Source: Thermococcus sp. EP1
Lineage (GTDB): Archaea; Methanobacteriota_B; Thermococci; Thermococcales; Thermococcaceae
Length of the DNA: 64,000 bases
Assembly: GCF_001317345.1 (NCBI RefSeq)
Contig: NZ_JXCG01000001.1
Span: forward strand, 186,001-250,000
Direction: 5' to 3'
How positions within the stretch are numbered: the stretch's first letter is position 1; each line of letters opens with the position of its first letter. Position numbers and translations under genes: made by a program. The notes under the pieces were generated by a model, which saw nothing but the letters and a program-made list of their open reading frames with translations, searched no databases and had not been told where the DNA came from. Of the stretch, positions 1-64,000 are shown piece by piece.

Positions 1-1
1 C

Positions 2-451
2 GCACTAGCTGGAAAAATAATACTGCAGGATGTGTTTCACATTGACTTAAACGCCCTTAGAGTGGCTGGAGGATTCGTGCTTTTCAAAATAGGTCTTGAG
101 GCTCTAGAAGGGGGTGGAATGGTAACATTAAAGAAAGAGAAGAACATACTTGCCCTAGCAGCTGTTCCTGTAGCCACCCCATTAATAGCTGGTCCAGCTG
201 CAATAACAACCGCAATAACACTAACAGCTGAATATGGAATAGAAGTTTCAGCCTTGGCCATTATGGTAGCAATCCTAAGTACTGCACTTTTAATGCTTGT
301 AGCCCTGTACGCTATGGAAAATATCAGCAAAACAACCCTTGGGATATTTATTAGAATAATAGGTCTTTTCACAATGGCAATTGGTGCCCAAATGATGGTG
401 GAAGGTGTTGGAGGAATATTCCTCAAACTTATGAAATCAACAACTTTTTAA
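2..451 (+). CDS. MarC family integral membrane protein, C-terminal part
   Basis: Reading frame open from base 2, so the gene begins upstream of the window; about 149 residues are visible. The visible part starts with a glycine-rich helix (ALAGKIILQ), then the typical MarC stretch with [14 protein letters not shown], a cytoplasmic loop with KKEKN, and a [17 protein letters not shown] helix followed by two more hydrophobic helices. This matches MarC/UPF0056 proteins, which are six-helix membrane proteins of unsettled function; the old link with antibiotic resistance is not well founded. The stop lies 33 bases before the hisS start, so both could share a transcript. I am confident of the family and cannot give a substrate. 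Confidence 0.85.
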
Positions 452-484
452 CTTCCTTTTTGCTTCAATGGGTAGGTGGGACAA

Positions 485-1795
485 ATGGTTGAAAGAATCC
501 AGCGAGTTAAAGGAACGAGAGATTTACTCCCAGAAGATATGGTAAAACGTAGGTATGTATTCGAGAGAATCAGGGAAGTATTTGAGGCTTATGGATTTAA
601 AGAAATACTTACGCCAACTTTTGAATACACAAAGCTCTTTGAGCTGAGAAGTGGAGAAGAAGTCGTCGAACAGCTTTATGCTTTTGAGGACAAAGGTGGA
701 AGAAATCTTTCCCTCAGGCCTGATTTGACATCAAGCGTTGCCAGATTATTCGTTAACTCCTTCCAAACTGCGCCAAAGCCCATAAAGTGGTACTACATAG
801 GAAACATGTTTCGATATGAAGAGCCTCAAAGTGGTCGCCTTAGAGAGTTCTGGCAAGCAGGAGTTGAACTTATAGGCTCACCAAATATAGAAGCAGATGC
901 TGAAGTAATAGCGCTCCTTATAGAAAGCTATCTAAGTACTGGTTTGAAGGAATTTACTGTTAACATAGGAGACAGAATTCTCCTAGACGAGTTCGCTAAA
1001 ATGCTTGGAGTAAAAGACGATATTGGGCTTATGCGACTGATTGACAAAAAAGATAAAATGGAAAAGGAAGAGTTTATAAAAGCACTCCAAGACTTCGGAT
1101 TGAATGAAGATGACATTAAGAAGGTTTTTGATTTAATAGAGTTAAAGGGCAAACCAGATGAGGTTTTACCAAAAGCATACGAGCTTTTTACAAGTGAAAT
1201 TGCAAAAGAAGAATTAAAAAAGATTGAGGAACTTTTTGAGCTTTTAAAAGCCTATGGTGTCGAAAACTACGCCCTCATTGATTTTGGGATAGCAAGAGGA
1301 TTCGACTACTACACCAGCATAGTTTTTGAAGCCATAGCCCCCAACGAGCTTGGAATAGGTTCAATCGGTGGGGGCGGAAGATACGACAATTTAATCGAGG
1401 TCTTTGGAGGCAAGCCAACACCAGCCACGGGTTTTGCCATAGGAATAGAACGTTTAATCCCAATACTTGAGAATAAAGGAATACTACCCAAGTTTAAAGT
1501 TGGAAGTGATGCTTTCGTTGCCTACGTGGGAAAGGACGTTGAAATAAAGAAAAAGGCTATAGAAATAACTCAAATGCTTAGAAGAGAAGGCATTAAAGCA
1601 GAGTATGATCTGCAAGGAAGAAAGCTTAGAAAGTCTCTTGATTACGCGAATAGCATAGGAGCAAAAGTTGCAATAATTCTAGGAAAAAGAGATTTAGCGG
1701 AAGGGAAAGTCACAATAAGGAACATGGAAAGTGGAGAACAGAAACAAGTCATCATAGAGAGAATTGTAGAAGAAGCAAAAGAGATTCTTGGATGA
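485..1795 (+). CDS. hisS: histidyl-tRNA synthetase
   Basis: Class II aminoacyl-tRNA synthetase that charges tRNA-His in the cytoplasm. 436 residues, normal for archaeal HisRS. Motif 2 is visible near residue 110 (FRYEEPQSGRLREFWQAG), the histidine-specific motif near 270 (ARGFDYYTSIVFE), and motif 3 with GGGGRYDN and ATGFAIGIERL; an anticodon-binding domain fills the last 100 residues. I chose the ATG at 485 because a ribosome binding site GGTAGGTGGG ends five bases before it; a GTG nine bases upstream sits inside that site. The stop codon lies inside the C box of a guide RNA (see 1791), so the 3' end of the message is shared with a small RNA. Confidence 0.97.
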   Translation: MVERIQRVKGTRDLLPEDMVKRRYVFERIREVFEAYGFKEILTPTFEYTKLFELRSGEEVVEQLYAFEDKGGRNLSLRPDLTSSVARLFVNSFQTAPKPIKWYYIGNMFRYEEPQSGRLREFWQAGVELIGSPNIEADAEVIALLIESYLSTGLKEFTVNIGDRILLDEFAKMLGVKDDIGLMRLIDKKDKMEKEEFIKALQDFGLNEDDIKKVFDLIELKGKPDEVLPKAYELFTSEIAKEELKKIEELFELLKAYGVENYALIDFGIARGFDYYTSIVFEAIAPNELGIGSIGGGGRYDNLIEVFGGKPTPATGFAIGIERLIPILENKGILPKFKVGSDAFVAYVGKDVEIKKKAIEITQMLRREGIKAEYDLQGRKLRKSLDYANSIGAKVAIILGKRDLAEGKVTIRNMESGEQKQVIIERIVEEAKEILG

Positions 1796-1842
1796 TGAAC
1801 AAACCCGTCGCTGAAACGTGATGAACGGATCAACTAGCTGAG
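1791..1842 (+). ncRNA. C/D box small guide RNA overlapping the hisS stop codon
   Basis: Boxes in canonical order: C box ATGATGA at 1792-1798, D' box CTGA at 1811-1814, C' box GTGATGA at 1818-1824, D box CTGA at 1838-1841. The spacers C-D' (12 bases, 1799-1810) and C'-D (13 bases, 1825-1837) and the 3-base D'-C' gap match the tight spacing of archaeal C/D RNAs, which guide 2'-O-methylation of rRNA or tRNA with L7Ae, Nop5 and fibrillarin. By the D+5 rule the guides would direct methylation of a G (target beginning CGACG) and a U (target beginning CUAGU). I could not identify the target RNAs. The hisS stop TGA (1793-1795) is within the C box, so the RNA is probably processed from the hisS transcript. 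Confidence 0.85.
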
Positions 1843-1862
1843 TTTTACTTCTTTTTTATTTC
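1843..1862 (+). terminator. T-rich probable terminator after hisS and the guide RNA
   Basis: Directly behind the D box the plus strand runs through two T-tracts (TTTT and TTTTTT). Archaeal termination needs only such tracts. It could end the hisS-guide RNA transcript and would define the RNA 3' end. Confidence 0.35.
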
Positions 1863-1955
1863 AAATTTATTCTTCTTTCTCTCAAAGCGCCATTTCTCTA
1901 TTGCCCTGATGAATGGACAGCGTCTTCTCCATTCCCTCAAGAATTCTCTTACCAT
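1845..1955 (-). CDS. possible 36-residue basic protein
   Basis: ATG at 1955 is preceded on the minus strand by a strong ribosome binding site (GTGGTGGT, five bases away), and the frame runs 36 codons to TAA at 1845. The product begins MVREFLREWRRRCPF and ends in a Lys-rich tail (FEIKKK), with 14 or so Arg/Lys residues and no membrane segment. It lies 58 bases downstream of the PadR gene on the same strand and is convergent with the hisS guide RNA. No family is recognised. The binding site and composition favour a real small gene, but at this length chance is not excluded. Confidence 0.4.
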   Translation of the reverse strand: MVREFLREWRRRCPFIRAIEKWRFERKKNKFEIKKK

Positions 1956-2013
1956 TTATACCACCACAATAAAATTCAAAAAAGGACTTAAAAGGAATTC
2001 TATGAAGAAAAAT

Positions 2014-2364
2014 TCAAAGATAACCTGTTTCAAGCAGTCTCTTAACTAGTTCAATTTCTTTTTTCAACTCTTGAAAAACATCTTCTCCTAAATGGGTTAT
2101 TTCGTAATATTTCCTTGTCCTTCCCCCCACTTCCATCCATTCTCCTTTTATCATATTATACTTCTCAAGAGTTTTCAGAATACCATAAAGAGTGCTCTCA
2201 GTGGGTACGAAGTTTCCATCGCTTAGTTCCTCCAGTGCTTTCCTTATTGCATAACCATGCATTTTGTCTTTTTTCAAAAGAGAGAGGATAAAATATGCAT
2301 ATATCCCAGTTCTTATTTCTTTTCTCAGCTTTGTAAGGGCCTTCTCTTTGGAATTACCAAACAA
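2014..2364 (-). CDS. PadR family transcriptional regulator
   Basis: Winged-helix DNA-binding protein of about 116 residues. The PadR core is clear: IYAYFILSLLKKDKMHGYAI, then TESTLYGILKTLEKYNMI and GGRTRKYYEIT (the wing), ending in a C-terminal helix for dimerisation. A TTG at 2364 has a good binding site (GGGAGG) six to seven bases upstream and overlaps the stop of the preceding protease gene by 11 bases, so I prefer it. An ATG at 2406 would add 14 residues but has no binding site. Coupled translation with the upstream membrane protease gene suggests it controls its own operon, probably through the palindrome at 3459-3479. The ligand is unknown. Confidence 0.85.
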   Translation of the reverse strand: MFGNSKEKALTKLRKEIRTGIYAYFILSLLKKDKMHGYAIRKALEELSDGNFVPTESTLYGILKTLEKYNMIKGEWMEVGGRTRKYYEITHLGEDVFQELKKEIELVKRLLETGYL

Positions 2365-3448
2365 TCCTGTCTTCCTCCCTTTCCTCTCTAACTTTTGGAA
2401 GCCCATAATGAAGCAATAGGAGTGATACTAGTAGAAGAAGTACATAGGTTATCAAAAGAATTATCCGGGATTGGGTGAGCTGATAATAGGCAGCAAATGT
2501 ATCCACGATTCCATGAGCAATACTCAGAGTTAAAAGTGCCTTTCGCCCAAAGCCATTCTTATATGAATATGCTAGAACAATCGTTGTTCCCGCATGGAAG
2601 AGAGTAGCCAAGTAACGCTCTCCCATGGAAAGCAAGGAAGTTGTGAGTTGAGGTGGTATTCCCCCAACAGTCATTAGCTGAACAGCTTGTATAAGTGGGA
2701 GCAATATTGCCTCACCTAGTCCAAACCCCACTCCTATGAAAAGAGCGTCACGTAAATATCTGTTCCTGCAGAAAATGTATTTCAACCCTTCTTGGAAGAA
2801 CCCTGCAACAAATCCGAGCCATATAGCTACAATGATCATAAATGATGTTCCCCTAGCCACAATGTCAGAATTCGACCTTATACTTGTCCCCAAGAAGGGA
2901 GCATTTTGAATCAAAGGTTGTACAAAGAGAGTTATTGCCACCAGTACAAAACCCAGCAATATCTCAGCCCCACCTATCTTTTTGAATCCAAGAAGATAGA
3001 AGGTTAACAAGGCCAAGAATCCTCCAGCTATTGGAAAGAAAATCGCTATTCCCAAGGGGAGACCGGACTCTTTAGCGTTTACAGCATCAATCCAAAGACC
3101 CGAAAGCTTGTATTCTCCATTAATTTCTCTAAACACTAACCTCAAAGTTACATCAGCCTTCTCAAATTCAAAGGCATAGTAACCCAGAATAAACTCCTTA
3201 GCTTTTCCTTCCTTAACAAAGCTATATCCTTGAAGATCCCCATATTTTGAAATCAGATCTTCTCTAAAGGCTTTGAAGTCATTTTCCTTAAAAGCACTTT
3301 TCATGGCATCATCAAGATGAGGTTCTAAGAGTGAATAATCTCCCGTTTTGAGTGCATTAAAAGTGGCTTCTGCAACATTATCGTACGGCCTCTCTGCTAA
3401 AGCAAAAGTGGCCAGGAGAATGATAAAAAACAATGTAAGTTTTTTCAT
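2354..3448 (-). CDS. secreted DUF3887-like domain fused to a YhfC-family membrane protease
   Basis: About 364 residues. A signal peptide (KKLTLFFIILLATFALA) is followed by a soluble domain of about 100 residues resembling DUF3887 (VAEATFNALKTGDYS, later REINGEYKLSGLW). Then come about eight membrane helices with motifs of the YhfC/PrsW-like glutamic-type intramembrane proteases: FFQEGLKY, GFGLGEAI, ATLFHAGTTIVLAYS and AHGIVDTFAAYY. The conserved Glu and His pairs lie inside helices as expected. ATG 3448 is chosen for its GGTGAT site; two upstream starts are inside the palindrome region. It is the first gene of an operon with a PadR regulator. Related bacterial fusions exist as separate domains; the substrate here is unknown and the protease role is inferred from family motifs. 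Confidence 0.7.
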   Translation of the reverse strand: MKKLTLFFIILLATFALAERPYDNVAEATFNALKTGDYSLLEPHLDDAMKSAFKENDFKAFREDLISKYGDLQGYSFVKEGKAKEFILGYYAFEFEKADVTLRLVFREINGEYKLSGLWIDAVNAKESGLPLGIAIFFPIAGGFLALLTFYLLGFKKIGGAEILLGFVLVAITLFVQPLIQNAPFLGTSIRSNSDIVARGTSFMIIVAIWLGFVAGFFQEGLKYIFCRNRYLRDALFIGVGFGLGEAILLPLIQAVQLMTVGGIPPQLTTSLLSMGERYLATLFHAGTTIVLAYSYKNGFGRKALLTLSIAHGIVDTFAAYYQLTQSRIILLITYVLLLLVSLLLLHYGLPKVREEREEDRIVW

Positions 3449-3458
3449 GGGCATCACC

Positions 3459-3479
3459 ATACCTCGAAGTTCGAGGTAT
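3459..3479. promoter_or_regulatory. perfect 21-bp palindrome, candidate PadR operator
   Basis: Ten-base arms ATACCTCGAA and TTCGAGGTAT are exact reverse complements around one central G. The site lies 11 bases upstream of the protease start and downstream of its TATA box (3488-3499), so it covers the expected transcription start. A regulator bound here would block transcription of the protease-PadR operon. The size and symmetry suit a PadR dimer. Confidence 0.7.
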
Positions 3480-3487
3480 TGTTAGAA

Positions 3488-3502
3488 CTAAATATTTAAA
3501 AG
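3488..3502. promoter_or_regulatory. shared TATA element for the divergent protease and dph2 genes
   Basis: The stretch TAAATATTTAAAAG can serve as an archaeal TATA box in both directions: TTTTAAATA on the minus strand, about 25 bases before the palindrome, and ATTTAAAAG on the plus strand, about 25 bases before a start just upstream of dph2. Confidence 0.5.
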
Positions 3503-3532
3503 AATTTCGTTTCGAAAAGAAGTGGTGAGTAC

Positions 3533-4576
3533 ATGCACGAAATTTACGAGAGAGAAGTTTTAGAAAAGTTAAGAGAGATTAAAGCCAAAAAAGTTCTTAT
3601 CCAAACTCCAGAAGGCCTCAAAAGGGAGGCACAGATGCTTGCGAGGTTTTTAGAAGAGAATGGGATAGAGACAATAATAAGTGGTGATATAAATTATGGA
3701 TCATGTGACCCAGCCGATAGAGAAGCAAAACAATTAGGGTGTGACGCTCTAATCCACTTGGGTCACTCATATATGCAGCTGAATTTAGAGGTTCCAACTA
3801 TTTTTATTCCAGCCTTTGCCAGAGTCAATATGGAAAGGATTCTAAAAAAGAATCTCAGCGAGATTAAAAAGCTCGGGAGAAAAATAACTCTTGTAACAAC
3901 AGTACAGCACATAAAAGATCTAAATTATGTTAAAGCCTTCCTAGAAAGAGAAGGTTTTGATGTCTTCTTGGGAAAAGGCGATGGGAGAGTGTCCTTTCCA
4001 GGACAGGTCATAGGGTGTAATTTCTCCTCTGCTAAGGTAGATGAAGACGTAGGGGGGGTTCTATTCATAGGCGCTGGATATTTCCACCCAATAGGAGTAG
4101 CCTTAACGATTAAAAAACCCACCCTAGCCATAAATCCTTACAGCGGAGATGCAATATGGGTAGATAAAGAAGCGGAGAAGATGATAAGGAAAAGGTGGGC
4201 ACAAATAGCAAAAGCCTATGATGCCAAGAGATTCGGAGTTATTATAAGCACGAAAAAAGGTCAACTGAGAATTGGGGAAGCAAGAAGAATACTAGAACTC
4301 CTCAAAAAGCATGGGAAAGAAGGGCAGCTTATAGCAATGAACCACATAAGTTATCCTGCCCTAGAAGGATTCGACTTCGATGCGTATGTTGTTGTAGCAT
4401 GCCCAAGGGTTCCAATAGATGATGTAGAAAACTGGAGGAAACCAGTACTAACCCCAAAGGAACTAGAAATTTTGCTAGGGTTAAGAGAAGATTACGAATT
4501 TGATGAAATCTTGGGAGGAGAAAGAAGGAAAGATGAACCTCTGGGAATAAGCTTGAAGCTCCCAAAGCCTTTATAA
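3533..4576 (+). CDS. dph2: diphthamide biosynthesis enzyme Dph2
   Basis: Non-canonical radical SAM enzyme that moves the 3-amino-3-carboxypropyl group of S-adenosylmethionine onto a histidine of elongation factor 2, the first step of diphthamide formation. 347 residues, the usual archaeal length. The three cysteines that hold the [4Fe-4S] cluster are visible, one per domain: GSCDPADREAKQLGCD near residue 61, VIGCNFS near 163 and VVACPRVPIDD near 290. Start ATG has a GTGGTGAG site. It is transcribed away from the protease-PadR operon. Confidence 0.95.
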   Translation: MHEIYEREVLEKLREIKAKKVLIQTPEGLKREAQMLARFLEENGIETIISGDINYGSCDPADREAKQLGCDALIHLGHSYMQLNLEVPTIFIPAFARVNMERILKKNLSEIKKLGRKITLVTTVQHIKDLNYVKAFLEREGFDVFLGKGDGRVSFPGQVIGCNFSSAKVDEDVGGVLFIGAGYFHPIGVALTIKKPTLAINPYSGDAIWVDKEAEKMIRKRWAQIAKAYDAKRFGVIISTKKGQLRIGEARRILELLKKHGKEGQLIAMNHISYPALEGFDFDAYVVVACPRVPIDDVENWRKPVLTPKELEILLGLREDYEFDEILGGERRKDEPLGISLKLPKPL

Positions 4577-4578
4577 AT
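4570..4578 (+). promoter_or_regulatory. TATA box of a probably leaderless transcript
   Basis: TTTATAAAT is centred about 26 bases before the ATG at 4600. Archaeal transcription starts about 25-27 bases after the TATA centre, so the message would begin at the start codon. Consistent with this, no Shine-Dalgarno sequence precedes that ATG (TTTTCTTCC instead). Confidence 0.55.
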
Positions 4579-4599
4579 TAAAAGCTCGAATTTTCTTCC

Positions 4600-4980
4600 A
4601 TGAGTATCGTTGACACTGTGGTTTATGCCCTCCTTGTCATTGTTTATTATATGTTCTTAAAAACGGCCTTAGAAGTATTTACGTATAAAAAATTAAGGAA
4701 TTATTCAATTTTGATGATCTCGATTCTCGGAGTTGTTGTTTCTCTCAAAATAGACCTGTTTTTGGGAATATTAGTGTTATTTATAATCCTCCTACGACCA
4801 ATAAAATTAAACTTAAAAGAAGCCTTTGTTGTCGCACTCACAGCAGAATTTGGATTTCTTCTTGGAGTGGTTGTGATAATGTTTATATTAACAACCGCTG
4901 GCACTGTATTTGGGATAGAGGGGTTAGAGCTTAATATGACATGGGAAGAACTTTTCCACTACATAACAACTCATCCATAG
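4600..4980 (+). CDS. small integral membrane protein, unknown function
   Basis: 126 residues with about four hydrophobic helices (for example VVYALLVIVYYMFL, ISILGVVVSL, GILVLFIILL and GVVVIMFILTTAGTVFGI) and a short polar tail ending HYITTHP. I do not recognise a family. The gene has its own TATA box and appears leaderless. Its stop lies eight bases before the next start, so the methyltransferase and NSUN-type genes that follow may be read from the same promoter. Confidence 0.75.
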   Translation: MSIVDTVVYALLVIVYYMFLKTALEVFTYKKLRNYSILMISILGVVVSLKIDLFLGILVLFIILLRPIKLNLKEAFVVALTAEFGFLLGVVVIMFILTTAGTVFGIEGLELNMTWEELFHYITTHP

Positions 4981-4988
4981 GTGGTAGA

Positions 4989-5597
4989 ATGAAAAAGAAA
5001 CATCTTGCAATGATTCTCTCAAATCTTAAGGGTTTTAAGGATCCCAAGCCAGAACTGGAGCAGTATAAAACCCCAGGGGACGTTGCAAGTGAACTTCTTT
5101 GGTTAGCTTACACACTAGGGGAAGTTAAAGACAAAGTTATAGCTGATTTAGGAGCCGGAACAGGAGTTTTGAGTATAGGAGCAAGTTTAATGGGTGCAAA
5201 AAAGGTTTATGCAATAGACAAAGATGGAAATGCTTTAAAAATAGCAATAGAAAATGCCAAAACTCTTGAGATCACAAATATAAACTTCATTGAAAGCGAT
5301 GTTAGCGACTTTAATGTTAAAGTGGATATAGTGATAATGAACCCTCCTTTTGGAAGCCAAAACCCAAAAGCAGACAGACCCTTTCTTTTAAAGGCTTTCG
5401 AGATTAGTAATGTTGTGTATTCTATCCACCTAGCAAAATCCGAGGTAAGGAAATTTATAGAAGCTTTTATAAGAGACAACGGATTCAAGATAACTCATCG
5501 CATGACCTTGCCTTTTGAGATCCCAGCTCAATTTTTCTTCCATAAAAAGAAGCTCGAAAGAATTCTAGTTGACATATATCGTTTTGAGAGGGAATAA
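4989..5597 (+). CDS. METTL5-like N6-adenine RNA methyltransferase
   Basis: 202-residue class I S-adenosylmethionine methyltransferase. Motif I is ADLGAGTGVLSIGA near residue 52 and the catalytic motif is VIMNPPFGSQNP near 115, the NPPF signature of N6-adenine enzymes. The N-terminal LEQYKTPGDVASELLW segment and the C-terminal FFFHKKKLERI are typical of the archaeal METTL5 family, whose human member methylates an adenosine in small-subunit rRNA. A target in 16S rRNA is therefore likely by inference. ATG 4989 is set by the GGTGG site just upstream. Two bases separate it from the next gene, also an RNA methyltransferase. Confidence 0.85.
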   Translation: MKKKHLAMILSNLKGFKDPKPELEQYKTPGDVASELLWLAYTLGEVKDKVIADLGAGTGVLSIGASLMGAKKVYAIDKDGNALKIAIENAKTLEITNINFIESDVSDFNVKVDIVIMNPPFGSQNPKADRPFLLKAFEISNVVYSIHLAKSEVRKFIEAFIRDNGFKITHRMTLPFEIPAQFFFHKKKLERILVDIYRFERE

Positions 5598-5599
5598 AG

Positions 5600-6922
5600 A
5601 TGGGAAAACTTAAACTAAGCGACAGACAACTATATGCACTCATTGAAGCAATTAAGCTTGGTGAAGAGGTAAAGCCAAGCCAACAAGCGAAGAGAAAGGC
5701 CTTTGCAAAGTACAAGATTAATGGGTGGGAAAACTCAAAGTTAACCGGAATATTTTACTCTATCCAGCGTAGACTTGGAGTTATAGACGAAATTATCGAA
5801 GAACTTGTAGGGACTTCTCCTCTTATCTTAGACCCATGGTTGAGGGCAACGCTTAGAGTTGCCATAGAAGTCGCTATTTTTAGGAATCCTAATGAAAAAA
5901 CACGAGGTCATTTAAAGGGCCTAGCACAGTTTCTCTCTAAGAGAACACATCCATATGTGGGTTATTATTACTACGATCTCCTTCCAAAAATTTTAAACTA
6001 TATTCCTAAGCTCGATAGCGAAGAAAAAAAGCTCAAATGGGAATATCTATTTCCCGAATGGTTCATAAGGAGAATGAGAAGCCTTATTGGAGAAGAGACT
6101 GAAGACCTTCTTAAAGCACTCAACGACACCCTTCCAATGAGCATAAGGATCAACCTTCTCAAAACAAACATGAAAGAGGTAGAGGAATATCTTGAAAGTA
6201 AAAATATTCGTTTTGAGAGAAGCAGACGAGTTAAGACCGTGTTGAGACTCTCAGATGCTTTTAATCCAGAATGGCTCTTTAACAAAGGATTTGCCCTACC
6301 TCAAGAGGAAGCCTCTGCAATGGCTTCCCTAATTCTAGCCCCGAAACCCGGAGATGTTGTTGTAGATCTAGCAGCAGCTCCAGGTGGTAAAACTGCCCAC
6401 ATGGCAGAGATTATGATGAACACGGGCGTGATTTATGCCTTCGACATTGAAAAACAAAGGATAAAGCGCATGGAAGAAGTATTAAAGAGAACAGGTGTTA
6501 AAATTACAAAAATTATCAAGGCAGATGGAAGAAAAGCCCCTGAAATTCTAGGAAAAGAGATAGCAGATAAAGTTCTCCTCGATGCTCCCTGCACAAGTGA
6601 TGGAACTATAGCAAAAAACCCTGAACTTAGATGGCGTTTAAGAGAGAAGAATATCCCAAAGGTAGTATCCATCCAAAAAGAGCTCCTTGAAAGTGCATGG
6701 GAACTCTTGAAACCTGGAGGCAGACTCTTGTACTCAACATGTTCAATGCTGAGAGAGGAAAACGAGGAAGTCGTAGCATGGTTCCTCAAACGCCACAGTG
6801 AGGCAAAGTTGGTTCCTTTAGAGGGACCCTATGATGAAGGCTTTCTCCCTGGCACTATGAGAGCATGGCCCCATAGACATAAGACCATCGGCTTTTTCTA
6901 TGCTCTAATAGAAAAAGAATGA
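5600..6922 (+). CDS. NusB-domain RNA (cytosine-5) methyltransferase of the RsmB/NSUN family
   Basis: 440 residues. An N-terminal NusB-like helical domain (about 1-150) is followed by the catalytic domain: VVDLAAAPGGKTAHMAEIM (SAM binding), LLDAPCTSDGT (cysteine of motif IV) and LYSTCSMLREENEEV (catalytic cysteine of motif VI). The two cysteines define m5C methyltransferases. The NusB part resembles bacterial RsmB (16S C967), while archaeal members act on tRNA or rRNA, so the exact substrate is open. It follows the METTL5-like gene by two bases, suggesting an RNA-modification operon. It ends three bases from the convergent mscS gene. Confidence 0.88.
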   Translation: MGKLKLSDRQLYALIEAIKLGEEVKPSQQAKRKAFAKYKINGWENSKLTGIFYSIQRRLGVIDEIIEELVGTSPLILDPWLRATLRVAIEVAIFRNPNEKTRGHLKGLAQFLSKRTHPYVGYYYYDLLPKILNYIPKLDSEEKKLKWEYLFPEWFIRRMRSLIGEETEDLLKALNDTLPMSIRINLLKTNMKEVEEYLESKNIRFERSRRVKTVLRLSDAFNPEWLFNKGFALPQEEASAMASLILAPKPGDVVVDLAAAPGGKTAHMAEIMMNTGVIYAFDIEKQRIKRMEEVLKRTGVKITKIIKADGRKAPEILGKEIADKVLLDAPCTSDGTIAKNPELRWRLREKNIPKVVSIQKELLESAWELLKPGGRLLYSTCSMLREENEEVVAWFLKRHSEAKLVPLEGPYDEGFLPGTMRAWPHRHKTIGFFYALIEKE

Positions 6923-6924
6923 AA

Positions 6925-8007
6925 TTAGATCTCTTTCCCTTCAATTCTTACCCTAAGCTCCTCAGCAAACCAATTTACCCTTTGTGGGAATGGTATCTCT
7001 ATTCCCTCTCTTTCGAGAGTATCCTTTATCCTCTGGAGTATTTGAGTTCTTACATTAAACCACTTCTCACTAGGTGCCCATGCTCTAACAGCTATGTGGA
7101 CACCATTATCTCCAAGGTTATCTACAAAAACTGCCGGCTCAGGTTCTGCTAAGACGTATGGCATCTCATCAAGCATTTCCTTTATGAGATTAATGGCTTT
7201 CTGGATGTCTTCTTTATACGCTATGGTTACAATAATATCAACTCTCCTCGCAGGGTATTTCTGGAGATTTTTTATATCGCTGTTAAAGAGCTTTTCATTT
7301 GGAATCCTTACTAAAAGGCCATCCCACGTTCTTATTCTAGTGGAGAGTATTCTTATATCGTGGACAATGCCCGAATAACCACCAACTTCAACAGGATCCC
7401 CAATTTTGAGAGGCTTATCAAAATACATGAAAATTCCCGAAACGAAGTTTGCAACAACAGTCTGAGAGGCAAATCCCAAAATAATACCTGTTATACCCGC
7501 TGCTGCTAATAAGGTGGTTAATTTTCCTGTGAACCCTGCTATATTAAGAGCTATAAAAAACGCTAAGATAACCAAGATATAATAAAAGAGCTTTGCTTTA
7601 AGTTGAACTTCTGGAAGCCTTTGTTGAGGAGTACGCATTATCCAATAGTCCTTTGACTTCTTAGCAAGAAGGTAAGAGAAGTAAAAGACTAAGGATGCCG
7701 TTAGCAGATTGCTTAAACTTGTTCCCAAAACTTCATAAGAAAGAATTCCAAGAGCGTCAAATGAATACACAACTGAGATTATGATGATTAAGTTATGGAG
7801 GGTTGACGCTGTATCTTCGTTCACTATCCATACGTACTTGGTGCTTCTTGAAAGGTTAATAAGATATCTCTTGACGATCTTAGCAAACACAAGACCAATC
7901 AAAAGAATTAACAGCGCTTTAATCACTGTACCTATAGTTAAAGTCAGAAAAAGATTCTCACCAAATATTCCCTGTTCAAAAATAGTGGATACATTAGTAA
8001 CATTCAT
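6925..8007 (-). CDS. mscS: MscS-family small-conductance mechanosensitive channel
   Basis: 360-residue membrane channel that releases solutes under hypo-osmotic stress. Several N-terminal helices precede the pore helix with the Ala/Gly pattern LTTLLAAAGITGIILGFASQ, then the MscS beta-domain (FMYFDKPLKIGDPVEVGGYSG, RIPNEKLFNSDIKN) and the alpha-beta C-terminal domain. The start ATG lies three bases after the stop of the DUF432 gene, and the GGTGGTGAG binding site is made of that stop region, so translation is coupled. The pairing with DUF432 suggests that the partner regulates or assembles with the channel (inference). Confidence 0.93.
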   Translation of the reverse strand: MNVTNVSTIFEQGIFGENLFLTLTIGTVIKALLILLIGLVFAKIVKRYLINLSRSTKYVWIVNEDTASTLHNLIIIISVVYSFDALGILSYEVLGTSLSNLLTASLVFYFSYLLAKKSKDYWIMRTPQQRLPEVQLKAKLFYYILVILAFFIALNIAGFTGKLTTLLAAAGITGIILGFASQTVVANFVSGIFMYFDKPLKIGDPVEVGGYSGIVHDIRILSTRIRTWDGLLVRIPNEKLFNSDIKNLQKYPARRVDIIVTIAYKEDIQKAINLIKEMLDEMPYVLAEPEPAVFVDNLGDNGVHIAVRAWAPSEKWFNVRTQILQRIKDTLEREGIEIPFPQRVNWFAEELRVRIEGKEI

Positions 8008-8010
8008 CTC

Positions 8011-8652
8011 TCACCACCTCATGAGAAAGTTTGGAAGAGCTAATTCAGTTCCCACGGATTTTAATCCCTCTTTTGGAGGCCTTCCGGTATTATTAACTTC
8101 TGGGATGTGGTCTTTAATCGTGATAACAAGCAGTGGATAATATGCTTTTTTATCCTCATAATACATTGGAGTCCCTTTTATTGGAATTACCACTCTCTCA
8201 AGCGATTTCCACTCAGTGGATGGATTCGAGACGATCAATTTTGCTACTCCCAAACTATCCGGTTCCTCCAGATAAAAGGGGCTTATGTGATATCTACTTA
8301 TAATCCCCGATTCTAGTGTCCCGTACAAAGCATATTTCTCCCTGCCTAATATGAAATGGTCTATAGTTAGGTTTCCAACCTTTACATCAATCTCTATAGG
8401 GGCCTCAACGAATCCAATTAAAGAATCCTGTGGAGGAAGTACAACTGGTTCCTTAAATTTTATCATGAGAAGTTTTACTCCATAACCAGTTGCAGGAGAG
8501 GGCAATATTCTGAGCTTTTCTTCACTATTTTTAATAAGTCTCTCCACATTGTCCCGCCTATACCTGATGACTCCACCTTTGTCCTCAAGGAGATGGATTT
8601 TTCTCCCGGCAATTCGTATAAACTTAGTTTTTAATTCATGTTCCTCAAACAT
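8011..8652 (-). CDS. DUF432 domain protein, partner of MscS
   Basis: 213-residue soluble protein resembling archaeal DUF432 (MFEEHELKTKFIRIAGRKI at the N-terminus, VVLPPQDSLIGFVEAPIEI in the middle). ATG 8652 is chosen because a TATA element (TTATAT, minus strand, centred near 8678) is 26 bases upstream; a TTG start 39 bases further out would lie on that TATA box. The message would be leaderless. It is cotranscribed with mscS. Function unknown; the domain often neighbours channel genes as far as I know. Confidence 0.75.
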   Translation of the reverse strand: MFEEHELKTKFIRIAGRKIHLLEDKGGVIRYRRDNVERLIKNSEEKLRILPSPATGYGVKLLMIKFKEPVVLPPQDSLIGFVEAPIEIDVKVGNLTIDHFILGREKYALYGTLESGIISRYHISPFYLEEPDSLGVAKLIVSNPSTEWKSLERVVIPIKGTPMYYEDKKAYYPLLVITIKDHIPEVNNTGRPPKEGLKSVGTELALPNFLMRW

Positions 8653-8687
8653 GTTAGGAAATATGAAAGAAAAGATATAAGTTTTGC

Positions 8688-9776
8688 TCAAATCTTTTCA
8701 AACCCTATGTCCTCTATTTTTATGTGTGTAAAGATGTTCACGCCTTCACTGATAAAAACACCTTTGCTCTCTATAGGAACTGGAAGTGCTGCTGTTAATG
8801 TAGCTTCGCCTTGTCCTTGGGCATTTCCAAAGGTGTATGTCCATCTAACATTAGACACTCTGAATGATTTTCCTCCTAGGGTAATAGTTCCGTCAGGGTT
8901 TATTTCATAGTTAAACATATACCCCATGACTCCCCACGAGTCTTTCTTAGCTTTGTAAAGATCCTCTCCTGCAATTGCCTCCCATATTCCAAAGGTATAG
9001 AAGCCATACCAGCTCGTATAAATATTGCCCACATCAGGAATATTAGAAATTATCCCAATATCTCCCTCCTGATATGGCATTGAGCTCATATCTCCGACTG
9101 CTGCAGGATTATAGAAAAGGAATTTTTGATCTCCATATGTTATTGATATTCCAATAACATCTCCGCCCCCCATGTATACTGCTCCATATAGTGTCATGAA
9201 GTCAAGAGAAGGTAGAAGGAAGAATGTATCACTATCTTTAGTCCTCTCCTTTACCCAAACTTTAAATTCTAGTGGATTTTCCATCCCCTCCCCTTTAATG
9301 GGGGTTATCTTTCCATAATATTCATAGACTTCAAATTCGCCTAGATCAACCTTCTGCTGTTCTCCTGTCTCCATATTAATCTGATTTCCATATACATGTA
9401 TTTTCACTTTTCCACGTTTCTTTTCCACTTCATATTCGTAAATCTCTCCTCCTTCTTCCGTTCTAACCCGAAGATAGTATTTAATGTAAACTATCAGATA
9501 CTGTTCCCCATCTATTGTTACTGGATGATAAGCATCCCAAGGAGTTTCCCAAATTGCAGGAGCTTGAGTTTCGGTGGAGGTTTCTGGTGGAGACTCCGTT
9601 GTGGTATACTCCTCAGTTTCTGTGACAGACTCACTTTGACTTTCAGTATAGCTTTCTATGACACTGCTTGCTTCTTCCTTAATGCTCTCAGTAATCTTTT
9701 CCCCACCTATACAGCCGCTAATTATCACAAGCCCTACTAAAAGCAGGGCCAGAGTGTAGCCAATTTTCCTCATCAT
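8688..9776 (-). CDS. secreted lipoprotein, unknown function
   Basis: About 362 residues. The N-terminus is a lipoprotein signal with lipobox VIISGCIGG, so the mature protein would be anchored to the outer face of the membrane by a lipid on cysteine. A linker of about 50 residues rich in Ser, Thr and Glu (typical of O-glycosylated archaeal stalks) leads to a beta-rich globular part of about 290 residues without recognised family. ATG 9776 has a GGGGTGGG site. The gene lies upstream of DUF432-mscS on the same strand, but that pair has its own promoter. Confidence 0.75.
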   Translation of the reverse strand: MMRKIGYTLALLLVGLVIISGCIGGEKITESIKEEASSVIESYTESQSESVTETEEYTTTESPPETSTETQAPAIWETPWDAYHPVTIDGEQYLIVYIKYYLRVRTEEGGEIYEYEVEKKRGKVKIHVYGNQINMETGEQQKVDLGEFEVYEYYGKITPIKGEGMENPLEFKVWVKERTKDSDTFFLLPSLDFMTLYGAVYMGGGDVIGISITYGDQKFLFYNPAAVGDMSSMPYQEGDIGIISNIPDVGNIYTSWYGFYTFGIWEAIAGEDLYKAKKDSWGVMGYMFNYEINPDGTITLGGKSFRVSNVRWTYTFGNAQGQGEATLTAALPVPIESKGVFISEGVNIFTHIKIEDIGFEKI

Positions 9777-9791
9777 TCCCACCCCTAAGAA

Positions 9792-9813
9792 GTCCGCAAA
9801 AAACAAAGCGGAC
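9792..9813. promoter_or_regulatory. inverted repeat at the lipoprotein gene transcription start
   Basis: GTCCGC (9792-9797) and GCGGAC (9808-9813) form a 6-bp inverted repeat with a 10-base AT-rich gap. A minus-strand TATA-like run (TTTTTATACTATA) lies around 9818-9832, so the repeat covers the expected start site. It may be an operator or a 5' hairpin. Confidence 0.35.
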
Positions 9814-9906
9814 AAGAATATAGTATAAAAATTATTAAGGCACGTAAGTATAAATAGTTTTCTAAATCTTCAAATAAATTCCCAAGATCAAAAAAGAATC
9901 TAATGG

Positions 9907-10569
9907 TTAAGATTTTAATAGATGCGGATTCTCCAAAATTTCAAAGAAGGATATCCACCTCAGCCCTCTATCTTCTGCTATCATCTTTGGTATGTCAACA
10001 GCTAGGGGCACTTTTTGGATCACCGCAATATCCGAACTTGCAACTACTTCAAACCTCTTTAAATCATGATCTGGAGCTTTAGATAGCTCGACTTTTCCAG
10101 GAACCTTGAACCTCACCATGATTTCTTCAGTTAACTTAGCTATTTCTCCACTTCTGCTCACAGGAGAATCGTATAAAAACCATACTTCTTTAACCCCCAT
10201 ATTACTCAAAAACCCTACCAGTAGCTCAAGGATTTTTGACGTATCCTCATGTAGCCTGTAACCTCTTTGATGTTTTAAATCTCTTAAAAAGCCATCTTCA
10301 CATAGAATTGCCTTTCCTTCCAGTAGAGATTCAAGAGTTATCAAGACATTAAATCCATCGATGCCAATAACTTTCCCCCTGAGCCCATCTTTTTTTAGCA
10401 GTTTCCTTTTCCTTTCTTCAATTTCCTTATCTGAGAAAACACATCTCATTAAAAAGTATCTCTCTTTGGAAGTGAGAAGATAGTGGTTAGCCACGAATTC
10501 AAGAGCATACTTTTTCCTATACCCTCGATTCAGCAGATATTTCAAATCCTCGTAAGCCAAAAATAACAT
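9907..10569 (-). CDS. DUF434 family protein (PIN-like)
   Basis: 220 residues with an N-terminal helical segment (DLKYLLNRGYRKKYALEFVANHY) and a central IGIDGFNVLITLESLL motif followed by WFLYDSPVSRSGEIA, as in DUF434 proteins. The acidic GIDGFN and DSPVS positions resemble the PIN-like nuclease fold, so a nuclease role is possible but not shown. Its ATG overlaps the TAA of the upstream HD gene by one base (TAATG), so the two are translationally coupled. Confidence 0.75.
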   Translation of the reverse strand: MLFLAYEDLKYLLNRGYRKKYALEFVANHYLLTSKERYFLMRCVFSDKEIEERKRKLLKKDGLRGKVIGIDGFNVLITLESLLEGKAILCEDGFLRDLKHQRGYRLHEDTSKILELLVGFLSNMGVKEVWFLYDSPVSRSGEIAKLTEEIMVRFKVPGKVELSKAPDHDLKRFEVVASSDIAVIQKVPLAVDIPKMIAEDRGLRWISFFEILENPHLLKS

Positions 10570-11339
10570 TATACCACCTTTTCTAAGATTTCGTCACCAG
10601 CGTGTATCCTAATCCTAACTCTCCCACTCAAAAGAGAGCTTTTAACTTTCTTTGTAAGGATCTCATCCACCTGGAATATCCCAGCTAAATGCTTCATCCA
10701 AGCTTCCACGAGAATAGGGGCCTCATGATCCCCTTCTTTTATCTCCACTTTGTCTATAGCTAATGCGGAAACTGCATGTATATCCACCTTATCCCTCTTG
10801 TAGGCCAATCTGCTTCTTCCCTCCTCCATATCACAGCCATCTGCTATGGTGACACAGCTCCCCTCAATTGTCGTACATGGAACAGCTTCATCATGGGTGT
10901 AGATGGCATTTAAAGTAAGTGCCTTTAGAAGAAGCCAATCTTCCTTCTCGAATTTTTTAGCGAGGTCATCTACCATGGGTTCAGCCAAAAGAACACTAAA
11001 CTGATAGTGATTATCCCTGTGAATCATATTTCCGATATCATGAAACAGGGCTCCAAAAGCCACTATAAACTTGCTCCATTCAAAAGACTTACCGAGTTGC
11101 TCAGCTGTAGTCTTGATTCCAAACCTTTTGAGAATATTCAAGACCTCAAGAGCTCTTCTTGTAGTTAAAAGCACATGTATAGCACCATGATCATTAAACC
11201 GATAAATATTGAGGACTATGTAGTTTGTTGTATCAAAATAGTGCCTATATTCCCTGTAAGTCATCTCATAAAGAGAGTAAAGTTCATCATTCTCTAAAAG
11301 CCTCTTTATCTCACCCAAAAGCTGTTCTTCGGTGTACAT
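10569..11339 (-). CDS. HD-domain metal-dependent phosphohydrolase
   Basis: 256 residues. The metal-binding histidines and the HD doublet are visible: HGAIHVLLTTRRALEVL near residue 51, ALFHDIGNMIHRDNHYQF near 97, then YTHDEAVPC and a late DGCDM motif. HD proteins hydrolyse phosphate esters, including nucleotides; the substrate here is unknown. It is the first gene of a two-gene operon with DUF434 and starts 84 bases downstream of tRNA-Gln on the same strand, with a GAGGTGAG site. Confidence 0.8.
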   Translation of the reverse strand: MYTEEQLLGEIKRLLENDELYSLYEMTYREYRHYFDTTNYIVLNIYRFNDHGAIHVLLTTRRALEVLNILKRFGIKTTAEQLGKSFEWSKFIVAFGALFHDIGNMIHRDNHYQFSVLLAEPMVDDLAKKFEKEDWLLLKALTLNAIYTHDEAVPCTTIEGSCVTIADGCDMEEGRSRLAYKRDKVDIHAVSALAIDKVEIKEGDHEAPILVEAWMKHLAGIFQVDEILTKKVKSSLLSGRVRIRIHAGDEILEKVV

Positions 11340-11422
11340 TTTCTCACCTCCGTATCTAGAAGGAATTCATTGAATTTAAAAGTTTTTGAAGAGAAGAAAT
11401 AAGAATCTGGAGCCCAGCGATT

Positions 11423-11498
11423 TGGTAGCCCCGCGGGGATTCGAACCCCGGTCGCGGGATCCAGAGTCCCGCATGCTTGGCCGCTACACCACGGGGCT
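11423..11498 (-). tRNA. tRNA-Gln (anticodon CTG)
   Basis: Minus strand. A 7-bp acceptor stem AGCCCCG/CGGGGCT, discriminator A and encoded CCA (11423-11425). The anticodon stem CGGGA/TCCCG encloses loop CTCTGGA, giving anticodon CTG (codon CAG). The T-arm has GGTTCGAATCC. No intron. A TATA box lies about 30 bases upstream. Confidence 0.97.
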
Positions 11499-11525
11499 GC
11501 GCCCGATGTTAAGTTAAGTGAGGGA

Positions 11526-11533
11526 TTTATAAA
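11526..11533 (-). promoter_or_regulatory. TATA box of tRNA-Gln
   Basis: TTTATAAA reads the same on both strands and is centred about 31 bases before the tRNA 5' end, suiting a short 5' leader. Confidence 0.6.
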
Positions 11534-11559
11534 CCTTACCAGTACCAAGAAAATATATC

Positions 11560-11581
11560 TTTTAACACTTTTTTGTTAATT
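11560..11581 (+). promoter_or_regulatory. purine-type operator before the formate dehydrogenase gene
   Basis: TTTTAACAC-tttt-TTGTTAATT matches the 9-4-9 inverted repeat found before the purine genes of this window (consensus TTTTAACAT-N4-ATGTTAAAA) at 14 of 18 arm positions. A much weaker second copy would lie 42 bp downstream at 11602-11623. The position relative to the start at 11633 is like that before purC and purP. Confidence 0.45.
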
Positions 11582-11632
11582 TTTATTAGAAACATTTTTA
11601 TTTTTGCTATTTAAGTGTTTATCGGTGATAGT

Positions 11633-13645
11633 GTGAAAACAGTCATATGCCCATATTGCGGTTTTGGTTGCAAACTTCTTGTTGATCCTCAAACATTAAT
11701 TGTTAAACCCCACAAAGGCAAACCAAACAGAGGAAAGCTATGTCCAAAAGGGCTTTACGCAATAGAGTTTGCTCTCTCAAAAGACAGGGTCAAAAAACCA
11801 TTAAAACGAGATAAAAAATTTTTAAGACCAATAACATGGGGAGAAGCTATTGAAGAAATTTCCCATAGACTTCTCGAAATAAAGGAGTTCTACGGACCAG
11901 ATGCCGTGGCCTTCATAGCCTCCTCAAAGATCACCAACGAAGAAAATTACCTCCTCCAGAAAATTGCAAGACTCTTTGGAACTAATAACATTGACAACTG
12001 TGCAAGACTCTGCCACGAAGCAAGTGTTCATGCACTTAAAACAACTGTAGGGACTGGTACTCAAACAAATCCCTATGAAGATCTAGAGAACTTTGGAGCC
12101 ATACTTATCTGGGGCTATAATCCTGCTGAAACCCATCCTGTAATCATACACTATATAAAGAGTGCTAAAAAGAAGGGTGCCAAAGTAATTGTCGTTGATG
12201 TCCGTGAGACAATTACAATGAATTTCGCTGATTATAAGTTTATCATAAAGCCTGGCACCGATATAGTACTTGCCAATGCCATGATACATACTATCATCAA
12301 AGAAGAACTCTATAACGACGAGTTCATTAAAAGCAGGACTACTGGTTTTTCAGAGATTAGAATGGCCACCATGAAATATACCCCTCAATATGCAGAAAAA
12401 GTTACTGGAGTCCCTGCATCACTTATCCAAAAGGCTGCAAAAGACTTTGCTTTAGCTGGAAGCGGAGCCATTATGTGGGGCATGGGGGTAACCCAACATG
12501 TTTCTGGAGTTGAAAACGTCCTTGCTATTATAGACCTTGCTCTTCTTCTGGGATATATTGGAAATAAGGGTGGCCTTTATCCAATGCGAGGACAAAACAA
12601 TGTCCAAGGAGCAGCTTATATGGGTGCCCTTAGTGAATTTTTACCTGGATACATACCTCTAGAAAATGAAAAGTTTAGGAAAAGAGTTGCCTCACTCTGG
12701 GGTGTTGAGGATCTTCCAACAGAAAGAGGTCTCTACTTAACTGAACTTTGGGACGCAATAGAAAGAGGAGACATAAAAGCGCTTTATATCGTGGGGGAGA
12801 ATCCTGCCGTTAGTGAGGCCAACTTCACCAGGGTTAGAAAAGCCCTCAGAAAGCTAGATCTTTTGGTGGTACAAGATTTGTTCATTACACGTACAGCTAA
12901 GTATGCCCATTATATTCTCCCTGCTTCAGCTTTTTGTGAAAAAGAAGGCTCCTACATGAACAGTGAACGCAGGCTCCAATGGAGTGAGAAAGTTTACGAG
13001 CCTCTAGCAGACTCTAAACCTGACTGGGAGATACTAACACTACTAGGAAAGGCTCTTGGATTGCCTGGCTTTGAGTACTCTAGCGTGGAGGAAATAACAG
13101 AAGAATACTTCCACTTATTTCCCGAACTAGAAGAGAAGAGCGTAAAAGATCTTAAAGAAGGAAAAGAAATGTTTTTACCAAAGAAAAGACTTCACACATG
13201 GGAGTTTGCAACTCCAGATGGGAAAGCACGATTTATAGCTGTGGAACAAATTCCTCCATGGGAGAGCACCAACGGAGAATATCCATTCGCCCTAACAACA
13301 GTAAGACTCATAAGTCACTACAATACGGGTGAAATGACATTGAGGAGTCCCTCTTTAACTAAGCTCATGGGAGAACCAAAAATCCTGATAAATGTAGAGG
13401 ATGCAAAAGATCTTGAGATAGAGGACAATGATCTCGTGGAAATTGAAACAAGACGAGGGAAAATACGTATGAGGGTGAAAATCGGAAAAGTAGCCCGTGG
13501 AGTAGTAGCAGTTCCATTTCATTTTAAAGCCAATAAGATTACCAATAATGCCCTTAACAAGGCTGGAACACCAGAATTTAAATTTTCAGCGGCAAAGATA
13601 AGAAAACTTAAAAGTGGAAAGCCCATTCTGGATAATTACCTGTAA
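11633..13645 (+). CDS. fdhA: formate dehydrogenase alpha subunit (molybdopterin oxidoreductase)
   Basis: About 670 residues. An N-terminal [4Fe-4S] motif (CPYCGFGC, then CPKG) is followed by the bis-molybdopterin-guanine-dinucleotide domains with [38 protein letters not shown] and [14 protein letters not shown], and a C-terminal MopB-binding domain. The metal ligand position reads [10 protein letters not shown], a cysteine where some enzymes have selenocysteine. It interconverts formate and CO2. GTG 11633 is preferred since GGTGAT lies just upstream; an in-frame GTG at 11615 precedes that site. No beta, gamma or hydrogenase subunits are adjacent. Its neighbours are purine genes, two of which use formate, and its promoter has a purine-type operator, so formate supply for purines is a plausible role. 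The 3' end overlaps purF by 38 bases. Confidence 0.88.
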
Positions 13646-14939
13646 GACAGGCCAAACATAGCTCTCCTTTTCCTACAGCTTTTTTTAGTCCATTCACACT
13701 AAGATATGCTAGGCTATCTGCGTTTATGGCTTTTTTAACTCTATCAATGCCCCCAAACGCTGCTATCAACTCATGCCTAGTTGGAATGTCTATCCCCATA
13801 TAACAAGGATGTCTTATCGGTGGAGATGCTATTCTCACATGAACTTCCTTCGCCCCAGCCTTCCTTAACATCGCCACAATTCTTCTCATTGTGGTCCCTC
13901 TAACTATAGAATCATCAATGAGAACTACACGTTTTCCACTGACAATCTCCCTGACAGGAGAAAGCTTGAGTTTTACTTTAAGTTCTCTATAAAACTGGCC
14001 AGGCATTATGAAAGTTCTACCTATGTAACGGTTCTTTATTAATCCCTCAGCGTAGGGTATTCCACTTACCTGAGAAAACCCTAGTGCAGCGGCCCTCCCT
14101 GAATCAGGTACGGGTATGACGACATCCGCATTTGCTGGGCTTTCTCGTGCAAGTTCACGACCCATTTTAACACGAGCTGAATACACACTTACATCATCAA
14201 GAACACTATCTGGCCGAGCAAAATATATGTACTCAAAAACACAGTGATGGTGTTTCTCCTTAACTAAGACCTTATTTTCAACCCCATCAGAGATTAAAAA
14301 CACCTCTCCAGGTGTAACGTCCCTGATATCTTCAACAAAAAGTCTCAAAGCAGAGTCTTCCGATGCAAAATAATGACCATCTCCTATACCATAACTGAGG
14401 GGCCTGAACCCAACCGGATCTCGGGCAACTAAGATTTTACCATCAAAAAGAAAAGCAACAGAATAAGCTCCTTTAACCTCATTAAAGACTTCTCTCATAG
14501 CTTCAAACTCATCACCCGTCTCTTTGAAGTGCCAGAGAAAAGAAATCCCCAAAAGTTCTGAATCAACCGAGTGCTTAAATTTAACACCTTTTTTCTCATA
14601 TTTCCTCCTTAAAGGGAGAAAATTAGTAAGTGTGCCATTATGAGCTACTGCTATTTTCTTCCCACGGCAAGAAGTTTCGAGAGGTTGAGTTTCATTAAGA
14701 GAGCCTGAAGTAGAGTAACGCACGTGGGCAATAACCATGTTTGATTTGAGTCTTGATAGTTCGTTGCCTCGAAAAACTTCAGAGACTAGTCCCCTACCAG
14801 CCAAAGTTCGTATTTTGTGTCTCCATACACTTATTCCTGCACTCTCTTGGCCACGATGTTGAAGAGCAATAAGGGCATAGTATGCCTTCTTAGGAGCATT
14901 TTCGGTTTTGGCTGCAAAGATTCCACATTTTTCCCTCAT
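13608..14939 (-). CDS. purF: amidophosphoribosyltransferase
   Basis: First step of purine synthesis: PRPP plus glutamine gives phosphoribosylamine. 443 residues. Class II glutaminase with the nucleophile Cys5 after a four-residue propeptide ([11 protein letters not shown]), so N-terminal processing is needed. The PRPP-binding loop is [17 protein letters not shown]. Four cysteines ([31 protein letters not shown]) match the [4Fe-4S] ligands of the Bacillus-type enzyme, so a structural, oxygen-sensitive cluster is expected. It is divergent from purC, with two paired operator elements between them. Its 3' end overlaps the formate dehydrogenase gene. Confidence 0.96.
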
Positions 14940-14956
14940 AACTTCCCCTCACAAAA

Positions 14957-15020
14957 TATTGACTTATAAATGTTAATCAAATCCTAGCACTGAGAGCATT
15001 TTAACATCACTGACTTAAAA
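14957..15020 (-). promoter_or_regulatory. paired purine operator, purF side
   Basis: On the minus strand, site 1 TTTTAAGTC-agtg-ATGTTAAAA and site 2 GATTAACAT-ttat-AAGTCAATA start exactly 42 bp apart. Unlike the other promoters, the purF TATA box (ATTTATAAG, 14963-14970) lies on site 2, not between the sites. Confidence 0.55.
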
Positions 15021-15033
15021 AGTTTGCCCTATT

Positions 15034-15097
15034 GTTTAACATTAAACTGTCAAAATAAAGCTTAAATACAGTATAATTTTACATGAACATGGTGATA
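15034..15097 (+). promoter_or_regulatory. paired purine operator and TATA box of purC
   Basis: Site 1 GTTTAACAT-taaa-CTGTCAAAA (15034-15055) and site 2 ATTTTACAT-gaac-ATGGTGATA (15076-15097) start 42 bp apart. The TATA box CTTAAATAC lies between them, and the last half-site reaches into the purC ribosome binding site. Confidence 0.6.
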
Positions 15098-15100
15098 GTT

Positions 15101-15790
15101 ATGGAAATTTATGAGGGCAAAGCTAAGAAGGTAATCCTCTTGGATGACGGAAAGGTCATAATGGAGTTTAAAGACGATGCAACAGCTTTTAACGGGAAGA
15201 AAAAAGCACAGTTCAAAGGCAAAGGATGGCTTAACGCTCAAATAAGTGCCATTCTCTTCAAAGTACTTGAAGAAAAGGGTATCAAAACCCACTTCATAGG
15301 GGTCGCTGGTGACAACAAGCTCATTGTAGAGAAGCTCAAGATGTATCCAGTTGAAGTCGTCGTTAGAAATGTGATTGCTGGAAGTCTGAAAAAAAGACTA
15401 CCCTTAGAAGAGGGTACAGAACTTCCAGAACCAATAATAGAGCTCTATTATAAAAATGACGATCTTGGAGATCCTATGATAAACCATTACCATGCAAAAG
15501 TCCTTGGAGTAAGTGAGAGAGAACTTAAAGAAATCGAAAATATAGCCCTAAAGGTAAATGATATCTTAAAAGAGTATTTCGCTCAAAGAGGGATAATCCT
15601 AGTTGACTTTAAACTCGAATTCGGCAAAAATGAGAGAGGCGAGATAATCCTTGGAGACGAAATAAGTCCAGATACTTGCCGTTTCTGGGATGCCGAAACA
15701 AAAGAGAGTCTCGATAAAGACGTTTTCCGCTTTGACAAAGGAGAGCTTATAAATGCTTATGAAGAGCTCTATAAGCGTCTCACCGCATAA
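15101..15790 (+). CDS. purC: SAICAR synthetase
   Basis: ATP-dependent ligation of aspartate to CAIR. 229 residues, typical of single-domain PurC. Visible: the N-terminal IYEGKAKKV loop with DDATAFN, then VVRNVIAGSLKKR, DPMINHYH and LVDFKLEFGKNERGEIILGDEISPDTCRFWD. ATG 15101 has GGTGAT upstream; two earlier in-frame starts lie on operator half-sites. It is monocistronic, with a T-rich stretch after the stop, and divergent from purF. Confidence 0.96.
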   Translation: MEIYEGKAKKVILLDDGKVIMEFKDDATAFNGKKKAQFKGKGWLNAQISAILFKVLEEKGIKTHFIGVAGDNKLIVEKLKMYPVEVVVRNVIAGSLKKRLPLEEGTELPEPIIELYYKNDDLGDPMINHYHAKVLGVSERELKEIENIALKVNDILKEYFAQRGIILVDFKLEFGKNERGEIILGDEISPDTCRFWDAETKESLDKDVFRFDKGELINAYEELYKRLTA

Positions 15791-15849
15791 ACACCCTTTC
15801 TTAATCTGTTTTTTATATTTTAGTTCCAATATAAAGTTATAGAAGAGAA

Positions 15850-16854
15850 CTAAAGCCTTACCCTATAATTATCAACTATTATCCCCTTATCCTTTGTAAC
15901 CTTTCCAATCTCAAAGCTCGGATAATACTTGTTCAGCGTTTCAAGCGCGTTTTCTTTGTCTTTTTCATCTACAACGACGATAAAACCAACTCCCATGTTG
16001 AACACTTTAAACATCTCATCTAAAGGCACGCCATTCTCGTGAATTAGCTTGAAAATTCCACGTATTTGGGGCATTTTAAGAGAAAACCCATAGTTAGTGA
16101 TGCGCTTTAGATTAAGCAAGCCCCCACCGGTAATGTGCGCCAGACCATGAACCTCAACACTCTCAAGGAGTTCTAAAACTGGTTTGACATAAATCCTTGT
16201 GGGTTCAAGCAGATGCCTCCACAGAGGTTTTTCATCGTACTCATACTCAAGACCATACTTTGGAATAAGAAGCTTACGAGCCAACGTTAATCCATTTGAA
16301 TGTATTCCCGAGCTTTCTATCCCTATCACGACATCCCCAGGCTTTACTTTTTCACCAGTGATAACTTTGGTCTTTTCAACAACTCCTATAGCGGTCCCAG
16401 CTAAATCTAGCCCCTCAATTAAATCGGGCATTACAGCTGTTTCTCCGCCCACAATTGCAATACCTGCCTGCTTTGCCCCTTCATAAAGCCCTTTGGCTAT
16501 TTCTTCAAAAATTTGATCATTTGGCTCTTTAACTGCTAGATAATCAACCAGAGCCACAGGTTCAGCTCCCACACATATCAAATCGTTTACATTCATTGCT
16601 ATCATGTCTATTCCAATAGTATCGAACTTCCCCATTGTTTCTGCCACGAGGATTTTTGTTCCAACTCCATCCGTCGTCATTGCAAGATAAAAACTTCCAA
16701 AATCCATAAGTGCAGCGTAATGACCAATATCTTCTTTTGGTTCGCCAATTTTTCCTCTTCTAAACTCAAAGGTGGCCTTTGCAAGGGAAATAATACTTTT
16801 CAAAGCTTTTTGAGTTTTTTTATCATCAACACCAGCTTGAGCATATGTCAGCAT
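15850..16854 (-). CDS. purM: phosphoribosylaminoimidazole (AIR) synthetase
   Basis: ATP-dependent ring closure of FGAM to AIR. 334 residues, standard length. PurM signatures: [21 protein letters not shown]'D region, [40 protein letters not shown] and [16 protein letters not shown] 16854 is preferred, with GGTGATG seven bases upstream; the in-frame ATG at 16902 is part of the operator region. Divergent from the orphan ATPase gene. Confidence 0.96.
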
Positions 16855-16893
16855 GAACATCACCAAGATTTGATCTTGTGAAGAGTTTAAAAA

Positions 16894-16957
16894 ATTTGCC
16901 ATGTTAATGTAGATTTAATATAATTATTTTTATTATTTAAACATTTTAATGTCTAAA
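16894..16957 (-). promoter_or_regulatory. paired purine operator of purM
   Basis: Minus strand: site 1 TTTAGACAT-taaa-ATGTTTAAA (16936-16957) and site 2 AATCTACAT-taac-ATGGCAAAT (16894-16915) start 42 bp apart, with an AT-rich TATA region (AATTATATTAAA) between them. Site 1 also overlaps the region where the divergent ATPase gene promoter must lie. Confidence 0.55.
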
Positions 16958-16968
16958 AATGATTATAA

Positions 16969-17003
16969 GTATCGGAGGCGATACTTAGTATCGGGGGCGA
17001 TAC
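16969..17003. repeat. two tandem palindromes in front of the orphan ATPase gene
   Basis: GTATCG-gagg-CGATAC (16969-16984) and GTATCG-gggg-CGATAC (16988-17003), separated by TTA: two 16-bp palindromes, identical except for one loop base. As DNA they look like tandem operators. As RNA they would be two 6-bp hairpins whose loops hold GAGG and GGGG, the second ending two bases before the ATG. Confidence 0.75.
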
Positions 17004-17005
17004 AT

Positions 17006-18103
17006 ATGCTATTTGAGCCACGACCTAAAACACGAAGAGAGGAAATTTTTGACCGAGAAAAGGAGATAACAGAAGTAATTAAATCAATTGAAAACTATCC
17101 CATAACCTTAATCCTCGGAATTAGACGAGTTGGTAAGTCTTCTGTTTTAAAAGTAGCACTTAACGAGAGCAACACAGTTGGAGTTTATATTGATGCTAGG
17201 AAACTGTACACAAACGTGGGAGGGTGGATCACAAAAGATGAACTCAAGCGAGAGCTTGGAAATGCACTATTGAATCTAAAACCAAAGATTCTAAAGCCCC
17301 TACTCTCATATCTTAACATATCAAAAGTATCAGTAAAAGGATTTGAATTTTCATTTAAGGAGCAAAATCTGGTGGAAATCCTAGAAAAGCTCAATAAGTT
17401 TGGAGAAGAGAAAGGCAAAACTATTGTGCTTGCTTTCGATGAGGCTCAATATCTAAGATTCTATGGCACAAAAGGAGGTAAAGAATTCCTAGCTTTGGTG
17501 GCATACGCCTATGATAATCTGCCTAGAATACACTTTGTTTTTACTGGTTCAGAGATTGGCCTCTTACATGACTTTTTAGGGTTTGAAAATCACGAAGCGC
17601 TTCTTTTCGGTAGAATACACAACGAAATTACCATAACACCATTTACAAGAGAAAAGTCTCTTGAGTTTCTTAAGAGAGGATTCAACGAGGTCAACTTAAA
17701 AGTGAGAGAATGGGAACTAGAGAGAGCAGTTGAGGTCTTGGATGGAATTCCAGGGTGGTTGGTTGAATATGGATTCCACTATCTCCACACAAAAGATTCT
17801 AAGAAGGCACTGGAGCTCACTATGAGAAAGGCACAACAAACAATGTTAGAAGAAATCAAAGAGCTAGAAAAGAGGAGCAGGAGATACACATTTATTTTAA
17901 AAGCTGTAGCTTTAGGATTCAATCGCTGGGAGAAAATAAAAGGATATCTTGAGGCTCACGAAGGCAGGATAACAAATGCACGGTTTTCCTCTTTGCTTAA
18001 AAATCTTGAAAGAATGAGTTGGATAAAAAGTGAATTTAAAGATGGAAAAAAGCTATACTCAATAACCGACCCTGTGATAGAACGAGTTTTGAGAGAGCTC
18101 TAA
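17006..18103 (+). CDS. archaeal STAND-like ATPase with C-terminal winged helix
   Basis: 365 residues if read from ATG 17006 (MLFEPRPKTRREEIFDREKEI, the usual start of the family). Walker A is LILGIRRVGKSSVLKVAL, Walker B is IVLAFDEAQYLRF, followed by VFTGSEIGLLHDFL (sensor-like) and PFTREKSLEFLKRGF. The last 90 residues resemble a winged helix. An ATG at 16949 would add 19 residues encoded by the palindromes and is less likely. These ATPases form large paralogous families in Thermococcales with unknown roles, some tied to mobile DNA. Sitting alone between purM and purT suggests an insertion. Regulation is probably through the palindromes. Confidence 0.8.
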   Translation: MLFEPRPKTRREEIFDREKEITEVIKSIENYPITLILGIRRVGKSSVLKVALNESNTVGVYIDARKLYTNVGGWITKDELKRELGNALLNLKPKILKPLLSYLNISKVSVKGFEFSFKEQNLVEILEKLNKFGEEKGKTIVLAFDEAQYLRFYGTKGGKEFLALVAYAYDNLPRIHFVFTGSEIGLLHDFLGFENHEALLFGRIHNEITITPFTREKSLEFLKRGFNEVNLKVREWELERAVEVLDGIPGWLVEYGFHYLHTKDSKKALELTMRKAQQTMLEEIKELEKRSRRYTFILKAVALGFNRWEKIKGYLEAHEGRITNARFSSLLKNLERMSWIKSEFKDGKKLYSITDPVIERVLREL

Positions 18104-18129
18104 TATCCCGTTCTATTGCCTTTTAAAAA

Positions 18130-18194
18130 TTTTATCATTTTTATGTTCAAAAACTCTTAAATATTTCTATAGTTTTAACATACAAACGTCAATA
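18130..18194 (+). promoter_or_regulatory. paired purine operator of purT
   Basis: Site 1 TTTTATCAT-tttt-ATGTTCAAA (18130-18151) and site 2 TTTTAACAT-acaa-ACGTCAATA (18173-18194), 43 bp apart. The TATA box CTCTTAAATAT lies between them. Confidence 0.6.
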
Positions 18195-18210
18195 AATTTA
18201 GGTGATACCC

Positions 18211-19500
18211 ATGATAAGTATTAGAGACGAAATTGGAACTCCCTTAACTGATTCTGCTGTCAAGATAATGCTCCTTGGAAGCGGTGAGCTTGGAAAAGAG
18301 ATAACTATTGAAGCCCAAAGATTAGGAGTTGAAGTTATCGCAGTTGATCGATATCCAAATGCTCCTGCAATGCAGGTAGCCCATAAGGCCTATGTGGGTA
18401 ATATGAAGGATAAAGACTTCCTCTGGAGCATTGTAGAGAGAGAAAAACCTGATGCAATAGTACCGGAAATAGAAGCTATAAACCTTGACGCTCTATTTGA
18501 GCTTGAAAAGGAGGGCTATTTTGTTGTCCCAAATGCAAAGGCCACGTGGATTGCAATGCACCGTGAGAGAACCCGAGAAACACTCGCAAAGGAAGCAAAG
18601 GTTCCAACTTCTCGTTACGCATACGCAACAACCCTAGATGAGCTTTATGATGCATGTGAGAAGATAGGATATCCATGCCACACCAAGGCCATAATGAGCT
18701 CCAGTGGGAAGGGATCTTACTTTGTAAAAGGGCCTGGGGACATACCAAAGGCATGGGAAGTTGCAAAAAAGAAAGCTCGTGGCAGTGCTGATAAAATAAT
18801 AGTTGAAGAACATATAGACTTTGATATCGAAATAACCGAACTGGCAGTGAGACACTTTGACGAGAATGGGAAGATAGTTACTACTTTCCCAAAGCCAGTC
18901 GGCCATTACCAAATTGAAGGAGACTACCACTCAAGCTGGCAACCTGCAGAGATAAGTGAAAAGGCCGAGCGTGAGGTGTATAGAATAGCCAAGAAGATCA
19001 CTGATGTTCTCGGAGGTCTTGGAATCTTTGGTGTGGAGATGTTTGTTAAAGGAGATAAAGTATGGGCCAACGAAGTTTCTCCAAGGCCTCATGACACAGG
19101 AATGGTGACTATGGCATCTCATCCTACTGGCTTCTCTGAATTCGGACTCCACGTTAGGGCAATCTTAGGCCTCCCAATCCCAGCGGTAGAAGAAAATGGC
19201 ATTAGAAAGTTCCCAATTCTAACCCCTGCAGCCACCCATGTGATTCTTGCAAACCAAGAGGGCTTTGGTCCAAGATTCAAGAAGGTTTTTAGTGCATTAA
19301 ACGTTCCAAACACAACTATTAGGTTCTTTGGAAAGCCCGAAGCCTATAAAGGAAGGCGTCTTGGTGTTGCCCTTGCGTGGGATAGTGACGTCCAGGTCGC
19401 GAAGAAAAAGGCAGAAAGAGTTGCTCACATGGTGGAACTCAAAACAAGAAGTGGAGAATGGCAAAGCCAAGAGTTCATTAAAAAGAAACACTTACTTTAG
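18211..19500 (+). CDS. purT: formate-dependent GAR transformylase
   Basis: Formylates GAR with formate and ATP, replacing the folate enzyme PurN. 429 residues of the ATP-grasp fold: N-terminal LLGSGELGKEITIEAQRLG, ATP-grasp loop KAIMSSSGKGSYFVKGP, and the metal and phosphate part EMFVKGDKVWANEVSPRPHDTGMVT. ATG 18211 has GGTGAT upstream; a GTG nine bases earlier overlaps that site. Monocistronic with its own paired operator. Together with PurP it makes purine synthesis here need free formate. Confidence 0.97.
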   Translation: MISIRDEIGTPLTDSAVKIMLLGSGELGKEITIEAQRLGVEVIAVDRYPNAPAMQVAHKAYVGNMKDKDFLWSIVEREKPDAIVPEIEAINLDALFELEKEGYFVVPNAKATWIAMHRERTRETLAKEAKVPTSRYAYATTLDELYDACEKIGYPCHTKAIMSSSGKGSYFVKGPGDIPKAWEVAKKKARGSADKIIVEEHIDFDIEITELAVRHFDENGKIVTTFPKPVGHYQIEGDYHSSWQPAEISEKAEREVYRIAKKITDVLGGLGIFGVEMFVKGDKVWANEVSPRPHDTGMVTMASHPTGFSEFGLHVRAILGLPIPAVEENGIRKFPILTPAATHVILANQEGFGPRFKKVFSALNVPNTTIRFFGKPEAYKGRRLGVALAWDSDVQVAKKKAERVAHMVELKTRSGEWQSQEFIKKKHLL

Positions 19501-19550
19501 CCTTGAAATCACAAGAAAGAAATTTAGAGGGGCAGATTAAACCTCCATAC

Positions 19551-19982
19551 TCATCCTTTCATTTTCTCCCTGTAGTCTTCAAGCTTTTGCCTAAGTTCTT
19601 CATCTTTCAGTGCTAAAATCTCAATAGCAAGCAACGCTGCATTTTTTCCATTATCTATTCCAACTGTAGCAACCGGGACTCCTGGAGGCATTTGGGCAAT
19701 GCTCAAGAGAGAATCCAAACCACCAAGCTTTGCTGAGACTGGCACTCCTATCACAGGCTTTATTGTATGAGCCGCTATCACCCCTGGTAAAGCAGCGCTT
19801 AAACCTGCTATGGCAATAAAGACATCATAGTCTTTTTTTGCCAGTTTCTCAACTTTTTCCGGGTTTCTGTGAGCGGATGCCACCTCTACATCGTAGTCAA
19901 CTTCGAATTCATCAAGCACTTTTGTAACCTTCTCCGCAATGTGAGAATCACTTTTACTCCCCATGACCACAAGCACTTTCAT
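19551..19982 (-). CDS. purE: phosphoribosylaminoimidazole carboxylase / N5-CAIR mutase
   Basis: 143 residues, a compact Pur[15 protein letters not shown] binds the phosphoribosyl part, [10 protein letters not shown] holds the catalytic histidine, and [15 protein letters not shown] is conserved. It makes CAIR either from N5-CAIR (class I, with PurK) or directly from AIR and CO2 (class II). No purK is in this window, so I cannot choose. Divergent from purD; its TATA box (ATTTATAAG) lies beside the operator shared with purD. Confidence 0.93.
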
Positions 19983-20020
19983 TATATCACCACATCCCTC
20001 TAGAGGTTTACCCTTATAAA

Positions 20021-20084
20021 TTTTATCATTTACATGTTAAAACAAAGCTTAAAAACAATATATTTTAACAAATTCATGGTGAAG
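20021..20084 (+). promoter_or_regulatory. paired purine operator between purE and purD
   Basis: Plus strand: site 1 TTTTATCAT-ttac-ATGTTAAAA (20021-20042) and site 2 TTTTAACAA-attc-ATGGTGAAG (20063-20084), 42 bp apart, with the purD TATA box GCTTAAAAAC between. Site 1 is also just upstream of the purE TATA box, so it probably serves both genes; no second site was found on the purE side. Confidence 0.6.
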
Positions 20085-20087
20085 ATC

Positions 20088-21383
20088 ATGCGCGTTTTGC
20101 TCGTAGGTGCAGGTGGAAGGGAGAGTGCAATCGCTGAGGCTCTTTCAAGAGATTCAGAGGTTTATGTAGTTGCAAAACACCTAAATCCTGGGATTAAAAG
20201 AATTGCAAAGGAATATGGCCTTACTAAAGAGACTGATGTTCAAAAAGTCCTCGACTTCGCTTTAAAATGGAGAGTAGATTTAGCATTTATTGGGCCTGAG
20301 GCCCCTCTTGAAAAGGGCATTGTCAATGTTCTTGAGGAAAATGGGATTCCAACAGTTGGCCCTTCAAAAGAAGCAGCTCAACTTGAAACAAACAAAGCCT
20401 TTGCAAGAGCATTAATGGAAAAGTACAAAATTCCAGGAAGAAAGCTATTCAAAGTTTTCAATAACGTTGCTGAGATGAAAGCATGGATAGATGAATTTGG
20501 AAAGCCTGTTGTTGTTAAACCTCTTGGACTTACCGGAGGCAAAGGAGTTAAAGTCGTCGGCTACCAGCTCAAAGACAATGAAGAGGCAAAGGAATATGCA
20601 AAGGCCTTGATAGAGAAGGATGGGAAAGTCCTCGTTGAGGAAAGAACTGATGGCGTGGAGTTCACGTTCCAAGTTTTCACAGATGGAAAGAAAGTTATTC
20701 CAATGCCTTTGGCTCAAGATTATCCACATGCATATGAGGGTGATGTGGGCCCAATAACAGGAGGTATGGGTTCTTATTCCTGCGAGGATCATTTACTACC
20801 ATTTGTACCAAGAGAAGATTATCACAAAGCTCTTGAGACTCTGAAAAAAACAGTTGAAGCTATGTATAAAGAGGGAACTCCTTACAAAGGTATTCTATAT
20901 GGCCAGTTTATGCTTGCAAACGATGAACCAAAGATTATAGAGTTTAATGCCCGTTTTGGGGATCCAGAGGCCATGAACGTTCTACCAATTTTGAGAACTT
21001 CTCTTGTAGAGATTGGAGAAGGCATCATTGATGGCAATCTAAAGAAAGCGGAGTTTGAGAAAAAAGCCACTGTTGTGAAGTATATAGCACCCAAAGGTTA
21101 TCCCACTGATCCAATCAAGGGAGTTAAAGTTCAAATCAGCGAGGATAAAATCAGGGAAGAAGGGGCTAAGGTCTACTATGCCTCGGTAGATGAAAACTTC
21201 ACAATGCTTGGCTCAAGAGCCCTAGCAATCGTTGGAATTGCCAATTCTCTCGAAGAAGCGGAAAAAATAGCCTCTGCAGGGATAAAGCATGTAAAGGGTG
21301 AAATTTTCTACCGCGCCGATGTAGGAACTAAAGAGAGCATCGCAAAAAGGATTGAACTCATGAAAACAATTAGAGGTGAGTGA
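20088..21383 (+). CDS. purD: GAR synthetase (phosphoribosylamine-glycine ligase)
   Basis: ATP-grasp ligase joining glycine to phosphoribosylamine. 431 residues. LLVGAGGRESAIAEAL starts the N-domain; the ATP-grasp core has KPLGLTGGKGVKVVG, EFTFQVFTDGKKVIPMPLAQDY, GPITGGMGSYS and IIEFNARFGDPEAMNVLP. ATG 20088 has a GGTGAAG site; an ATG at 20034 is part of the operator. First gene of the operon purD-purP2-purS-purQ-purL, whose genes are separated by one to ten bases or overlap. Confidence 0.96.
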   Translation: MRVLLVGAGGRESAIAEALSRDSEVYVVAKHLNPGIKRIAKEYGLTKETDVQKVLDFALKWRVDLAFIGPEAPLEKGIVNVLEENGIPTVGPSKEAAQLETNKAFARALMEKYKIPGRKLFKVFNNVAEMKAWIDEFGKPVVVKPLGLTGGKGVKVVGYQLKDNEEAKEYAKALIEKDGKVLVEERTDGVEFTFQVFTDGKKVIPMPLAQDYPHAYEGDVGPITGGMGSYSCEDHLLPFVPREDYHKALETLKKTVEAMYKEGTPYKGILYGQFMLANDEPKIIEFNARFGDPEAMNVLPILRTSLVEIGEGIIDGNLKKAEFEKKATVVKYIAPKGYPTDPIKGVKVQISEDKIREEGAKVYYASVDENFTMLGSRALAIVGIANSLEEAEKIASAGIKHVKGEIFYRADVGTKESIAKRIELMKTIRGE

Positions 21384-21384
21384 G

Positions 21385-22527
21385 ATGATTGAAAGAGAGC
21401 AGATTCTAGAGGTTTTAAAAAATTACGATAAAGAGAACATAATTATCGGGGCGATTGGGAGCCACTCTGCCCTCGACATAGCAGATGGAGCCAAGGCTGA
21501 GGGATTCAAAACTCTTATTGTTTCCCAAAGGGGAAGACACAGAACCTATACAGAATATTTCAAAGAAAAAACAACAAAGGACGGGCTAACAAAGGGCTTT
21601 ATTGATGAAGTAATTGTATTGGAAAAGTTCGGTAAAATCATTGATATTCAAGAAGAGCTGAGGAAGAAAAACGTTATCTTTATCCCTAACCGTTCCTTTG
21701 TAGTCTATACGGGCATTGAGAAGGTAGAAAACGAATTCCTGGTGCCTCTGTTTGGAAGCAGAAACCTACTAAGGAGCGAAGAGAGAAGTGAAGAAAAGAG
21801 CTACTACTGGCTCTTAGAGAAAGCTGGCTTACCTTACCCTGAACCAGTTAAACCAGAGGAAATTGACAATGTGGGTCTCGTTATAGTCAAACTTCCCCAC
21901 GCAAAAAAGAGGCTTGAGCGTGGTTTCTTCACCGCTGCAAGCTATAAAGAGTTTAGAGAAAAAGCTGAGAAGCTTATAAAGCTCGGTGTAATCACTGAGG
22001 AAGATTTGGGCAAAGCAAGGATTGAACGCTATATTATCGGCCCCGTATTCAACTTCGACTTCTTCTACTCACCAATAGATGAAGAAATTGAGCTCCTTGG
22101 GATAGACTGGCGCTTTGAGACAAGTCTGGATGGTCATGTTAGATTGCCAGCTCCACAGCAGTTGACTTTACCTGAACATCAGTTTGAACCTGAGTACACT
22201 GTTTGCGGTCATGCAAGTTCCACTCTTAGAGAGTCCCTCTTAGAGAAGGTCTTTGATATGGCCGAACGCTATGTTGAGGCTGCAAAGAAGTACTACTCAC
22301 CCGGCGTTATTGGCCCATTCACACTCCAAACGGCCGTTGACAAAGACTTAAACTTCTACATCTATGATGTTGCTCCAAGAACAGGTGGTGGAACAAACAT
22401 TCACATGGCAATGGGCCACCCCTATGGAAACGCTCTCTGGAGGAAAGAGATGAGTACCGGAAGGAGGATTGCGCTTGAGATAAAGCGTGCTATTGAGCTG
22501 GATGAACTTGAGAAGGTTGTTACATAA
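21385..22527 (+). CDS. PurP paralog (FAICAR synthetase-like ATP-grasp protein)
   Basis: 380 residues, clearly homologous to PurP over its length ([94 protein letters not shown]). The glycine-rich ATP loop, [11 protein letters not shown] in the second PurP of this window, here reads HAKKRLERGFFTA, and the region after FGSRNLLRSEE is longer. It lies inside the purD-purS-purQ-purL operon, one base after the purD stop. It may have altered nucleotide handling, a structural role or a related substrate. Two PurP paralogs are known from other Thermococcales; which one makes FAICAR in this organism I cannot tell. Confidence 0.85.
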   Translation: MIEREQILEVLKNYDKENIIIGAIGSHSALDIADGAKAEGFKTLIVSQRGRHRTYTEYFKEKTTKDGLTKGFIDEVIVLEKFGKIIDIQEELRKKNVIFIPNRSFVVYTGIEKVENEFLVPLFGSRNLLRSEERSEEKSYYWLLEKAGLPYPEPVKPEEIDNVGLVIVKLPHAKKRLERGFFTAASYKEFREKAEKLIKLGVITEEDLGKARIERYIIGPVFNFDFFYSPIDEEIELLGIDWRFETSLDGHVRLPAPQQLTLPEHQFEPEYTVCGHASSTLRESLLEKVFDMAERYVEAAKKYYSPGVIGPFTLQTAVDKDLNFYIYDVAPRTGGGTNIHMAMGHPYGNALWRKEMSTGRRIALEIKRAIELDELEKVVT

Positions 22528-22537
22528 GGTGATGATC

Positions 22538-22783
22538 ATGAAATGGAAAGCTAAAGTTGTAGTTCGCTTAAAAGAAGGATTAAACGACCCAGAAGGAAGA
22601 GTAATTGGAAAGGCTCTCCAGAATTTGGGCTATAAAATTGATGAGTTGAAGGTTCCAAAGTACTTTGAACTCACTTTTGAAAGCGAAAATCCTGAAAAAG
22701 ACGTAGAAGAGATGTGCCATCGTTTGCTCGCGAACCCTGTTATACACACGTACGAGTACCAGATAGAACCTTTAGGTGAGTGA
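22538..22783 (+). CDS. purS: FGAM synthetase subunit PurS
   Basis: 81 residues, the usual length. The beta-alpha-beta fold is seen in [20 protein letters not shown] and [19 protein letters not shown]. PurS bridges PurQ and PurL in the three-subunit FGAM synthetase of archaea and Gram-positive bacteria and helps pass ammonia. ATG 22538 has GGTGATGATC directly upstream; longer versions overlap the preceding gene. The stop region supplies the binding site (GGTGAGTGAG) for purQ. Confidence 0.93.
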
Positions 22784-22784
22784 G

Positions 22785-23456
22785 ATGCCAAAATTCGCGG
22801 TTATAGTATTCCCAGGGACTAATTGTGACTTTGAGACAGTTGAGGCACTTAGAAAAGCAGGAGGAAAAGTGGAGAGAGTCTGGTATAAATCCTCACTCAA
22901 AGACTTCGACGGCGTTGTTTTGCCTGGAGGCTTTAGCTATGCTGATTATTTGAGAGCTGGGGCGATAAGTGCTAGAGCAGAAATAATGGAGGAAGTTAAA
23001 GCTCTCGCTAACGATGGAAAGCCAATATTGGGAATTTGCAACGGCTTTCAAGTTTTAACCGAGAGCGGCCTTTTGCCTGGGGCATTGAGACCAAACAAGG
23101 TTCCAAGGTTTCTATGCAAGTGGGTTTACCTTAAAGTTAATGATACTCAAACCGCATTTACCCAATTCTATGAAGAAGGAGAAGTCATTAGAATGCCAAT
23201 AGCCCATGCAGAGGGTAATTATTACGCCAATGATTTGAATAAGGTAAAGATAGCCTTCCAGTACAGCGATGAAAAAGGCAACATAAGGGATGATACGAAT
23301 CCAAACGGTTCACTCTTGAACATAGCGGGAATAAGCAATGAAAAGGGCAACGTTTTGGGAATGATGCCCCACCCGGAGAGGGCGAGCGACCGCTTTTTGG
23401 GTAGCGAGGATGGTTTGCGAGTATTCAAATCAATGGTAGAGTATGCTAAGAGGTGA
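22785..23456 (+). CDS. purQ: FGAM synthetase glutaminase subunit PurQ
   Basis: 223-residue class I glutamine amidotransferase supplying ammonia to PurL. Nucleophile elbow [11 protein letters not shown] near residue 85, oxyanion region [15 protein letters not shown], and the catalytic His-Glu pair in [11 protein letters not shown]-terminus [19 protein letters not shown] is typical. One base after the purS stop, and its TGA overlaps the region before the purL start. Confidence 0.95.
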
Positions 23457-23461
23457 TTCTC

Positions 23462-25603
23462 ATGTTTCCTCACGAAGAAGAGCTAATAAAAGAGAGGCTC
23501 GACAGAGAGCCGAATGAAGTTGAAAAAGCCATGCTTGAGGTAATGTGGAGCGAGCATGCATCATACAAGTCAAGCAGAAAATGGCTCAAGCTTTTACCAA
23601 CCAAAAATGAGCACGTAATTCTAGGCCCCGGAGAAGATGCAGGTGTTGTAAAGTTTGACGAAAACACTGCTATAGTCGTTGGAATAGAGAGCCACAACCA
23701 TCCCTCGGCTGTTGAGCCTTATGGCGGAGCGGCCACAGGAGTTGGAGGAATTGTGAGGGATATACTCTGTATGGGTGCTCGTCCCATAGCTTTGCTCGAC
23801 CCTATACGCTTCGGGCCGATTGAGAGGGAGCGCAACCGCTATTTGTTCGAGTATGTTGTTAAGGGAATAGCAGATTATGGAAATAGAATTGGTGTCCCAA
23901 CAGTTGGTGGGGAAACGGAATTTGATGAAAGCTTAGATAACTACACACTTGTGAACGTGGCATGCATTGGTTTAATGAGGCCTGAAGAACTTGTGCACAG
24001 TTATGTTGAGGAGAGCGGACTTCTCCTAGTTTTGGTGGGAAACAAAACGGGAAGAGATGGAATTCATGGAGTTACATTTGCGAGCGAAGAGCTAAGCGAG
24101 AATGCGGAAGAGGAAGACCGCTCAGCTGTTCAAATTCCAGATCCATTCACAGAGAAACTTTTGATTGAGGCAACTCTTGAGGCCCTTGCAACTGGGAAAG
24201 TCAAGGCCCTTAAAGACCTCGGTGGTGGGGGTTTAACATGTGCTTCATCAGAGATGGCCGGAAAGAAAGGTTTTGGAGCCATAATCTATGCAGACAGAGT
24301 CCCCCAAAGAGAGCCAAACATGAATCCAATGGAAATTATGATCTCAGAAAGCCAGGAAAGAATGCTCTTTGCCGTTAGAAAGGAAGATGTCACTGATATA
24401 GGTAAGATCTTTGAAAAATACGAACTCGAATGGACTATTGTAGGAGAAACCATAGAAGAGCCTCGATACATTGTTTATTGGAATGACGAAAAAATAGCAG
24501 ACCTCCCTATAGATCTATTAGCAGACGTTCCCATAATAGAGTGGGAAGCTAAACCATATGATATCGAAAAAGATGTACAAACACCAGAAATCAGCGTTGA
24601 GGAGGCCCTCCTTGAAGTTCTCTCAAGCCCCAATATAATTAGTAAAGCATGGATATGGCAACAATATGACCATGAAGTTCAGGGAAGGACTGTCTTAAAG
24701 CCTGGCCTTGATGCAACAGTTCTCAAGATAAACGACGAATATGGTTTAGCCTTTGTGAGCGATGGAAATCCCTCCTATTCTCACTTAAACCCATATCACG
24801 GAGCAATGAGCGCTGTTGCTGAGGTGGTAAGAAACCTCGCTAGCGTTGGAGCAAGACCCCTAGCACTCGTAGACAACCTTAACTTTGCCTCACCTGAAAG
24901 GCCCGAAGTTTACTGGAGCTTCATAGAAACCATTAAAGGATTGGCTGATGCAGCAAAAGCTTTTGACCTAGCCTATGTCAGTGGGAACGTTAGTTTCTAC
25001 AATGAGGTAGGAAACAAACCCATAAAACCAACACCAGTCGTTGCTGGTCTCGGAAAAGTGAAGCTTGAAAACATTACAACAATGGGCTTCAAAGACGAAG
25101 GTGATTTAATAGCGGTAGTGGGAACCACCAAAAAAGAGCTTGGAGGAAGCGAGTTTTACAGAATTTTTGGTATCAAAGAGGGAATCGCTCCGAGAGTTGA
25201 CCTTGAAAGGGAGAAACAAAACGTTGAAGGTATTTTGAAAGCAATCGAGCTCAAGCTTGTCAAAGCTGTTCATGATGTAAGCAAAGGAGGACTAGCCATT
25301 GCACTTATAGAAATGGCAATTGCAGGAAATAAGGGATTTGAGATAGACATAACAAAAATCCCGACAGAAGAGGAGCTTTCACCAGTAGAAGTGCTCTTTT
25401 CAGAGACTCAAGGACGATTTATAGTGAGCTTCGAAGAAAAGAATCTCGAGAAAGTTAAAGACCTCTTCAATGAGTTTGCTATTATCGGGAAAGTAACAGG
25501 AAAAACACTACTATTCAAACATGAAAACAAAGAAACTGCAAGTTTAAACTTGGAGAGTGCTAAAGCACTTCATAACTCACTTCCTGCGCTTTTGGGGGAG
25601 TGA
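23462..25603 (+). CDS. purL: FGAM synthetase large subunit PurL
   Basis: 713 residues, the small PurL type without a fused glutaminase. Contains [14 protein letters not shown], the ATP-related GPGEDAGVV and [20 protein letters not shown] motifs, [17 protein letters not shown], and in the second half [17 protein letters not shown] and [16 protein letters not shown]. It converts FGAR to FGAM with ATP and ammonia from PurQ. ATG 23462 follows GGTGATTCTC; the purQ stop lies in that site. Last gene of the purD operon. Confidence 0.97.
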
Positions 25604-25606
25604 AAC

Positions 25607-25641
25607 TTTCTTAATTTTGCAATATTATTTTTGTATTTTTA
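25607..25641 (+). terminator. T-rich probable terminator after purL
   Basis: The plus strand has several T-tracts within 35 bases after the purL stop, including TTTTTGTATTTTT, followed by a new TATA box for nadB. Confidence 0.4.
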
Positions 25642-25674
25642 GACTCTTTCTACCAGAAAACTTTAAAACAAAGT

Positions 25675-25692
25675 CCCGAACATTTGTTCGGG
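25675..25692. promoter_or_regulatory. palindromic candidate operator of the nad operon
   Basis: Eight-base arms CCCGAACA and TGTTCGGG, exact reverse complements around TT. A TATA box (CTTTAAAAC) ends about ten bases before it, so the palindrome covers the expected transcription start. It also contributes the GGGG of the nadB ribosome binding site. It differs from all other palindromes seen in the window. Confidence 0.6.
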
Positions 25693-25699
25693 GAGAATT

Positions 25700-27085
25700 G
25701 TGAGAATAGGAATAGTAGGAAACGGGATAGCAGGGTTAACAGCTGCAATAGCTCTTGCAAAAAAGGGAACTGAGGTTTATATTGTTGGAGACACTATAAA
25801 AAAGACGAATTCTTATTTGGCCCAAGCAGGTATAGCATTTCCAATCTTAAGTGGGGACTCTATAAAGAATCATGTTCTCGATACAATAAAAGCAGGTAGG
25901 CATCTAAACACTGAAGAAGTCGTTTGGAGTGTTATTTCGAGATCAAGCGAAGCCTATGATTTTTTACTCTCACTTGGAGTGGAATTTGAAGAAAATGAAG
26001 TTGAAGGAGGGCATAGTTTTCCCAGGGTTTTCACGATCAAAAATGAAACCGGGAAGCATGTAACAAAGATCCTTTACACATGGGCGAGAGAGTTGAATGT
26101 CCACTTCATCAAAGGACTTGCAGAATCATTAGCTATTGAAAACAGCAAATGTTATGGTGTATTTCTTGATGGTGAACTCTTAAGATTCGATGCCACAGTT
26201 TTAGCAATTGGAGGCTATACTGCTTTATTCAAATACACAGCTGGATCCCCACTCAATCTCGGTATACTGATTGGAGATGCTGTTATGAAGGGGGCTTTAG
26301 CAAGAGATTTAGAATTTGTTCAATTTCATCCCACTGGATTCATTGGGAAGAGTGGAGTAAAGCTCATAAGCGAAGCAGTGAGGGGAGCTGGAGCCAAGCT
26401 GGTCAATTCAAATGGGGAGAGGTTTGTCAATGAACTTGAGCCAAGAGACATCGTTGCAAGGGCTATTTATATGCAAATACAGGAGGGAAAGGAGGTTTAT
26501 TTGGATGCCACTCACGTAGAAGACTTCAAGTTAAGGTTTCCCCAAATATATGCATTTCTCAAACAGGAAGGTATAAATCCTGAGAAAACTATGATACCAG
26601 TCTCTCCAATAGCTCATTATTCAATTGGCGGTTTAAATGTTGACATTTATTATAGAACCAACATAAAGAGCTTGTATGCCATTGGGGAAGCTGCTAATAA
26701 TGGATTTCATGGGGCAAATAGATTGGCAAGTAATTCACTCCTAGAATGTATCGTAAGCGGCCTTGAAGTTTCAAGGACTATTTTTAGAGAGAGACCAAAA
26801 CTTAGAGAAAATACAGAGCCAGCGAATACTAGCCAAGAAGCCGGGGATGTAGAGCAGATTAGGGAAGTACTTTGGGAACATGCAGGGATTGTGAGAAGTG
26901 GAGAAAAGCTCAAGGAAGGTATTAAAAAGCTTAAAAACATTGAAGCAGATGAGAGAATTAAATGCCTCGCAGAAGGGATTCTAAAGAGTGCCTTATGGAG
27001 AGAGGAAAGTAGAGGTGTGCACTATAGAGCAGACTTTCCATTCACAAGAGAGGAGTTTAAGAAACCCAGCTTTTGGAGGTGCTAA
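25700..27085 (+). CDS. nadB: L-aspartate oxidase
   Basis: Flavoprotein oxidising aspartate to iminoaspartate, first step of NAD synthesis. 461 residues, somewhat shorter than the bacterial enzyme. FAD-binding [20 protein letters not shown] at the N-terminus, [42 protein letters not shown] and the late [17 protein letters not shown] all fit the fumarate reductase/NadB family. GTG start at 25700 with GGGGAG five bases upstream. First gene of nadB-nadA-nadC. Confidence 0.94.
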
Positions 27086-27086
27086 T

Positions 27087-27989
27087 ATGGACTTAATTAA
27101 GGAAATTATGCGGCTTAAAGAAGAAAAGAATGCGGTAATATTAGCCCACAACTATCAGCTACCTGAGATACAAGATATAGCTGATTTTTTAGGGGATAGC
27201 CTCGAATTAGCAAGAAAAGCTGTAAATGTTGATGCCGACATTATAGTTTTTGCTGGCGTTGATTTTATGGCCGAAACTGCTAAAATTTTGAATCCCCACA
27301 AAAAAGTCCTCCTCCCAACAAGACGGGCAACATGTGCCATGGCCAACATGCTAAAGGTGGAACATATTCTTGAGGCTAAGGAAAAATATCATGGTGCCCC
27401 GGTCGTTCTTTATGTTAATACCACCGCCGAAACTAAAGCCTACGCTGATGTAACAGTAACCTCGGCCAACGCTGCTAGGATAGTAGAGAAACTTAACGCA
27501 GATACAATAATTTTTGGGCCTGATAACAATTTAGCGTACTACGTCGCTAAAAAGACTGGCAAAAGGATTATCCCAATCCCAGAAGGTGGCCATTGTTATG
27601 TTCACAAAAAGTTCACCCTCGAAGATGTCAAAAGGGCAAGAAAAGAATATCCAAATGCAAAGCTAATGGTTCACCCCGAGTGCAATCCCGAAGTGCAGAA
27701 AGGAGCAGATTTAATAGTCTCAACTGGTGGGATGGTTAGAAACGCCTGCCAGCACGATGAGTGGGTTGTCTTTACTGAAAAGGAAATGATCTATAGGCTG
27801 CAAAAGCTCTATCCAGACAAAAAGTTCTATCCCGCAAATGAGGATGCCTTCTGCATTGGAATGAAATCAATTACGCTCAAGCACATCTACGAGGCCCTTA
27901 GAGACGAGAAATACGAAATTGAAGTGCCCGAAGAAATTGCTGTAAAAGCCAAAAAGGCCATTGAAAGAATGCTGGAGATGAGCAAGTAG
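27087..27989 (+). CDS. nadA: quinolinate synthase
   Basis: Condenses iminoaspartate with dihydroxyacetone phosphate using a [4Fe-4S] cluster. 300 residues. Three cluster cysteines are visible: [17 protein letters not shown] and [10 protein letters not shown]-terminal [21 protein letters not shown] is typical. ATG 27087 lies one base after the nadB stop with GGAGGTG upstream; earlier in-frame starts are within nadB. Confidence 0.97.
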
Positions 27990-28050
27990 CTAAGTAGGGA
28001 GGTAAACTTTTCTACTTTCTTTACCTCTTAACTGAAAAAGGTGATGAAAA

Positions 28051-28884
28051 ATGATTCCCCTTACATACCTTCTCCGCTTTTTGGAGGAAGATGTCCCATT
28101 CGGCGATGTCACAAGTGAAGCTGTTATTCCCGAGGATTTGGAGGCAGAGGCTGTAATTATAGCAAAGCAAGATGGAGTTATAGCGGGCCTAGAAGAGGCA
28201 AAGGCTCTTTTTGAACACTTCGGCGTTAAAGTTGAGCTTAAAGCTAAGGACGGCGATGACGTGAAAAAGGGAACTGTAGTTATAAAGCTCAAGGGCAATG
28301 CACGAAAGATTTTGCTGGTGGAGAGGACAGCATTAAACATCATAGGAAGAATGAGTGGTATAGCAACCCAAACTAGAAATCTTGTTGAAAAAGTTAGGGC
28401 TGTTAGCCCCAAAGTCAAAGTGGCAGGCACAAGAAAAACCCTCTTAAAACCCTTAGACAAGAAGGCAATACTAATAGGGGATGGTGAACCCCACAGGTTC
28501 AGCTTGAGCGATGCCATACTCATAAAAGATAACCATTTGGCGTTAGTACCCCTTGAAGAGGCCATTAAGCGGGCAAAAGCCTTTTCTGTTTATAAAATCG
28601 TTGAGGTCGAGGTGGAAAGCCTAGAAGATGCGCTAAAAGCTGCTAAAGCTGGGGCTGATGTAATAATGCTCGATAACATGACCCCAGAACAAATCGAGGA
28701 AGTCCTTGAAGCTTTAAAGCGCGAAGGGCTCAGGGATAAAGTCAAAATTGAAGTGAGTGGAGGCATAACTGAAGAAAATATCCAGGATTATGCAAAGCTC
28801 GATATCGACGTTATAAGCCTTGGAGCTCTAACACACAGCGTAAAGAACTTTGATGTCAGTTTAGAAATATTAAAAGAGGATTAA
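28051..28884 (+). CDS. nadC: quinolinate phosphoribosyltransferase (nicotinate-nucleotide pyrophosphorylase)
   Basis: Makes nicotinate mononucleotide from quinolinate and PRPP. 277 residues. EDVPFGDVTSEAV near the start, ALNIIGRMSGIATQT, KVAGTRKTLLKPLDKKA, IKDNHLAL and VEVESLEDALKAAKAGADVIMLDNM are standard NadC features. 61 bases after nadA with GGTGATG before the ATG, same strand, so probably the same operon. Its 3' end faces thiC across seven bases. Confidence 0.96.
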   Translation: MIPLTYLLRFLEEDVPFGDVTSEAVIPEDLEAEAVIIAKQDGVIAGLEEAKALFEHFGVKVELKAKDGDDVKKGTVVIKLKGNARKILLVERTALNIIGRMSGIATQTRNLVEKVRAVSPKVKVAGTRKTLLKPLDKKAILIGDGEPHRFSLSDAILIKDNHLALVPLEEAIKRAKAFSVYKIVEVEVESLEDALKAAKAGADVIMLDNMTPEQIEEVLEALKREGLRDKVKIEVSGGITEENIQDYAKLDIDVISLGALTHSVKNFDVSLEILKED

Positions 28885-28891
28885 CTTTGCT

Positions 28892-30172
28892 TTAATTTTT
28901 TCTAATCATGTCGGTTATGAGGCGTATCGCACACAGATCCCCACACATTGAGCATGCCTCTGTCGAGGTTGGCCTATTTTCTCTGATTTCCTCAAAACGG
29001 TCTTTGTCCATTGCAAGCTCAAATTGTTTCTCCCAATCTAAGGAGCCTCTTGCTAGGCTCATCAAGTAGTCTTTGTAATACTCCTCCCTAAAGCGCGTTA
29101 GGTTTATGGCATGGGCTGCCAGCTTTGTAGCTATCACTCCGAGACGAACGTGCTCCTTAGTTGGCAAACCCAAGTGTTCAGCTGGTGTAACATAACAAAG
29201 GAAGTCTGCTCCATTCAAAGCAGCTATTGCTCCTCCAATGGCCCCAGCTATGTGGTCGTAGCCTGGGAAAATGTCAGTCACTAAGGGGCCAAGGACATAG
29301 AAGGGAACGTTGTCCGTCGCAACCTTCGCTATTTTTATCTGCATTGGGATTTGGTCTATTGGGACATGCCCGGGCCCTTCAACCATCGTTTGAACTCCAA
29401 ATTCTCTCGCCCTTCTTACCAAGCGCCCCAATGTATAGAGCTCACTCATTTGAAGCTCATCTCCAGCGTCTGGCAGACCGCCGGGTCTAAGACCATCGCC
29501 TAAGCTCAAAACCACATCATATTCCTTGGCAAGCTCCAAAAGGTAGTCGTAGTCTTTGTAGAACGGGTTCTCTTTTTCCCAATGGAGTATCCAAGCCGCC
29601 AAGAATGTGCCTCCCCTCGAGACCATACCAACAACTCTCGTAGTGCGCTTCATCTTTTCAACAACCTCTTTAGTAACGCCGACGTGAATAGTTGCATAAT
29701 CAATACCATCCTTAAAGTGTTTCTCAACAGCGTTCCACATGTCATCCTCGCTCATCTCGATGATGGCCTTTCCTTTGACGAGCATCTCCTCAGCAGCTTG
29801 ATAAATTGGAACACTTCCAATAGGCACATCAACAGCCCTCATGATTTTCTTCCTTATCTTGTCCAAATCACCGCCCGTTGACAAGTCCATTATCGTGTCG
29901 GCCCCGTACTTCACGGCTATCTTGGCCTTCTCAATTTCTTCTTCAACGTTCACTATGTCCCTTGAGGTTCCGATGTTTGCATTAATTTTTACCCTCACTC
30001 CTCTACCTACGGCAACCGGTTTTACCCAATCATGAACGAGGTTTCTAAAGATGACAGTATAACCTTTAGCAACGTTTTTTCTAAGTTCTTCGGCTTTTAT
30101 ACCTTCCATTTCAGCGATGAACTTCATTTCTTCCGTTATTATTCCTTTTTTGGCGTCTTTCATTTGAGTCAT
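28892..30172 (-). CDS. thiC: phosphomethylpyrimidine synthase ThiC
   Basis: Radical SAM enzyme rearranging AIR, a purine intermediate, to the thiamine pyrimidine. 426 residues, the short archaeal form. [67 protein letters not shown] and CYVTPAEHLGLPT are visible. The C-terminal cluster motif is CSMCGDLC (CX2CX3C), one residue tighter than the CX2CX4C I know from bacterial ThiC. ATG 30172 follows GGTGAT. The upstream region is too short for a TPP riboswitch; a TATATTTATA box precedes the gene. Sharing AIR with the purine genes explains its neighbourhood. Confidence 0.93.
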   Translation of the reverse strand: MTQMKDAKKGIITEEMKFIAEMEGIKAEELRKNVAKGYTVIFRNLVHDWVKPVAVGRGVRVKINANIGTSRDIVNVEEEIEKAKIAVKYGADTIMDLSTGGDLDKIRKKIMRAVDVPIGSVPIYQAAEEMLVKGKAIIEMSEDDMWNAVEKHFKDGIDYATIHVGVTKEVVEKMKRTTRVVGMVSRGGTFLAAWILHWEKENPFYKDYDYLLELAKEYDVVLSLGDGLRPGGLPDAGDELQMSELYTLGRLVRRAREFGVQTMVEGPGHVPIDQIPMQIKIAKVATDNVPFYVLGPLVTDIFPGYDHIAGAIGGAIAALNGADFLCYVTPAEHLGLPTKEHVRLGVIATKLAAHAINLTRFREEYYKDYLMSLARGSLDWEKQFELAMDKDRFEEIRENRPTSTEACSMCGDLCAIRLITDMIRKN

Positions 30173-30259
30173 TTTTATCACCGAGTTATAAATATAAAAA
30201 ACCCTATTTTAACCTAATGGTTGAGCGAACAATACTGAGAAACGTTAAGGGGGAATTGT

Positions 30260-31327
<1,068 letters not shown>

Positions 31328-31341
31328 TCTACTTTTCTTTT

Positions 31342-31377
31342 CTCGACGTCCTCCTCATCCTGAAAGGCGAGGCTTTC
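31342..31377 (-). mobile_element. decayed IS200/IS605-like right-end remnant upstream of guaB
   Basis: Read on the minus strand this begins GAAAGCCTCGCC and contains GAGGAGGACGTC. It matches the segment at 56267-56302 at 25 of 36 positions without gaps and keeps part of its hairpin (CCTC with GAGG, CCT with AGG). Such ends resemble the 3' ends of TnpB/omega-RNA elements. No transposase gene is present, so it is at most a relic. Confidence 0.35.
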
Positions 31378-31397
31378 ATGTAGTAAACTTTAAAAGC

Positions 31398-31419
31398 CCT
31401 GTACATTCTTATGTTAAAA
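31398..31419 (+). promoter_or_regulatory. single purine operator of guaB
   Basis: CCTGTACAT-tctt-ATGTTAAAA has the same 9-4-9 layout with a perfect right arm. It lies just after the TATA box (CTTTAAAAG), where site 2 lies in the other promoters. No site 1 exists 42 bp upstream; that stretch is the insertion-like remnant. Confidence 0.5.
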
Positions 31420-31426
31420 ACGGTGA

Positions 31427-32893
<1,467 letters not shown>

Positions 32894-32957
32894 TTTTTAC
32901 ATTTTTTTGTTTAAATAACAAATTTTTTAAAGTAAATTTTACAATTTTATGTTGAAG
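32894..32957 (+). promoter_or_regulatory. paired purine operator of the guaA subunit genes
   Basis: Site 1 TTTTTACAT-tttt-TTGTTTAAA (32894-32915) begins right at the guaB stop; site 2 ATTTTACAA-tttt-ATGTTGAAG (32936-32957). Starts are 42 bp apart, with the TATA-like TTTTTTAAAG between them. Confidence 0.6.
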
Positions 32958-32966
32958 GTGACGCTC

Positions 32967-33890
32967 ATGTGGGAAAAATTCATTGAAGAGAAGGTTAAAG
33001 AGATTAAAGAGAATGTAGGAGAGAAAAAAGCTATAATAGCCCTAAGTGGGGGTGTGGATAGCTCCACAGCAGCCATCCTAGCATACAACGCCATTGGCGA
33101 TAAACTTTACGCAGTCTTCGTAAACACTGGCTTTCTCAGAAAAGGAGAACCAGAATTTGTTATAAAAACATTTAAAGAGGAATTTGGCCTAAATTTAATT
33201 TACGTAGATGCACAAGAGAGATTTTTCACCGCACTTAAAGGCGTAACAGACCCAGAAGAGAAGAGAAAAATAATAGGCAAGACCTTCATAGATGTGTTTG
33301 AAGAGGTTGCCAATGAAATAGACGCAGATTTTCTTATTCAAGGCACAATAGCTCCAGATTGGATTGAGAGCCAAGGAAAAATAAAAAGCCACCACAATGT
33401 GGGCGGACTTCCTGAGAGGTTAAACCTCAAGCTCATTGAACCTTTAAGAGACCTTTACAAAGATGAAGTGAGAGAAGTTGCAAAGCAACTTGGCCTTCCT
33501 GAGAAAATATACCACAGAATGCCATTCCCAGGTCCAGGATTAGCCGTTAGAGTCTTAGGTGAAGTTACTCCAGAAAAAGTTGCGATAGTAAGAGAGGCCA
33601 ATGCAATAGTGGAAGAAGAAATTGAAAAAGCAGGCCTTAAGCCATGGCAGGCCTTTGCCGTGCTTTTGGGGGTTAAAACCGTTGGTGTGCAAGGGGACAT
33701 AAGGGCCTACAAAGAGACAATAGCGGTTAGAGTGGTTGAGAGTTTGGACGGAATGACTGCAAATGCCATGAACGTTCCATTTGAAGTGCTACAAAGAATA
33801 GCATTTAGGATAACGAGCGAGATTCCACAAGTGGGAAGGGTCCTTTACGATATAACGAACAAACCTCCAGCAACGATAGAATTTGAGTGA
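32967..33890 (+). CDS. guaAB: GMP synthetase, ATP pyrophosphatase subunit
   Basis: Activates XMP with ATP and aminates it to GMP. 307 residues. The N-type PP-loop [16 protein letters not shown] is near residue 30; [12 protein letters not shown]-like [15 protein letters not shown], the C-terminal dimerisation domain with [16 protein letters not shown] and the end [16 protein letters not shown] are typical. In archaea the glutaminase is a separate chain, as here. ATG 32967 has GGTGACGCTC upstream. Six bases separate it from the glutaminase gene. Confidence 0.95.
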
Positions 33891-33896
33891 TGAGAA

Positions 33897-34463
33897 ATGA
33901 TAATCATAATGGATAACCACGGACAATACGTACACAGGATCTGGAGAACTTTGAGGTATCTTGGCGTTGAGGCTAAGATAATCCCAAACACCACACCCCT
34001 AGAAGAAATAAAGTCAATGAACCCAAAGGGTATAATATTTTCAGGCGGCCCAACTTTGGAAAGAACGGGCAACTGTGAAGCAATCCTAGAACACTACGAG
34101 GAATTTGATGTGCCAATCCTAGGGATTTGTCTGGGACACCAGCTTATAGCGAAGTACTTCGGTGGTAAAGTAGGAAGAGGGGAAAAGGGAGAATACAGTC
34201 TGGTTGAAGTTGAGATTCTAGAAGAGAACGACATTTTCAAAGGACTTCCAGAAAAGCTTAAGGTTTGGGAAAGTCACATGGACGAGGTTAAAGAACTTCC
34301 AGAGGAGTTTGAACTTTTAGCTAAGAGTGAGTTCTGCCCTGTTGAAGCTATGAAACACAAGAGTCTGCCAATTTATGGAGTGCAGTTCCACCCAGAAGTG
34401 GCACACACGGAAAAGGGAAGCGAAATCTATAGGAACTTTGCCAAGCTTTGTGGAGAACTTTAA
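33897..34463 (+). CDS. guaAA: GMP synthetase, glutaminase subunit
   Basis: 188-residue class I amidotransferase. [21 protein letters not shown] at the start, SGGPTLE, nucleophile elbow [17 protein letters not shown] near residue 80 and the His-Glu pair in [15 protein letters not shown]. Works with the ATP pyrophosphatase subunit encoded just upstream. Its 3' end is ten bases from the convergent radical SAM gene. Confidence 0.95.
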
Positions 34464-34473
34464 ATCTTTTTGT

Positions 34474-35361
34474 TTATATAATCCTGTTTTTAACGCCATA
34501 TTTTTCACATAATCTCCTTGATATTTCCTCAAGTCTCTTTTGATATTGATTAGAGGGAGCCCAGAAATTCCCATAAAGTTTCTTATATTTAGGAACAAGC
34601 TCAGGGTAGTATTCCTCCAAAAACCGGTAATAAAGAGTTTTACAGTCCCTTGGGCCGCTGCCAAATAATGTTAGAGCCCCAATTAAGCAAAAATCTGCCC
34701 CATACTCTGCTGCAGTTTTTATCATCTCATCAAGTTGTTCCTCTGAATCCGACAAAAATGGAAGAACCGGAATAAAACAAACTCCTGTGAGAAATCCCGC
34801 TTCTTTGAACTTCTTCATAGTTTCCAGTCGTTCTGTAGGTTTTGGGGCCCCAGGTTCAAGAATTTTCGCTAATTTTTCATCCAAGGTGAAGATGGAAAAC
34901 GAGATAATCGCCCCATGATCCAATTTTTGCTCCAAATCCTTGGGCAGTCTTGCATTTTCATCAATTTTCTTTAATATGTCCATATCCCTCAAGACAAGTT
35001 TTGACTTTGTCAAAATATGAACGGGAAATCTATATCGTAAAATGATTTTTAGGATACTTCTAGTGAGGTTTAATTTCTCTTCAATTTGCATATACGCTTC
35101 TGTAGAGGTGGATAAAGCAATGATCCCATATTCTCCCTTCCTTGCTCTTCTTTTCAACTGTTTTTCTAAAATCGTTGGAGCATTTATTTTGGCAGATAGG
35201 CCTTTCATAATGTGTTCCCCATATTTGCTTCCCTTCGTATAGCAGTAAATGCAGTTAAATGAGCACCCATAATAGGGATTTATCGAATAATCATCCAAAA
35301 ACCAAGCATCTCTATTTTTGTGTTTATTCAGAATGGACTTCACTTGAACTTGGTTAACCAC
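34474..35361 (-). CDS. radical SAM protein of the SPL/COG1533 family
   Basis: 295 residues with the radical SAM motif CX3CX2C in YYGCSFNCIYCYTKG near residue 33, followed by GIIALSTSTEAYMQIEEKL and the barrel strands HILTKSKLVLRDMDIL, ISFSIFTLDEKLAKILEPG, GVCFIPVLPFLSDS and GALTLFGSGPRDCKTLYY. This is the spore-photoproduct-lyase-like group, most members of which have no assigned reaction. GTG start with GGAGGT upstream. Transcribed alone. Confidence 0.85.
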   Translation of the reverse strand: MVNQVQVKSILNKHKNRDAWFLDDYSINPYYGCSFNCIYCYTKGSKYGEHIMKGLSAKINAPTILEKQLKRRARKGEYGIIALSTSTEAYMQIEEKLNLTRSILKIILRYRFPVHILTKSKLVLRDMDILKKIDENARLPKDLEQKLDHGAIISFSIFTLDEKLAKILEPGAPKPTERLETMKKFKEAGFLTGVCFIPVLPFLSDSEEQLDEMIKTAAEYGADFCLIGALTLFGSGPRDCKTLYYRFLEEYYPELVPKYKKLYGNFWAPSNQYQKRLEEISRRLCEKYGVKNRII

Positions 35362-35706
35362 ACTAATACCTCCACCAGAAATACTAATTCTCCTAGAAGT
35401 ATCTTCATGCCTTCTTCACTCCGTTCTATTTTTCTTCTCTACACATAATTACTCTCTAATTCTATTTAAGGCTTCCCAAAAACACAAAAAATCCATTTCT
35501 CCTATTAAATGAGGAGCATTAGAGGAATCTATCCTCTTTTTGTCATGAAGCATGAAATTTGCAGAGCACAGATGTTATTAGATCCGCTTAATTTTTACTC
35601 CCATATATTAGAAAATCTTATAAGCTTAGTGATTGTAATCATGCTCCGGAAATTTCCTCAAAATAACCCTCTGAGAGGCAGATGCCTTTATAGTGGGTGG
35701 TTTTCC
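35362..35706. other. gene-free stretch between the radical SAM gene and a small gene
   Basis: 345 AT-rich bases. The right half is open in the frame of the next gene, but the codons look unlike protein. I see a TATA-like CTTATAAGC near 35620 and TTTATAG just before the next gene, no tRNA, no C/D box pattern and no repeat. It probably holds only promoter sequences. Confidence 0.4.
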
Positions 35707-35994
35707 ATGGGCTACACCATATATTATCATGTGAAGATCAAAGAGTACAAAAAAGCATGTACGTTTATTGAAAGAATCTGTAATGGCCTTAATTTAGATT
35801 GCAGATTTAACGAGAGGGAGATTATTATCAAACCATCCTCCAAAGAAGTAGAACCTCTCGTAATTAAGAATGGAAGGGGGTTTGTGAAAACTTACAAGAG
35901 AGAGCCATATACCTCTATTTACTTGCTAGTGCTCTTTTCACTTTCAGCTTTTGGTTCTGTTGAGGTTTCTGATGATGAAGGTTTCGCTTTATGA
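35707..35994 (+). CDS. conserved-looking small protein, unknown function
   Basis: 95 residues beginning MGYTIYYHVKIKEYKKACTF, with an alternating beta-alpha pattern (ERICNGLNLDCRFNEREI, IIKPSSKEVEPLVIK) and ending YTSIYLLVLFSLSAFGSVEV. It looks like a small ferredoxin-fold protein; I recall similar Thermococcales proteins of unknown role but cannot verify this. ATG 35707 has GTGGGTGG upstream and a TTTATAG box about 25 bases before. Its last 76 bases overlap the end of the convergent membrane-protein gene. Confidence 0.6.
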   Translation: MGYTIYYHVKIKEYKKACTFIERICNGLNLDCRFNEREIIIKPSSKEVEPLVIKNGRGFVKTYKREPYTSIYLLVLFSLSAFGSVEVSDDEGFAL

Positions 35995-36695
35995 ACTTCT
36001 AGCACCCTTTTTGGAATGGAGCTCCTGAATATTCTTTCTTCTATGAGAATCTTTACGACATCTCCCACTTCAACATCCTCAGTGTTATCCACCCAATATT
36101 TACCAGGCTTCACATTGGCTCGTATGTCATCGTGAACACTTACCAGCACAAGCTCTCCTTTGATGTCTTCTACTACTCCATACGTCCAATCTCTAGTGAA
36201 CTTCGATTTGTAGATGTATCTAAAGAGTAATACAATGACAAAAATAGCTATAAGGTAGGCGTAGAAGTAATAGACATTCTTTGCGAACCTTCTTATTAGG
36301 AGGTAGCCCAAGAAGGAAAGAAAACCTATTGCAGTAAGCCCATAATAGAAGAATCTGTAAGGCTCAACTTCAATGAAAAAGTCACGGTTTTTAATGAGTA
36401 TGTAGCGAAGATAGATAAAGTAGACAACCGAAATAATAGTCAGATATAGCTCATTCCCAAAAAGAACCACCAATAAGAGAGCAAATACGAGATAAAAGAT
36501 AAAGGAGAGCTGAAGGTTCAAACTTAAGAATTCATGAACTGTGAGCTCTCTTTTTATCAGCTTCTTAAGGAATTTGAACCTTGGAGGTTTTTGAGAGGGG
36601 GTAGGATTTACAATGTCTTTAATCCATTGGATTGATTTTCCAGTGAATGCTTCCGCTATTTCACCAATTTTATATAGGATTCCATCAAGATCCAT
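35919..36695 (-). CDS. DUF2101-like membrane protein, last gene of the CetZ-pilin operon
   Basis: 258 residues: a soluble N-terminal part (MDLDGILYKIGEIAEAFTG), about five membrane helices (for example LSFIFYLVFALLLVVLFG and YYFYAYLIAIFVIVLLFRYIY), then a C-terminal beta-barrel-like domain (YGVVEDIKGELVLVSVHDDI, VEVGDVVKILIEERIF) that resembles an OB or NfeD-type fold, and a Ser/Glu/Lys tail. I think it belongs to DUF2101, which has no known role. The ATG follows the stop of the large surface-protein gene by five bases with GGGGTGAT between them. Its tail overlaps a convergent gene by 76 bases. Confidence 0.65.
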   Translation of the reverse strand: MDLDGILYKIGEIAEAFTGKSIQWIKDIVNPTPSQKPPRFKFLKKLIKRELTVHEFLSLNLQLSFIFYLVFALLLVVLFGNELYLTIISVVYFIYLRYILIKNRDFFIEVEPYRFFYYGLTAIGFLSFLGYLLIRRFAKNVYYFYAYLIAIFVIVLLFRYIYKSKFTRDWTYGVVEDIKGELVLVSVHDDIRANVKPGKYWVDNTEDVEVGDVVKILIEERIFRSSIPKRVLEVHKAKPSSSETSTEPKAESEKSTSK

Positions 36696-36700
36696 GATTA

Positions 36701-39700
36701 TCACCCCGAAACTAGTAAATCTTGGGCTCCTCGTCCCCCAAATACTGCCGTTGCTATCTGATAGTCCAAATAGAAATTCTCATCTATGATCGGAGTAGCA
36801 ACGCCTCCATTAGAAGATATTCCAAGTACTTTATATACATCGGTTCTATCACTTCTGTAATTCTCATAATCCAAATATATGTAGTCTACAGCAGGTTGTT
36901 TTCTGACAAGGAAATCCAAATTTGGAGGTAGATCTTTTGGAAGGATAAAGCTAACAAGCCCAATTGGATACTTAGCCTCGCCATATACTGCTTCCTGCAT
37001 TTTCTCGGCAAGCGTCTCATAGTACACTCTATTCGTAGTAGATCCTCCTTCCAAGCGCTCAAGGAAGGATGGATAACCACTAACGCCGAAATACTTATAC
37101 TCTTGGATACAGTCGACATAAGGCTGGATATTATAAGCTCTTGCGTTTTTCCCACTTTGTACTGAGGCCTTGGACTCCGGAGATGAATACTGTGGTTGAG
37201 TGCTTACATAGGGATATCTTCCAGCTATAACCCAGTCGAAATAAGCATCGTTACCTACGATATTGTCAATAATTATTTGGACTTTCAATGGAAGTTGGGG
37301 CGAAGTTGCCACAGAAGCTGAAGTAATCCTAGAGATAGCATCCAAATCGGAAAATGTGGTAGAAATGCCTCCAGAATCATAATTGAAAATCACCTCGTAC
37401 CTGCGATATACTGTCAAATCACTGCTTGTGGATGAACTTGCCAATGAACTGGTCCAATTTTGGAGTATTGCTAGTAAATCACCATTATGATCAACATTTC
37501 CAGGATTATCATCGATATATTGCATTGGCGTACTTTGAGCTGAGGATATCTTTTGAACATTATAGTTGAGATTGTCTTCATCTAAATATTTCCTAAGGAA
37601 TATCCAGTCGTAATATACCCAATTATCATTTTTTTCATTGTCCAGTACAAGATATATTCTATACAAGGGATCCGTTACAGTACGATTGTCACCATTACTT
37701 CTACCGTTAGTGAAATCATAAAAGTAAACATTATTGTCAGCTGGAAATACTTGAACCTCATAAGTATGGAATTTATTATCCCCCCGTTCTTGAGAAATTT
37801 CATCTGGCCATCCATTATCCCACCACTCTTTGTGAATTGCCAAGTAGTTACCATATGAAGGAAACTCTCCCCATGCATCATCGGTAAATAGCAAAATATC
37901 ATTGTAATTTTGGGGGTCTCTAATACCAATTCCAGCATCCCAGTCTCCATAGTAACTGTAGGGTCTCATTCTAAATCTAATTGCATAGTCACCATAGAGG
38001 TTAATATTCGCATTATTCCTCAATGCGAGGAGGTTATTGCCATTTTTTATTATCAAGTTTCCATTAGTTTGATCGATATTATTCCTTCCACCTCTTACCA
38101 GATCCCATGTGTCCTGCCAATCACTATCCTCAAAATCGTCAAAAAACTCAAATACAGCCGTTCCATTTCCTCTTGTCAGAGTTCCAGTGTTGTACTCAAT
38201 GTAAAAAGTAGCGTGATAATAGTAGGTATTTCCTTGTTGGCGGTCATAGATAAAACTACTCTTTACCCATACTAGTGCCTTTCTCTCAGTGGTATTCCAA
38301 TATTCAATCCAAAATGGTACCTCATTCTCCTGATTATCATAGACCTTAATTTCTGCTGTATTATCTTGCGCATTAATATAATCGGGGAAGTCCGTTCCCT
38401 CAAGTTTAAGTGGAATCTGAATATTAGTATAATCAGGGATTTGTGCACCCGCATATGTCACATTAACCAGCAGTCTTTCTCCCCCTGAGACCCCAAACAC
38501 CACAGCTATTCCAGCGTCAAAGTCAGAAGTTCCTGAGGTACTTTTCATTTTATATCTTACAAATATCGGATAGTTAAATGACACCTTTGACTCCAAGACA
38601 CTTGCTTTTTCACCAGCGGATACAATTAGAGTCCCGTTCCCATCTACAGTAGCACTCCCCAATATGTCCCACTTGGTAGTATCTATTGACGTGCCCTCAA
38701 AATCATCGTAGAGGTCAAACAGCGTCTCTTTGTTATACCCATCGATGGCATAAGCAGGATCTGTGGTATAATATATGAAATACTGGTTTGTAGTCCCCGT
38801 TTTTATCCAGATCAATATCTCGTCGTTCCCCCACTTTTCTATCCAGAACGGAATTGGATTACACCCCACATCATACACCCTAATTGAAGCCAGAGTTCCA
38901 TTATGATACGCACCACTCAATACAGAAGCGGGAATCTCAAGTAAGGTTAAAGCATTAGGCTGAAAGTCTAAACTGGAGATATTCATTTCAACTCTATACT
39001 CATATGCAGAGGCATCTGGGCACCAAGCCCCACTTATATTTCCAAAGACCATTACAGCTATATCCTCATCCTCGAATATATCTAACGGAGAAACCTCAAT
39101 GTTATTAATGGTGGTGTTGAATATTATAGGCTTATTCACCGATACACCAGGCTCGTTCTTTACAATATACCCTAGAGCATCTTTTTCAGTATAGTAGTCC
39201 CCCACATAGATTTTATTTGAGGTAAGATTTTCAAGAGAGACTGAAACTTGTCCTGAGAACTTCTCTATATCCGAGGAACCGAATCCTTCTATTACCTTAA
39301 TAGGTTTCGCTAAATTTGGATACATAAATTTACACGAACTAACTATCCTAGAATACCTACCATAAGTCAAATATGAGAATAGGGGATCTTCCATTCCTTC
39401 TATAGAGATCACAGCGTATATGCTGCCATCTTGAGGAAGGGATGAATTGTAAACTACTTTACCTGAGATATCCTGAATCAATATGTTTGATATAGATGCA
39501 TTTACAACAACATGAAATGAATCCAAAGGTGCCACTGTTATTTGGATATTATTTAAAATCTCATCAACGGAGGGACTTAAAACATAGCCCTGCCTACTCA
39601 GCTCATCTCTCAAATTAATAATCCAATCTCGCAGAGTATTATTTCTCATGAAAAGGTTTACCCTACTATATCCACTAAGTTGCGGATACGTTCCTCTTAA

Positions 39701-39982
39701 AATCAATTCTTGTATAGCTTTACTCGCGTTATCTATTGGTGTGTGCTCATTGGTCACAAAATCAACCGTTAATGAGAGTGCACGCTTCGTTGATAACTCT
39801 AAAGCATTTTTAAAGTCTTCCTCTAAGTAAGAAGTCACTCTAAACGTTCTCTCTACTTGTACTCTCTCACTTTGAGATTGTACAATCCAGGAGGTGACGT
39901 CCTCATACGTTGCCAGAAGTAAGAGCATAGGAATAAGAAGAACCAAAACTAGTGAATTAAATATAAATCCTCTCCTTTTCAT
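36701..39982 (-). CDS. large pilin-like surface protein with two DUF2341-lectin modules
   Basis: 1,093 residues. The N-terminus MKRRGFIFNSLVLVLLIP is a short basic, glycine-ended leader plus hydrophobic helix as in archaeal pilin-like proteins, but it lacks the acidic residue after the cleavage site. A conserved-looking soluble part (about 30-200, DFKNALELSTKRALSL) is followed by two repeats of a DUF2341-like domain and a LamG/concanavalin-like domain: RVYDVGCNPIPFWIEKWG with LYDDFEGTSIDTTKWDILG (about 340-520), and KVYDNQENEVPFWIEYWN with FFDDFEDSDWQDTWDLVRG (about 520-800). These suggest carbohydrate binding. Start overlaps the upstream stop by one base (TAATG). Probably displayed on the cell surface (inference). 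Confidence 0.7.
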   Translation of the reverse strand: MKRRGFIFNSLVLVLLIPMLLLLATYEDVTSWIVQSQSERVQVERTFRVTSYLEEDFKNALELSTKRALSLTVDFVTNEHTPIDNASKAIQELILRGTYPQLSGYSRVNLFMRNNTLRDWIINLRDELSRQGYVLSPSVDEILNNIQITVAPLDSFHVVVNASISNILIQDISGKVVYNSSLPQDGSIYAVISIEGMEDPLFSYLTYGRYSRIVSSCKFMYPNLAKPIKVIEGFGSSDIEKFSGQVSVSLENLTSNKIYVGDYYTEKDALGYIVKNEPGVSVNKPIIFNTTINNIEVSPLDIFEDEDIAVMVFGNISGAWCPDASAYEYRVEMNISSLDFQPNALTLLEIPASVLSGAYHNGTLASIRVYDVGCNPIPFWIEKWGNDEILIWIKTGTTNQYFIYYTTDPAYAIDGYNKETLFDLYDDFEGTSIDTTKWDILGSATVDGNGTLIVSAGEKASVLESKVSFNYPIFVRYKMKSTSGTSDFDAGIAVVFGVSGGERLLVNVTYAGAQIPDYTNIQIPLKLEGTDFPDYINAQDNTAEIKVYDNQENEVPFWIEYWNTTERKALVWVKSSFIYDRQQGNTYYYHATFYIEYNTGTLTRGNGTAVFEFFDDFEDSDWQDTWDLVRGGRNNIDQTNGNLIIKNGNNLLALRNNANINLYGDYAIRFRMRPYSYYGDWDAGIGIRDPQNYNDILLFTDDAWGEFPSYGNYLAIHKEWWDNGWPDEISQERGDNKFHTYEVQVFPADNNVYFYDFTNGRSNGDNRTVTDPLYRIYLVLDNEKNDNWVYYDWIFLRKYLDEDNLNYNVQKISSAQSTPMQYIDDNPGNVDHNGDLLAILQNWTSSLASSSTSSDLTVYRRYEVIFNYDSGGISTTFSDLDAISRITSASVATSPQLPLKVQIIIDNIVGNDAYFDWVIAGRYPYVSTQPQYSSPESKASVQSGKNARAYNIQPYVDCIQEYKYFGVSGYPSFLERLEGGSTTNRVYYETLAEKMQEAVYGEAKYPIGLVSFILPKDLPPNLDFLVRKQPAVDYIYLDYENYRSDRTDVYKVLGISSNGGVATPIIDENFYLDYQIATAVFGGRGAQDLLVSG

Positions 39983-42234
39983 TAGTTCTCCCTCCAAACC
40001 CGCAAGGTTATCATTATTGGCTCGATAGATCTAGGGATACCTTTCAACGATGCAAAACTTATCTTTGTATCCTTAAGCCCAATTAATATTGGTGTATTCC
40101 ATCCATCTCCTCCCAGTTTCTGAAATAGTCTTATAATAGCATCATCAACAGCGTAGTCTTGAGGATTGAGCTGAGCAACTGTAAGGTTCATGTACCTTCC
40201 ATTTTCAATAGCCTTTATATCTCCAACAAATATACTTCCAAGACTTCCACTACCATATTTATACGTGAGATTGTATGCTTGGACTTCCGGATATCCCTGG
40301 AGTAAATATGGCTTTATGTCCCCATAGGGAGCATAGGCGTCCAACAAATATGTAAATTCCCCTGTAGTAAAATCCTGAGATATAACATAAGCATCTCCTG
40401 TTTCCACTTTGATATAGTTATCTCCAGGCAGAATAGCATTTGTTACAATATCCCCAGTATTATTTTTCATCGTATCAACTATCCCCCATCTGGTGAACGC
40501 CGGATCTGCAAATGGTTTATTTGGAGTACACTCAAGATTTCCGCTACTGTGACAGTACAATACAGTCCAGTTGTTCACGCCTGGGGATATAGAAATCTTC
40601 TGATCCTTGTCTGGATCATTAAGATAGTGCAACCTAACAATATGAAGTTTCGCCCAGATGGGAGTAACATTTAGGGGGAGAGTGTATTTCCAAGTGAGCA
40701 TTGTATAAAATGTTGACTGGTATGCAGTTCTTGCATACGTACTAGCTATAACATCGTCCTTTGTTATCTCCTCTGTTATGTCAATAGAATAGAGAGTTTT
40801 CGCAGTTTCTGGAGTATAAACGGCCCTAATATAGGACGTATCATAATTAAGTTTCAACTTATATGCATAGCTGGTAGAATCCCCATAAGGAGGTTCCTGA
40901 TAATCCATTCCAAAAGTTACTGCAAACCACAGGTATGTTTTTGATAAATTGCCAATATATATACCTCCATTTTGAAGTGCAGTAAAAATAGTCTGATTGT
41001 CCCAGACATAAGTATCATTTCCAATGTATGTTCCAACTCCTACTGAAATCTGTCTATCAAGATAAGTTAAGTAAAGTTTAGGATAGTTAGGCTCACTAAC
41101 TTTTGAAGCATTTATAATCTGAACTTGAACGTATAATGAGCTTAAGTTTCCTCCTATAAAAATAGCATTTTCCACTTGAAATGGATGCTTTGTCTCAATT
41201 TCATCAAAATGGAATGTTTGCGGATAATTGAAAGTGCTTAACTGGGATGTTTGGTAAGTTAGAGTGATAAAAACGTTAGGATGAACTCCCCCTGTGTAAG
41301 GAGAGCCCGCTGGATTATAAACCCATACTTCAAAGGTGTGCCTTCTTAAATCGTTGTGCCTCTTTAGAATCTCCAACATGTTACACGTCAGTGGATCATT
41401 AGAATTTGAATCTTCGAGAACTTCCCATATGCTGTATTCTACAAATGCATCATCTCTAAACTGGCCACACTCAACTGCCTCTCCATCTATAAACAAGCGC
41501 ATATATGAGGAAGGAGAAAACCATCTGGGCTGAGCGAACCACTTTATTTTCGTTATATTAACATCATACGGCAATTCATTCTCCTCTTCATTTGGTATTG
41601 TGTATCTTATTATCGTATAGTCCTGACTACTTGGAGCATACGCAAATGCTGAGCTTCCAAAGTAAGTATAAGTTGTTTCTTTGGCTCGCAGCTTTGTCAA
41701 ATACGCTCTTGCCACATATCCACGAGGAGTTTGATTGAAAATATATCCACTTAATACTAACGTGGCTGGAGAGACTTCTAGAGCTTTTGAATAATTGCCC
41801 TCTACATTTCTCAAATGGGGGCTAGTGTAGTTGTTTATCAAGAGTTCGTAGTTATATCCTTCCAAGGTGGAGTTTAAGAGATAACCTAATATTATCTCGG
41901 CTTTGCGCTTTAAGTTAAACTCCGGATAAATAGGATCAATAGTCCAATACGTAGCAACGATTTCAAGAGGACTCATATCCCGTGAAACAAATGTCGTATC
42001 TAGTATTTCGTCTCTTTCCCACTGGGTTAGTGTTTGTTGAGGAACCAGATCTTTTAATGACACTTCTCTCAAAATAGTTAAAACATCCTCAGCAATGTAT
42101 TTATTTTGTTCCCGCATGTAAGTGGAATATATCCCCACGTTATCGCTCACAACGATAACACTCGTCACAAATACCATTACTAATAACACTGATAAGAGAG
42201 CATCCAATGTAAAGATAAATCCCTTTCTCCTCAT
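39982..42234 (-). CDS. large pilin-like surface protein, unknown function
   Basis: 750 residues. N-terminus MRRKGFIFTLDALLSVLLVM: basic leader, Gly5 as likely cleavage site, Asp six residues later and a hydrophobic helix, the pattern of archaeal pilin-like membrane-anchored proteins. After YIAEDVLTILREVSL the rest is beta-rich, with many Asn-X-Ser/Thr sites, which suits an exported and glycosylated ectodomain. No recognised domain. The start overlaps the upstream stop by four bases (ATGA). Its N-terminus closely resembles that of the next gene upstream, suggesting duplication. Confidence 0.7.
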   Translation of the reverse strand: MRRKGFIFTLDALLSVLLVMVFVTSVIVVSDNVGIYSTYMREQNKYIAEDVLTILREVSLKDLVPQQTLTQWERDEILDTTFVSRDMSPLEIVATYWTIDPIYPEFNLKRKAEIILGYLLNSTLEGYNYELLINNYTSPHLRNVEGNYSKALEVSPATLVLSGYIFNQTPRGYVARAYLTKLRAKETTYTYFGSSAFAYAPSSQDYTIIRYTIPNEEENELPYDVNITKIKWFAQPRWFSPSSYMRLFIDGEAVECGQFRDDAFVEYSIWEVLEDSNSNDPLTCNMLEILKRHNDLRRHTFEVWVYNPAGSPYTGGVHPNVFITLTYQTSQLSTFNYPQTFHFDEIETKHPFQVENAIFIGGNLSSLYVQVQIINASKVSEPNYPKLYLTYLDRQISVGVGTYIGNDTYVWDNQTIFTALQNGGIYIGNLSKTYLWFAVTFGMDYQEPPYGDSTSYAYKLKLNYDTSYIRAVYTPETAKTLYSIDITEEITKDDVIASTYARTAYQSTFYTMLTWKYTLPLNVTPIWAKLHIVRLHYLNDPDKDQKISISPGVNNWTVLYCHSSGNLECTPNKPFADPAFTRWGIVDTMKNNTGDIVTNAILPGDNYIKVETGDAYVISQDFTTGEFTYLLDAYAPYGDIKPYLLQGYPEVQAYNLTYKYGSGSLGSIFVGDIKAIENGRYMNLTVAQLNPQDYAVDDAIIRLFQKLGGDGWNTPILIGLKDTKISFASLKGIPRSIEPIMITLRVWREN

Positions 42235-43673
42235 CTGTCATCCCACACCCAAAGTTTTATCCTTGCTTGTTCAAAAAGAGGGTCTAACAGAAGGTCTAAA
42301 TCTCCTTTATCCCTGAGAATGAGATCTGAAAAGTTGTTCTCATATATCCACAGCTCAACGATCTTCGACGTATACTCTGATGGCAATTCTTCAAATAAAT
42401 CGCCCCAAAGTATCTTTACACTGGTGGTATTTCCAGTGTAAAACTTTGTTATGTTCTGACCATTTTCCCTCCAGAATAACACAGCTTTGAGGGGGGAGGT
42501 TGGAGACGTTTTCTCTATAAAAAGACCTCTAACCTGAACATCATCTACAACAACGAATGTGGCATTTCCAGTGCCCGAAACTTGAAGCTCTAAATAGAAG
42601 TGAGCCGGAATATTTTCAACGAGTCTCCCAGAAACCAACACTTTTTTAGTAGTTCCAACTTTAATGGTTTTATTGTAAATCTCTTTTTTAACTACAAAGT
42701 CTCTTCTTTCGTATTGTATCCACGGTGAACGAACCTTTGAGGCATTTATCACATTTTCATCCGTGTATAGTGACCCATTAATTACAGCAAACATGTACGT
42801 AGGCTCCGTAAGGTTTGAAAAATGAGTAACACGGGAAGTTAAGTTCCAATTTCCATAGTCTACATAGTCCACTGAGATTTTCACGTTTCCTTGTCCCGCT
42901 ACCTTGAAGAAGTAAGGACAGCTTCCACCCCCATAGTTTATTTGAAATCCTTGAGATTGAGTTATAAGCACGTTTATTGTAATTATTGAACCTGCAGGGA
43001 TCAAATAAGGTCCTATTACCTCGCCTCTTATTCCAGTGATTGTTATATCCTCTGAAACTTTGAATTCAAGCACATCATTGTTTTCTAAATCCACATTGTT
43101 ACCACTTTTTAGAGAAGTACATATTTGCTCGTTTCTATATACCGATCCATTGTTTTTTGTTATCTCTATCCATTCAACTTGAAATATCCCACTAGGAGAA
43201 CTTCCATTTATATCTAGGTTCACACCCGGATTAGACTCAAATACTATGTTTGTCTCCCCACGTGGGAATCGTCCACTAGCATTGACGTCTCTTTTTGTTA
43301 TATAAACCTCGATTTCAAAATCGTGACCTCTACTTAGTTTCAAAAGATAGCTGTTTTGTATAAATGCACCATTTATAGAAGTGTTTAAAGCCTCTAATTT
43401 TTCATAATCTAAAGCAAATTGATAATCAGCATCTCTCAATCCCACTACTTTAACATTACTCACGTTCTCCTCCCAGTTCTCAGGAAAACCGGGATTTTTA
43501 GTTAAAACATCAAGCATGTTATTAGCAATGTTTGCTCTATCATACCAGTCCAAAAGGCCCGTTATCTCCGCCTTTATCATGTCATTGGTATTCATAACTA
43601 CCCCCACAACCATGACAACAATGACCAGTGAAAGTAAAGCATCTATTGAAAGTAATTGTCCCTTTCTTCTCAT
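42231..43673 (-). CDS. pilin-like surface protein, unknown function
   Basis: 480 residues. N-terminus MRRKGQLLSIDALLSLVIVV has Gly5-Gln6 as probable prepilin cleavage site. The segment YDRANIANNMLDVLTKNPGFPENWE is a pattern I recall from other archaeal pilin-like proteins. The remainder is beta-rich with many N-glycosylation sites; ends KLWVWDDR. The ATG lies within the stop region of the upstream gene with GGTGAGAGG in front. Probably membrane-anchored with an outside domain. Confidence 0.7.
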   Translation of the reverse strand: MRRKGQLLSIDALLSLVIVVMVVGVVMNTNDMIKAEITGLLDWYDRANIANNMLDVLTKNPGFPENWEENVSNVKVVGLRDADYQFALDYEKLEALNTSINGAFIQNSYLLKLSRGHDFEIEVYITKRDVNASGRFPRGETNIVFESNPGVNLDINGSSPSGIFQVEWIEITKNNGSVYRNEQICTSLKSGNNVDLENNDVLEFKVSEDITITGIRGEVIGPYLIPAGSIITINVLITQSQGFQINYGGGSCPYFFKVAGQGNVKISVDYVDYGNWNLTSRVTHFSNLTEPTYMFAVINGSLYTDENVINASKVRSPWIQYERRDFVVKKEIYNKTIKVGTTKKVLVSGRLVENIPAHFYLELQVSGTGNATFVVVDDVQVRGLFIEKTSPTSPLKAVLFWRENGQNITKFYTGNTTSVKILWGDLFEELPSEYTSKIVELWIYENNFSDLILRDKGDLDLLLDPLFEQARIKLWVWDDR

Positions 43674-44149
43674 CCTCTCACCACATCAATTTCTATGTTT
43701 ACTCTCTTTCCACCATACTTCAAAACCCCAGTATTATTTGTAAAACGATAGTTTTCCACAAGATCTTTTTCAAGAAACTCCGTGAGGTTTGAGACAATGC
43801 TAGCATTAAGGTTCTGGATAGATAAATACGGAGTTGAAATTAGTATTGTTATGTTGACCTCAGTTATGCTCTCCTCTGAGGTGAAGTTTTTAATAGATAA
43901 GTGTGGATTTTCCGTAATCTGTGATAATAATGGATTTAGTGTACTCTTATAGAGCTCATCGTCAGTCATAACCCCTGTATTCAGATAGTCAATTGCCTTT
44001 GAAAGGGAACTCCTCACATAGCTCACTATCATTATATTCGTATTATTATCCGTGTAAGAGGGGACAATCATAATTAACCCGATGAAAAGTATGCCTAGTA
44101 TGAATATCATCTCAATGGCCGTTTGTCCTTTACTCCGTGATATTCGCAT
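43670..44149 (-). CDS. type IV pilin-like protein
   Basis: 159 residues. Leader MRISRSKG, then QTAIEMIFILGILFIGLIMIV: cleavage after Gly with Gln at +1 and Glu at +5, the classic archaeal class III signal recognised by prepilin peptidase. The C-terminal part (about 120 residues) is polar and beta-rich. ATG 44149 chosen for GGTGAG seven bases upstream; it overlaps the previous gene by 20 bases. Likely a subunit or minor pilin of a surface filament. Confidence 0.75.
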   Translation of the reverse strand: MRISRSKGQTAIEMIFILGILFIGLIMIVPSYTDNNTNIMIVSYVRSSLSKAIDYLNTGVMTDDELYKSTLNPLLSQITENPHLSIKNFTSEESITEVNITILISTPYLSIQNLNASIVSNLTEFLEKDLVENYRFTNNTGVLKYGGKRVNIEIDVVRG

Positions 44150-44552
44150 AAAGCATCTCACCTATCCTTACAGTAGTTATCCAAAAACTCTCTCCACTGT
44201 TAACCACTATTGAAGCATTAGTCATAGGAACCGTGGAGTTCTTCACTATCCAGTAACTCTTTCCATCCACTGTCACGTTGACTATTATCTTGTTCGTCGC
44301 TCCATTAAAAGTAATGCGAAAAGTTGCTCCACTTATTTGAGGAGTTTCCTCCTTCAGTCTATATCCTTCCCCTACGGCATAAACTTTGGCCGTATGGTCA
44401 ACTATTTCAGCTGAAAAAACTCTCACCTTTGCCATTACATCAAAACTCTCTGCATTGGCCATCTCATTATTGGCTAGATAAATCAAGTTTAACATCGTAA
44501 GAGTAACAAGTACAAAAGCGAAAAGCAGATCCAAGCTCAACTGTCCTCTCAT
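44130..44552 (-). CDS. type IV pilin-like protein
   Basis: 140 residues. Very short leader MRG, then QLSLDLLFAFVLVTLTMLNLIYLA, with Gln at +1 and Asp at +5. A short helical stretch is followed by a small beta domain (GATFRITFNGATNKIIVNVTVDGKSYW). ATG 44552 lies one base after the upstream stop with GGTGG in front. Same signal type as its two neighbours, so they are probably exported by one machinery. Confidence 0.75.
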   Translation of the reverse strand: MRGQLSLDLLFAFVLVTLTMLNLIYLANNEMANAESFDVMAKVRVFSAEIVDHTAKVYAVGEGYRLKEETPQISGATFRITFNGATNKIIVNVTVDGKSYWIVKNSTVPMTNASIVVNSGESFWITTVRIGEMLYANITE

Positions 44553-44553
44553 A

Positions 44554-45258
44554 CTAACCACCGACGTTAAGGTTTATCCTAAGCTCTTGGGCAGTAGAGT
44601 TGAAAATCCAGCTCTCATTTCTATCCGGATTCCATTCAACAACTATCTTCAACGTGGTAGGACTAACTTCTGGGAAAAGCAGTATTCCGTTATAGGGGGT
44701 TATATTGAGGTTTAAGACAGAGGGGGAATACGTAGTCCCATTATACTCCACACCAATTCCCACCACACTATAAATACTAGCATTGCTAAGGTCTCTCCGG
44801 TAGAGGGAGTCGGCAAGGAAGAAGTTCTTTTTCAATGCATCTGTTTCACTTTGAATGGGTACCATATTCGCCGAGAGTGTATCTGTACCCGTGTCATAAG
44901 AAGTAAAGACAATTGTCTCATTAAACTCGAGTATTGTTACATAGGTCCCATTTTGATAACCCACCACAATGTAGGGCTTGTTATTCATTGCAAAGGCCTT
45001 CTTAAGAAAATACTCGTCATTTAGATACCTAAAAGTGAAGTATTCAGTGGTTTTTGCACCTGGCCCTTGTGCATAAACCTGAGATATCGCATTGGAAACC
45101 GTGTTTGCAAACAACTTCGCCTCTTCACTAACCTGAATTCTCAACATATCTGCAGAATTCTCGCTGGAGAAGGTAATATTTCTAATCGAGAAAGTCAGGA
45201 GTACGAGGAACAATATAAATATGAATAGGAACTCCAGCGATATCTGTCCTTTTTTCAT
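44554..45258 (-). CDS. type IV pilin-like protein
   Basis: 234 residues. Leader MKKG, then QISLEFLFIFILFLVLLTFSI, with Gln at +1 and Glu at +5: a textbook archaeal pilin signal. After the N-terminal helix come VSEEAKLFANTVSNAISQVYAQGPG and a beta-rich C-terminal half ending TAQELRINLNVGG. ATG 45258 follows GGTGAGAGAG. It is first of the pilin genes, 40 bases behind the membrane-protein gene; an internal promoter is possible. Confidence 0.78.
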   Translation of the reverse strand: MKKGQISLEFLFIFILFLVLLTFSIRNITFSSENSADMLRIQVSEEAKLFANTVSNAISQVYAQGPGAKTTEYFTFRYLNDEYFLKKAFAMNNKPYIVVGYQNGTYVTILEFNETIVFTSYDTGTDTLSANMVPIQSETDALKKNFFLADSLYRRDLSNASIYSVVGIGVEYNGTTYSPSVLNLNITPYNGILLFPEVSPTTLKIVVEWNPDRNESWIFNSTAQELRINLNVGG

Positions 45259-45298
45259 CTCTCTCACCATACCAATAAATAACACGTCAACAAATTAT

Positions 45299-45916
45299 TT
45301 AACGCTTTCCATCCGTTTCATCTTTCTTTACCATTGCAAAAACATTGGTGCCAATTTTTTTCGTTAAAACTCCGAAATAATCATGATTAAATATTTTGAA
45401 TTTGTACCTTTCGGGGTCAAGCTCATATTTCTTTAGGAGTTCTTTAAGTTCTTCAATAAAAAGCTGGGTAAGCTGGTAGTAACCGAGATCAAGGGCGTTC
45501 TTTTTGTAGTCCACCAGAAATATCACCATTGGGATGAGGCTCAAAGGAATTAAAACCCATAATTCGCCATAGATAATCGTGGCTGCTATTCCTGCTGCCA
45601 GAAAGATGCCTAAAAGCACTAACCCAAGTTTAAATACGTTTTTAACCTTTTTCATACCTTTTACTTTGTTTTCCCATATTGTGAGGAGAGCAGGATTGTA
45701 GAAATCAAAAGCAGTGTGTCTTTTTCCTTTGGCCACTCTCTGTCTCATCAAATCATCCCAGTCATCTTCATAATGAATTATCTCTCCTCTGTTTTTTGCT
45801 CTTTCAGCATCTATAGAAGATATTATTCTAATCATGTCCTCTGCGCTTTCGTGGGCTATGTGAGAGTATACTTCCTTTTCCTTCAGCTCCAACGCAACAT
45901 CAATCGAGTCTTTCAT
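45299..45916 (-). CDS. two-helix membrane protein between CetZ and the pilins
   Basis: 205 residues. A charged N-terminal half (MKDSIDVALELKEKEVYSHIAHESAEDMIRIISS, then FDFYNPALLTIWENKVKGMKKVK), two adjoining membrane helices (LGLVLLGIFLAAGIAATIIYG and LWVLIPLSLIPMVIFLV), and a cytoplasmic C-terminal domain (TQLFIEELKELLKKYELDPERYKFKI). No family recognised. The ATG overlaps the end of cetZ by 17 bases with GGGTGGGG in front, so the two are translated together. A link between the CetZ cytoskeleton and the membrane or pilins is a reasonable guess. Confidence 0.7.
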   Translation of the reverse strand: MKDSIDVALELKEKEVYSHIAHESAEDMIRIISSIDAERAKNRGEIIHYEDDWDDLMRQRVAKGKRHTAFDFYNPALLTIWENKVKGMKKVKNVFKLGLVLLGIFLAAGIAATIIYGELWVLIPLSLIPMVIFLVDYKKNALDLGYYQLTQLFIEELKELLKKYELDPERYKFKIFNHDYFGVLTKKIGTNVFAMVKKDETDGKR

Positions 45917-47003
45917 TAACCCCACCCGGATAAATGTCATCAAAATCTGGTAGACCCGTCAAAAGTTCTTTTTTCTTTGTTTCGGCCTCTTCTTTCGCTT
46001 TTATGAATGACTGAGCATATTGTTTAGCGATTACCACTATGTCTTCAATGCTTTTACTCTCATAAATCCCTGTTAGGAGGGTGACAACTTCTATCTCCTT
46101 TTCCCTTGGATCTGGATAAAAGCCGCGGAAAATCTGCTTTCCTTTAATCTTTTTGGTTAGGTAACTGAGAGCCTCAAATATATCCCTGGCTTTTAAAAGC
46201 TCAGGCGGCCCATGGATTGCCACTAACCCATAAAGGGCAGACTCTATATTTGCTTCAAGATAAAGCCCCTCGTTCTCAAATGACTTTAAGATAAGCCGGG
46301 AGAGATTCCTAACTTTATTTGCTTCAGCTTTTGCATAACCTACAGTAGCGAAGCTCCCAAAAGCATTAAGCACGAACTTCAGATCGCTGGAATCGAGTGT
46401 TTGCTCTCCGGGAATGTCTATTAGTGCCAGAAGGGATGCTATACGCTCAACTATCGTATGATTTATTTTCTCATAGGCCCGTGTTATGTCCTCGCCACTT
46501 TCCTTAAGTTTATTGTTATCTATGGCTATTATTGAATCAGCTACTTTGGAAAGCTTGTCTATTGTTATTGCAGCGTTTATCGTTGGTCTTATCCCCTCTT
46601 CTTTTAACGGAAGTGCTCCAATTGCGACGACGAGTGAATCTGGGTATTCTTCTTTTAGGGCCTCAGCTAAAACTGGAGCTCCTCCAGCCCCTGTTCCACC
46701 ACCAAATCCAAAAGTGAGGAAAAAGATATCAACGTCGCTGTAACCTACCATGGAGTTTATCTTCTTCATTATCATTGAAAGATCTCTTTTCATTGCCTCT
46801 CTTCCGAGTACTGGGTTCGCATTTACTCCCTTTCCTCCAGTTAGACTCTCGCCTATGAGTATACGCCGTTCCCTAGGAATATGCTTCAAGTAGTCAAGGT
46901 CACTCTTTGAGGTGTTTATTGCCAATGCCTCAAAGTCCACTAAGGCGAACAAGTCCGCTATCTTTGTCCCACACTGACCTACTCCAATGATTAAAGCCCT
47001 CAA
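45900..47003 (-). CDS. cetZ: tubulin-like GTPase CetZ
   Basis: 367 residues. N-terminal RALIIGVGQCGTKIADLFA (tubulin/FtsZ T1 region), a T3 region with GGKGVNANPVLGREAM, the T4 GTP signature FLTFGFGGGTGAGGAP near residue 95 and a helix with IDNNKLKESGEDITRAYEKIN. The pattern fits the CetZ family, distinct from FtsZ1/FtsZ2; CetZ controls cell shape and motility in haloarchaea. A TTG at 47003 is the preferred start: GGGGTGA lies seven bases upstream and longer forms overlap the previous gene. The stop of that gene is inside this binding site. Its place in a pilin-like operon suggests a role in surface assembly or cell shape. Confidence 0.85.
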   Translation of the reverse strand: MRALIIGVGQCGTKIADLFALVDFEALAINTSKSDLDYLKHIPRERRILIGESLTGGKGVNANPVLGREAMKRDLSMIMKKINSMVGYSDVDIFFLTFGFGGGTGAGGAPVLAEALKEEYPDSLVVAIGALPLKEEGIRPTINAAITIDKLSKVADSIIAIDNNKLKESGEDITRAYEKINHTIVERIASLLALIDIPGEQTLDSSDLKFVLNAFGSFATVGYAKAEANKVRNLSRLILKSFENEGLYLEANIESALYGLVAIHGPPELLKARDIFEALSYLTKKIKGKQIFRGFYPDPREKEIEVVTLLTGIYESKSIEDIVVIAKQYAQSFIKAKEEAETKKKELLTGLPDFDDIYPGGVNERLD

Positions 47004-47010
47004 AGTAATT

Positions 47011-49269
47011 TCACCCCACAAGCTCAATGTTCAATTCATCAAACTCCACTACCCCGTTATGGTTCTTGTCCTCATGGGTTATTACACAGGCGGCTCCATT
47101 GAGGTACTTGATTATCGTGGAACTGAAGAACGTGCTCACAATATCCTCTGCACCTTTGGATGAGAGTACAAACAGTAGATATCCCTCGCTGGTTTTTCCT
47201 GGAATTAAAATTACCGTGTCATTTATTGGATAGCTCTTATCATCAAGGTAGACATACATATCATCGCTCTTTACCTTGATGTACGGGTTGTATTGGAGTA
47301 TATTAAATGTGCTGAAGTCTGAGACTACGATGTAGTTGGAATCTCCAAATCCTTCAAAGGGCTTAATCTCAAAGCTCTTTTCAAATACTTCACTAAGGGC
47401 TTCTCCAAGTGAAACTGCAGTGGAATTATAATCAGAAGTGTAAAGGATCGTAAAGTTCTTCTCGGGAATTTGCTTGAGGACTTGATATAGACTGAGAGGC
47501 TTAATTACTACCTCTCCCATTTCAGAGAAAAAGAGTACTGCAAGGGCGGATTCTGTTAAGGTTGTTCCCCATAAACCATCACTGCGGTGGTCCAAAAGCC
47601 AGTTAAATGTCTCAGCACGGTAGTCTATGCCAAAGTCATATAGGACTTTAGTGGCTCGTATTGTGAGTTCAACTGATGGGGCTCCTAAATACATCAGGAT
47701 ATCTCTAATATAAATCTCCTTAACAACAGGCCACCCATCATCTTCGATTTTCTGCTCCATGAGCCATGTTAAGTGCCTTTCAACCTCTTCTTTAGTGACC
47801 AGTGGGGTGAGAGCCTCAAGAACTTCTAAAGTTGTGGGAACTGTGGGCATGATATAACGGACCCTAAATGGAACGGCAATCTGTATGCGAAGGCCCCATC
47901 CATCTGTTGGTAGTGAGAGAAGCCACTCTTTTGCTTTTACTATGTCCTCATCACTTGGGTCAACTCCCAATGCTAGGAGAGCCTTTATAGCAAGGGCCGT
48001 GTCGTAGGGTTGTGGCCCAAGTATCGTCTTCCACTTTCCATCCTCACTCAAACTCTTTATAAAGGAGATATGGGTTTGTTTCTCGGTTTCATTAAGCATG
48101 TTAAACTCTAGAAGCGTGAGGAGGTTGTAAATGTAAGCGGAGTTTAATCGTCCTTCTTTAGAAACTTTTTCCATATTCTTAGGGAGTCTGCTTTCAACCC
48201 ATTCTAGGCCTTTCTCAATGACTTCATCTTTAAAGTAGCACCTCTTCAATGCCTTTAAAACGTAATAAGTGGTTCTATCATCAGAGCTATAGCCCGCTCT
48301 GTATCCCCATCCTCCATCTGGATTTTGGACTTTTTCAAGGGCAGAACAAGAGTCTTCTATTGAAATGATGCCCCCTACTCCCCCGAGAGCATTGGCCGTC
48401 GCAAAACTCATGACTGCAAAGGCTGAAGCTGTGAATACCTCTCTGTTTGTCCACTCCTCTGGAACGTTAGCCCAATAAACCAAGGTTTCATTGCTCTCTG
48501 CTAGGTCTTCTAACCTGCTGAGGAGTTTGGCAACTTCAAAAGTCAATCCTTCATGAGTGGTGAGCACATAGGTAAGCAGGGCTCTCTCATCTATGGTAAT
48601 AGCGTCAGAGTTTACGAGCTCCCATGCTTTTTCAATGAGGGATTCGGGTATTTGATAACCAACACTCTTATAGGCAAGGATCTTTAGTCCAACGGCCTTT
48701 GCTTCACTTATTTCCATGCTCTCGGCCGATTCCAAGTATGCTATTGCTCCCTCTACATATCTGCTCTTTTCCGTATATCCATTCTCACCCAACGCCCAAA
48801 CTGCCATAAGGGTTGGATAGAACTCTGGCAGTGTGTTTGGTATGTACCCCCATCCATTCATGGTGTAGGACTTTACTAGAAAACTCAGCCCTTTCCTAAG
48901 GGCACTTGAGATATCATAATAGGACTCTCCAGTAGAAGCATAAAAGTCTGCTGCCCGTTTTAACGCTATAACTGCATAAGAAGTGTCCACAACATTACTC
49001 ACACTTCCCTCGTAATATCCCCATCCTCCATCCTCATTTTGTCTCTTCAATAGCTCATCCACAAAACTCGCGATATTTTCTTTGGTAAGATTCTCAGCAA
49101 TAGAATAGCTTGAGAGTAAGGCCATTAAGGATAAGCTTATCTCTTGAGTACCATCCATGTAATCCTCGCCCTCAATTAGAAACCTCGTGGAAGCGTCTAA
49201 AATGGGGAGTGCTCCAGCATAAGGAATCACTATTAGCAGGATTAAAATTAGCGAAAATATTCTTTTCAT
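47011..49269 (-). CDS. secreted alpha/alpha-toroid (prenyltransferase-like) repeat protein
   Basis: 752 residues. Signal peptide MKRIFSLILILLIVIPYAGA, then repeated helical units with the QxxDGGWG pattern of terpenoid-cyclase/prenyltransferase toroids (RQNEDGGWGYYEG, NPDGGWGYRAGYSSDDRTTYYVLKAL, DGWGLRI, DDGWPVVKEIY). The last 150 residues are a different domain (DSNYIVVSDFSTFNILQYNP, resembling archaeal S-layer C-terminal parts) ending in an EF-hand-like calcium loop DKNHNGVVEFDE. No catalytic acidic DXDD motif, so probably a binding or scaffold protein outside the cell. First gene of the CetZ-pilin operon; ATG 49269 follows AGGTGCCGGG. Confidence 0.75.
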   Translation of the reverse strand: MKRIFSLILILLIVIPYAGALPILDASTRFLIEGEDYMDGTQEISLSLMALLSSYSIAENLTKENIASFVDELLKRQNEDGGWGYYEGSVSNVVDTSYAVIALKRAADFYASTGESYYDISSALRKGLSFLVKSYTMNGWGYIPNTLPEFYPTLMAVWALGENGYTEKSRYVEGAIAYLESAESMEISEAKAVGLKILAYKSVGYQIPESLIEKAWELVNSDAITIDERALLTYVLTTHEGLTFEVAKLLSRLEDLAESNETLVYWANVPEEWTNREVFTASAFAVMSFATANALGGVGGIISIEDSCSALEKVQNPDGGWGYRAGYSSDDRTTYYVLKALKRCYFKDEVIEKGLEWVESRLPKNMEKVSKEGRLNSAYIYNLLTLLEFNMLNETEKQTHISFIKSLSEDGKWKTILGPQPYDTALAIKALLALGVDPSDEDIVKAKEWLLSLPTDGWGLRIQIAVPFRVRYIMPTVPTTLEVLEALTPLVTKEEVERHLTWLMEQKIEDDGWPVVKEIYIRDILMYLGAPSVELTIRATKVLYDFGIDYRAETFNWLLDHRSDGLWGTTLTESALAVLFFSEMGEVVIKPLSLYQVLKQIPEKNFTILYTSDYNSTAVSLGEALSEVFEKSFEIKPFEGFGDSNYIVVSDFSTFNILQYNPYIKVKSDDMYVYLDDKSYPINDTVILIPGKTSEGYLLFVLSSKGAEDIVSTFFSSTIIKYLNGAACVITHEDKNHNGVVEFDELNIELVG

Positions 49270-49354
49270 TCCCGGCACCTCTAAACTAAGTTTTTTACTA
49301 ATTTACCTAATTAAATGTTACGCAGTCAAAACAAATAAAGGTTGCGGAAAAGAG

Positions 49355-50332
49355 TTAATGTTTTATAACCCGATCCGCCTTGCTCACGTCGTCTCTCATT
49401 ATTAGAACAACCCTGCTAGGAGGATACTCGTCCTCTATGTGGTACCCAGGGAGGTGTTTCACGAGCTCCTCAGCAAATGCCTTTATGTCCTCATGACTTG
49501 GCATGTTGTTTATAGTTAGCCTGTTTCTGGAAAAGCCCACAAACATGTAAGCCTTGGCCTCAACGAACATTGGTCTTGCCTTCATTATAAGCTTTGCATA
49601 GCCTTCTGGGTTGTGCATGTTCTCGCCCTTAACCAGAGTAAGTCGTATAACGGTTCTCACAGGCAGATCCCTCATAAGTTCAAGTGTTCTATTTATTCTG
49701 TCCCAACCATCTGGGATCATGGGTACGTTTACTTTTTGGTATGTTTCTTCATCAGGGGCCGTCAGAGAAACATAGAGCTGCTTCGGGAGTTTGTTTTCTT
49801 CGAGCATCTTCTCCAGAACTTCTGGCTCAGTACCGTTGCTCACTATAAACGTTGTGAATCCTCTCTTGTGGAACTCTTCAACGAGGTCCCCTATCATTGG
49901 ATATAACGTTGGCTCGCCTGAGAGACTTATGGCAGCATGCCTTGGCTCCATGGCTTCTTCAAGCTTTTTGACGTTTATTTGATCTTTTACCCCCCAGTAA
50001 CCACTTAAGAGTTTTCTTTGAGCCTTTATGCTCTCTTCCACAATAAATGCAGGATCATCCAATGGTTCTGGCATCTCTACTCCTAAAAATCCCTCCATGG
50101 GGCGCCAACAGAAGATACAATTGTGCGTACACCAAGCTGTAACTGGAGTCATTTGCAAGCATCTATGGGATTCTATCCCATAGAACTTCTGTTTGTAGCA
50201 AACACGATTATGTTTTATACTCTCCTTTAACCAATGACAGAGTTTAACTGAGCTGTGATGACCAACAAGAGCGTAATGCTGTTTTTTAAACAAATTTACA
50301 ATCTCCTCAGGCATGTTTGGTTTTACATCCAT
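49355..50332 (-). CDS. taw1: tRNA 4-demethylwyosine synthase (Taw1/TYW1)
   Basis: Radical SAM enzyme that builds the tricyclic base 4-demethylwyosine at G37 of tRNA-Phe from N1-methylguanosine and pyruvate. 325 residues. The SAM cluster motif is in TAWCTHNCIFCWRP near residue 72, and a second set of cysteines (SSVKLCHWL, HNRVCYKQK, SHRCLQM) is as in Pyrococcus Taw1 with two clusters. Also LSGEPTLYPMIGDLVEEFHKRG and FIVSNGTEPEVLEKM. ATG 50332 follows GGTGAG. A TATA-like TTTTTAAAC lies upstream. Single gene. Confidence 0.95.
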   Translation of the reverse strand: MDVKPNMPEEIVNLFKKQHYALVGHHSSVKLCHWLKESIKHNRVCYKQKFYGIESHRCLQMTPVTAWCTHNCIFCWRPMEGFLGVEMPEPLDDPAFIVEESIKAQRKLLSGYWGVKDQINVKKLEEAMEPRHAAISLSGEPTLYPMIGDLVEEFHKRGFTTFIVSNGTEPEVLEKMLEENKLPKQLYVSLTAPDEETYQKVNVPMIPDGWDRINRTLELMRDLPVRTVIRLTLVKGENMHNPEGYAKLIMKARPMFVEAKAYMFVGFSRNRLTINNMPSHEDIKAFAEELVKHLPGYHIEDEYPPSRVVLIMRDDVSKADRVIKH

Positions 50333-50455
50333 TAGTCTCACCTAATCTGGGTGCGGGATAGAGTTTAAAAATTTTTGCAATAGGGTATCGAATATTTTCT
50401 CGTCGAAAAATATTTCGGCGAAAGACTTAAATACCATTACGTTTACCGCACTTTC

Positions 50456-50596
50456 ATGCAGAAGTTAAAACCAACACTCATAATCAAAACACGTAAGAGG
50501 ATTTTTGAAAAAGAGTTTTTCGAAGAAGATACTCATATAGAGTCAAAACCAAAAGTGAGATTTATTCAAGAAATCCCAAGAATTAGGCTCGCTTAG
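50456..50596 (+). CDS. probable 46-residue protein, leaderless
   Basis: ATG at 50456, TAG at 50594. The product is basic with alternating charge: MQKLKPTLIIKTRKRIFEKE, then acidic FFEEDTHIE and KPKVRFIQEIPRIRLA. A TATA box (CTTAAATACC) is centred about 25 bases before the ATG and there is no Shine-Dalgarno sequence, as in other leaderless genes here. Between the TATA boxes of this gene and taw1 lies an inverted repeat of AATATTTT and AAAATATT. Its last 14 bases overlap the end of the convergent methyltransferase gene. No family recognised. Confidence 0.55.
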   Translation: MQKLKPTLIIKTRKRIFEKEFFEEDTHIESKPKVRFIQEIPRIRLA

Positions 50597-51161
50597 CGCT
50601 TATCACAACAATTTCTTCGAAAAAATATCTCTCCTTAGCTGTTATTTCTGTGGTAAATCCTTTAGATTCCAGTTTTCTTAAGGTCTCTTCTATACCTGTT
50701 ATTGAGGACTGGACTATCTGAACCACACCTTTTTCGTGGAGATAATTATCAAATTGTTCCAAAAAAGAGTCTAAAACCTCTCTTCCAGTTTTTCCACCAA
50801 CAAGAGCCAGGTCTATTGGTTCTTCTGGTTCTCCCGGAAGGTAGGGAGCATTGAATGTGATTATATCGAATTTTCCAGCCACATTCTCAAAAAGATTGCT
50901 TAATTTAAACTGAACGTTTGTTATGCCATTTATTTTTGCATTTTCCTTCGCCAGTTCAACTGCAATTGGGTTAACATCAACTCCAAGGACAAACCTTGCT
51001 TTTCTTGCCATTAGAAGGGCTATTATTCCAGTACCCGTGCCAACATCCAAGGCAATGTCCCCTTCTTTAACTTTGAGGTTCCTTGCTAGGAGAAACGTAT
51101 CTTCAGCGGGCTCATAAACCTGTGGATGGAGCTTTATCTTAAGGCCTTGATAATACAGCAT
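50583..51161 (-). CDS. HemK2/Mtq2-like protein methyltransferase
   Basis: 192 residues. The start MLYYQGLKIKLHPQVYEPAEDTF and motif I ALDVGTGTGIIALLMA match the archaeal HemK2/Mtq2 group, which methylates the glutamine of the GGQ loop in release factor aRF1. The catalytic motif reads TFNAPYLPGEPEEP: NAPY rather than the usual NPPY. ATG 51161 follows GGTGTG. It lies downstream of the ribosomal protein operon on the same strand, 36 bases from rps27ae. Confidence 0.8.
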   Translation of the reverse strand: MLYYQGLKIKLHPQVYEPAEDTFLLARNLKVKEGDIALDVGTGTGIIALLMARKARFVLGVDVNPIAVELAKENAKINGITNVQFKLSNLFENVAGKFDIITFNAPYLPGEPEEPIDLALVGGKTGREVLDSFLEQFDNYLHEKGVVQIVQSSITGIEETLRKLESKGFTTEITAKERYFFEEIVVISAKRA

Positions 51162-51196
51162 GGACACACCAGAAGGTTAATTAAAAAAGAAAAGCT

Positions 51197-51364
51197 TCAT
51201 CTCTTCCACTCAGTGTAACCGCATCTACCACATGTCCATCTGTCTTTGTGGTTTGCCATGAAAACTCCTGGGCCGCATCTTGGGCAGAACCTGTTCTTCC
51301 TTGAGACCTTGCCATCCTTAACTTCGTAGAACTTCCACTTTTGGGATGTCTTCTTACCAGCCAT
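51197..51364 (-). CDS. rps27ae: 30S ribosomal protein S27ae
   Basis: 55 residues: [20 protein letters not shown], then a zinc ribbon with cysteines in RFCPRCGPG and [11 protein letters not shown]. Length and the CX2C-CX2C pattern are exactly those of archaeal S27ae. Binding site GGAGTGATG upstream. It follows rps24e by five bases in the operon rpo7-spt4-dpck-rps24e-rps27ae. Confidence 0.97.
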
Positions 51365-51369
51365 TTACA

Positions 51370-51666
51370 TCACTCCTCCTGCTCCTGTATCATTCCCTCT
51401 CTTCTCAATACGTATTCAGGCTCTATATAGAGCATTCTCTCCTTGCTCTCATAAGCCTTAGCGTACCCCTTGCTAACGTGGCTACCGAAGTAGCTCCTTA
51501 TGTATTGGATAACTGTTGTTTCTGGATTTAGATCAAGCATTGCAACGAGTTTGCCCTTAACGTCTGCCCTTGAGGGGGTGGGTTCTCCCTCGTGAATAAC
51601 TTCAAAGTATATCTCCTTTCTTCCTAAGAGTTTGTTCTCTTTAGTCTCGATAACCCTAATCTCCAT
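51370..51666 (-). CDS. rps24e: 30S ribosomal protein S24e
   Basis: 98 residues. [35 protein letters not shown] and [21 protein letters not shown] are diagnostic of S24e. Its start overlaps the end of the dephospho-CoA kinase gene by 11 bases with GGAGGTGG in front. Confidence 0.97.
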
Positions 51667-52198
51667 CGTAAACCACCTCCATCTTTCTAAGCAACTGAGC
51701 GCACCTGCGCTTACATTCAGGTGTGACCTTTATAAGTACTATCCCTTTCTCAGGTTGACCATATATCACCAAAGCTCCCTCAGGAGCGTATATCACGGCC
51801 GGGATGGCGGCCAAATCCTCCTCGCCATTCACCTTCAGGTAAACTCTTTTCCCTCTCTTAACAAGTTCAAAGGACTTTTTGACAGCATTTAATAAAGCTT
51901 TCGTTATTGTTCCAGGTGGGTTTTTTGTTGTTAACACAACCGCACCAAGCTCAATGTCGGGTTCATACTCCTTTCTCTTAGTCTTGTGGTCATATATTGC
52001 TAGAGAGGGTTTTATACCAACTCTGAGGACGTTTTCCGTGACGACATCTCCCACTGTAACTAAAAAGGGAGCATTCTTAAATTCCTCGGAGGCTTTCAGA
52101 TAAGGTTGGGGCATTTCGCCCTCTACCAGCTTACCTAAGGGATTCTTAAGATCTTCCCTAAGTTCCTCTGTAAGTTTGTAGTAAAAGTTTCGGGACAT
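51656..52198 (-). CDS. GTP-dependent dephospho-CoA kinase (DUF359)
   Basis: Last step of archaeal coenzyme A synthesis, using GTP instead of ATP; the activity was assigned to this family in Thermococcus kodakarensis. 180 residues. [47 protein letters not shown] and [34 protein letters not shown] are the DUF359 signatures. One base after the spt4 stop. Grouping with rpo7-spt4 and ribosomal proteins is common in euryarchaea. Confidence 0.93.
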
Positions 52199-52199
52199 G

Positions 52200-52385
52200 C
52201 TACCTGACCCTTATGGCGTATTTCCCCGGAACCTTCACACCAAGTGCCTGGCCTATTCTAGAGTTCTCTGGATCAAGGATTATAACGAGGTCAAACCACT
52301 CATCGCTTAAATCCCTGCTCCCGCAGACGGGACATCGATCTTCATTGGTGATGTAATGGCAGTGCCTGCAGGCCTTCTCAGTCAT
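52200..52385 (-). CDS. spt4: transcription elongation factor Spt4 (RpoE2)
   Basis: 61 residues with a zinc finger (CRHCHYIT, then CPVCGSRDLSDEWFDLV) and an end YAIRVR. Spt4 binds Spt5 and clamps RNA polymerase during elongation. ATG 52385 follows GGTGAGTG; it overlaps nothing but starts three bases after the rpo7 stop region. Confidence 0.96.
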   Translation of the reverse strand: MTEKACRHCHYITNEDRCPVCGSRDLSDEWFDLVIILDPENSRIGQALGVKVPGKYAIRVR

Positions 52386-52387
52386 TT

Positions 52388-52951
52388 TCACTCACCACTT
52401 TCAGCTTTTCTCTTCTCCTTCTCTATCCAATCAAACTTACCCAGGCCGGGCTGTCTCATAGTAAGTCCAATCTTGTTCTCTCTAATTATCTTGCTCTTCT
52501 CACTTATGGCAATTATTCTCGCCCTAACAGCATCGCCAAGCTTTAATAAGTGGCCCTTCTCCTTTCCAACAAACTGGGCGTTTTTCTCGTCAAAGACAAC
52601 ATAATCGTCCATAAGCTGAGAAATGTGCACAAGCCCGTCCATAGGGCCGATTCTTATGAATGCACCGTAAGGCACAACATCAATTACCTCGCCTTCAACA
52701 ACCTCATGCATCTCAGGCTTCCAAACAAGAACATCAAACACTGCCTCGTGATATGTTGCACCGTCTCCATGAATAATAAGGCCCTCACTAACTTCATGAA
52801 CGTCCAAAATTGCTAGGATAACTCCCTCATCCTTATCATACATTCCCTCATAAGCCTCTCTCAAAACTACCTTTGCAGCCTCTTTGGGATCCATTGTGAA
52901 CATTCTCGGGGGAATTCTCACGACGTCTTTAACTCTAAGGAGTTTGTACAT
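52388..52951 (-). CDS. rpo7: RNA polymerase subunit Rpo7 (RpoE')
   Basis: 187 residues. N-terminal tip domain (MYKLLRVKDVVRIPPRMFTM) and a C-terminal S1/OB domain (VVEGEVIDVVPYGAFIRIGPMDGLVHISQL). With Rpo4 it forms the stalk of archaeal RNA polymerase. First gene of the operon, with GGAGGTAAGAG before the ATG and a TTTAAAATTTTGG stretch upstream as TATA. Confidence 0.97.
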   Translation of the reverse strand: MYKLLRVKDVVRIPPRMFTMDPKEAAKVVLREAYEGMYDKDEGVILAILDVHEVSEGLIIHGDGATYHEAVFDVLVWKPEMHEVVEGEVIDVVPYGAFIRIGPMDGLVHISQLMDDYVVFDEKNAQFVGKEKGHLLKLGDAVRARIIAISEKSKIIRENKIGLTMRQPGLGKFDWIEKEKRKAESGE

Positions 52952-52985
52952 TCTCTTACCTCCAAAATTTTAAAGAAAGAGAGAT

Positions 52986-53516
52986 TCACTTCTTAAACTT
53001 CTCCTTGTAAAGTTCTATTGCTCTAAGGATTTCCTGCTTTGCCTTTTCTGCGTCTTCCCATCCTTCTACAATTATCTCTTTTCCTTGAAGCTCCTTGTAT
53101 CTCCTGAAGAAGTGGGCAATCTCATCAAGGAAGGCCTTTGGCACATCGCTTAGGTCTTTCCAGTCGTTGAAGTATGGGTCCTCAACGGGAACTGCAAGGA
53201 TCTTGTAATCCCTATCACCACTGTCAATCATTTTAAAGAGGCCTATTGGTCTCGCTTCAATGAGTACTCCAGGATAAGTGGGTTCTCTCATGATAACCAT
53301 GATATCAAATGGATCATCGTCATCGTACCATGTCTGTGGAATTACACCATAGTCAACCGGATAATAGAATGGACTGTAAAGGACTCTATCAAGCTTTATA
53401 AGGCCGCTTTTCTTATCCAGCTCATACTTGTTTCTACTTCCCTTTGGAATCTCTATTAGGGCGTAAACAACTTCCGGTACTTCTGGTCCGGGCTCCAAAT
53501 CATGGAATGGATTCAT
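52986..53516 (-). CDS. ppa: inorganic pyrophosphatase
   Basis: Family I soluble enzyme, 176 residues. [65 protein letters not shown] and [13 protein letters not shown] contain the metal and phosphate ligands. Strongly resembles the Thermococcus litoralis enzyme. ATG 53516 has GAGGTGATTG upstream; TATA box ATTTATAAC about 40 bases before. It removes pyrophosphate made by purine, NAD and aminoacyl-tRNA synthesis. Confidence 0.97.
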
Positions 53517-53622
53517 TTCAATCACCTCTTTGATTTTCAAAAGACGTAGTTATAAATCTAACCCAAAAGTTGACTTCTGCATTTAGCTTTAAAGGTTGGT
53601 TTTTAAAGTTGTCGCCTGACAC

Positions 53623-54456
53623 CTAAATCCTTGAAGACCTTGCCTTTTGAGATGGATCAAAACTATGTTGGATATTCATGTACTCCAAAAGCTCCTTGAT
53701 ACTTGGCAACACTATATCTGGCTTAACCTCACTCTTTTCTATGTCCTCAAGCGTGTTTACACCGGTTAAGACCATTATTGCCTTTGCTCCAATTTTCTTT
53801 GCAAAGGCTATATCGGTGTCAAGCCTATCCCCAACCACCCATATTTCCTCGGCTTTGAGCTTTTCTTTCACTACTTCAAAAACAGGTTCATAGGGTTTTC
53901 CTATTATCAGGGGTTCTTTCTCGGTGGAGACTTTTAATGCGGCAATTATTGACCCTGCCCCAGGGAGAATGCCTTCCTCACTCGGGTAGGTAGTGTCGGG
54001 GTTGGTGCCTATGAACTTTGCCCCATTTCTTATCGCTAGACAGCCATATTTTAACTTTTCATACGTTAACTTTGGATCAAGGCCCACAACAACGTATTTT
54101 ACATCTCTCCATTTTTCCCTCACTTCTTCGAGGGTTATTATGGGCCATTCAATAGATTTGATTTCCTCTCTGAGGCCATCACCACCAATTACAAAAACGT
54201 TGCCCTTTTTAAAGTGCTTCTTCAAATACTGGGCCGTTGCATAGCCGGAGGTTATTATTCTCTCTTCTTCAACCTCAATCCCCATTTCCCTGAGCTTTTC
54301 CCTATACATTCTGGCGTTTCTTGTGGAGTTGTTGGTGAGAAAGACGAAAGGAATTTTATTGGATTTTAAAAACTCGATAACCTCTTTAACACCATCAACA
54401 GCCTCTTTCCCCCTGTAAATAACACCATCCATATCAAAGATTATTCCAATCATCAT
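53623..54456 (-). CDS. HAD-superfamily phosphatase, NagD/PGP-like (class IIA)
   Basis: 277 residues. Motif I IGIIFDMDGVIYRGKEAVDG, motif II FVFLTNNSTRNARMYREKL, cap domain with ITSGYATAQYLKKHF, motif III IIGKPYEPVF and motif IV WVVGDRLDTDIAFAKKIGAKAIMVLTG. Class IIA members hydrolyse sugar or small-molecule phosphates (phosphoglycolate, 4-nitrophenyl phosphate); the substrate here is not known. ATG 54456 follows GGTGCTC. 37 bases downstream of the TasA-like gene. Confidence 0.88.
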   Translation of the reverse strand: MMIGIIFDMDGVIYRGKEAVDGVKEVIEFLKSNKIPFVFLTNNSTRNARMYREKLREMGIEVEEERIITSGYATAQYLKKHFKKGNVFVIGGDGLREEIKSIEWPIITLEEVREKWRDVKYVVVGLDPKLTYEKLKYGCLAIRNGAKFIGTNPDTTYPSEEGILPGAGSIIAALKVSTEKEPLIIGKPYEPVFEVVKEKLKAEEIWVVGDRLDTDIAFAKKIGAKAIMVLTGVNTLEDIEKSEVKPDIVLPSIKELLEYMNIQHSFDPSQKARSSRI

Positions 54457-54493
54457 GAGCACCAGAGAAGAAAAGGAAAGGAGGTTTAAAAAC

Positions 54494-55090
54494 TCACTGT
54501 TCAGCATAAATTTGCATTGAGATTAGGCAGAGATCTTTTTGGATCTCATTGCCCGCTTCGGGGTTCACTAAGAAAAACATCGTAACTTTAAGGATTTCTG
54601 AAGGTGCAAAGGGTGCAGTCAAGATTGAGATCGACTGGTTGTTTAGCTCATATAGGCTCTTTCCAGAGTAATCACTTAGAGTATAGGTTTGGTTGTTATG
54701 TGTTATCACAATCCATTCCAATATGAGGTTTTGGCTAAGTTCTCCAACTTCGGTTGTGTTATCCACCAAGGCCTCGGCCCCAGTAAGCTCACCGCTTTCC
54801 AAGTCTTGGACATGAGGAATTATAAGAATCTTCGAGATGTTGAAGTCCCCGCTGTTTTTTATGTAGAACTCAGCTTTTATCTCGTCCCCTGGTTTAAGAT
54901 CGTTGAATTCAAAGAGCTTTAAATCATTGTAAAAAGTGCTTCCTGTTTTGCTGATTCTAACATCAAACTCCCCAGTTGCAATTTCATTGTTCTCCGAGAT
55001 GCTTATATCGCTAAAGAGTGCACCGCCTATTTTAAAGCCTGCTGCTCCCAATAACAGGCCCACGAGCATGAAGGCAATTTCTCTCCTCAT
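54494..55090 (-). CDS. TasA/CalY-like secreted fibre protein
   Basis: 198 residues. N-terminal helix MRREIAFMLVGLLLGAAGFKIGGALFSD, then NNEIATGEFDVRISKTG, FNDLKPGDEIKAEFYIKNSGDFNISKIL and a beta-rich remainder with VTMFFLVNPEAGNEI. The FSD-then-GEFDV pattern and the PGD...F.IKNSG strand are hallmarks of TasA/camelysin proteins, which form donor-strand fibres in Bacillus biofilms and the bundling pili of Pyrobaculum. No SipW-like signal peptidase is adjacent. ATG 55090 follows GGTGATCATT. The DUF1616 gene upstream is probably functionally linked. Confidence 0.7.
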   Translation of the reverse strand: MRREIAFMLVGLLLGAAGFKIGGALFSDISISENNEIATGEFDVRISKTGSTFYNDLKLFEFNDLKPGDEIKAEFYIKNSGDFNISKILIIPHVQDLESGELTGAEALVDNTTEVGELSQNLILEWIVITHNNQTYTLSDYSGKSLYELNNQSISILTAPFAPSEILKVTMFFLVNPEAGNEIQKDLCLISMQIYAEQ

Positions 55091-55214
55091 AATGATCACC
55101 GATGGATTTTTACAATTTCGAGAAGTAATACATCCATTAAAAGTATTTCTGGTTTATTATCATCACAGGGATATCAAGGTTAGAATAGAAAAAGTTAGAT
55201 TAGAGCAAGAAAAT

Positions 55215-56201
55215 TCAGCTCTTCCTAACCCGAATATTGAGCTTCAAGCCCATTATTTTGCCCTCTATTGCATCCAGGATTCTCTGAGTGGCGTTTGTTT
55301 GAGCATAATCGCCTTTTATTGGCTCAGGTAGTGGAGGTCTTTCGTCCTTGAAGAGCAAAAACCACAGCTGCCACTTTCCGGGCCTGTTTATGGTGAAGGT
55401 GTAGTTAGTCTCCCATTGGGGTGTCCAGTTGCCTTCAATATCAACGGGCTTATGGGGTAAAGTTACGTTGAAGTAATCCATGAGGTACATCTTGTGAATA
55501 TAAGTCTCGTTCGTGTTGAAATCGTAGGTTAGATTCACCAGCCATACCTCAACGTGATAGGTAACGTTCCTATACTCGTGGTTTGCTATGCCCAGAATAA
55601 CCCTGGCTTTTTCTCCCACAAAGAGATCAGTTGGATAATCGGCGGCTTTTCCTCCTGGGCCCAAAATGTAAAATTCCGTGAACTTTTCTCCTGGCTTGGG
55701 ATGGGTTATAACGTAGGCCAAAGTTGCTATGGAGGAGATTATTGCGATGATCAAGATTACCGTTAAAGCTTTGTCCAGTTTGCTTGATTGCTCCCACTCC
55801 AGTTCTTCTTTAAGTTTTTCAATGCTTATCCTTGGAATCCATGGATCAACGGCATTGGCCCTTCTATAAACTGCCGCAATGGCAAAGATGAGGTTGAAAA
55901 CCGTTAGGCTTACAAGGATTGGAATTAATCTTATTCCCCAGGGAGTGTAGTTCAGACCAAGGCCAATTAGAGGGACTATCGCTATGCTCAGACCAAAGCT
56001 CAAGGCCAATCTTTCAAGGTTGTCGAGTTCCTTTTTCTCAGGGAAAAGGGCCGTTATGAAAACATAACCTGGAAAGAAGAGCACAAAGGCCAAACCAAGG
56101 GCTTTCCTGAGTAAACTATCCGGATAGAAAGCAATGAGGAAGTCAAGAAGGAGTGAAAGTGCGATGATTGTTATCAGATCCCAGTAATCCTTGGGTTTCA
56201 T
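55215..56201 (-). CDS. DUF1616 membrane protein
   Basis: 328 residues: four N-terminal membrane helices (LITIIALSLLLDFLIAFYP; LGLAFVLFFPGYVFITALFP, a typical DUF1616 stretch; LERLALSFGLSIAIVPLIGLGL; LVSLTVFNLIFAIAAVYRR), a loop, a fifth helix (ALTVILIIAIISSIATLAYVI) and an outside beta domain (FTEFYILGPGGKAADYPTDL, VNLTYDFNTNETYIHKMYL) that looks immunoglobulin-like. DUF1616 genes often accompany exported structural proteins; role unknown. It lies 124 bases upstream of the TasA-like gene on the same strand. Confidence 0.8.
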   Translation of the reverse strand: MKPKDYWDLITIIALSLLLDFLIAFYPDSLLRKALGLAFVLFFPGYVFITALFPEKKELDNLERLALSFGLSIAIVPLIGLGLNYTPWGIRLIPILVSLTVFNLIFAIAAVYRRANAVDPWIPRISIEKLKEELEWEQSSKLDKALTVILIIAIISSIATLAYVITHPKPGEKFTEFYILGPGGKAADYPTDLFVGEKARVILGIANHEYRNVTYHVEVWLVNLTYDFNTNETYIHKMYLMDYFNVTLPHKPVDIEGNWTPQWETNYTFTINRPGKWQLWFLLFKDERPPLPEPIKGDYAQTNATQRILDAIEGKIMGLKLNIRVRKS

Positions 56202-56266
56202 TTAATCACCAAGGGATTAAGGGTATACTAACTTAAAATTCTTTTGCAACGTGCTTATTACCTCTT

Positions 56267-56302
56267 GAAAGTCTCGTCCTTTAGGGCGGGGAGGAGGTCA
56301 GC
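56267..56302 (+). mobile_element. IS200/IS605-like right-end remnant
   Basis: Starts GAAAGTCTCGTCC and holds a 7-bp hairpin CTCGTCC-TTTA-GGGCGGG followed by GAGGAGGTCAGC. This is the look of the 3' end and omega-RNA hairpin of TnpB elements in archaea, as I recall it. No TnpA or TnpB coding sequence and no left end are nearby, so it is a solo or decayed end. A related sequence is at 31342-31377. Confidence 0.45.
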
Positions 56303-56323
56303 CAACGTAGAGTTTTATAAACC

Positions 56324-56566
56324 CTACCCGCTCAAAACCTCATAGACCTTCTTCATCACTATTATAGCGAAGATAACCAGCAAAAGCTCCACAAGAGGTT
56401 TTAAGCTTTCTTTTTGCTCTTTACTTAAGAAGAGGCTTCCAACCTCCAGAGCAATGAGGAGGCCTATTAGAGTTAAGGTGAGGAATACATCTACAGTTTT
56501 TGTTGCCAAGGCCGCTATGAGGATCCATGATGAGAGAAAGAGGAGCATGTAATCCTCTACATCCAT
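56324..56566 (-). CDS. small membrane protein, unknown function
   Basis: 80 residues with three predicted helices (LLFLSSWILIAALAT, VFLTLTLIGLLIALEVGSLFL, LVELLLVIFAIIVMKKVYEVL) and few charged residues between them. No family recognised. Its start overlaps the end of the preceding 252-residue gene by ten bases, so the two are coupled and their products may act together. Confidence 0.65.
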   Translation of the reverse strand: MDVEDYMLLFLSSWILIAALATKTVDVFLTLTLIGLLIALEVGSLFLSKEQKESLKPLVELLLVIFAIIVMKKVYEVLSG

Positions 56567-57315
56567 TCCCTAACTCCCCCAAGCTTTTTGGCCTTTATCT
56601 CAACTCCGTACTCCTTTATTGCGAAGCTCTCACTCTCTACAACCTCACCCGTGCCCTTTGCAAGGGCCAGGAGAATTGAAGAACATACGGGACAGGCCAC
56701 CTGATTACAGCTCTCTATGCTCGCCCTGCATATCTCCATGTTTGTTGGCTTTACAACAACCCTAAATTCTCCCTCATTTTCATCTATATGGACTCCTCTG
56801 GCAAGATCAAAGGTCCTCAAAACAGAAGATGCAACACTCTCAACGGCTGAAGGGCCGCTACCATCAAGAGAGCTTTCAAAGTACTCCTCAAACTTCCCTA
56901 CGAGATCAACTCCCGTTGGCCTTATCAAAAGCCCCATCTGCCTTTCATTGGCCACATTGGTCAAGAAAACGGTCTCCTCATCCATCCTTCCAAGGTCAAG
57001 ATCAAAATCCTCATGTAGGGGGATGAAAGTTCCTCCCTCCGGCATGTTTTCATATGGAGGGATGTATAGCGCATTACCTTCAAGGCCCAGGTCGCTCACC
57101 ATATCCTGAAGCATCTCAACATAGGGGAATATTAGGTTATCAAGGGCTTCCCTTTTAACGTACTCCCTTGATTTGAACGTTAAAACTATAAAGCCCAGAA
57201 ATAGCCCAGCAAAGCCCAAATTAATCTGACTCTGATTAGAATTTATTGCCCCATAGATCAACAGAAAAGTTCCAATGCCCGCTAGAGAAGCGCTTGCTAT
57301 CTTCTCTGCCCTCAT
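56557..57315 (-). CDS. membrane-anchored protein with a cysteine cluster, unknown function
   Basis: 252 residues. Two N-terminal helices (ASLAGIGTFLLIYGAINSN and INLGFAGLFLGFIVLTF) anchor a soluble domain. Near residue 205 four cysteines cluster in CRASIESCNQVACPVCSSIL, followed by LALAKGTGEVVESESF; the pattern recalls metal- or cluster-binding V4R-like sites but is not a match I can name. It is divergent from the MoxR operon, 70 bases away, and cotranscribed with an 80-residue membrane protein. Confidence 0.65.
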   Translation of the reverse strand: MRAEKIASASLAGIGTFLLIYGAINSNQSQINLGFAGLFLGFIVLTFKSREYVKREALDNLIFPYVEMLQDMVSDLGLEGNALYIPPYENMPEGGTFIPLHEDFDLDLGRMDEETVFLTNVANERQMGLLIRPTGVDLVGKFEEYFESSLDGSGPSAVESVASSVLRTFDLARGVHIDENEGEFRVVVKPTNMEICRASIESCNQVACPVCSSILLALAKGTGEVVESESFAIKEYGVEIKAKKLGGVREWM

Positions 57316-57385
57316 AATTTTACCCCCATCAATTTAAAACCATTAACTTTAAAATGTTTATCATTGTCTTTTGAATTTGAGGAAA

Positions 57386-59422
57386 ATGAGGAGAGGTATG
57401 GCTTTAATCATTCTCACACTCTTGGTCTTCAGCAGCTTTGGATTAGCCATGGAAAGGCATTTTGAATATGAAAAGGCCTATGAGAACGATAAGGGGATTT
57501 ACATCTATTTTAGAATTATCCTCCTCTACTCGGAGATGGCCCTTGACAAGATAATTGGCGAGGATAACGAGAGTCTTTACTATGCGAGCAACGTTGAAAC
57601 AAAGCTGAACATAACAAGGGATGAGATAGAGTTCTATAAGTCCTTTGGAATAGAGGCGAAGGTTGAGGATTACCTACCTCCTTTTCTGGAGCTTGGTAAG
57701 GGTGTGAAGGAGATAGCCCTTGGCCAAAAGCTCTTCCTGGATAACATCGAGATCGTCAAAGAGATGAGGGATTACTATGCTTACGTTAATGCAAGCCTAG
57801 GACTGGAGATGATGGGGGAGGGAATCTCAAGTGCCGAGAAGGCCCTTGATGTGATTGAGACCTTTGAGTTCGTTGATGAAGACAACAGCACCTTAACACT
57901 CGATACATCATCCCTTAGAGAGAAGCTGGAGAAGATTAAGAGGATGTACTTTGGCTATGAGAAAGTTTTGAGTGCCTATAAAGTCCTGCTCCCCGAGGAG
58001 CTTCAGAAGCTTATCGAAGAGAAAAAAGAAGAGCTACCAAGCAACATAGACCAAGAACAGTTGGAAGAGATAATCACAAAGTTGAGGAAGGGCGAAGGAC
58101 TTACCGAGAATGAGCAGCAGCTCCTCAACGAAGTCATGGAGGTTATTTTCAAAAACGGCACCATAATCTTAGTCCCCGAGTCACTAACCCTCTATGCCTC
58201 AAACCTCAACCCCTTCGTCTATGAGAATATCACCTTTTACGGCTATGCCCCAGACTTTGATACCGTCTACCTTCACATTAAAAACCAGACGATCGCTTTG
58301 GGGGTTAAGAACAACCGATTTTCTTACGTGTATTCCTTCGACACGGTTGGTAAGTATGAGGTCTTTGCAACCGGGGTAAAGAACGGAAGTGTTGAAAAGT
58401 CCAATACTCTCATTTTGAACGTTTTAAAGATCCCTACAAGAATAGTTCTCTCTTCTGAGGGGAGTGCATACATCAACGAGAGTATGAGGGTGAGCGGTGC
58501 CCTGCTGGACTATTACGGAAGGGGCTTGGATGGGGAAGAGATTTTTGTAGAGTTCAACGGTGAGAGGTTTAAGATTTCAACCCTCAGCGATGGGAGCTTT
58601 TCCCTCAATGTTACAAGTGATGAGAGCGGGAAAAAGCTGTTAAACGTTACCTATCTCGGTAACGAGATTTATGCAGGGAGTTCTGCTTCTTTAGGCCTTG
58701 TGTTCCTGAAGTATCCAGTGAAGATCACCATAAAGACCGAGAAAAATAAATTCAAGATCGGAGAAGAGGTCAAGATAAGCGGAACCGTAAGCGGGGTTAG
58801 AAGGGAGATTCCCGTGATAATTTACGTCGATGATGAGCCTTATACGGAGCTCTATGCAATAAGGGACTTCAAGGTGAAGGTAACCTTTAATGAAACTGGA
58901 GAGCACAGAATCTATGCCCGCTTCCCCGGGAATGATTACTACGAAGCGGCAAACTCAAATATGATAACGCTCAAAATCGTGGAATTTTCTCTCTTTGAAA
59001 TTCTCTTAATCCTCCTCATTGCTGGTCTGCTTTTCGGCATAGGGTTCCTCGGTTACAAGATTTACAGAAAGGGCAGAGAGGGAGTTACCGACGAAGAGTT
59101 CCTAACCCTATTAAAGGCAATGGAAGAGGCCGAAAAGATGGAAGAAGCAGAGAGGGAAAGGAAACTCAAGTCCCTCAGGCAAATGTATAGGGAGATTTAC
59201 TACAAGCTTATCAAGCACTACAACCTAAAGCCCAGCTTGACACCGAGGGAGCTGGTAAATAGGTTAAGGAAGGAAAACTTTGCTTATCACTTAGAAAAAG
59301 CCACTGGTCTTTACGAGAAGCACTTTTATGGGAAGAAAGTCCTCAGAAGGGGTGACGTTCTGGATTATCTAAGACATATAGCTGGCTTCATAGTGTCTTT
59401 CATAGTGAGGGAGGAGTTATGA
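57386..59422 (+). CDS. exported Ig-like protein with C-terminal DUF4129-type domain
   Basis: About 678 residues. Signal sequence MRRGMALIILTLLVFSSFGLA, a helical domain (to about 240, with repeated EYEKAY, LPEELQKLIEEKKEEL), three Ig-like beta domains (YASNLNPFVYENITFYGYAP, RIVLSSEGSAYINESMRVSG, ITIKTEKNKFKIGEEVKISG), one membrane helix (LFEILLILLIAGLLFGIGFLG) and a cytoplasmic DUF4129-like end (NLKPSLTPRELVNRLRKENF, LYEKHFYG). First gene of a MoxR-DUF58 operon; such sets are thought to assist assembly of membrane or surface complexes. ATG 57386 is a choice over a TTG at 57371. Confidence 0.75.
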   Translation: MRRGMALIILTLLVFSSFGLAMERHFEYEKAYENDKGIYIYFRIILLYSEMALDKIIGEDNESLYYASNVETKLNITRDEIEFYKSFGIEAKVEDYLPPFLELGKGVKEIALGQKLFLDNIEIVKEMRDYYAYVNASLGLEMMGEGISSAEKALDVIETFEFVDEDNSTLTLDTSSLREKLEKIKRMYFGYEKVLSAYKVLLPEELQKLIEEKKEELPSNIDQEQLEEIITKLRKGEGLTENEQQLLNEVMEVIFKNGTIILVPESLTLYASNLNPFVYENITFYGYAPDFDTVYLHIKNQTIALGVKNNRFSYVYSFDTVGKYEVFATGVKNGSVEKSNTLILNVLKIPTRIVLSSEGSAYINESMRVSGALLDYYGRGLDGEEIFVEFNGERFKISTLSDGSFSLNVTSDESGKKLLNVTYLGNEIYAGSSASLGLVFLKYPVKITIKTEKNKFKIGEEVKISGTVSGVRREIPVIIYVDDEPYTELYAIRDFKVKVTFNETGEHRIYARFPGNDYYEAANSNMITLKIVEFSLFEILLILLIAGLLFGIGFLGYKIYRKGREGVTDEEFLTLLKAMEEAEKMEEAERERKLKSLRQMYREIYYKLIKHYNLKPSLTPRELVNRLRKENFAYHLEKATGLYEKHFYGKKVLRRGDVLDYLRHIAGFIVSFIVREEL

Positions 59423-60429
59423 GAAGGGCCATCTACACTATCCTCATGGCATTCGGTATCTTTCTCCTCGTGATGCCCTTAACCATACCCGTATTCTACA
59501 CCAGTGCAGATTTCAGCGTTTTCAATACAAAGTGGAACGGAGCCTCAAACTTTGGAAGGCTCCTCTATGAGGAAACAAATATCATGCCCGTGATAACCTC
59601 CTATAACTCCTTTGGTCTTGGCGAGAGGGAAGGCGTTCTCCTGATCCTCGGACCCGACCTGAGCTATTCCTCCCTTGAGATTGATGAGATCAAGAAGTTT
59701 CTGGAGAACGGGGGGACCCTTGTTCTAATAGACGACTTTGGAACCGGGAACGATATTTTGACGGGCCTAAACCTAACGGCCAGATTTACCGGCCTCATCC
59801 CCATTGATGTCTTCTACTCAAAGAACTACAACTTCCCAGAGCTCGTGAGGATCTTGGACCCACAGCTGAGTGTCGGAGTTGATAAGCTGACACTCAACGT
59901 CCCCTCCGTAATAGTGGGTGCTGAAGGGTCAATATATACGAGCAAAGTGGCCGTTATAGGGAACAACCAGAGGCAGCTCCCAATAATGAGTGAGCTGGAG
60001 TATGGAAACGGGAGGATAATCCTGTTCTCAGATCCGAGTGTTTTCATAAACGATATGTTCGAGAAGAACGAGCCGTTCATAAGAAACTTTGTAAGGTATA
60101 TAAAAGCAGATGTGATTTACATCGATGAGGCCCATCACACGAGCTTCAATCCCTACGCCGTCGGAACAGTGGTTATCAAGAGAAGTCTGGATAAAATGAA
60201 GGCCTTTTACGTGATTTTGGGAGTGGCAGTTTTAGCCATACTCATTGAGAGCGGCCTAGCCTTAGAGGGAATAAGCAGGGTTGTAAATGCCCTGCTAGGC
60301 AAAATCTTTAAGGAAGAAGAAAAAAGTTTGGATGATGTGATAGAGGAGTTAAAGAAAGAGGGTTATGATGAGAAGGTCCTCAGGAAGATAATAAGGGAAA
60401 TACAAACTGGTAAAAAGCTGGGTGATTAA
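59419..60429 (+). CDS. DUF4350 membrane-anchored protein
   Basis: 336 residues. N-terminal helix AIYTILMAFGIFLLVMPLTIPVFY, then a DUF4350-like globular domain resembling a class I glutaminase fold without catalysis (VLLILGPDLSYSSLEIDEIKKF, LENGGTLVLIDDFGTG, RIILFSDPSVFINDMF, IYIDEAHHTSF), a second helix (AFYVILGVAVLAILIESGLAL) and a charged tail with a coiled pattern. Overlaps the previous gene by four bases. Conserved neighbour of MoxR/DUF58 pairs; biochemical role unknown. Confidence 0.78.
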   Translation: MRRAIYTILMAFGIFLLVMPLTIPVFYTSADFSVFNTKWNGASNFGRLLYEETNIMPVITSYNSFGLGEREGVLLILGPDLSYSSLEIDEIKKFLENGGTLVLIDDFGTGNDILTGLNLTARFTGLIPIDVFYSKNYNFPELVRILDPQLSVGVDKLTLNVPSVIVGAEGSIYTSKVAVIGNNQRQLPIMSELEYGNGRIILFSDPSVFINDMFEKNEPFIRNFVRYIKADVIYIDEAHHTSFNPYAVGTVVIKRSLDKMKAFYVILGVAVLAILIESGLALEGISRVVNALLGKIFKEEEKSLDDVIEELKKEGYDEKVLRKIIREIQTGKKLGD

Positions 60430-60430
60430 A

Positions 60431-61360
60431 ATGAATGGTAAAGAATTCCTTGAAAAGCTTAAAGCTGAAATTCACAATGCTGTTGTTGGAAAAGACGAGG
60501 TTATAGAGCTTCTGGCCGTTGCTCTGCTAGCTGAGGGACACGTGATTTTGGAGGGTGTACCCGGAGTTGCGAAAACAACCATAGCGAAGAGCTTTGCACA
60601 TGCTATTGGTTTAGAATTTTCCAGAATCCAGCTTACACCTGATTTATTGCCCGCCGATATAATTGGAACCGTTTACTACGATCAAAAGATGGCACAGTTT
60701 AAGATAAAGAAAGGGCCCATCTTCGCCAACGTTGTTTTAGCGGATGAGATTAACAGGGCTCAGCCCAAGACTCAATCCGCCCTTCTTGAGGCAATGCAGG
60801 AAGGCCAGGTGACTATAGAGGGAAGAACCCTCTACCTCCCAAGGCCCTTCCTCGTGATAGCAACCAAAAACCCGTTGGAGTTTGAGGGAGTTTACACTTT
60901 ACCAGAGGCCCAAATTGATAGATTCATGATGGAGATAAAGGTGGGGTATCCCGATAAAGAGGAAGAGCTTAGGATGCTACTGAGAAAGGATCGGGGAGAC
61001 TTTAGAGAAGTAAGACAGATATTCACACCAACTCAGATCCTAACTTTAATAGCTCAAGTTAGGAGGGTTAAAACAAGTGAAGAGGTTCTGCAATATCTGT
61101 ACGAAATAATCGCCAAAACTAGGAGAGATGACAGACTTCTGGTCGGGGCATCTCCAAGAGCTGCCGAGCATCTCCTCTATGCCTCAAAGGCCTTGGCCTT
61201 TCTTAGAGGGCGGGACTATGTGATACCCGATGACATAAAGGAGATGGCCCTCAGCGTTTTGACGCACAGGCTTTTGGTTAGGGCAGACTATGAACTGGAG
61301 GGTGTTAAGAGCGAAGACGTCGTAAGGGAGATTCTCGATGAAGTAGAGGTGCCAGTATGA
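60431..61360 (+). CDS. MoxR-family AAA ATPase
   Basis: 309 residues. Walker A is LEGVPGVAKTTIAKSFAHA near residue 40, Walker B is VVLADEINRAQPKTQSALLEAM, sensor 1 is VIATKNPLEFEGVYTLPEAQIDRF, and the C-terminal lid has GASPRAAEHLLYASKALAF. MoxR ATPases act as chaperones that load cofactors or assemble complexes together with vWA-type partners such as DUF58, here the next gene. ATG 60431 follows GGTGATTAAA, one base after the previous stop. Confidence 0.93.
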   Translation: MNGKEFLEKLKAEIHNAVVGKDEVIELLAVALLAEGHVILEGVPGVAKTTIAKSFAHAIGLEFSRIQLTPDLLPADIIGTVYYDQKMAQFKIKKGPIFANVVLADEINRAQPKTQSALLEAMQEGQVTIEGRTLYLPRPFLVIATKNPLEFEGVYTLPEAQIDRFMMEIKVGYPDKEEELRMLLRKDRGDFREVRQIFTPTQILTLIAQVRRVKTSEEVLQYLYEIIAKTRRDDRLLVGASPRAAEHLLYASKALAFLRGRDYVIPDDIKEMALSVLTHRLLVRADYELEGVKSEDVVREILDEVEVPV

Positions 61361-62643
61361 AAAGAGAGGACTTGCTGTGGACGCTTTCAGGTGTTAGCTT
61401 CGCCCATGGATATTTGGCCTCAAACGTTTTTAGTGCCCTGTTTGGTTTAGGCCTAGCCGTGTATACGTTAAAAACCAAGAAAGAGTTCAATCCAGAGGTA
61501 AAAGTTGATGTGGAGTTTCCCACAACGGTTGAGGAAATGAAAAAATCCAAGGTTATTTTAAAAGTGAAAAACCTTGGAAGTGACGTGAAGGTTAGAGTTA
61601 AGAGTGGTTTTGTCCCAAATGTAAGGATTGCCGATGGTGAAACCCACATCCTCAAATCAGGGGAAGAAAGGTTTATCGATCTCCTCCTCATCCCCGAGAA
61701 GAAAGGGGAGTATGAGGTCCCCCTCAAGATGGAGATCTATGATTTGAAAGAGCTCTACTTTGAGGAGCTGGATATAGGCAAGTACAAGCTCGATGTGATG
61801 CCATCCGTTGAGTCAATAAGGGAAGCGGCCAAAGAGGATTACAACATAAAGCTAAGTGAGGTCTACAAGAGGAGTATTTTTCTGGGCCTGGAGACGCTGG
61901 AGCTCGAAGGCTTAAGAGAATATTTACCGGGAGATGACCTGAGAAGGATAGACTGGAAAGCAACATCCCGTCTCGGAGAGCTCATAGTGAGGGAGTTCAT
62001 AAAGGAATGGGAGGGAGACGTGTACCTCGTTCTCGACTCAACGAGGGAAATGCGAAAAGGACTGAGGAGGGCAAAGATAGACTACGCATCAACTCTGGTT
62101 CTGCATTTAGCAACGGTGCTCTTGAAGAAGAACTACAGAGTGGGCCTTATCATCTACAGCGATAGGGGCGTTAAGATCGTTAAACCATCAAAGGGAAGGG
62201 AGCACCTGAATAAAATTAGGGCCGCGGTGAAGTTTAAGCCTGAAAAAGGTCTGATAAGCCTGAAGAGCAGTGTGGTTTTGAAGTTCAGCGAGAAGGGAAG
62301 GAAATTCATGGAGAAGATCTTCCCAAGAAAGAGAAGTGGACTTGGTGAAGCTCTGCTTAACATCAAAGAGCCCTCATATCTGATTATTATCAGCGATTTA
62401 ATGGGCCACACCTCACTGCTTTACCGCCTAATGCTCATGCTCAAGAAGAAGCACAAAGCCGTGATATTATCTCCGAATCCAATACTCTTCTATGCCGAGG
62501 AGATAAATGAGGAAATGTTGAAGTTTCTCTATGAGAAGTATCTGGAGAGGGAGAAGACGGTTAGGAAGTTCAACGCGGTTGCTCCAACCATTGATTTAGG
62601 CCCGAGTGATTATTTGAGGGAGATCGTGAGGGAGCTGAAATGA
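61357..62643 (+). CDS. DUF58 (vWA-like) protein
   Basis: 428 residues. Two N-terminal hydrophobic segments (LSGVSFAHGYLASNVFSALFGLGLA), an Ig-like beta domain (EVKVDVEFPTTVEEMKKSKV, KKGEYEVPLKMEIYDLKELYF), the DUF58 core LREYLPGDDLRRIDWKATSRLG and a vWA-like half with VYLVLDSTREMRKG and LIIISDLMGHTSLLYRL. Overlaps moxR by four bases. Partner of the MoxR ATPase, probably at the inner membrane face. Confidence 0.9.
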   Translation: MKREDLLWTLSGVSFAHGYLASNVFSALFGLGLAVYTLKTKKEFNPEVKVDVEFPTTVEEMKKSKVILKVKNLGSDVKVRVKSGFVPNVRIADGETHILKSGEERFIDLLLIPEKKGEYEVPLKMEIYDLKELYFEELDIGKYKLDVMPSVESIREAAKEDYNIKLSEVYKRSIFLGLETLELEGLREYLPGDDLRRIDWKATSRLGELIVREFIKEWEGDVYLVLDSTREMRKGLRRAKIDYASTLVLHLATVLLKKNYRVGLIIYSDRGVKIVKPSKGREHLNKIRAAVKFKPEKGLISLKSSVVLKFSEKGRKFMEKIFPRKRSGLGEALLNIKEPSYLIIISDLMGHTSLLYRLMLMLKKKHKAVILSPNPILFYAEEINEEMLKFLYEKYLEREKTVRKFNAVAPTIDLGPSDYLREIVRELK

Positions 62644-63131
62644 TCTGGGGGATACTAGCGATAATTGCAGGGTTGGTATTGAGGAGCAAAGCTGTCGTTT
62701 TGATACCTTTAGTGTATTTACTCGCAAGGAAGAACAAGGATTTGGGCCTTATCGCTTACTTCTTCTATGGGGTTGCTTTAATTGGTGACGTTTTTGTTAA
62801 GGATATTCTATCTTTTGAGGCCTTGAAGGCCCTTCTGCTTGGGGCCTTTCCTGCGTTGATGGTCTTCAGGGAGATTTTAATTGGGAGTGAGTTCAGGGAA
62901 AGTTATAAACTGGACAGGTCAAGGTTGGAGATCTTTCTGGATATTAGGGTGTTTTTATTTGTGTTGATTATCATAAGTTTGATGGCCTTTGTGAAGATTA
63001 AATATGAATATCTTTATACTACCGAAAACCAAGTGACTGCAGTAGCTGGGCTTGCACTACTGTTCTTACTGGTGAGCCTGAGGGAGGATGTTAAGAAAGT
63101 TGGTATGTTTGAAAGGAAAAAGTTGAGCTAA
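62640..63131 (+). CDS. membrane protein at the end of the MoxR operon
   Basis: 163 residues with about five hydrophobic helices (ILAIIAGLVLRSKAVVLIPLVYLL, LIAYFFYGVALIGDVF, LKALLLGAFPALMVF, VFLFVLIIISLMAFV, AVAGLALLFLLVSL). No family recognised. Overlaps the DUF58 gene by four bases (ATGA), so it belongs to the operon and probably anchors the complex. Confidence 0.7.
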   Translation: MIWGILAIIAGLVLRSKAVVLIPLVYLLARKNKDLGLIAYFFYGVALIGDVFVKDILSFEALKALLLGAFPALMVFREILIGSEFRESYKLDRSRLEIFLDIRVFLFVLIIISLMAFVKIKYEYLYTTENQVTAVAGLALLFLLVSLREDVKKVGMFERKKLS

Positions 63132-63508
63132 AAGATTCCTGTGTTTCGAACCATTGCTTTTGTCCAATAATATTTTATGTTATACGTTTTTATAAGAAGG
63201 ATTTTTGGTAGTTAGTAACCTTTGTCCAATACCTATGTCCAGAAAATGAGATATTTGTGTAATACTATGTCTTTAGTGATGTAACAATTTCTCAATGAAT
63301 ACTAATGTAGATTGAACATTTTGAATATCTTTAATTCTAGTTCTTAGTCAGAACCGAACGTTTGTTTGAAGAAAATTTAAAAAGAATAAATGAATAAAAA
63401 TCTTTTCGATATGTAAGTCAATAGTAGTATTTTAACTATATAGTTGGAAAAATTATCCAATTTGTGTAATAAATCCAAAAAATTGCAAAAAATGCACCGG
63501 TGATCTCG
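63132..63508. repeat. AT-rich gene-free stretch with short direct repeats
   Basis: 377 bases with no plausible gene. TTTGTCCAATA occurs at 63159-63169 and 63221-63231, and the related TTTGTGTAATA at 63254-63264 and 63461-63471. The stretch is poorer in GC than its surroundings. It separates the MoxR operon from a glycosyltransferase gene and may be a promoter region or a transfer boundary. No tRNA or transposase trace seen. Confidence 0.45.
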
Positions 63509-64000
63509 ATGAAGAATAACACCCTTATAATACTGCCCGCCTACAATGAGGAACTAACCATCGGGTCCGTTGTTGCTTTAGCTAAGAAGTTTGGTGATGT
63601 TCTGGTTGTTGATGATGGTTCCTTTGATAGAACATCACAAATCGCTCGGGAATCTGGGGCCATTGTCCTAAGGCATGAGGTCAACAAAGGAAAAGGATGC
63701 GCATTGAAAACGGGTTTTAAATATGCTTTAAGCAAGGGGTATGATATCGTTGTTTGTTTGGATTCCGATGGCCAGCATAACCCCGATGAGATTCCCCTTC
63801 TCTTGGACCCGATAGTTAAAGGAGAGGCCGACTTGGTTATTGGTTCGAGATATTTAAATGAGAGCAAAAAGGAGATTCCAATTTATAGGAGACTAGGTCT
63901 ATGGGTACTAAACACAATGACAAGAATGGCTGCAAGTGTTGAAGTTGACTCCCAGAGCGGTTTTAGGGCCATGAACAGAAAAGCCTTGGAAAGCTTAGAT
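63509..64000 (+). CDS. family 2 glycosyltransferase (DPM1-like), N-terminal part
   Basis: 164 codons are visible before the window ends. MKNNTLIILPAYNEELTIGS, VLVVDDGSFDRTSQIARESG, NKGKGCALKTGFKYALSKGY, the metal-binding CLDSDGQHNPDEI and VIGSRYLNE are typical of GT2 enzymes that use dolichol- or polyprenyl-phosphate acceptors. It probably acts on the cytoplasmic face of the membrane in glycan synthesis for surface proteins. ATG 63509 follows GGTGATCTC. The C-terminal half, including any membrane helices, is outside. Confidence 0.9.
   Translation, partial: MKNNTLIILPAYNEELTIGSVVALAKKFGDVLVVDDGSFDRTSQIARESGAIVLRHEVNKGKGCALKTGFKYALSKGYDIVVCLDSDGQHNPDEIPLLLDPIVKGEADLVIGSRYLNESKKEIPIYRRLGLWVLNTMTRMAASVEVDSQSGFRAMNRKALESLD

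Follow-up and report, generated by a model that had tools for sequence, protein, structure and literature searches.

We consider it fairly probable that a ten-gene operon of Thermococcus sp. EP1, in which the tubulin-family gene cetZ is joined to class III prepilin genes, encodes the minor pilins and tip adhesins of the type IV pilus (T4P) that Thermococcales build (Makarova clade 1), together with a dedicated cytoskeletal base. Three of its genes, g2, g3 and g4, are replaced as discrete alleles between species and even between genera. The cetZ/toroid/pilin locus itself is already published (Makarova 2016, PMC4858521; Brown 2023, PMC9856176). A preliminary description of this DNA had read the operon as an undescribed surface assembly system linking cetZ to pilins; the assembly reading and the cetZ–pilin link are upheld by an invariant gene order in 61 loci and by conserved gene coupling, whereas the two publications remove the word undescribed.

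Organization and conservation of the operon

The window analysed here is a 64,000-nucleotide stretch (contig C1:186001-250000) of a 1.82-Mb genome that is 96% complete and whose close relatives among the genomes compared are Thermococcus and other Thermococcales. Open reading frames and family profiles define ten overlapping or closely packed genes on the minus strand at 35919-49269, transcribed in the order toroid g10, CetZ g9, g8, prepilins g7, g6 and g5, large surface proteins g4, g3 and g2, and DUF2101 protein g1 (Table 1). The genes and their tight spacing agree with the preliminary description, which had counted nine although its own listed proteins sum to ten. Starts of the toroid, CetZ, g8 and g7 genes were picked by likely ribosome-binding sites. 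A toroid–CetZ fusion was considered because open frames at cetZ measure 1067-1228 aa in some of the genomes; it was rejected, as the loci examined have separate reading frames and an intervening stop. A scan for bacterial-type promoters, with a bacterial consensus unsuited to archaea, gave matches at the level of shuffled sequence.

Table 1. Features of the CetZ–pilin operon (positions within the window).
Feature	Position	Strand	Description
g10	47011..49269	-	secreted toroid (squalene-hopene-cyclase-like, E 2e-13), 752 aa, ATG 49269
g9 CetZ	45900..47003	-	tubulin-family GTPase, 367 aa, TTG 47003; Tubulin E 6e-33, CetZ_C E 2e-17
g8	45299..45916	-	two-helix membrane protein, 205 aa, ATG 45916; start overlaps cetZ end
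g7	44554..45258	-	class III prepilin KKG/QISLEF, ATG 45258; class III signal profile E 3e-7
g6	44130..44552	-	class III prepilin, MRG/QLSLDL
g5	43670..44149	-	class III prepilin, SKG/QTAIEM
g4	42231..43673	-	large prepilin-like protein, 480 aa; N-terminal helix and beta-rich head; KG/QLLSID, acid at +6
g3	39982..42234	-	large surface protein, 750 aa; N-terminus related to g4
g2	36701..39997	-	large surface protein, DUF2341 domains (E 6e-25); candidate tip adhesin
g1	35919..36704	-	DUF2101 membrane protein (E 2e-74); C-terminal region conserved
Allele-exchange segment	36704..43403	-	about codon 90 of g4 to g1 start; block or piecemeal replacement between close relatives

Genes were assigned in the window and in 60 further Thermococcaceae loci. 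Conservation of gene order in Thermococcales had been set beforehand as a check, and the order upstream gene-g10-g9-g8-g7-g6-g5-g4-g3-g2-g1 is constant in essentially all 61 loci. Adjoining genes overlap or lie at most 20 bp apart in nearly all of them, with the exception of the upstream-gene/g10 and g8/g7 junctions. The g8–g7 gap (median 36 bp) could house a separate transcription start; a single transcript is presumed. Departures from the common arrangement are few: g5 has no BLAST-detectable match in two loci, and the operon of L045 runs past its contig end. The toroid gene is gone only in L099 (G041), a complete genome in which about 150 bp separate the end of the upstream gene from cetZ and the rest of the operon is intact; the toroid is thus dispensable in at least one complete genome. 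Detachment of g1 was observed only in L093 (G029), where the DUF2101 gene lies at C1:1756298 and cetZ at C1:1791712, about 35 kb away and on the opposite strand.

A CetZ orthologue (79-100% identity) is found in all genomes of the family Thermococcaceae but five, which are drafts of 210-420 contigs. In the other families of the phylum the CetZ search returned FtsZ-level matches alone and no CetZ orthologue. DUF2101 shows the same family restriction and was not found in Methanocaldococcus jannaschii, the control genome of the DUF2101 search; a CetZ of Methanococci is not listed in the available sections of Brown 2023 (PMC9856176).

Class III prepilins and large surface proteins

The products of g5, g6 and g7 each carry Gly or Ala at -1, Gln at +1 and an acidic residue at +5, followed by a hydrophobic helix. 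Gln at +1 and Glu or Asp at +5 are present in 61/61 (g7), 61/61 (g6) and 59/59 (g5) loci, and position -1 is Gly or Ala (Ser in two rows). These class III sites are conserved and are not chance matches. In g4, the G/A-Q pair occurs in 60 of 61 rows and the acid is at +6 rather than +5 in every row. The three proteins with class III signals named in the preliminary description are g5–g7; with g4, four proteins have a prepilin-like start. No canonical class III (G/A-Q) site is found in g3 or g2; g3 has G-F with Asp at +6, and g2 starts alike (R-x-G/A-F..N) but has no acidic residue there. Related N-termini had also been claimed for the three large proteins. The g4 profile does match the N-terminus of the neighbouring g3 (E down to 9.5e-6), while the kinship of g2 is weaker.

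The length of g2 ranges from 359 to 1217 aa across loci. DUF2341, a domain proposed to mark PilY-like tip adhesins (Makarova 2016, PMC4858521), occurs in the g2 of the window; of six further g2 alleles that were scanned, three have it and three shorter ones lack it. A fold search with g4 found nothing credible, giving beta-rich chance matches with TM-scores about 0.1. One g4 allele (L086:9909-12410, minus strand, 834 aa) scores over the cut-off for Bactofilin (PF04519, E 8e-8) and also matches a repeat family, which suggests the insertion of a domain resembling a beta-helix.

CetZ, g8 and a candidate link to the membrane

The g9 product contains a Tubulin/FtsZ GTPase domain (PF00091, 115 bits) and a CetZ-type C-terminal domain (PF21011, 63 bits), both over cut-off, which identifies it as a CetZ. 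It falls below the FtsZ equivalog cut-off (134.6 of 295.2 bits), and its nearest solved structures are 4b46, 4b45 and 3zid. Two further FtsZ-family genes lie elsewhere in the same genome. The CetZ C-terminal peptide GLPDF[D/E]D[I/L/V]Y is present in 61/61 loci. FtsZ binds its membrane partners via a C-terminal peptide, and the CetZ tail is similarly positioned.

The membrane protein g8 has a conserved N-terminal domain ahead of its membrane hairpin, as judged from the alignment and from an AlphaFold model (pLDDT 79) that displays a helical hairpin; a fold search with g8 retrieved nothing credible (best E 0.76). The preliminary description had pointed to coupled translation of cetZ and the membrane-protein gene, and the two genes indeed overlap or abut in all 61 loci. 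The CetZ tail peptide and the g8 N-terminal domain are natural candidates for the cytoskeleton–membrane link. From gene position and the tail motif we infer a direct connection between cytoskeleton and surface, in which CetZ and the two-helix g8 probably form the positioning base of the pilus. Haloferax CetZ1 is implicated in archaellum positioning (PMC11621097), a case that lends plausibility by analogy to a positioning role for CetZ here.

Pilus machinery is encoded in trans

The operon lacks a pilus ATPase, a platform protein and a prepilin peptidase, in line with the preliminary description. The absence of motor genes does not make it a motor-less system, because the missing functions are encoded elsewhere. 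A T4P ATPase (592 aa), two T2SSF/TadC proteins, a DUF515 protein and a 304-aa protein form one cluster at C1 340-346 kb, the only non-archaellar T4P motor of the genome. Stand-alone class III pilins map to C1 354-358 kb. At C3 175.6-177 kb, the gene for an EppA-type peptidase adjoins that for a class III pilin of 65 aa. The genome thus has the gene content (ATPase, two TadC proteins and EppA-type peptidase) expected of a clade 1 archaeal T4P.

The T4P ATPase occurs in all 94 Thermococcaceae-family genomes searched (partial in a few drafts). In the 46 genomes with both genes on one contig, its distance from cetZ is never below 31 kb, with a median of 252 kb (coordinates rounded to about 1 kb). 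As the motor is never near the operon, their pairing rests on the motor's status as sole candidate; as both are universal, co-occurrence provides no test of it. Seven genomes, four of them single-contig, have neither archaellins nor a FlaI-type ATPase and yet retain the T4P ATPase and the operon (in one of the seven, draft G071, only cetZ and a g1 fragment are seen). With the archaellum thereby rejected, the T4P motor is left as the candidate partner; that the operon serves the archaellum, as the Haloferax CetZ1 case (PMC11621097) might suggest, is hardly credible given these seven genomes.

In many genomes the match to the T4P ATPase is interrupted near residue 430 within one long frame of about 1000-1200 aa (e.g. 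G097:C1:483774-487118), which looks like an intein; the window genome's own copy (L039:5749-7527) is uninterrupted. A class III prepilin encoded near the other stand-alone pilins carries a fused Lamin Tail Domain (PF00932, E 5e-20; L103:4438-4995, minus strand).

Allele exchange of the exposed genes

Gene by gene comparison was made for 47 close pairs of loci, those with a CetZ identity of 95% or more. The share of these pairs with less than 60% identity is 51% for g4, 57% for g3, 44% for g2 and 32% for the toroid, and no pair drops that low for CetZ, g8 or the upstream gene. CetZ, g8 and the flanks track phylogeny, while g2–g4 similarity shows no correlation with the distance between species (rho about 0). 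Against core distance, the correlation coefficient is 0.07 for g4, 0.03 for g3, -0.05 for g2 and 0.41 for the toroid, against 0.48-0.64 for g5–g7, 0.64 for g1, 0.75 for g8 and 0.95 for the upstream gene, which, like CetZ, is itself part of the core distance measure. Between the window and G105, CetZ is 99% and the toroid 97% identical, yet g2–g4 are only 42-44% identical; DNA similarity is lost about 270-280 bp into g4 and returns at g1. Consistently, g4 residues 1-90 have a median identity of 85% in close pairs, residues 181-270 drop to 40%, and g3 residues 181-600 to 32-40%. The g2 and g3 genes co-vary strongly in these pairs (rho 0.88). The toroid is swapped independently of g2–g4, and its exchange stays within genera.

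On FastTree trees, genus labels change 5 times, the minimum, for CetZ, g8, the toroid and the upstream gene, and 9, 12 and 14 times for g4, g2 and g3, respectively. In AU tests the g2, g3 and g4 data reject the tested species groupings with p from 1e-25 to 1e-104, values that express the size of the conflict and are no blind test, the groups having been picked after the identities were known. Alleles of g3 from different genera are up to 76% identical, and those of sister species about 40%.

Rapid change is common in surface proteins, and ordinary fast evolution in place might in principle account for the divergence of g2–g4. We regard it as highly improbable: besides the cross-genus g3 identities, the sharp DNA breakpoints and the rejected species groups, alleles shared by relatives have dN of 0.006-0.043 with dS of 0.18-0.62 (window/L044, L064/L059 and L059/L061), near the values of neighbouring genes. 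The shared g2–g4 alleles evolve slowly under purifying selection, and fast point evolution was rejected as the source of variability on their low dN. With shared alleles under such selection, the pattern resembles a serotype-like exchange of tips while the base, linked to tubulin, stays constant. Silent cassettes of g4 were not found: apart from the N-terminus of the adjacent g3, its profile detects a single copy in each genome. For g4, the one profile used for this purpose, the genome thus lacks silent donors of the kind known from phase-variable, Neisseria-like pilin systems, and exchange is more likely to occur between strains than from silent copies.

Discussion

We propose a working scheme in which EppA would cleave g4–g7, g5–g7 together with g4 would begin the filament, g3 and g2 would cap it as adhesins, and the stand-alone small pilins would make up its shaft. 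The trans-encoded ATPase and the two TadC proteins would power assembly. The invariant C-terminal peptide of CetZ and the conserved part of g8 on the cytoplasmic side may bring CetZ to the membrane, a contact that would position or stabilise the base of the pilus. Recombination in the conserved flanks could carry tip alleles of g2–g4 from strain to strain, altering what the pilus binds or what binds the pilus (surfaces, partner cells or viruses).

A different view of the same genes is that the class III proteins form a separate, motor-less coat or anchor, such as a bindosome-like or S-layer-anchoring complex in the membrane that is organised by CetZ, with no pilus. The beta-rich character of the large exposed proteins suits such a structure, as does the position of the motor genes, neither in nor near the operon (31 kb at the closest). 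We judge it improbable because this genome and all its relatives have the full T4P motor set and an EppA-type peptidase, because class III processing is the path taken by pilins, and because DUF2341 is tied to pilus adhesins (PMC4858521). A stronger challenge accepts the pilins as part of the T4P and treats CetZ and g8 as mere operon neighbours that act in cell shape or division. CetZ does control cell shape elsewhere, and other cetZ genes sit in non-pilin neighbourhoods (PMC9856176). We hold this reading to be rather unlikely in view of the universal junction of cetZ with g8, the unbroken linkage of both to the pilins despite wholesale replacement of the downstream alleles, and an independent CetZ2–pilus linkage in haloarchaea (PMC9856176).

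The proposed pilus operon with its cytoskeletal base agrees with earlier accounts. PMC4858521, citing Szabo 2007, assigns the cetZ/squalene-cyclase/pilin loci of Thermococci to clade 1 archaeal T4P, and PMC9856176 reports that every analysed Thermococcales cetZ region is pilin-associated and suggests a T4P scaffold role for CetZ. These loci share with ours CetZ (arCOG02202), the toroid (arCOG03396), several class III pilins, DUF2341 proteins and the organism family; allele exchange, found here, goes unmentioned in the available sections of the two papers. PMC9856176 also has cetZ adjoining pilBC regulons, in contrast to the distances measured here. In haloarchaea, cetZ2 lies beside the pilB2/C2 T4P regulon (PMC9856176) and is likewise linked to pilins, but the haloarchaeal region also includes the ATPase and platform genes, which here are in trans; the likeness is drawn from gene linkage.

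Other systems resemble the exchange of tips. Myxococcus Tad (Kil) pili (PMC12075869) also combine variable minor-pilin tip complexes with a constant pilus; they are bacterial and use several tips per genome together, whereas the Thermococcaceae have one set per genome, replaced by recombination, and the likeness is one of working principle. VARTIG modules of Thermococcales (PMC8416519) likewise vary surface or secreted proteins by recombination between Thermococcales, though with variable gene content and Ig domains, while in the cetZ operon the order is fixed and alleles alone change. The UV-inducible (Ups) pili of Sulfolobales (PMC7064770) are archaeal T4P whose variable regions give species-specific recognition; their variation lies in a major pilin, and here it lies in large accessory proteins.

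What is new relative to the literature we found is that g2–g4, and separately the toroid, are swapped as discrete alleles between species; our search turned up no report of allele exchange at a cetZ–pilin locus, though one may exist elsewhere. More tentatively, a tubulin-family filament could be a dedicated part of the T4P, with serotype-like tips, old conserved alleles moving across species and genera by flank recombination, that set specificity for partner, surface or virus. The cetZ–pilin link is published, but our search met no experimental work on it in Thermococcales, a group with established genetic tools. Exact candidates for the connection from tubulin to membrane come from the operon, namely the CetZ tail GLPDFDD and the g8 N-terminal domain. 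The pattern of allele exchange suggests a testable reason for the variability of the exposed proteins, which may be recognition or virus escape at the pilus tip of a hyperthermophile.
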